Shown one piece after another: positions 1-22,136 of a stretch of DNA of 22,136 bases (positions are counted from its first letter, which is position 1; each line of letters opens with the position of its first letter). This stretch comes from a virus, in the IMG/VR virus record IMGVR_UViG_3300042566_000619, positions 1 through 22,136 of that record. The stretch is one strand, 5' to 3'. Position numbers and translations under genes: made by a program. The notes beneath the pieces were generated by a model. It was not told the DNA's origin and searched no databases. It worked only from the letters and a program-made list of their open reading frames with translations.

Positions 1-753
1 CACTTCGGTGTCATTGACGGGGCCCCTGATTTCATGGACGTAGAAGAAGTCAGACGGGTCAAGGCTGCGATCGACGCACGTGTTCAGACCAGCGGCATAC
101 CGGTGGGACTCATCGTCTTAGACACGTTATCTCGCGTCACCCCAGACGCAGATGAGCAATCGAAAGAGATGGGTGTGGCGCTTGATCTCGCCACGCGCCT
201 CGCTAAATCCACAGGGGCCTTGGTCCTTATCATCCACCACTCGGGCAAGAACGCTGCTCTGGGTGCGCGTGGCTGGTCGGGCATGAAGGCCGCGATGGAC
301 GTGGAGTTAGAAGTGGCCCGCGTGGATGACGCAGGGCTCGTGCGTTGTTTGACTGTGAGTAAGAACAAAGACGGTGAGGACGGTGCTCAGTTCTTTTTTG
401 CCCTCGAGGGGGTGGAGTTAGGCGTAGACAGCGACCTGAACGCGATCACCTCGGCGGTGTGCAAAGAGGTGGCGTTACCCACGCCCGAGGCAATGGGTCA
501 GAAGGCTTTGAGCGGCTTGCGCTTGAAGGTGTTTAACCACTTGTGGGGGCTTGGCCAGACGGTCGGGATTGAGCCAGAGGCCGTGATTTTGGAGATTGTG
601 GCGGGGATGCCGAAGGTGGAAGGCAAGCGCGACACGCGTAAACAAGTGGCAAAACGGGCGCTGAACGAACTGTGCGACGAGGGGTATTTCAAGGTGGTTG
701 ACGGGTGTATTGACCTGATTATTGAGGAAAAAGAGGGGGCTGGTGACTTGTAA
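1..753 (+). CDS. RepA-like hexameric helicase ATPase (AAA_25/KaiC-type), 5' partial
   Basis: The reading frame is open from the first base, so the gene begins outside the window and its Walker A region is missing; the ATG at 34 is probably internal. What remains shows a Walker B-like strand (GLIVLDT, about codons 36-42), a following strand ending in LIIHHSGK (about codons 74-83), and GARGWSG, all typical of RSF1010 RepA-like and phage AAA_25 ATPases. The C-terminal 80 residues look like a winged-helix domain (RKQVAKRALNELCDEGYF). Family members are ring helicases or helicase-like ATPases of plasmid and phage replication. The gene ends inside a palindrome that opens a repeat-rich non-coding region, which fits a replication locus. 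A recombination or DNA-repair ATPase of the same fold is the main alternative. Confidence 0.8.
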   Translation, partial: HFGVIDGAPDFMDVEEVRRVKAAIDARVQTSGIPVGLIVLDTLSRVTPDADEQSKEMGVALDLATRLAKSTGALVLIIHHSGKNAALGARGWSGMKAAMDVELEVARVDDAGLVRCLTVSKNKDGEDGAQFFFALEGVELGVDSDLNAITSAVCKEVALPTPEAMGQKALSGLRLKVFNHLWGLGQTVGIEPEAVILEIVAGMPKVEGKRDTRKQVAKRALNELCDEGYFKVVDGCIDLIIEEKEGAGDL

Positions 754-764
754 AAAATTACAAG
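747..764. repeat. 18-bp palindrome, copy 1
   Basis: CTTGTAA and TTACAAG flank an A-run (cttgtaaaaaattacaag). The palindrome includes the last codons of the helicase gene and recurs with one base changed at 934-951. It could be an operator, or a small hairpin at the end of the helicase message, although no U-tract follows. Confidence 0.75.
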
Positions 765-770
765 TTGAGG

Positions 771-922
771 TGCAACATTGCAACATTTGCTCATGTTGCA
801 CTAAATGTTGCACTTTGTTGCAAAGTGCCCATAACCCATTGATTTGCAACATAAAAACGGTGGGGGGTTTTATACCCCCCCCGTTATGTTGCACATCGGA
901 TGGGAGGCAATGTTGCGTTGCA
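771..922. repeat. TGTTGCA/TGCAACA heptamer array (iteron-like)
   Basis: Seven exact copies of the heptamer occur in about 120 bp: TGCAACA at 771, 779 and 845, and TGTTGCA at 794, 806, 816 and 887. A near-copy, TGTTGCG, lies at 910. Both orientations are present, and two copies form the outer arms of the hairpin at 846-892. No convincing gene overlaps them. Repeats like these beside a RepA-like helicase gene suggest initiator or repressor binding sites; the role is inferred. Confidence 0.7.
846..892. terminator. Long bulged hairpin between convergent genes
   Basis: The arms GCAACATAA and TTATGTTGC pair over 9 bp. Inside them CGG, a bulged T and six G pair with eight C and a G, around the loop TTTTATA. 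It lies between the rightward helicase gene and the leftward 89-aa gene, so it could end or protect both messages. It lacks a clean U-tract on either side and is therefore not a textbook intrinsic terminator. It may instead be part of an origin, since its outer arms carry the heptamer repeat. Confidence 0.5.
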
Positions 923-933
923 TGAGTGAGTGT

Positions 934-951
934 CTTGTAAAAAAATACAAG
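934..951. repeat. 18-bp palindrome, copy 2
   Basis: cttgtaaaaaaatacaag differs from the copy at 747-764 by one base. The two copies bracket the heptamer array and the hairpin, which gives the whole 205-bp region an approximate mirror layout. Confidence 0.7.
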
Positions 952-973
952 AGAATAAAAAGGCTGGTAAAAC

Positions 974-1243
974 TTAAATTTCCGCGCCCGCGGCCCGCAG
1001 CGCTTTGAGCACTTTGCTCATCGGTAAGCGGTACATGGTGTCACCGATGAGGGCACGCAATTGGAAGGGGTAGGTGTCGCCTCGGTTGTCGGTGAACGGG
1101 GTGGGGAACATGAGCAGAGCGCCGGGGGCGGTTGACCCCATCGTGATGACCCCTAAGCACTTGGCGGTGGCCGGGATGCTCGTGCAATAGGCGAGGGGGT
1201 CGGCATCCAAGTGAATCGTGGCAAAGCCTTTGAGGTAGTCCAT
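974..1243 (-). CDS. Unknown 89-aa protein, last gene of leftward operon
   Basis: I do not recognise this protein. The frame stays open far upstream into GC-rich repeats, but the ATG at 1243 is preceded by AAAAGGA at good spacing, and from there the sequence looks like a normal globular protein (MDYLKGFATIHLDADP at the N-terminus). It has no transmembrane segment and two cysteines without a metal motif. It is separated from the upstream leftward gene by about 450 bp of repeats and may therefore be expressed on its own. Its stop faces the structured region at 747-951. Confidence 0.7.
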   Translation of the reverse strand: MDYLKGFATIHLDADPLAYCTSIPATAKCLGVITMGSTAPGALLMFPTPFTDNRGDTYPFQLRALIGDTMYRLPMSKVLKALRAAGAEI

Positions 1244-1370
1244 GGTGGTCCTTTTTAGAAATTGTAGCGTTTCGATTTTTGAATTGAGTTTGATTCGATT
1301 TTGGAATTTGCCTTGGGCTTTTTTCTGGGCGGGCCTTGGCAATTGTCGGTGGACTGACTTGGCTGGTCCT

Positions 1371-1454
1371 CGCGCCCGCGCACGCGCCCGCGCACGCGCC
1401 CGCGCCCGCCCGCCCGCGCACGCGCACGCGCCCGCGCCCGCGCCCGCCCGCGCA
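1371..1454. repeat. Alternating CGCGCC/CGCGCA hexamer tract
   Basis: About fourteen six-base units of the form CGCGCC, CGCGCA or CGCCCG run back to back. Apart from C-C steps the tract alternates purine and pyrimidine, a pattern associated with left-handed (Z) DNA. It is almost pure G+C, unlike the surrounding genes. Confidence 0.8.
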
Positions 1455-1549
1455 CTGGCTGGGCTGGGCTGGGCCCAGAGCGGGCCCCAGAGGGCCCCAG
1501 AGGGCCCAGAGCGGGCCTCTGAGGCGCTTGCTGGGCTGGGCTGGGGTAA

Positions 1550-1623
1550 GTGCTGGGGGCTGGGCCCCGAGCGCCCCAGAGGGCCCGTGCTGGGGGCTGG
1601 GCCCCAGAGGGCCCCGAGCGCCC
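1550..1623. repeat. Two tandem 37-bp units with swapped inner modules
   Basis: Both units (1550-1586 and 1587-1623) begin GTGCTGGGGGCTGGGCCCC. They then carry the same two short blocks, GAGCGCCCC and AGAGGGCCC, in opposite order. A third partial unit starts at 1624 and folds into a hairpin (GTGCTGGGCC, AGT, GGCCCAGAGCAC). Further GGGCCC palindromes lie at 1465-1545. Confidence 0.75.
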
Positions 1624-1640
1624 GTGCTGGGCCAGTGGCC

Positions 1641-1689
1641 CAGAGCACAGAGCACAGAGCACAGAGCACAGAGCACAGAGCACAGAGCG
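1641..1689. repeat. CAGAGCA heptanucleotide tandem repeat, seven copies
   Basis: Six exact CAGAGCA copies are followed by CAGAGCG, stopping 3 bp short of the stop codon of the leftward 64-aa gene. The unit length is not a multiple of three and the tract lies outside any supported gene. Repeats of this kind commonly change copy number by slippage. Confidence 0.9.
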
Positions 1690-1692
1690 GGC

Positions 1693-1887
1693 CTAGCGCC
1701 CACGGCCAGCCCAGAGCACGGCCAACAACACCACGGGCGAGGCCATCACGGCCCCAGCGGCCAGCACCACGGCCCAGACAACGTGAGCGCCCGAGGCTTT
1801 GAGGCTGGGGGCCACAAACCCCAGCACGTGGGCCGTGGCCCACGCCAGCGCTGCGGGTACGACTAGCAAGGTGAGGGCTACGATCAT
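1693..1887 (-). CDS. Small two-helix membrane protein (64 aa)
   Basis: The protein is almost entirely hydrophobic, with two predicted membrane helices (about residues 2-26 and 36-60) joined by a short SLKASGAH loop and ending in GRGR. The start at 1887 is chosen because its ATG overlaps the TGA stop of the upstream peptidase gene (ATGA) and AAGGGG stands at good spacing; a longer frame from 1947 would overlap the peptidase and add a polar, unrelated N-terminus. Size and topology would fit a small holin, but lysis genes are not otherwise visible here, so the role is unassigned. The gene is probably translated by coupling to the peptidase. Confidence 0.7.
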   Translation of the reverse strand: MIVALTLLVVPAALAWATAHVLGFVAPSLKASGAHVVWAVVLAAGAVMASPVVLLAVLWAGRGR

Positions 1888-2834
1888 TGCAAGGCCCCTT
1901 TGCGCCACGGTGACGTGGCGATACCTGTCTGGGGGTCCGTGTCCCACTCGGTCCAGCTTTCGGCCTGTGGGGGTGTTTTAGGGCTCGCGCTGGGGGTGCT
2001 GGGGTTTGAGGTCCAGAAGTCGGGACCGTACAGGCTGGAGCCCGAGCCCCAGAGGGTCCCCGAGTCTATCTCGAGCGCGTACGGGTCGCGGGCCGTGGGC
2101 AATTCGTCCCACGGGATTTCAACCACGCGGGCCATGAGCGCGAACAAGTGAGGGATTGAAAGCGTTTCCTTACTGGTGTGCTCGTTCTGGTATCCAACGG
2201 AAATATTCGTGCACTCGGGGATTGTGTCGAGAAATTCGGCCGTATCTGTATATACGCCCGTGGGGTCTGGTGCGTACATGAGCGCGTCTGTGCTCAGGCA
2301 ATCACTGAGCGCGTCCGCGAACGTGTCCGAACACGTGCGCCCGTACGACTGGTGAGTGATAACGCTAGAGGTCCCGCGGCGGTCGAACGCGATAGCACGA
2401 TCAAAATGTTCTAACAGTTTGTAATCGGTCTCGGCCAGATAGCGGGCCCCTTTCCCGCCCCTTTCCTCGCCACGCGTAAAAATGTAATACGCGGGTATCG
2501 CGTTCCGTATCAAGTGCAACAGGACCACGATACCCGCGCCATCGTCCGCGCCTAAGCACTGGCCCCGAGTGCGCACTAGCTGGGCTTTGTAGTCGTACCA
2601 GACGGATTGAAAGCCTGGAGCGTGGTGCACGGTGTCTGTGTGGGCCACGAATAGCGTGCGGTGGCTGGGCAGCGTGCGCAAGTCTAGGTGCACGTTTCCG
2701 AACGCGTCTGAGCGGGCCTGTGGTAGTGAGAGCAAATAATCGCGAATAAAGCGGGCCTCTGTTTTGCTGCGGTCTGGGCGGCAATGGGACAGCAAGCGCA
2801 GCACGTAATCAATGCGGGATTGTGTGATTTTCAT
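1884..2834 (-). CDS. Co-catalytic zinc exopeptidase (M20/M28/M42-like), 316 aa
   Basis: A full set of two-zinc aminopeptidase ligands can be read in order: HTD (His65, Asp67), GADDGAG (bridging Asp97 or Asp98), GEERG (catalytic Glu123/Glu124), FDRRG (Asp151) and NEHTSKE (His219). Enzymes of this clan remove amino acids or split small peptides in the cytoplasm. The domain ends near residue 255; the last 60 residues are a Ser/Pro/Trp-rich, probably disordered tail. The ATG at 2834 has AGGAAAA upstream, whereas starting at 2933 would overlap the preceding gene by 79 bp. It follows that gene by 20 bp and overlaps the next by 4 bp. A metallopeptidase of this kind is unusual in a phage; its substrate cannot be told from sequence. 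Confidence 0.85.
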   Translation of the reverse strand: MKITQSRIDYVLRLLSHCRPDRSKTEARFIRDYLLSLPQARSDAFGNVHLDLRTLPSHRTLFVAHTDTVHHAPGFQSVWYDYKAQLVRTRGQCLGADDGAGIVVLLHLIRNAIPAYYIFTRGEERGGKGARYLAETDYKLLEHFDRAIAFDRRGTSSVITHQSYGRTCSDTFADALSDCLSTDALMYAPDPTGVYTDTAEFLDTIPECTNISVGYQNEHTSKETLSIPHLFALMARVVEIPWDELPTARDPYALEIDSGTLWGSGSSLYGPDFWTSNPSTPSASPKTPPQAESWTEWDTDPQTGIATSPWRKGALQ

Positions 2835-2854
2835 TTTTAATTTTCCTGTTTGGG

Positions 2855-4240
2855 TTAGGCGTATGCGGCGTGAGATTCGAGCGTGTTCTGGTGCACTGTT
2901 ACGGTCACGCTTTCCGTGTCGTTGCTGTACCACTCGCCCGTGATTTCATCGCGCCATGCGTCCGTTTCGTCCGCGTACATGGACCCGTTGTCCGCGGCCT
3001 CCGCGAGGTGCACGTAATCGTCCAGATCGTCCACGTGCACGTAATCGTTATTCGAGAGCATTACGGCATTGTCGAGGTGGCAATAGTCCCCGTTTGCCAG
3101 TTCGATAATGTTGTTGTCACTGAGGTAATTCGACACGTACCAATCCCCGTCTACTTCCGTGGCGTGGTCCACGTGTACCCAATACTCGTACGTGTTGCGG
3201 CCCGTGGCGTGCACGTAGCAATCGCTTATGCAGCTATCGCATACGCGGGTGTCCTCGTTGTATCCGGTCCACGTGAATTCGTCCTCTCGCACGTACTCGT
3301 TGCAGTGCTCACAACATACGCGGTCCTCTGTGGTGATATACCCGCACGTGCTCGAATTGAAACCCCCATAATGCGAGATCTCGAAGTGGTCTCCGCAATC
3401 ACTGACGCGCATACAGTCCCCATCAAGGTACGGCATTAAATGCGTGCCCTCGTCCCCGTCAATTTTGGCAAGCTGGGCACCAGTGGCCCACTCTGAACAC
3501 TTTGCATACCCTAATTTTTTGAGCGTGGCCTCAATGCCTTGGTCCGTGCTGCTGTACCCGTCTGGTGTGTCGCGTCCGTATGAGCGAACAAAGTGCGGGC
3601 CCGCGTCCGTACCGTGTCCACTGTGGCACATACAGCGCCCCATGATGTTCCCGTGCGCGTCCGTCCGTATCATCATTGACCAGCCCAGCGCGGGCCTGTA
3701 CACGTTGTAGGGGTGTTCGGTTGCCACGTCAAAATGCCGCCCGTCCATGCACGATTGAGGGCCTTCAATAACGGCCCGTAGCATTGTTTGCATATCGTGC
3801 GTCATTTCGAACGTGTCCGGCGTGACAGTCGCGACTAGATCGCGCAGTGTGTGATCTGGGATGCTGGGGGCGTGGCGCTTGATGTAACGGCCTACTGTGG
3901 TGACAGTTTGGCGGTCCGCGGCCCCGTCCGCATCGTTGCGCGTGTATGCAATTTTGAGCGCGTCCCCGTCCGATACGTGGGGCCACTCTAAGATCATCTC
4001 GCGCCAGTCTGTTACGTACTCGCGTAAGTGGTCAGTAATTAACATTTCCGAGACGGACGGGTGTAATTCAGCGGCCATTTGCTCGCGAGCGTGCCACGGC
4101 CGAGTGCGAATAAAAATGCTTTTTAAAGCCGTAAAAAACTCCCAGAAATCGTGAGGCTTAGAGCCCACGTGATACACGGCCTCGAGGGCCAGTGCTGGGT
4201 TTACGGGACGTGCTGGAAGTGCGGCGAAAAGTGCTGGCAT
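2855..4240 (-). CDS. Cysteine-rich protein with degenerate zinc-ribbon-like repeats (461 aa)
   Basis: I do not recognise a named family. The N-terminal 200 residues look alpha-helical. Cysteine motifs follow: CMC at 203-205, and a probable zinc ribbon from CEHC (310-313) and CDSC (334-337). From 350 on, the protein is acidic and repeats a motif of the form DYVHxDxA (WVHVDHAT, DYCHLDNAV, DYVHVDDLDDYVHLAEA), which resembles the ribbon repeat after loss of its cysteines. MPYLDGD at 269-275 is another distinctive motif. The start has CGGAG at fitting distance. It is the longest gene of the leftward operon, immediately upstream of the peptidase gene. A nucleic-acid or protein binding role is possible but unproven. 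Confidence 0.75.
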   Translation of the reverse strand: MPALFAALPARPVNPALALEAVYHVGSKPHDFWEFFTALKSIFIRTRPWHAREQMAAELHPSVSEMLITDHLREYVTDWREMILEWPHVSDGDALKIAYTRNDADGAADRQTVTTVGRYIKRHAPSIPDHTLRDLVATVTPDTFEMTHDMQTMLRAVIEGPQSCMDGRHFDVATEHPYNVYRPALGWSMMIRTDAHGNIMGRCMCHSGHGTDAGPHFVRSYGRDTPDGYSSTDQGIEATLKKLGYAKCSEWATGAQLAKIDGDEGTHLMPYLDGDCMRVSDCGDHFEISHYGGFNSSTCGYITTEDRVCCEHCNEYVREDEFTWTGYNEDTRVCDSCISDCYVHATGRNTYEYWVHVDHATEVDGDWYVSNYLSDNNIIELANGDYCHLDNAVMLSNNDYVHVDDLDDYVHLAEAADNGSMYADETDAWRDEITGEWYSNDTESVTVTVHQNTLESHAAYA

Positions 4241-4293
4241 TTTGAAAACTCCGAAAAGCGGGCAAAGCGGCCCGTTGCGCGTGGTGAAAATAA

Positions 4294-4389
4294 TTAGAAA
4301 TAAACAGCGAGGGTGATATAGGACAAGAGGCCCGCTAAGGCCATGAGGACCAGCGCGATAGCGTCCTCCCAGAATGAATATTTATTCAT
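4294..4389 (-). CDS. 31-aa single-helix membrane micro-protein
   Basis: Translation gives MNKYSFWEDAI followed by one membrane helix (ALVLMALAGLLSYITLAVYF). The ATG at 4389 lies inside the end of the upstream 39-aa gene (8 bp overlap) and has GAGG at good spacing, so it should be translated by coupling. It is followed after 53 bp by the large cysteine-rich gene. Function unknown; a charged N-terminus and single helix are compatible with a tiny holin, antiholin or membrane-complex modulator. Confidence 0.6.
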   Translation of the reverse strand: MNKYSFWEDAIALVLMALAGLLSYITLAVYF

Positions 4390-4501
4390 CGCTGGCCTCA
4401 CGTTCGAAAATGAAAAGGTCTGGCTTAGGTGCACTGGGCGTGCAAACTAGCCAGAGCGGAAGGCCGATAAATAAGGCCCCGAGTAGAAGGGTCTCGATCA
4501 T
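4382..4501 (-). CDS. 39-aa single-helix membrane micro-protein
   Basis: The N-terminus MIETLLLGALFIGLPLWLVC forms one membrane helix, followed by a polar tail ending EREASDE. The start codon comes one base after the stop of the 54-aa gene (TAAGATG) and the end overlaps the next micro-gene by 8 bp, so the three read as one coupled set. The cysteine follows LV rather than a small residue, which does not fit a good lipobox. Only weak ribosome-binding sequence (GGA) precedes it. Function unknown. Confidence 0.6.
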   Translation of the reverse strand: MIETLLLGALFIGLPLWLVCTPSAPKPDLFIFEREASDE

Positions 4502-4502
4502 C

Positions 4503-4667
4503 TTAAAAATTCCAAGGTTTAGCGTTAAGAGACACGGCCAGAGCACGGGCCTCGCGTTTGCCCGCCACTGGGTGCGTGCTGATAACGCCCTTTAGGCCAG
4601 CGTGCGTGCTGATGATTAACTCGAAATTGCCCTTACCACGGGCCTTAAAAAAGTGTGCAAACAACAT
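4503..4667 (-). CDS. Unknown 54-aa protein
   Basis: The ATG at 4667 has GGAG at good spacing, and the stop sits one base before the next micro-gene. The protein is basic and apparently soluble: MLFAHFFKARGKGNFELI, a middle containing two STHxxxKGVI/STHP-like segments, and a KREARALAVSLNAKPWNF end. The ISTH motif occurs twice ten residues apart (ISTHAGLKGV, ISTHPVAGKR). I recognise no family. Likely the first firmly supported gene of the leftward operon. Confidence 0.6.
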   Translation of the reverse strand: MLFAHFFKARGKGNFELIISTHAGLKGVISTHPVAGKREARALAVSLNAKPWNF

Positions 4668-4673
4668 GATGAT

Positions 4674-4811
4674 TCACTCCAAAGTGCGGGCAATTCGCGG
4701 CCCGTCTCGCGTTACTGGTACTGCGCTCGCAAGAGTACTCTTGTTTGTGAATTGATGCAAACGTGTCCACGTTGTACTTAAGTACACGGCAAAAATGACA
4801 AACAAGGCCAC
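4674..4811 (-). CDS. Possible GTG-started 45-aa membrane peptide
   Basis: From a GTG at 4811 the frame encodes a hydrophobic N-terminus (MALFVIFAVYLSTTW) followed by a polar tail and stops 6 bp before the 54-aa gene; that gene's GGAG ribosome site overlaps its final codons. No ATG is available and the ribosome site is weak (CTGGG), so expression is uncertain. Support comes from the tight packing typical of this operon and the membrane-helix character. It could also be unused leader sequence. Confidence 0.3.
   Translation of the reverse strand: MALFVIFAVYLSTTWTRLHQFTNKSTLASAVPVTRDGPRIARTLE
4730..4743. promoter_or_regulatory. Perfect 14-bp palindrome (CAAGAGTACTCTTG)
   Basis: A perfect dyad just upstream of the leftward gene cluster. 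Together with a second perfect 14-bp dyad 43 bp away it could bind a dimeric regulator; there is no other support. Confidence 0.3.
4773..4786. promoter_or_regulatory. Perfect 14-bp palindrome (TGTACTTAAGTACA)
   Basis: A second perfect dyad, AT-centred, between the leftward genes and the 39-bp direct repeats. Both dyads fall inside the doubtful 45-aa frame, so if they are operators that frame may not be a gene. Confidence 0.3.
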
Positions 4812-4836
4812 GATATAACCCAGAGAAATAAGCCCG

Positions 4837-4875
4837 CTAAGGCCCTTAAATGGCCCGTGGTGAGGTTTTCTCGCG
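4837..4875. repeat. 39-bp direct repeat, copy A
   Basis: Begins CTAAGGCCCTTAA and ends CGTGGTGAGGTTTT plus TCGCG. It matches copy B (4932-4970) at 34 of 39 positions. Position between two diverging gene blocks makes a promoter or operator role likely. Confidence 0.75.
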
Positions 4876-4931
4876 AGTGCATACGAAGGCCTTGCCCACG
4901 TGTCGATCGCAGCGCCTGCGAGGTTTCGATT

Positions 4932-4970
4932 CTAAGGCCCTTAACACGGCCGTGGTGAGGTTTTATCGCG
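4932..4970. repeat. 39-bp direct repeat, copy B
   Basis: Starts 95 bp after copy A in the same orientation. Read leftward, each copy gives AAAACCTCACCACGG followed by a near-palindrome TTAAGGGCCTTAG. No clear sigma-70 boxes were seen in the 4812-5086 spacer, and nothing else in it was recognised. Confidence 0.75.
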
Positions 4971-5086
4971 TAGTACGTGGGGACCTATAGGCCCTAGAAA
5001 ATAATCGCTTAAACGTCCATTTTTACTCGGTTATGGTTTACACTCGCGCCATTCATTTGCAAGAAATTACAGGACGTGATACCAAA

Positions 5087-5629
5087 ATGAGCGCAGTCCA
5101 GACCCAGCAAAAAAACCCAGCAAAGCGAGGCGCTGGGCGTCCCACGTACTTCAGGCCCGAGATGGTAGACAAGGCCCGCGAGTACGTGAGGGCTGGATTT
5201 ACTCGCGAAGATATCGCGGTGCACTTTGGCGTGAGCATCACCCAGCTATACAAGTGGCAAGAGACAAAACCGGATTTTGCGAAGGCCCTTTCACAAGAGC
5301 GGGTAATAGCAGACACGGCCGTGGCCAGCGCCCTGTACCAGAGGGCCACGGGCCAGACGCGCAAAACCACGCGCAAGGTGGTCACGGCAGCGGACGGGAC
5401 GCAAGAGGTGCACGAGACGTACGAGACGCTGCCGCCAGACGTGCACGCAGCCCGTTACTGGCTGAACAACAGAGCGCCTAAGGTCTGGCGCGAGCGGTCC
5501 GAGGTGACAGGCGCGGACGGTGCACCAGTGGCGATAGCCCTTAGCTGGATGGCCCCAGCGGCCCGAGGTCTGGTGCTCGAGGCCGAGCCGATCGAGGCGC
5601 GGGCGATACCCGCCCCACAAGATGCCTAA
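5087..5629 (+). CDS. terS: Terminase small subunit
   Basis: This subunit recognises the phage genome and hands it to the large subunit for packaging. The 180-aa protein has a basic N-terminus (KRGAGRPTYF), a helix-turn-helix at about residues 36-58 (FTREDIAVHFGVSITQLYKW), then a helical oligomerisation region and the RYWLNNRAPKVWRE motif common in this family. The ATG at 5087 matches the usual N-terminus and has AGGA somewhat far upstream; the in-frame ATG at 5033 has no ribosome site. It opens the rightward late block, but is followed by a 264-bp spacer rather than directly by the large subunit. Confidence 0.88.
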   Translation: MSAVQTQQKNPAKRGAGRPTYFRPEMVDKAREYVRAGFTREDIAVHFGVSITQLYKWQETKPDFAKALSQERVIADTAVASALYQRATGQTRKTTRKVVTAADGTQEVHETYETLPPDVHAARYWLNNRAPKVWRERSEVTGADGAPVAIALSWMAPAARGLVLEAEPIEARAIPAPQDA

Positions 5630-5893
5630 GTCATTGAAAACGCAGGGAAAACTGCGGATTACATATCCCCAGACCGGACGGTGGGGGGAGGCGTACGCCC
5701 CTAGGTGTAAGGGTTTACCCGTATTGCAGTGCAACATATTGCAGTGCAGCACAGGGAAAACCCTATGATGCAGCGCAACATCAAGAAATCCTTGACCCCC
5801 CGGGGGTGTGCGAACCCGGTGGCGGGGGGCCTAGTTCGCCAGCCCGAGGTCCCCACCTATTTTTTCAATTTTTGAGTTGAAAAGGTCACTAAG
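5630..5893. other. Structured spacer after terminase small subunit
   Basis: No firm gene. It holds a tandem 15-bp repeat of the ATTGCAGTGCA type (5723-5752), TGCAACA at 5730 and CGCAACA at 5774 (the heptamer seen beside the helicase gene), a mini-hairpin AGGG-AAAA-CCCT (5753-5764), a CCCCCGGGGG palindrome (5797-5806), a GCGAAC/GTTCGC stem (5810-5839), and AGGT-CCCC-ACCT followed by six T (5847-5865), which could be a weak terminator. Two short frames exist: 5622-5768 without a ribosome site and 5765-5875 with AGGGA upstream; neither is convincing. Confidence 0.55.
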
Positions 5894-6136
5894 ATGCTCT
5901 TAGCAAATGGACTCAACGCAGCAATCATCGGGCTCTCAAGCACTCCAACGCTCAGAGCAGTGTACAGCGTAGACAAAGTGCTAGAAATTCTACGCAAAGA
6001 GCACGATTTCAACGAGGACGAAGCCATCGAGTGGTTCGAGTTCAACATTGAGTCAGCGTACGTAGGCGAGGACACCCCCGTGTGGGTCTATGAGATGGAT
6101 GCCGACACCCTAATCACGGAGTTTGGCGGCCAATGA
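5894..6136 (+). CDS. Unknown acidic 80-aa protein
   Basis: A small, clearly gene-like frame with AAAAGG upstream of its ATG. The protein is acidic and soluble, with a central run FNEDEAIEWFEFNIESAYVG that is typical of short hypothetical phage proteins found near terminase genes. No metal site, signal peptide or membrane segment is visible. It is flanked by two repeat-rich spacers, between the small and large terminase genes. Function unknown; I would not assign a packaging role on position alone. Confidence 0.75.
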   Translation: MLLANGLNAAIIGLSSTPTLRAVYSVDKVLEILRKEHDFNEDEAIEWFEFNIESAYVGEDTPVWVYEMDADTLITEFGGQ

Positions 6137-6168
6137 CCCATATCCACACCCCCATCTTACCGATAGCC

Positions 6169-6252
6169 GTGTGTTTATCTGTGCGTGGCGTGCGTTTATC
6201 TGTGCGTGGCGTGCGTTTATCTGTGCGTGGCGTGTGTTTATCTGCAAGTCGG
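6169..6252. repeat. 21-bp tandem repeat, four copies
   Basis: Units start at 6169, 6190, 6211 and 6232. The second and third are identical (core GTGCGTTTATCTGTGCGTGG), the first differs at one base and the last decays after GTGTGTTTATCTG. The unit is seven codons long and in frame with the terminase large subunit, where it would read VFICAWR, AFICAWR, AFICAWR, VFICKSG if translated. Confidence 0.9.
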
Positions 6253-6299
6253 GTGTGCGTATGGCTAAGAGGGCTGGGCGTAGGGCTGGGTGCTGGCTA

Positions 6300-7643
6300 A
6301 TGGACATTCAAACCTACCAACCACGCGACTTCGCGCTGCCTTTGCACAATCGCAAAGCGCGGTGGACCGTATTGGTGTGCCACCGCAGGGCCGGTAAGAC
6401 GGTTTCTGCGTGTGCAGACCTTGTGGTCGGCGCACTGGAAACTCCATACCCCAATCCGCAATTTGCCTACCTTGCACCCTTTCGCGATCAGGCAAAAAAA
6501 GTCGCGTGGACCTATTTGAAAGATTTAACCAAACCCATCTGGGCACAAAAACCCAATGAGTCAGAATTAACAGTGTTCGTGCGCAACAGCAAGGGCGGCA
6601 TTAGCAAAATATTCGTCGGTGGCGCAGATAGCCCGGATAATTTTCGCGGGATGTATTTTGATGGCGTAGTGTTGGACGAGATCGGCAACATGAGGCCCTC
6701 GATCTGGTACTCCGTCTTGAGACCGGCCTTATCTGATCGCCGCGGCTGGGCAATATTTGCGGGGACTCCGGCTGGTAAAAATATGTTCTGGAACTTGCGC
6801 GAAGAAGCGCGAATGAATCCGAGCACGCACCTGTTGATCGAAGTCAAAGCGAGCACCAGTGGTCTGCTCCACGAGGACGAGTTGCGAGACGCTCGAGCAC
6901 AGATGACAGAGGACGCTTACCTCAGAGAGTTCGAGTGTTCATTTGATGCAGCCATCCCCGGAGCGTACTGGGCGAAAGAGATTGGCAAAATTTATGACGC
7001 TGGCCAAGTCAAAGACTTTCCAGTGGACAAAGCGCTGCACGTGGAGGTCGTGGCCGACTTGGGATACACCGACAGTTGTAGCTGGTGGGTCTGGCAGACC
7101 ACAGCAGAGGGCTATCGCATCATTGATTTTTACGAGGCCAATAGTCAGGCGATCAGCCACTACGTCGAGTGGATTAAAGCGCTGCCCTACACGGTGGATC
7201 GCGTGTGGTTGCCTCACGATGCGAAAGCAAAGTCATTGCAGACTGGCAGATCAATGGTTGAGACCTTCTTGCAGCAAGGCATAAAGCCCGAGTTGGTCCC
7301 AGACATGAGCCTGCAAGATGGTATCGAAGCGGCAAGGCAAGTGATACCGCTGTGCTGGTTCAACGAACAAGCAACCTACGAGGGGCTGGAGCATTTAAGG
7401 GCCTACTCACGCGAGTGGGACGAAAAGACTGGCACGTTCAGACAGAAGCCCAAGCACGATGCGCACAGTCACGCGAGTGACTCGTTTAGGTACTTGGCGA
7501 TTGTGGCTAAGAAGTTGAAGGTGAAGAAGGTGAGTCGCTTTGCGATTACGCCAGATGAGACACCGGACGTGCCCCAGCAATATCAATTTTCATTAGATGA
7601 CATTTGGGACACAGCGCCCAAACAAAACGTAAGGATAGGATGA
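6300..7643 (+). CDS. terL: Terminase large subunit
   Basis: The ATP-driven packaging motor and headful nuclease. In the 447-aa protein, Walker A is CHRRAGKT (27-34), Walker B is GVVLDE (122-127) and the coupling motif is FAGTP (153-157). The RNase H-fold nuclease follows with acidic residues in VVADLG (Asp253), LPHDAKA (Asp307) and HASDSF (Asp394). The start at 6300 matches the usual N-terminus of such proteins (a few residues before YQPRDF). An ATG at 6261, or translation through the 21-bp repeats from 6123, would add 13 or 59 residues; no start has a strong ribosome site, so the N-terminus is uncertain. Its end overlaps the portal start. Confidence 0.95.
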   Translation: MDIQTYQPRDFALPLHNRKARWTVLVCHRRAGKTVSACADLVVGALETPYPNPQFAYLAPFRDQAKKVAWTYLKDLTKPIWAQKPNESELTVFVRNSKGGISKIFVGGADSPDNFRGMYFDGVVLDEIGNMRPSIWYSVLRPALSDRRGWAIFAGTPAGKNMFWNLREEARMNPSTHLLIEVKASTSGLLHEDELRDARAQMTEDAYLREFECSFDAAIPGAYWAKEIGKIYDAGQVKDFPVDKALHVEVVADLGYTDSCSWWVWQTTAEGYRIIDFYEANSQAISHYVEWIKALPYTVDRVWLPHDAKAKSLQTGRSMVETFLQQGIKPELVPDMSLQDGIEAARQVIPLCWFNEQATYEGLEHLRAYSREWDEKTGTFRQKPKHDAHSHASDSFRYLAIVAKKLKVKKVSRFAITPDETPDVPQQYQFSLDDIWDTAPKQNVRIG

Positions 7644-9784
7644 TGAGCCAATTTAACGATGGACTGGATAAGCCAGATGACGCGAGCCCGGCTGGATTAG
7701 CGCTGCGCTGGAACAAAGAGATCGAGGCCGCGGGCAAAGAGGTGCTGAAGTGGCACGAAGATTCGAAGAAGATCAACAAGAGGTACTTGGACCAGCGCGA
7801 TGGGTTTGAGAGTGCTGAGAGCCGTGTGAATTTATTTTGGTCAACCATTGAGACTATGAAGGCAAGTCTCTATGCGCGGCCGCCTAAGGCTGACGTGGCG
7901 CGATCAAATTACGATGCCGAGGACGATGGGGCGCGAGTGGCCGCGACCATGCTTGAGCGCATTTTAAATAGTGGGCTAGAAGAAGATGGTAGTGATTTCG
8001 ATGCAGCGTTGAGGCACGGCATCAGTGACTGGTTAATCGTGGGGCTTGGTCAAATTTGGTTCAGGTACGAGGTCGAGACTGAGCAGGTCCAAGTGCCCGC
8101 CATCATGCACCCACACACGCTCGAAGAAATTGAGCCAGCCGCTGAGTTTGAGAAGATCACGAGCGAAGAAGTTGAGACCGACTACATCTACTGGGGTGAC
8201 TTCTTTTGGAGCCCTGCTCGTACGTGGGAAGAAGTGCGCTGGGTGGGTCGCAGAACCTATTTGGTCAAAGACAAAGCTGAAAAAAGATTTGGCAAAGTGA
8301 TTGCAGCGCAGTTGAACTACGCAAAAAAACCTAAGACCAAAGAGGGTGGTAACGATGGCCTGCCTCAGAACGAGCCATGGGATCGCGCCGAGGTCTTTGA
8401 GATTTGGTCTAAGGACGATAAGAAAGTTTATTGGTACGCCAAGGGTGTCGATGTAGTGCTGGACGTGAAAGACGACCCGCTTGGGTTGGATGATTTCTTT
8501 CCATGCCCCAAGCCCGCAATGATGAACACAACGACCTCGAACATGATGCCCAGAGCGTTGTACGTCTTTGCACAAGACCAGTTCGATGAGTTGGATGTGA
8601 TTAACACGCGCATCAAGTATTTGACCGAGGCGTGCAAAGTCACTGGGGTCTATGACAAGAGTGCAGAGGGCGTGCAGAAGCTATTCACCGAGGGCATTGA
8701 GAACAGATTGATTCCGGTGGATAACTGGGCCATGTTCGCCGAGAAGGGCGGCATCAAAGGTCAGATCGAGTTCGTGCCGATCGAGATGATCGCTAAGGCC
8801 ATTGAATACTTGCGTATGCAACGTGGTGACAAGACTCAGCAGATTTATGAAGTGCTGGGGATCAGCGACATTATGCGTGGCGCAAGTAAAGCCAGTGAGA
8901 CCGCGACTGCGCAACAGATCAAGGCTCAGTTCGGCTCAACCAGACTTCAGTATTACCAGTTTGAATTGGCGAGATGGGTCAGGCACGCCTTGCGCATTAA
9001 GGCCGAGATCATCGCCACACACTTTCAGCCTGAAACGATTGTGAAGATGAGCAACATCCAGTACACGCAAGACCGCGAGCACATCCCCGCAGCGCTTGAA
9101 GTCATCGCGCAGATGGGCATGGAGCAGTACCGCGTGAACGTGGACGCTGACACGATGGCCGCGGTCGATTGGGCCGCGAAGAAACAAGACTCAGCCGATC
9201 TGCTCAACGCGATCGGTAACTTCGTGGCGCAGATGACCCCGGTGATTCAAGGCGTGCCCGGTGCTGCGCCGTTTGTGTTGCAGATGATGCAAGCGATGTT
9301 GGCTGGCGTGAAGGGCGCGAACAACATCGAGTCGATCTTGGACCACGCGATAGCGGCCGCAAGTAAACCGCCTGCACCACCACAGCCATCACCTGAGCAA
9401 GTGGCTGAGATCGAGAACACGAAAGCGCAAACGATGGAGCGACACGCTAAGGCCCAGAAGTTAACGGTCGAGGCCCAAGTGCTCACCACGCAAGACCCTC
9501 AAGCTGAGATGCAGATGAAGGGTCAAGAGGCGCAACAGAAAATGCAGATGCAGGGCGCTCAGGCCCAGCAGAAGATGCAGATCGACCAAGCCATGGCCGA
9601 GCAGAAGATGAGTGCGGCCGCACAGAAGTCCGAGCAAGAGATGATGCACCAAGTGGTCAAGGATCGGCACGACATGGCTGTGGCTCGTATCCAAGCGCAG
9701 AACAAAGTGATGCAGCAACCTAACCCGAACTTGCCCGCAACGCGTGGGGCTGGTGTGGGTGGCGCAAAACCGAGCGTGGAGTAA
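7643..9784 (+). CDS. Portal protein
   Basis: Forms the dodecameric ring through which DNA enters and leaves the capsid. The 713-aa product begins with a helical region, carries the typical portal core (YDAEDDGARVAATMLERIL, DFDAALRHGISDWLIVGLGQ) and ends in a long Gln/Met-rich helical segment (about 590-690), as in the barrel of P22-type portals; the length is also close to P22's. Two adjacent ATGs (7640, 7643) follow AAGGATAGG; 7643 has the better spacing and shares one base with the terL stop. DNA packaging context is unambiguous. The exact portal subfamily cannot be fixed by eye. Confidence 0.9.
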   Translation: MSQFNDGLDKPDDASPAGLALRWNKEIEAAGKEVLKWHEDSKKINKRYLDQRDGFESAESRVNLFWSTIETMKASLYARPPKADVARSNYDAEDDGARVAATMLERILNSGLEEDGSDFDAALRHGISDWLIVGLGQIWFRYEVETEQVQVPAIMHPHTLEEIEPAAEFEKITSEEVETDYIYWGDFFWSPARTWEEVRWVGRRTYLVKDKAEKRFGKVIAAQLNYAKKPKTKEGGNDGLPQNEPWDRAEVFEIWSKDDKKVYWYAKGVDVVLDVKDDPLGLDDFFPCPKPAMMNTTTSNMMPRALYVFAQDQFDELDVINTRIKYLTEACKVTGVYDKSAEGVQKLFTEGIENRLIPVDNWAMFAEKGGIKGQIEFVPIEMIAKAIEYLRMQRGDKTQQIYEVLGISDIMRGASKASETATAQQIKAQFGSTRLQYYQFELARWVRHALRIKAEIIATHFQPETIVKMSNIQYTQDREHIPAALEVIAQMGMEQYRVNVDADTMAAVDWAAKKQDSADLLNAIGNFVAQMTPVIQGVPGAAPFVLQMMQAMLAGVKGANNIESILDHAIAAASKPPAPPQPSPEQVAEIENTKAQTMERHAKAQKLTVEAQVLTTQDPQAEMQMKGQEAQQKMQMQGAQAQQKMQIDQAMAEQKMSAAAQKSEQEMMHQVVKDRHDMAVARIQAQNKVMQQPNPNLPATRGAGVGGAKPSVE

Positions 9785-9788
9785 GACG

Positions 9789-10160
9789 ATGGCTTTCTAT
9801 CGCTACAAGTGCAATGAATGTGGAGAGCACTTTCACCGAGTGTGCAGCATCAAGGCGTACTCGGTTGATCGTGACTTCGAGTGCCCCGAGTGTTTCGTAA
9901 ACACTGAGCGTGTCATTGAGGCCCCGATGTTGGCGGCTGACGAGACGCTCAGTGACTTGCGTGCAACCGATGGGACAGATATTTCGAGTCGTACAAAAAG
10001 AGCCAAGTACATGAAGGAAAACAACCTGGCCTACGCCGACGATTTTAAAGAGACGTGGGCGGCCGCTGAGACCCAGCGTGCCAAGCATTTCACCGATGGC
10101 AGTGATGACCGCAAGGCTCGTCGCGAGACCATCGCACGTACCGTGTATCAAAACTTATAA
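9789..10160 (+). CDS. FmdB-like zinc-ribbon protein (123 aa)
   Basis: The N-terminus MAFYRYKCNECGEHF and CPEC (Cys8, Cys11, Cys32, Cys35) form the zinc ribbon seen in the FmdB/CxxC_CxxC_SSSS family. The rest is a charged helical tail. The ATG at 9789 has GGAG 7 bases upstream and lies 4 bp after the portal stop; an in-frame ATG at 9744 would overlap the portal gene. Family members are small putative regulators with no agreed biochemical role. Lying between portal and scaffold, it may be a late regulator or an assembly accessory; both are inference. Confidence 0.75.
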   Translation: MAFYRYKCNECGEHFHRVCSIKAYSVDRDFECPECFVNTERVIEAPMLAADETLSDLRATDGTDISSRTKRAKYMKENNLAYADDFKETWAAAETQRAKHFTDGSDDRKARRETIARTVYQNL

Positions 10161-10183
10161 GTAACCTCACCCGGAGCATTTCA

Positions 10184-11329
10184 ATGAGCAACGACCTACG
10201 CGAAGAATTAGAAAACGCATTGCAGGGCACTGACCTTGCACCTCCTACGGAGGCCTCAGGCAACCCAGAGCCCACGGTTCCTACTCCTTCACCCGAAGGT
10301 TCTACGCCAGAGGCCCCCACCCCTACAGCCGCCCCCGTGGATTTAAACGCGATGGCCGAGCGCCCACGCGACGAGTCAGGGCGCTTTGCGCCTAAGCCTG
10401 CGCCCGAGGGCATTGTGCCCGGCCCTAAGGGTGCGCAACCTCCACAAGAGGCGCAAACGCCCCCACAAGCGCCTGAGAGTGGCTTGCCGACACCTGAGCA
10501 GGCACGGCCCATTGATCGCGCCCCACAGGCGTGGACACCCGCCGAGCGTGAGCACTGGGCCGCACTGCCCGATGCGGTTAAGCAGCGCGTGATGACGCGT
10601 GAGCGCCAGATTCAGCAGACACTCCAAGAGACGGTCGAGGCGCGTAGGTTTAGTGAAGAAATTACGAAAACAATCACGCCCTACATGGCCATGATCCAGA
10701 GCGAGGGTGGCACGCCGGTGACAGCGATTGCGAGTCTGTTTCAAACGGCGGGAGCCTTGCGCACTGCGCCCCCACAACAGAAGGCCCAGTTGGTGGCCTC
10801 ACTCGTTAAGCAATTTGGGATTGACGTGGGGATGCTCGACCAAGCGCTGGTGGGCCAAGGCCCAGCGGTGGACCCGATCGAGGAACGCATCAACCAGCGC
10901 GTAAACCAAGCCCTTGCACCGATGCAGCAGCGCTACCAACAGATGGAGCAGCAGCAACAGTACGAGATGCAGCAGCACCAGCAGGCTGCGGTCCAGAGCG
11001 TGGAGCAATTCATCAACAGTCAACCTTACGGTGACGTGGTGCGTGCTGACATGGCCGACATTATGGATTACGCGACCAAGCGTGGCATGAGTATGTCACT
11101 CGAAGAATGTTATCGCCGCGCTTGCATGATGCACCCGCAGATTTCAGAGTTGATGGGCCAGCAACAACAGCACCAGCAATTGCAGCAACAGAATAGTGCG
11201 GCCCAAGCAGCTAAGGGCCGAGCGAGTTCTATCTCTGGTGCGCCCACTGGTGGCGGGATGCAGCAAGAGACACCGGCTGATGATATTCGCGGTGCGATTG
11301 AAGCATCTCTTGCCCAGATGACGCGATAG
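10184..11329 (+). CDS. Capsid scaffolding protein
   Basis: Scaffolds guide coat protein into a procapsid and then leave. The 381-aa product has no transmembrane or enzyme motif. Its N-terminal third is Pro/Ala/Thr-rich and disordered (about 20-120). A motif WTPAEREHWAALPDAVK precedes a long helical region, with Gln-rich coiled coils near 245-275 and 322-340, and a short C-terminal helix (DDIRGAIEASLAQM). Composition, length and position directly before the coat gene support the call; the WxPAEREHWxxLP motif is typical of podovirus scaffold-like proteins. CGGAG precedes the ATG. Confidence 0.82.
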   Translation: MSNDLREELENALQGTDLAPPTEASGNPEPTVPTPSPEGSTPEAPTPTAAPVDLNAMAERPRDESGRFAPKPAPEGIVPGPKGAQPPQEAQTPPQAPESGLPTPEQARPIDRAPQAWTPAEREHWAALPDAVKQRVMTRERQIQQTLQETVEARRFSEEITKTITPYMAMIQSEGGTPVTAIASLFQTAGALRTAPPQQKAQLVASLVKQFGIDVGMLDQALVGQGPAVDPIEERINQRVNQALAPMQQRYQQMEQQQQYEMQQHQQAAVQSVEQFINSQPYGDVVRADMADIMDYATKRGMSMSLEECYRRACMMHPQISELMGQQQQHQQLQQQNSAAQAAKGRASSISGAPTGGGMQQETPADDIRGAIEASLAQMTR

Positions 11330-11528
11330 TATTAAAATTGCCGCAGCCGGGCCCATAAGGTCTGGCTGCATTAAGTGGACGTGCCTAATCAGCCATAGCC
11401 ACCCGACTCCAAGGATCAGCGCAATGCTGCCCACCCTGACCTCGCGGAACTATCCGAGCGTAAAAGGGAACGTCTGACAAATCGACGGGAATCTTTCCCA
11501 TTCATTTATCAGATACTGGAGTTAAACC
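11330..11528 (+). promoter_or_regulatory. Structured leader before the coat gene
   Basis: This 199-bp spacer holds a stem GCAGCC/GGCTGC near 11343-11370, a perfect small hairpin GGGAA-TCT-TTCCC near 11490, and the coat ribosome site (CTGGAG). A 17-codon frame at 11424-11477 (MLPTLTSRNYPSVKGNV) has AAGGA at good spacing and could be a leader peptide. A promoter or processing site that raises coat expression would fit this position, but no clear promoter boxes were found. Confidence 0.4.
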
Positions 11529-12512
11529 ATGTCATTTGCTAACGCAAACGTAAGCGACATTATCGCTACAACCATTCAAAATCGCAGCAAGAAAATTGCT
11601 GATAACGTCACAAAAAATAACGCTCTGTTGGCTAAGTTAAGCCAGTCAGGTGGCGTGCGCACCGTCTCTGGCGGCAACATCATTCTGGAAGAACTGTCGT
11701 TCGCTGAAAACGCAAACGCTGGCTTCTACTCGGGCTACGACTTGCTGCCAATCGCCGCACAAGACGTGATCTCTGCTGCTGAATTTACGCTCAAGCAATT
11801 AGCTTGCCCCGTGATTATCAGCGGTATGGAACAACTCCAGAACAGCGGCAAAGAAGCGTTCATCGACTTGCTCGAGGCACGCATGGCCGTGGCTGAGTCA
11901 ACCATGAGCAACAAGCTGTGCGGCTCGATCTACTCCGATGGCACTGGTAACGGTGGCAAAGAAGTGGTCGGTTTGAACGCTGCTGTGCCCGTTTCTGCGG
12001 CCACAGGCGTGTACGGTGGAATTGATCGTGCGACTTTCGCCTTCTGGCGCTCACAGACCAAGGATGTGAAAGACTTCGCAGCCGCCAAGCCCGGTCCAGT
12101 ATCAGCCGCTCTGTCGGCTATGTGGGCCACTCTGGTTCGCGGTGCAGACCGTCCTAACCTGATCGTGATGGACAGCGTGATGTGGACCGCTTATTTGAGC
12201 GAGTTGCAGAACCAGCAGCGCTTCACTTCAGCAGAGACCGGCAACCTCGGTTTCCCATCAATCAAGTTCATGGATTGCGATGTTGTGCTCGATGGCGGCA
12301 TTGGCGGCTTCTGCCCACCCAAGACCGCGTTCATGCTCAACACCAAGTACCTGAGCTTCCGTCCACACAAAGACCGCAACATGGTCCCACTGTCGCCTAG
12401 CAAGCGCGTTGCCATCAACCAAGACGCTGAAGTTCAGATTCTTGCTTGGGCTGGCGCGATGACTTGCCGTGGTGCTCAGTTCCAAGGCCGTTTGGTTAAC
12501 ACCACTGCCTAA
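11529..12512 (+). CDS. Major capsid protein
   Basis: The main shell protein. The 327-aa sequence has the features of a podovirus HK97-fold coat family: a helical N-arm (DIIATTIQNRSKKIADNV), GGNIILEELSF, a spine-helix-like stretch (GKEAFIDLLEARMAVAESTM), SDGTGNGGKEVVGLNAAV, and a C-terminal beta-rich end. GGAG stands 7 bases before the ATG. It is followed by two hairpins, the second an intrinsic terminator, as expected for a very highly expressed gene. Codon choice is smooth and biased, in keeping with high expression. Confidence 0.92.
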   Translation: MSFANANVSDIIATTIQNRSKKIADNVTKNNALLAKLSQSGGVRTVSGGNIILEELSFAENANAGFYSGYDLLPIAAQDVISAAEFTLKQLACPVIISGMEQLQNSGKEAFIDLLEARMAVAESTMSNKLCGSIYSDGTGNGGKEVVGLNAAVPVSAATGVYGGIDRATFAFWRSQTKDVKDFAAAKPGPVSAALSAMWATLVRGADRPNLIVMDSVMWTAYLSELQNQQRFTSAETGNLGFPSIKFMDCDVVLDGGIGGFCPPKTAFMLNTKYLSFRPHKDRNMVPLSPSKRVAINQDAEVQILAWAGAMTCRGAQFQGRLVNTTA

Positions 12513-12518
12513 ACCAAG

Positions 12519-12541
12519 GATGCTCCGGGTGGGGCATCTTT
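12519..12541 (+). terminator. Hairpin after coat gene
   Basis: GATGCTCC pairs with GGGGCATC (one G-T wobble) around a 4-base loop, followed by only three T. Alone it is weak; it probably stabilises the 3' end of the coat message or acts with the terminator directly downstream. Confidence 0.5.
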
Positions 12542-12542
12542 A

Positions 12543-12577
12543 GGGGCGGTCTGAGCAATTGGGTCGCCCCGTTTTTT
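12543..12577 (+). terminator. Intrinsic terminator after coat gene
   Basis: GGGGCG pairs with CGCCCC across a 16-base loop and is followed by GTTTTTT. The run of T ends just before the GGAG ribosome site of the next gene, so read-through is needed for downstream expression unless a promoter lies nearby. Confidence 0.75.
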
Positions 12578-12587
12578 GGAGAGAAAC

Positions 12588-12803
12588 ATGGCAGCAACAT
12601 TTTCAAGCAGCAAGGCCAACACTCCCTACGACCCAACGGCCTCACAAGCCACGGGTGGCGCAAGCACGGGGATTAACGTGGCCGCGCAAAGCGTTGGCGC
12701 ACCCGGCGGTACGCAGATGCGTATTGGCGGTGAAGCGTTCAGCTTGTCGGTCAATATCCCTACTGTACCCACAGAGGCAGAAGCCGCACCAGCAGCAGTT
12801 TAA
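12588..12803 (+). CDS. Small 71-aa putative virion protein
   Basis: The ATG at 12588 has GGAGAG at good spacing. The protein is small, Ala/Thr/Ser-rich, lacks charge clusters and membrane segments, and looks like a flexible N-terminus with a short beta-type core (GGTQMRIGGEAFSLSVNIPTV is split here as GGTQMRIGGE, AFSLSVNIP). It sits alone between two intrinsic terminators right after the coat gene. A head decoration or minor head protein is plausible by position only; the family is not recognised. Confidence 0.65.
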   Translation: MAATFSSSKANTPYDPTASQATGGASTGINVAAQSVGAPGGTQMRIGGEAFSLSVNIPTVPTEAEAAPAAV

Positions 12804-12810
12804 GTAATAC

Positions 12811-12839
12811 CCCCGGGCGTTATGAACCCGGGGTTTTTT
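12811..12839 (+). terminator. Strong intrinsic terminator
   Basis: CCCCGGG and CCCGGGG form a perfect 7-bp GC stem with a 9-base loop and are followed by six T. It separates the coat/71-aa unit from the tail genes. Confidence 0.9.
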
Positions 12840-12866
12840 CACATCTAAAAATAGGAAATATCCAAG

Positions 12867-13463
12867 ATGCAAACCGCCCAGACCGTGCAATTCGCAACAG
12901 ACTTTGATGACTCGCAAGTGTTTAACGATGCCGAGGGTCGCTACTCTGATGACAAGAAGTTGTTTGTTCAGTTTTACACACGCCCCGTGCAAGATAACGT
13001 GGCAAGCCAAGAGGCCAAGCGTCCGATCTTTATCGACGCTGACTTTGTGAAGATCATGGTCCCCGGTGACAAGCGCACAGTGATTGACCGCATCGCGAGT
13101 GATGAGGACAAGCAACGCTTTCCGACTCACTTCGCACGCTACAAAGCTGGCCAAGCCGAGCAGACCGTGGGCACGCCACTCGATATGTTGCCCGGCATGA
13201 CTGCTGGCAAGGTCGAGGAATACAAGCACTTCGGCATCAAGACCATCGAGATGCTTGCTGAAGCGTCTGACAGCGTGGGCCAGCAGTTTATGCAGTTCCA
13301 GTCAGACAAGAGCCGTGCCAAGGGTTACATGGCACTGGCCACCGATAACGCAGCCGTGAAAGAAGTCGAGGCCAAGTTATCGGCCGAGAACGCAGCGATG
13401 AAATTGCAGATCGAAGCCATGCAGAAGCGGATGGAAGATGTGCTTAAAGCGAAAGCTAAGTAA
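12867..13463 (+). CDS. Unknown 198-aa structural-region protein
   Basis: I do not recognise a named family. The first 90 residues look beta-rich (LFVQFYTRPVQDNV, RPIFIDADFVKIMVPGD). Residues 104-135 (PLDMLPGMTAGKVEEYKHFG onward) read like a small helix-hairpin-helix or SAM-type fold, and residues 161-196 are a coiled coil rich in Ala, Glu and Lys. AGGAAA precedes the ATG at slightly long spacing. Its place between coat and adaptor genes suggests a minor capsid or assembly protein. The gene runs 10 bp ahead of the adaptor gene. Confidence 0.7.
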   Translation: MQTAQTVQFATDFDDSQVFNDAEGRYSDDKKLFVQFYTRPVQDNVASQEAKRPIFIDADFVKIMVPGDKRTVIDRIASDEDKQRFPTHFARYKAGQAEQTVGTPLDMLPGMTAGKVEEYKHFGIKTIEMLAEASDSVGQQFMQFQSDKSRAKGYMALATDNAAVKEVEAKLSAENAAMKLQIEAMQKRMEDVLKAKAK

Positions 13464-13473
13464 GGAGTAGGGA

Positions 13474-14220
13474 ATGGCCTTTCAGATCGTACGTAATGAA
13501 ACTTTAATTGCGGCTTGCAACACTGTTGCCGGTCTGATCGGCTACCCCACAACCAAAGATGCCGTGGGTTCACAAGACCCGAAGATGCAGCAGATTGTTG
13601 CAAGCATCAACATGGCGGCAAAAGATTTGCTCTCGATGTACACATGGCAAGAGATGGTGCGCGAGGCGCGTGTTGATGTGTTCCAAGACTACAAGGGGCA
13701 GACTGAGAAAGATTATCCGCTGCCCGAGGATTATTACCAGTTCATCGACCAGACACAGAACAACTTGACCACCAAGATGCCTGTGCGCAATCCGGTGGCG
13801 GCTGTGCAGTGGCAGACAATGAAAACCCTCATGCCGGGGTCTACTGTGCAGACCATGTGGCGTGTCAAGGGCAACAAGATGTGTTTCTTGTACCCGCCAG
13901 CGACACCTGAGACCATTCAGTTTGAGTACGTCTCTTGTGCGTGGGCGCAAGACGCTGATGACGCAACGCTGTACAAAAACATTGCCGACAAAAACGGTGA
14001 CACGTTCTTGCTCGACCCTGATTTGATTACCCAGTTGGGCCGCGCACGTTGGCTTGAGATTAACGGCTTTGACTCAGGCGCAGCAATGCGTGACTTTCAA
14101 CGCCTGTATGACAACCGCACAGGAGGGGCCACAGGCGCACCCGTGCTGAGTATGTCGGGTGGTGCGGGTAGCGTGCTGATTAACCTCGGCAACTTACCCC
14201 AGACTGGGTACGGGCTGTAA
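13474..14220 (+). CDS. Head-tail adaptor / tail accessory protein (P22 gp4-like or gp11-like)
   Basis: The 248-aa protein begins with a helical bundle (LIAACNTVAGLIGYPT, KMQQIVASINMAAKDLLSMY) followed by a WQEM motif, then a beta-rich region with YPLPEDYYQFIDQT. The pattern of an N-terminal helical adaptor domain plus LPEDY...D is usual in proteins that sit below the portal of podoviruses. GGAG precedes the ATG. It directly precedes the stabilisation-type gene with a 2-bp gap, the same order as gp4 and gp10 in P22. The exact family is uncertain. Confidence 0.68.
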   Translation: MAFQIVRNETLIAACNTVAGLIGYPTTKDAVGSQDPKMQQIVASINMAAKDLLSMYTWQEMVREARVDVFQDYKGQTEKDYPLPEDYYQFIDQTQNNLTTKMPVRNPVAAVQWQTMKTLMPGSTVQTMWRVKGNKMCFLYPPATPETIQFEYVSCAWAQDADDATLYKNIADKNGDTFLLDPDLITQLGRARWLEINGFDSGAAMRDFQRLYDNRTGGATGAPVLSMSGGAGSVLINLGNLPQTGYGL

Positions 14221-14222
14221 TC

Positions 14223-15851
14223 ATGGCGATGAAGCCTATCGCCCGCGGCAAGGTACGCACGATGACTGCGGCCACCAAGACCAACGCTAAGGTCGTGATG
14301 CCACCTCCAGTGGGTGGCTTAGATTGGATCAGCCCACTGGCTACGATGGCCCCCAAGAACGCACAGGTGCTCGATAACTTCATTGCTCGACCGCAAGGCG
14401 TTGAGTTGCGCGGCGGCTGGCAAGACTTGCTTGACGCGACCCTCGAAGGCTCACCCAACACGTTGATGAGCCACCCCACACCGGGCAATGCGCTAGACAA
14501 GCTATTTGCGGCTGTGGGCAACAAGGTGTGGGACTTAACCCCTGCTACTGACCCACTTAATCCAAGCGTGCCTGTAGAGGCTTTAACAGTGCCTGTGACG
14601 CACGCGTACTGGTCTTGGGTGAACTACTCGCTCAAGACTGAGAAGTACCTCTGTGCGGTCGCTCAGGGCGCTGGATACTTCACCTATGACGTGACCGATG
14701 GCTGGGTCAAGCGCGAGATTACGGGTGTTGAGCACTTAGAGTTTCGCACTGTGACTACGTGGAAGCAGCGGCTCTGGTTCACGCAAGCTAATTCGTCTGA
14801 GGTGTTTTATCTCGGCATCGGTGAAGTGCTCGGTGGCGAGGCGAAATTCTTTGATTACGGCCCCATGCTCAAGCGCGGGGGCCACGTTCGTGCGATCACG
14901 TCTTGGACGATGGACGGTGGCGATGGTGCGGATGACTACCAGTTGATTTTCGGCTCAGAGGGTGATGTGCTGATCTACAAAGGCACGGACCCTGAGAACG
15001 CAGACACCTACGCCCTCGTGGGCGACTGGTACATGGGCAAGTTCCCCAGAGGCGACAGGTTCTTTACACCCTACGGTGGTGACGTGCTGGTGTTGTCTGA
15101 TCTGGGCTTAACCAGTATGCAGATGCTTGTCACAGGCAACGCATCAGCCGTGGGCGAACAGAATCCGATCATCAACAAGATTCAGGCTCGAGTGTCTGCG
15201 CGAGTCTCTGAGACGCTCGATACCGGCAATTGGGAAGTGCGTCTGATCCCGTGGCTTGATGTGCTCTTAATCAGCGCCCCCAAGACAAAGGGCGGGCGCT
15301 ATGAGCACTACTGTCTGGGACTCACCTCTAAGGGGTGGTCAACAATTAGCGGGATGCCCATCTTAACGGGTGTCATGCACAACCGGATTTTCTACTTTGG
15401 CACACCTGATGGGCGAGTGGCCCACGGCTTTGATGTTGAGGGTGACGGGATGTACACGGGCGACCCTGAGTTTGGCTCAGGACAAATGGTACAGGGTCGC
15501 GTCACGTCTGCCTTTACTGATTTCGGTCAGTCGGCAAACTTGAAACGATTCTTGCTTGCCCGCCCAATTTTCCAAGCCTCTAAGCCCCCAAGCATGAAGG
15601 CGCGTATGAAGTTGGACTACGCGCTGGGTGCGAGGTTAGCGGCTACGGGCAGTGATGCGGCTGAGATTGCGCTGTGGGACTCAGCGATATGGGACCAAGC
15701 GTACTGGACAGGTACGGGCAACGTGTACCACGTCTTGATCGGCGTGCTAGGCGTGGGGTACTTAGGCGCATTAGAGATGGTGGTGGTCGGTGAGCGTGGC
15801 TTGATCTACAACGGCGCACACCTGACCGCTGAAATTGGAGGGATGCTATGA
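14223..15851 (+). CDS. Tail stabilisation / tail hub protein (P22 gp10-like)
   Basis: A 542-aa beta-rich protein without enzyme motifs. It has repeated WxxxxF/Y blades (RTVTTWKQRLWFTQANSSEV, VRAITSWTMDGGDGADDYQ, FTPYGGDVLVLSDLGL, HNRIFYFGTPDGRVAHGF), consistent with a propeller-type tail protein. An N-terminal GGLDWISPLATMAPKNAQVL motif resembles the start of phage stabilisation proteins. The ribosome site is weak, so translation is probably coupled to the adaptor gene that ends 2 bp earlier. Its stop overlaps the next start (ATGA). A T7 gp12-like nozzle protein is the main alternative. Confidence 0.68.
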   Translation: MAMKPIARGKVRTMTAATKTNAKVVMPPPVGGLDWISPLATMAPKNAQVLDNFIARPQGVELRGGWQDLLDATLEGSPNTLMSHPTPGNALDKLFAAVGNKVWDLTPATDPLNPSVPVEALTVPVTHAYWSWVNYSLKTEKYLCAVAQGAGYFTYDVTDGWVKREITGVEHLEFRTVTTWKQRLWFTQANSSEVFYLGIGEVLGGEAKFFDYGPMLKRGGHVRAITSWTMDGGDGADDYQLIFGSEGDVLIYKGTDPENADTYALVGDWYMGKFPRGDRFFTPYGGDVLVLSDLGLTSMQMLVTGNASAVGEQNPIINKIQARVSARVSETLDTGNWEVRLIPWLDVLLISAPKTKGGRYEHYCLGLTSKGWSTISGMPILTGVMHNRIFYFGTPDGRVAHGFDVEGDGMYTGDPEFGSGQMVQGRVTSAFTDFGQSANLKRFLLARPIFQASKPPSMKARMKLDYALGARLAATGSDAAEIALWDSAIWDQAYWTGTGNVYHVLIGVLGVGYLGALEMVVVGERGLIYNGAHLTAEIGGML

Positions 15852-16270
15852 AACAGATCATCGTCAATGAGGATCAAGTTGTCGGGCCTTGGGTATGCGA
15901 GAGAACGGGCGGCACGTATGTGCCCGGTGACTCAACCACGATGGGCTTGGCTGACGAGCACGGGCGGTTAATCGGTGGCGTGATGTTCGATCACTACAAC
16001 GGACGCTCCATTGCCATGCACGTAGCGGGCGAGGGGCGCAAGTGGCTCAACCGTGAATTTATCCGCGCTTGCTTCTCTTATGTGTTCGATCAGTTGGGCG
16101 TGCACAAAGTGATCGGCATGGTCCCTTCGTGGAATACGGACGCACTGCGCTTTGACTACAAACTTGGCTTTATCAAAGAGGCCACGATTGAAGATGCCGT
16201 GCCCAATGGCGACTTAATTTTATTGACGATGACTCGCGACCAATGTCGCTGGTTATCACAGGAGCATTGA
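15848..16270 (+). CDS. GNAT-family N-acetyltransferase (140 aa)
   Basis: Enzymes of this fold move an acetyl group from acetyl-CoA to an amine. Visible signs are the central strand and helix around IGGVMFDHYNGRSIAMHVAG, a helix EFIRACFSYVFDQLGVHKVIG, and the late motif WNTDALRFDYKLGFIKEATI, the usual N..A...Y.KLGF signature. The glycine loop (AGEGRKW) is only a partial match to the standard acetyl-CoA loop. GGAGG precedes the ATG, which overlaps the previous stop (ATGA), so it is firmly built into the tail operon. Target unknown: virion protein, host protein or small molecule. Confidence 0.8.
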   Translation: MKQIIVNEDQVVGPWVCERTGGTYVPGDSTTMGLADEHGRLIGGVMFDHYNGRSIAMHVAGEGRKWLNREFIRACFSYVFDQLGVHKVIGMVPSWNTDALRFDYKLGFIKEATIEDAVPNGDLILLTMTRDQCRWLSQEH

Positions 16271-16271
16271 C

Positions 16272-17729
16272 ATGGGAAGTAAAGCATCCGCGCCACCAGC
16301 ACCGGACTATAAGGGCGCAGCCGAAGCGACAGCAGCGGGCAACCGGTGGGCGGCTAAAGATACAACTGCTGCCAACCGTCCGAACATCATCACGCCTTAT
16401 GGTTCGCAGACGTGGACGAATAACCAGACGTTTGACCAAGCGGGGTATGACGCTGAGTTAGCGAAGTACAACGCCAGCTTTAAGCCCGGCAGCTATATGC
16501 CAACGGTTGATAGCGATGGCAACGTCACGCGGGAGTGGAATGAGGGTACAAAGCCCGCTGGTAGTGCGCCTGACCGTAATATGTTCATGAAGGACAATTG
16601 GACGCAGACAACGACTCTCACACCGGCCACACAAAAGGCGCTTGAGAGTCAGCAGCTAATGCAGCAGGGTCGCTCTGACATAGCGTTGGGCATCATGCCT
16701 CGCGTTGCTGAGTCTCTGTCTAAGCCGCTTGATATGAACGGTATGCAAGCTTGGGGTAAGAGGTATGACGGCCCCGGGCCGATCACGTCTGGCTTTGCGA
16801 TGACTACGCCAACGACCACGGACAAGATTCAGACGAGCATTGGCCGCACACCTGACTACATCAAGTCATCGAGCGATGCGATTTATAACCAAGCCACGTC
16901 CCGTTTAGACCCACGCTTTAATCAGGGGCAGTCTGACCTAGATGCACGTTTGGCTAACCAAGGCATTACGCGTGGCTCATCGGCGTATAACCGCGCACAA
17001 GATGCTTTCTCAATGCAGCGCAACGATGCGTACCAAACAGCGATGAACAACGCAACTGCTCAGGGCGCAGCCGATGCGACTCGCGTGCAGGGGATGGACT
17101 TGAACGCGGCTAACTTTGGCAATAACGCTCAAGGCCAAGTGTTCGGTCAAAACCTCACCTCTAACCAGTTCCGCAACACTGCGATTGGTCAGAGCAATCA
17201 GGCTCAGAACCAAGACTTTACGCAGACCAACGCCAACGCGGCGTACGACAACAACTTGCGTATCTCGCAATTCAACATGGCGCAGCAAGAGCGGATGTTG
17301 GCGTTGAACGAAATGAACGCGCTCATTTCGGGTCAGCAAGTTGGTATGCCCTCAATGCCTGCGTTCAGCATGGCAACGCCTTACGGTGGCCCGAATTACA
17401 TGGGCGCAGCACAGGCGCAGGGTCAGTACGACATGAACACATTTAATGCGAACAACGCGGCGGGCAGCGGCTTTATGAACGGCCTGTTCCAACTCGGCGG
17501 GTCGGCAATGATGGCCTCCGCTATGAGCGACAGTCGCTTGAAGCGCGTGGTTCAGAAGTTAGGCAAGTTGGCTAACGGTCTGAACGTCTACCGCTTTAAG
17601 TACCTTGGTATGCCAGAGACCCATATTGGTGTCATGGCGCAAGAGGTTGCACGCGTGCGTCCAGACTGTGTGATTAAGACCGGCTCTGGCTATCTCGCAG
17701 TTGATTACGGCAAACTTTTAGGAGCATGA
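16272..17729 (+). CDS. Virion protein with C-terminal S74 intramolecular chaperone domain
   Basis: The 485-aa protein has an Ala/Asn/Gln-rich, low-complexity body with many QNQDFTQTNANAAYDNNL-like stretches, and an N-terminus MGSKASAPPAPDY seen in podovirus tail-associated proteins. The last 67 residues form an S74 domain: SDSRLK (419-424, with the Ser419-Lys424 dyad expected for self-cleavage), NGLNVYRFKY and HIGVMAQEV. In known cases this domain helps trimer folding and then cuts itself off. Here it is on a protein without a beta-helix fibre. AGGAG precedes the ATG. Confidence 0.8.
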   Translation: MGSKASAPPAPDYKGAAEATAAGNRWAAKDTTAANRPNIITPYGSQTWTNNQTFDQAGYDAELAKYNASFKPGSYMPTVDSDGNVTREWNEGTKPAGSAPDRNMFMKDNWTQTTTLTPATQKALESQQLMQQGRSDIALGIMPRVAESLSKPLDMNGMQAWGKRYDGPGPITSGFAMTTPTTTDKIQTSIGRTPDYIKSSSDAIYNQATSRLDPRFNQGQSDLDARLANQGITRGSSAYNRAQDAFSMQRNDAYQTAMNNATAQGAADATRVQGMDLNAANFGNNAQGQVFGQNLTSNQFRNTAIGQSNQAQNQDFTQTNANAAYDNNLRISQFNMAQQERMLALNEMNALISGQQVGMPSMPAFSMATPYGGPNYMGAAQAQGQYDMNTFNANNAAGSGFMNGLFQLGGSAMMASAMSDSRLKRVVQKLGKLANGLNVYRFKYLGMPETHIGVMAQEVARVRPDCVIKTGSGYLAVDYGKLLGA

Positions 17730-17730
17730 A

Positions 17731-18117
17731 ATGACAGTGCCAGCACAACCAGCACAACAGCCCGGCATGATGGGCTTCGGCGTTCAGCCGCAACAGAGTC
17801 CCGAACAGTGGCAACTCGCCGCAGCCTTGGCCCAGATGAATGACAGTGAGTTAACAAAGGAACTGATGACTACCGGCCAACCCCAAGGGCGCATGGTGGG
17901 GGATCGTTTTGTGCCGCCATCGTGGACTGAATCTCTCGCGGGCGTGGCCAAGCAAGGCTTGGGCGCTATGTCCTACAAGCAGAACATGGACATGAAAAAG
18001 CAATTCATGCAGGCGATGCAGGCTAACGCTTTGGGGCGTGGCGGGGCGAACTTGCACCCGATGGAGTTGATGGGTGCTACGGGACCCAAGGTCGGCGCAG
18101 AAGGCTGGACAGGCTAA
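17731..18117 (+). CDS. Unknown 128-aa virion-region protein
   Basis: Starts 1 bp after the S74 gene, with TAGGAG upstream. Gln/Met/Pro-rich at the N-terminus (PAQPAQQPGMMGFGVQPQQS), then a helix (WQLAAALAQMNDSELTKELM), the motif GRMVGDRFVPPSWTESLA, and a helical MKKQFMQAMQANALG end. No enzyme motif or membrane segment. Composition matches its neighbours, which look like internal virion or tail proteins, so a minor structural role is likely. The family is not recognised. Confidence 0.65.
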   Translation: MTVPAQPAQQPGMMGFGVQPQQSPEQWQLAAALAQMNDSELTKELMTTGQPQGRMVGDRFVPPSWTESLAGVAKQGLGAMSYKQNMDMKKQFMQAMQANALGRGGANLHPMELMGATGPKVGAEGWTG

Positions 18118-18120
18118 ACC

Positions 18121-20121
18121 ATGTCTTGGAACATTCGCCGCGACCCGTTTACCGGACGACAGTCCCGTCACGATGGCATTGACTTGCCGTTTGGCATGAA
18201 CACCTCTATGGGTTCGTTCCAAGACGGTACGGTGACCAAGATTGAAAACGATCCGTCTGGTTACGGTTGGTATGTGGATGTGAAGCATGACGATGGCACA
18301 ACAGGGCGCTACGCCCACGCTGGGGTCATTAACAAGGCGGTGGGGCATCGTGTGAAGCGTGGTGAGGAGTTGGGCTTGGTTGGCTCAACCGGACGCTCCA
18401 CGGGGCCGCACGTTCATTTTGAGCACCATGACAAAAATGGTACGCCGATGGACCCGCGCCCACTTCTTGCGTCCGTTGGCGGTCGCGCACCTACCCAATT
18501 CGCAACAGGCCCACAAGCTGCGCCGACACAAAATTTAGGAGGCCCGAACATGGCTACTGCACTACCACTGGCGATGGGCCAGCCACCCGTAGGGATGGAA
18601 GATTACGTGCGCCAAGCGCAAGCGCTCATCCCCCAAGCAACCGCCTCGCCCGAACTGTTGGCGATGATGCAGCAAAATTCGCAGCGTCGAGTCAACAACT
18701 TGCCACTCGCCATGGGCGCAATGCTCTCGGGCGACAAAGGTATGTCGGTCCTTGGTGGCGCAATGTACAAGGATGGTCAAGAGGCGCTTAATCCACAGGC
18801 TATTGGCGAAGAAGGTTTCTTTGACCCGAACTCGGGTCAGTTTGTGAAAAATCCGCTTGGTGATGTTAAGCGCAATCAGAAGATGCTCGAACTTGCGGTG
18901 GGGCTGTCCCAACGCGCTCAGAGCGATGCGATTCGCCAAGAGCAAGCCCGCACGACCCAAGCGTTCACGCAGTACATCCAGTCCCAAGGGTTAATTAACC
19001 AGTGGGAAAAGATGAGTTTCGAGCAGCAACAGGCGTTCGTAAATAACTGGTTTAAACAACAGAACTTGAATATCGCTGTGGATGGCAACAATCGGGCCGG
19101 GAGTACCCAAAACAACAACCGAGTGACGTGGGCTGATGAGCCCCCACCGGCGGCTCCTCCGGCTGGGACACCCATGCCACCGATGCCACAGCCTCGCCCC
19201 GTGCCTCAATTCAACCCACCAGTGCCGGGCCAAGCGCCTGTGCCGAGCGCGTTGCCGCAAGCCACTGGGCAAGTTCCTCCACCGGTTGTGGCCCAGCCAC
19301 CCGCGCAGGCTGCGCCGCCTGTCGTGGCTCAACCGCCTGCGCAAGCCGCACCACCTGTCGTGACCCAACCCCCGGTTGCCGAGGCGGCCCCTGCGGGGTT
19401 CGTACCACGTGTGGCCAGACAGATTCCAGCCTATGACGTGGCGGGCCATGCGACAGAGGATGGCGCAGACGTTTTACGAATTACCGCCCCCGGTGAGCAC
19501 AACGGCAAATTGTTCGTGCAGCGCCCCGATGGGTTCCATCTCTACGACCCCTCGAAAGGCCTGATCGACTCGGCAACATTTAAGAAAGACACGGCGGCGG
19601 CTAAAGATGTGATTGCATCTTCTGCCAAACTCGGGGGCTTAATCGACGAAGTTGAGAGAAATCCGAAAGCGTTCAACGTGGTGAACAGCGCGGCTAATGC
19701 CGTGCTGCCACAAGCACTAGCCAACCGCGTCACGTCTACGATCAATGGCCCCGAGTCTATGCAGCTACGCGCCAAACTTTTAAAAGACGCGGCTGAAGAA
19801 ATGAATCGTCTTTTCGGTGCGGCGCAGTCGGTTGGTGAGGCAAGCCGCGCAAGCGAGTTCTTGATTCAAACGGGCGATAACGAAGCGACCATTTTGAACA
19901 AATTAAAGGGTGCGCGAAGCTATGCTGATGAGCTAAAATCAAAGTTCGGTCCAGCTTTCATCCGTGCTGCTAATCAGCAATTAACGGGTGGCTCATCGGC
20001 AACCACAACGTCTGCTTTGCCAAACGCTACTGGGGCCGCAAGATCACCGTTCAAAGACCCCAACAATCCGACTGATGCGGAATTGGAGGCAGACATGAAA
20101 CGGAGACTTAAAAAGCCATGA
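18121..20121 (+). CDS. M23 peptidoglycan peptidase virion protein (666 aa)
   Basis: Residues 1-120 form an M23 zinc endopeptidase domain with its ligands visible: His17 and Asp21 (HDGID), YAHAG with His66, and GPHVHFE with His97 and His99. Such domains cut peptide cross-links of the cell wall. The rest is helical and Gln-rich, then a Pro-rich linker (about 340-427) with 12-residue repeats VVAQPPAQAAPP encoded by 36-bp DNA repeats at 19285-19380, then another helical domain. This layout fits an ejected virion protein that opens the wall for DNA entry rather than a free endolysin. It starts 3 bp after the previous stop and overlaps the next start (ATGA). An internal start is described separately. 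Confidence 0.85.
   Translation: MSWNIRRDPFTGRQSRHDGIDLPFGMNTSMGSFQDGTVTKIENDPSGYGWYVDVKHDDGTTGRYAHAGVINKAVGHRVKRGEELGLVGSTGRSTGPHVHFEHHDKNGTPMDPRPLLASVGGRAPTQFATGPQAAPTQNLGGPNMATALPLAMGQPPVGMEDYVRQAQALIPQATASPELLAMMQQNSQRRVNNLPLAMGAMLSGDKGMSVLGGAMYKDGQEALNPQAIGEEGFFDPNSGQFVKNPLGDVKRNQKMLELAVGLSQRAQSDAIRQEQARTTQAFTQYIQSQGLINQWEKMSFEQQQAFVNNWFKQQNLNIAVDGNNRAGSTQNNNRVTWADEPPPAAPPAGTPMPPMPQPRPVPQFNPPVPGQAPVPSALPQATGQVPPPVVAQPPAQAAPPVVAQPPAQAAPPVVTQPPVAEAAPAGFVPRVARQIPAYDVAGHATEDGADVLRITAPGEHNGKLFVQRPDGFHLYDPSKGLIDSATFKKDTAAAKDVIASSAKLGGLIDEVERNPKAFNVVNSAANAVLPQALANRVTSTINGPESMQLRAKLLKDAAEEMNRLFGAAQSVGEASRASEFLIQTGDNEATILNKLKGARSYADELKSKFGPAFIRAANQQLTGGSSATTTSALPNATGAARSPFKDPNNPTDAELEADMKRRLKKP
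18537..18542 (+). promoter_or_regulatory. Internal Shine-Dalgarno AGGAGG inside the M23 gene
   Basis: A perfect AGGAGG lies 7 bases before an in-frame ATG (18550), at the junction between the peptidase domain and the rest of the protein. It is stronger than the ribosome sites of most genes in this window; the full-length start at 18121 has only a weak one. Confidence 0.7.
18550..20121 (+). CDS. Predicted internal in-frame product of the M23 gene (523 aa, no peptidase domain)
   Basis: Translation from the ATG at 18550 would give MATALPLAMGQPPVGMEDYV and everything that follows in the same frame, lacking the M23 domain. Nested in-frame genes are known in phages (for example lambda C/Nu3). This suggests two forms in the virion: many short copies and fewer long copies with the enzyme. 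Alternatively it marks a former gene boundary where a peptidase gene became fused to a structural gene. Not proven without protein data. Confidence 0.5.
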   Translation: MATALPLAMGQPPVGMEDYVRQAQALIPQATASPELLAMMQQNSQRRVNNLPLAMGAMLSGDKGMSVLGGAMYKDGQEALNPQAIGEEGFFDPNSGQFVKNPLGDVKRNQKMLELAVGLSQRAQSDAIRQEQARTTQAFTQYIQSQGLINQWEKMSFEQQQAFVNNWFKQQNLNIAVDGNNRAGSTQNNNRVTWADEPPPAAPPAGTPMPPMPQPRPVPQFNPPVPGQAPVPSALPQATGQVPPPVVAQPPAQAAPPVVAQPPAQAAPPVVTQPPVAEAAPAGFVPRVARQIPAYDVAGHATEDGADVLRITAPGEHNGKLFVQRPDGFHLYDPSKGLIDSATFKKDTAAAKDVIASSAKLGGLIDEVERNPKAFNVVNSAANAVLPQALANRVTSTINGPESMQLRAKLLKDAAEEMNRLFGAAQSVGEASRASEFLIQTGDNEATILNKLKGARSYADELKSKFGPAFIRAANQQLTGGSSATTTSALPNATGAARSPFKDPNNPTDAELEADMKRRLKKP

Positions 20122-22043
20122 GTTACCTGACCGATGCTGAGAAAGCAAAACGCGAAGATTTAAAGCAGGCCTATATCCACGCCGTGAACAACGGCGAGGA
20201 TGTGGCGGCTAGAGCCTACGCTGGCGCGATTAGCCGCATGGATGCTCAGGGTCAGCGACCCTTTGAAAACAAAACACTGAGCAACGTAGCTGATGCAGTT
20301 ACGTTACCCATTGGGCGACTTGCGACCGCTTTAGGTAAAAGCGGAAATGATCCCCTATATGAAACGTCAGCCAAGCGCCTCGAGACCATCGAGCGCCGCC
20401 ATGAAGATGCGGGCTGGGGTAACAAGTTGCTCACAGGTGTGCTTGATGCGCCACGTCAAATTTACGGCGGCATAAAGCACGGGCGCAACATGGCCAACGC
20501 TGGTATCGACCAGCTACTCGACAAGCCGCTGTCGTGGATAGGTTTAGGTGGCGATCAAATTAAAAGCCCGATGACGGGCAAGACGTATAACGAAACCCAA
20601 AGCGAAAAATTGCGACAAGGCGATGATTTCGTCCAAAACAATAGTTGGATGGCCAACGCCGGTCAGATGTTGGGCCAAGGCCGTGATGCAATCGCGGTGG
20701 GGCCCATCCGTGGTGCTGGGTTAGCCGCCAACACAGCGGTGCAGTCTGGGATAGCAGCGCTTCAGACTCCGGGCGATGGGTTAGATCGAGGTATCTCTGC
20801 CGCCTTCGCTGGCGGCGGTAACGTGCTTGGCGCGGGATTTTCGCGTGCACTATCTCACGCAGCGCTGCCCGTGCAAAACGTATCAGACGCAACACGGCGT
20901 TTGATAGCCGAGGGTATCTACCCCACACCGGGGGCCGCTAAGGGCGAGGGCATTTGGAAAAGCATCGAGGACAAGCTGACCTCTGTGCCATTTGTTGGCG
21001 ACTTCATTTCAGAAGGCAGGCGGCAAGCCATTCGTGAATTTAACGCCGCGGCACTTCGTCGCAGCAACACCGGCGTGCAAGGCATTGGCCAGCCCGCCGT
21101 GGGCCAGATCGACAGCGCCTTTGGTACGCGCTACGCCAACGCACAGGCCCCGCTCTCGTTCGATATGAACGACCCAGCGTTCCTTGCGTCCATGAGCGGT
21201 GCGCTTAGAAATAACTACGCCAACGGCAACGCGATCAACAATGTTACTGACAGCATTAACAACTTCAGGGTCTCGCACAATCACGCGCCTCTGAGATACG
21301 ACACGACACAGGGCTTTCATGTCCCGAACCCACCAGTGCCACTGATTGGTTCGGGTGCGAACCCCGCCTTTGTTGCTGGCGACTCGGTAACGGGCCTGCG
21401 CAACTATCTGCGCACAGAGGCTTCGGCTTACGCCAAATCAACCGATCCGCTCACGTCTAAAGCCGCCCCCGTGTTTCGCGATACGTTGCAGGCCATGGAC
21501 GATGGGCTAACAACCCAAGGGCATAACAGCCACTTGGATTTGGCTCGGTTCAACACAGTCAATTCAGACTACGCTGCCTACAAACCCGCACAGTTGGCCT
21601 CTATGTCGCCCACGGCGGCCAACAAGCGGGCTGGGGTGTTTACCCCCGGCGAGTACGCCTCGGCCATCCGTAGTAACTCGATCAAAAACAAAACTGAAGC
21701 GCAACTGCGCCGTGGCGCTTTGCCCGGTCAGTCTTTGTCAAACGATGCCAACGAGGTGCTGGGCAACATTTACAACGACTCGGGCTCGGCTGGTCGCATG
21801 GGGCTTAGTGCTCTGGCCCTTGGCGGTGGCACGCTTATGACTCCATGGACTATTCCGTTGATGGCGCACTCAGCGCTGACCGCGACACAAACGGGTCGCC
21901 GCTACGCGCTTGGCGCGTTGTACCCCCAAGCACAGCACCAGATCGCAGACGCGCTTCGTCACTCAGCACCTTATGCGGGGTTCGCTATGGGCCAAGGCAT
22001 GGGTTTCTGGGACCCGCGCTATTCACCAATTAAACCGGAGTAA
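20118..22043 (+). CDS. Putative internal virion / ejection protein (641 aa)
   Basis: I do not recognise an enzyme. The protein starts with a charged helix (LTDAEKAKREDLKQAYIHAV), followed by amphipathic and Gly/Ala-rich stretches (GPIRGAGLAANTAVQSGIAA, GISAAFAGGGNVLGAGF) that could insert in or cross a membrane, and a long C-terminal region ending in a hydrophobic segment (LSALALGGGTLMTPWTIPL). Size, Ala-rich helices and position between the M23 protein and the tail fibre match ejection proteins of podoviruses. Its ATG overlaps the upstream TGA; GGAG is 14 bases upstream, so coupling is likely. Confidence 0.62.
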   Translation: MSYLTDAEKAKREDLKQAYIHAVNNGEDVAARAYAGAISRMDAQGQRPFENKTLSNVADAVTLPIGRLATALGKSGNDPLYETSAKRLETIERRHEDAGWGNKLLTGVLDAPRQIYGGIKHGRNMANAGIDQLLDKPLSWIGLGGDQIKSPMTGKTYNETQSEKLRQGDDFVQNNSWMANAGQMLGQGRDAIAVGPIRGAGLAANTAVQSGIAALQTPGDGLDRGISAAFAGGGNVLGAGFSRALSHAALPVQNVSDATRRLIAEGIYPTPGAAKGEGIWKSIEDKLTSVPFVGDFISEGRRQAIREFNAAALRRSNTGVQGIGQPAVGQIDSAFGTRYANAQAPLSFDMNDPAFLASMSGALRNNYANGNAINNVTDSINNFRVSHNHAPLRYDTTQGFHVPNPPVPLIGSGANPAFVAGDSVTGLRNYLRTEASAYAKSTDPLTSKAAPVFRDTLQAMDDGLTTQGHNSHLDLARFNTVNSDYAAYKPAQLASMSPTAANKRAGVFTPGEYASAIRSNSIKNKTEAQLRRGALPGQSLSNDANEVLGNIYNDSGSAGRMGLSALALGGGTLMTPWTIPLMAHSALTATQTGRRYALGALYPQAQHQIADALRHSAPYAGFAMGQGMGFWDPRYSPIKPE

Positions 22044-22047
22044 CGAA

Positions 22048-22136
22048 ATGCCACGTAACGGATCAGGAATTTACACGCTGCCAGACAGTAATCCGGTAGC
22101 CACAGGCGAGGTGATTACCTCCGACTGGGCGAACGA
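22048..22136 (+). CDS. Tail fibre-type protein, 3' partial
   Basis: Only 29 codons are present: MPRNGSGIYTLPDSNPVATG followed by EVITSDWAN. This N-terminus is typical of phage tail fibre or appendage proteins that attach to the tail by a short conserved head domain (MxRNGSGxYxLPxGNPVxxG). GGAG stands at good spacing, 4 bp after the previous stop. The receptor-binding part lies outside the window. Confidence 0.72.
   Translation, partial: MPRNGSGIYTLPDSNPVATGEVITSDWAN

Follow-up and report, generated by a model that had tools for sequence, protein, structure and literature searches.

The element at positions 747-951 of the window, as we call the whole 22,136-bp stretch of viral DNA analysed here, is best explained as an iteron-type replication origin of a temperate tailed phage, lying directly downstream of the gene that encodes its own initiator, the winged helix of which would read the iterons; from the sequence evidence we give this reading a probability of about 0.87. 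Computation revealed an array of repeats with its hairpin and flanking dyads, the conservation of this layout across a family of phages, the domain architecture of the initiator, its covariation with the iteron bases and the joint exchange of winged helix and iterons.

The window, a virus record of IMG/VR, is a fragment of a tailed phage; because it carries genes for terminase, portal and major head proteins, the genome is that of a phage and not of a satellite. A comparison with phage records found no DNA similarity for the window. Its positions 1-107 are, however, the last 107 bases of another IMG/VR contig, L004/L288 (12.4 kb for L288), an exact overlap. This contig encodes an integrase, an SNF2 helicase, a family-A DNA polymerase, an Enc34-type SSB, a DUF2800 protein and an S24-type repressor. 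Given the overlap, the phage of the window probably reaches about 12 kb farther upstream, thereby including integrase, PolA, SSB and S24-type repressor, and such gene content, with integrase and repressor, indicates that it is probably temperate. That the phage also encodes PolA and SSB is in line with the origin reading.

The initiator gene and the adjoining repeat region

The features of the region are listed below, with rep denoting the initiator gene.

1-753, plus strand: 3' part of the initiator gene (RepA-type helicase, AAA_25), 250 codons; the 5' part lies in L004/L288
484-750, plus strand: C-terminal winged helix, proposed iteron reader (AlphaFold2 and covariation with the iterons)
634-636, plus strand: codon of T212, recognition position X1 (T635 in L064), top of 576 columns for iteron bases 3 and 4
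646-648, plus strand: codon of V216, recognition position X2 (H639 in L064), top of 576 columns for iteron base 5
747-764, unstranded: left flanking dyad CTTGTAAAAAATTACAAG, TGT-N8-ACA, overlapping the rep stop codon
771-777, minus strand: iteron TGTTGCA (TGCAACA on plus), exact match
779-785, minus strand: iteron TGTTGCA (TGCAACA on plus), exact match
794-800, plus strand: iteron TGTTGCA, exact match
806-812, plus strand: iteron TGTTGCA, exact match
816-822, plus strand: iteron TGTTGCA, exact match
845-851, minus strand: iteron TGTTGCA (TGCAACA on plus), exact match, left arm of the hairpin
845-893, unstranded: iteron-capped hairpin with inner GC stem (DNA fold; outer pairing to about 835-904)
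887-893, plus strand: iteron TGTTGCA, exact match, right arm of the hairpin
911-922, plus strand: two degenerate iterons, TGTTGCG (911-917) and GTTGCA (917-922)
934-951, unstranded: right flanking dyad CTTGTAAAAAAATACAAG, TGT-N8-ACA (from sequence; the N8 dyad is found family-wide)

Over the portion present in the window, the initiator shares 83% identity with its relative L002, and the full-length replication protein of L002/L026 has 671 residues, in which Pfam finds PriCT_2 and AAA_25. When an AlphaFold2 model of the L026 protein (pLDDT 85.9) was compared with the PDB by Foldseek, the hits included the NrS-1 phage primase-polymerase (7rr4, E 2e-11) and RepA, the helicase of RSF1010 (1g8y, TMt 0.74; 1nlf, E 7e-11). 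According to the model, a single chain is predicted to join an NrS-1-like primase-polymerase, a PriCT_2 helix bundle, a hexameric helicase like RSF1010 RepA and a C-terminal winged helix. The last domain corresponds to the C-terminal 89 residues in the window, which AlphaFold2 also folds as a winged helix (pLDDT 84.8, H-H-H-E-E); searched alone with Foldseek, it gave weak matches (best E 0.07) to many winged-helix proteins, including Fur, LexA and MecI. The initial annotation, made from the DNA letters, had thus named the right type of helicase, but had taken its gene for the next one, when in fact it precedes the region.

Directly 3' of the rep stop codon (751-753), seven exact TGCAACA/TGTTGCA heptamers lie in both orientations within 123 bp (771-893), followed by the two near-copies, just as the initial annotation had described them. 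It had also asked whether the heptamer clusters only here: of the 12 copies in the window, the five outside the array are dispersed; dinucleotide shuffling of the window, done 200 times, gave at most 3 heptamers per 130 bp against the 7 observed; and in a 39.5-kb relative 8 of the 10 copies fall inside 171 bp. The large hairpin proposed earlier is equally real. As DNA, the 845-893 segment folds with -20.0 kcal/mol, a value that none of 200 shuffles of its inner part matched, and the whole of 754-973 as single-stranded DNA reaches -51.9 kcal/mol (z -7.7), equalled by 0 of 200 shuffles. The framing 18-mers at 747-764 and 934-951, reported as near-identical palindromes, do form a pair within a 22-bp direct repeat of 91% identity; they are interrupted palindromes rather than perfect ones, dyads with an AT-rich centre. 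The GC content is 41% in 754-973 vs 56% in the window; the flanking dyads are AT-rich, and no dedicated unwinding element was delimited in the segment.

Could the hairpin and repeats instead serve to terminate transcription, or act as an RNA element, in the rep or leftward transcript? The hairpin is strong, and its minus strand continues into TTTTT in the window and into TTTT in L002, at a point where leftward genes end, so that in these two phages it may additionally end a leftward transcript, without this being a general property. A stricter test of 51 members detected terminator-like hairpins within the array zone in just 1 case for the plus strand and in 0 for the minus strand; an Rfam search returned no match; moreover, the iterons covary with a DNA-binding helix (see below), which termination would not need. 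We therefore regard a terminator or RNA element as very improbable. The stem of the window hairpin (835-904) is G-rich in its left and C-rich in its right arm, a polarity opposite to that of most relatives, which counts against the origin reading, and the NrS-1 primase site TTTGGTTA has no match in its loop. The idea that the heptamers are repressor operators was rejected, as none lies around the repressor-rep intergenic region in L004.

Two other features of the neighbourhood deserve mention. A peptidase of M20/M28 type (PHROG 4191) is encoded at 1884-2933 on the minus strand, unexpectedly beside a replication module. At 1370-1700, near the origin region, there is a very GC-rich stretch of low complexity (CGCGCCCG plus CCCAGAG repeats), and a comparable stretch is found in L026 about 1080-1290 bp past the rep stop, with 16 CCCAGAG copies in a single orientation.

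Conservation of the layout among relatives

Profile scans yielded 114 non-redundant relatives, 109 of which have enough downstream sequence for counting arrays, here defined as five or more copies of one heptamer that occupy both orientations inside 200 bp; one profile scan of genome contigs yielded only four distant relatives. An array follows rep in 63 of the 109, vs 2 of 101 kilobases upstream of the gene, 0 of 109 kilobases inside it and 2 of 2180 shuffles. This recurrence at the equivalent place supports the origin function proposed in the initial annotation, a function that we infer. The suggested check by GC skew showed no clear turn in the window, and the curve of the 39.5-kb relative flattens a few kb past the array, but on linear fragments, and with gene direction as a confounding factor, this test is uninformative.

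The layout of inverted iterons, iteron-capped hairpin and flanking dyads is the same in the nearest relative as in the window, and is retained in many distant relatives while the iteron sequence drifts (TGCAACA, TGCACCA, TGGGACA, TGGCACG, TGCTACA, TGCCCCA, CCGACTT, ACCCTTC and others) and the stems change. Counting arrays with at least four copies, and requiring an iteron pair as the outer stem with at least 5 further pairs in the inner stem, the capped hairpin is present in 71 of 74 arrays, window included; its stem sequences vary between phages and its fold is retained. The apex loops are strand-biased, CTTTAG occurring 13 times and CTAAAG 0 times. Dyads of the form YGY-N8-RCR with an AT-rich centre number 103 in the array flanks vs 5.8 in shuffled flanks, and their spacer peaks sharply at 8, with only 8 and 4 cases for spacers of 7 and 9. 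They accompany 43 of 51 arrays and keep within roughly 100 bp of them on each side.

Such repeats and dyads are typical of operators too, which raises the question of whether the array is a control region, through which Rep or another protein regulates rep or a downstream gene, replication then starting elsewhere. Two further observations point in this direction: the N8 dyads persist downstream of rep in relatives lacking an array (22 in 30 loci), and in many relatives (L052, L054, L064, L116) a small HTH-like gene, reading like GENHPRAKLTDHEVEL, comes right after the right-hand dyad, its product being a candidate dyad-binding protein. However, the array lies 3' of rep and thus away from the rep promoter; in the window the downstream genes run toward it, with no promoter-like site found at 600-1300; and the protein that reads the iterons, judged by covariation, would be the primase-helicase itself. 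That the dyad is simply the operator of rep's own promoter was rejected, since its density is 0.30 per kb upstream of rep vs 6.5 per kb in the array flanks. A control region without origin function consequently seems unlikely to us, even if regulation and origin function are compatible with each other. Counting against the origin reading is a clade of loci resembling Caulobacter phage RW, which share the winged helix and yet show no heptamer array downstream of rep (L024, L030-L033, L037-L040, L042-L047, L055-L062).

Outside the family, a pattern scan for TGCAACATTGCAACATT retrieved mostly unrelated DNA together with phages of VapE type. Primase-helicases of the VapE/DUF5906 type often have heptamer arrays of mixed orientation just 3' of their gene (GGACACC, GTTGGGAA, AGGTTCC, ATGTTAC), as in loci L068, L070, L072, L208-L224, L025 (Curvibacter phage PCA1) and L007. 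Hence, downstream iteron arrays are not confined to RepA-type proteins.

Winged-helix residues, iteron bases and their joint exchange

The comparison of residues and bases took in about 70 related phages. Once the similarity of primase and helicase is removed, iteron similarity still follows that of the C-terminal domain (partial Mantel r=0.36, p=0.0002, 49 arrays), and the reverse partial correlations, for primase and helicase, are negative: the iteron motif tracks the winged helix only. Among 576 alignment columns, the most informative are those of T635 in L064 for iteron bases 3 and 4 and of H639 for base 5, with z-scores of 8.9, 8.9 and 10.4 for the three bases against 4.7, 4.9 and 6.0 for the runners-up. 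These positions, X1 and X2 (T212 and V216 in the window), stand in i, i+4 spacing at the beginning of the third, or recognition, helix of the winged helix. Threonine or serine at X1 accompanies 'CA' at bases 3-4 in 34 of 34 rows and other residues accompany other bases in 12 of 12 (p 2.6e-11), while His at X2, which goes with TGCACC iterons, is present in 14 of the 15 rows with C at base 5 and in 0 of the 31 with other bases (31/0/1/14, p 6e-11), both Fisher p-values being inflated by the relatedness of the rows. For a few divergent iterons, the choice of strand and register followed the best match to TGCAAC and is arguable, but it does not affect the 34 of 46 rows that belong to the TGCAAC and TGCACC classes. 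On a tree built from primase and helicase alone the traits change 10-12 times, and when only well-supported branches are considered, residues and iterons are concordant in 6 independent comparisons (tree-based p 0.03).

The two-residue rule, fixed before any new array was scored, was then applied to loci from a further scan that encode 24 replication proteins, each sharing less than 95% identity with any earlier one across its last 300 residues. It was correct in 23 of 23 cases (15 TGCAAC, 4 TGCACC, 4 neither), a test in which the eight predictions other than TGCAAC carry most weight, because TGCAAC is the commonest class, and which is not fully independent, because the new loci share ancestry with earlier ones. 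The rule is imperfect for L182, which has TGCCCC with Arg, and for L276, where the iteron CCGAACA goes with an aberrant helix (DDSRRSR) that was given no prediction.

Two pairs of phages show winged helix and iterons changing together. Between L175 and L187, the primase-helicase is 98% identical, the winged helices are 29% identical and the iterons differ; between L137 and L140, primase and helicase are 95% identical, the iterons are TGCACC vs TGCAAC and X2 is His vs Arg. Such comparisons indicate that winged helix and iterons together are a swappable cassette of specificity and origin; the winged-helix codons adjoin the array, so that a single exchange can move both. This suggests that phages switch origin type, perhaps because of competition or of attack on the iterons; conflict directed at the origin, between a phage and its satellite, appears to be the topic of a published study (PMC8263062).

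All these results bear upon the identity of the iteron reader. The initial annotation had drawn an analogy with RSF1010, and the RepA-type helicase and the iterons sustain it. RSF1010 has a distinct iteron-reading protein, RepC (PMC4234260), and small HTH proteins are encoded near the array, so a real origin with a RepC-like reader of its own has to be weighed. But two winged-helix positions come out best of all Rep columns and predicted the new loci, and the iterons change with the winged helix while the rest of Rep stays; we accordingly find a separate reader highly unlikely. That the winged helix of the cognate primase-helicase would bind the iterons is, by contrast, strongly supported by the covariation.

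From the origin reading we infer origin activity, DNA opening, the use of the hairpin as a priming site and an order of events as follows. The winged helix would bind TGCAAC iterons via its third helix, several Reps would assemble on the inverted iterons and the DNA would open, allowing the fused helicase to be loaded onto it. The iteron-capped hairpin, single-stranded once exposed, might then position the fused primase for the first primer, like the ssiA and ssiB hairpins that serve priming at the oriV of RSF1010, with phage PolA and SSB carrying out extension. The flanking N8 dyads could be sites for a second, dimeric DNA-binding protein. Most environmental phages have unmapped origins, and for the family studied here sequence alone suffices to place the likely origin; iteron specificity is predictable from two initiator residues, which makes both the recognition code and replication compatibility directly testable. 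To the broadest formulation, in which widespread and largely uncultured phages have an all-in-one initiator with a two-residue iteron code, the hairpin is the start for the fused primase, and winged helix and origin move as a cassette that defines predictable replication types, we give even odds.

Comparison with known replication systems

A search of the literature, in which few subscription journals were covered, found no description of the origin of this family. By the tests made, the system of the window works like those of the RSF1010, pRN1 and SaPI/PICI types and is a full member of none. In the iteron-related domain of geminivirus Rep, too, a few initiator residues go with the iteron sequence, but this is an unrelated rolling-circle Rep of ssDNA plant viruses, with iterons upstream of rep. 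Satellite phage P4 has an SF3-type helicase and, besides ori, a distant second site, crr. Its alpha protein, which binds short repeats, resembles the initiator of the window family in combining primase, helicase and a winged-helix origin-binding domain within a single chain, and differs in its primase of Toprim type (PMC4234260).

With RSF1010 (IncQ), the family shares a hexameric helicase of RepA fold (1g8y) and an origin with iterons plus hairpins; in that plasmid, however, RepA, RepB' and RepC are three proteins (PMC4234260), whereas the window family has a single chain, with an NrS-1-like primase. ORF904 of the Sulfolobus plasmid pRN1 and the proteins of Bordetella phages BIP-1 and BPP-1 do unite primase-polymerase, helicase and C-terminal winged helix, and a stem-loop, essential in pRN1, directly follows the gene (PMC4234260), but the helicase there is SF3 and not of RepA type. 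For BIP-1 the stem-loop is reported and no iteron-type origin (PMC4234260), and we found no array of at least five heptamers near the primase gene of BPP-1.

The Rep-ori systems of SaPI/PICI and the Cch2 of SCCmec are similar in another respect: the C-terminal domain of the initiator helicase binds iterons immediately downstream of its own gene (PMC6092414, PMC7581432). The window family likewise has its iterons directly 3' of the initiator gene, and covariation points to the C-terminal domain as their reader. These helicases differ from the RepA type; in PICIs, moreover, two iteron sets flank an AT-rich region, unlike the GC hairpin amid iterons of the window, and the portions of the same sources consulted describe no iteron-capped hairpin of this kind (PMC6092414, PMC7581432). 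Features of RSF1010, pRN1 and the SaPI/PICI and SCCmec systems are joined here in one polypeptide and one 200-bp element, to which a readable specificity rule is added.
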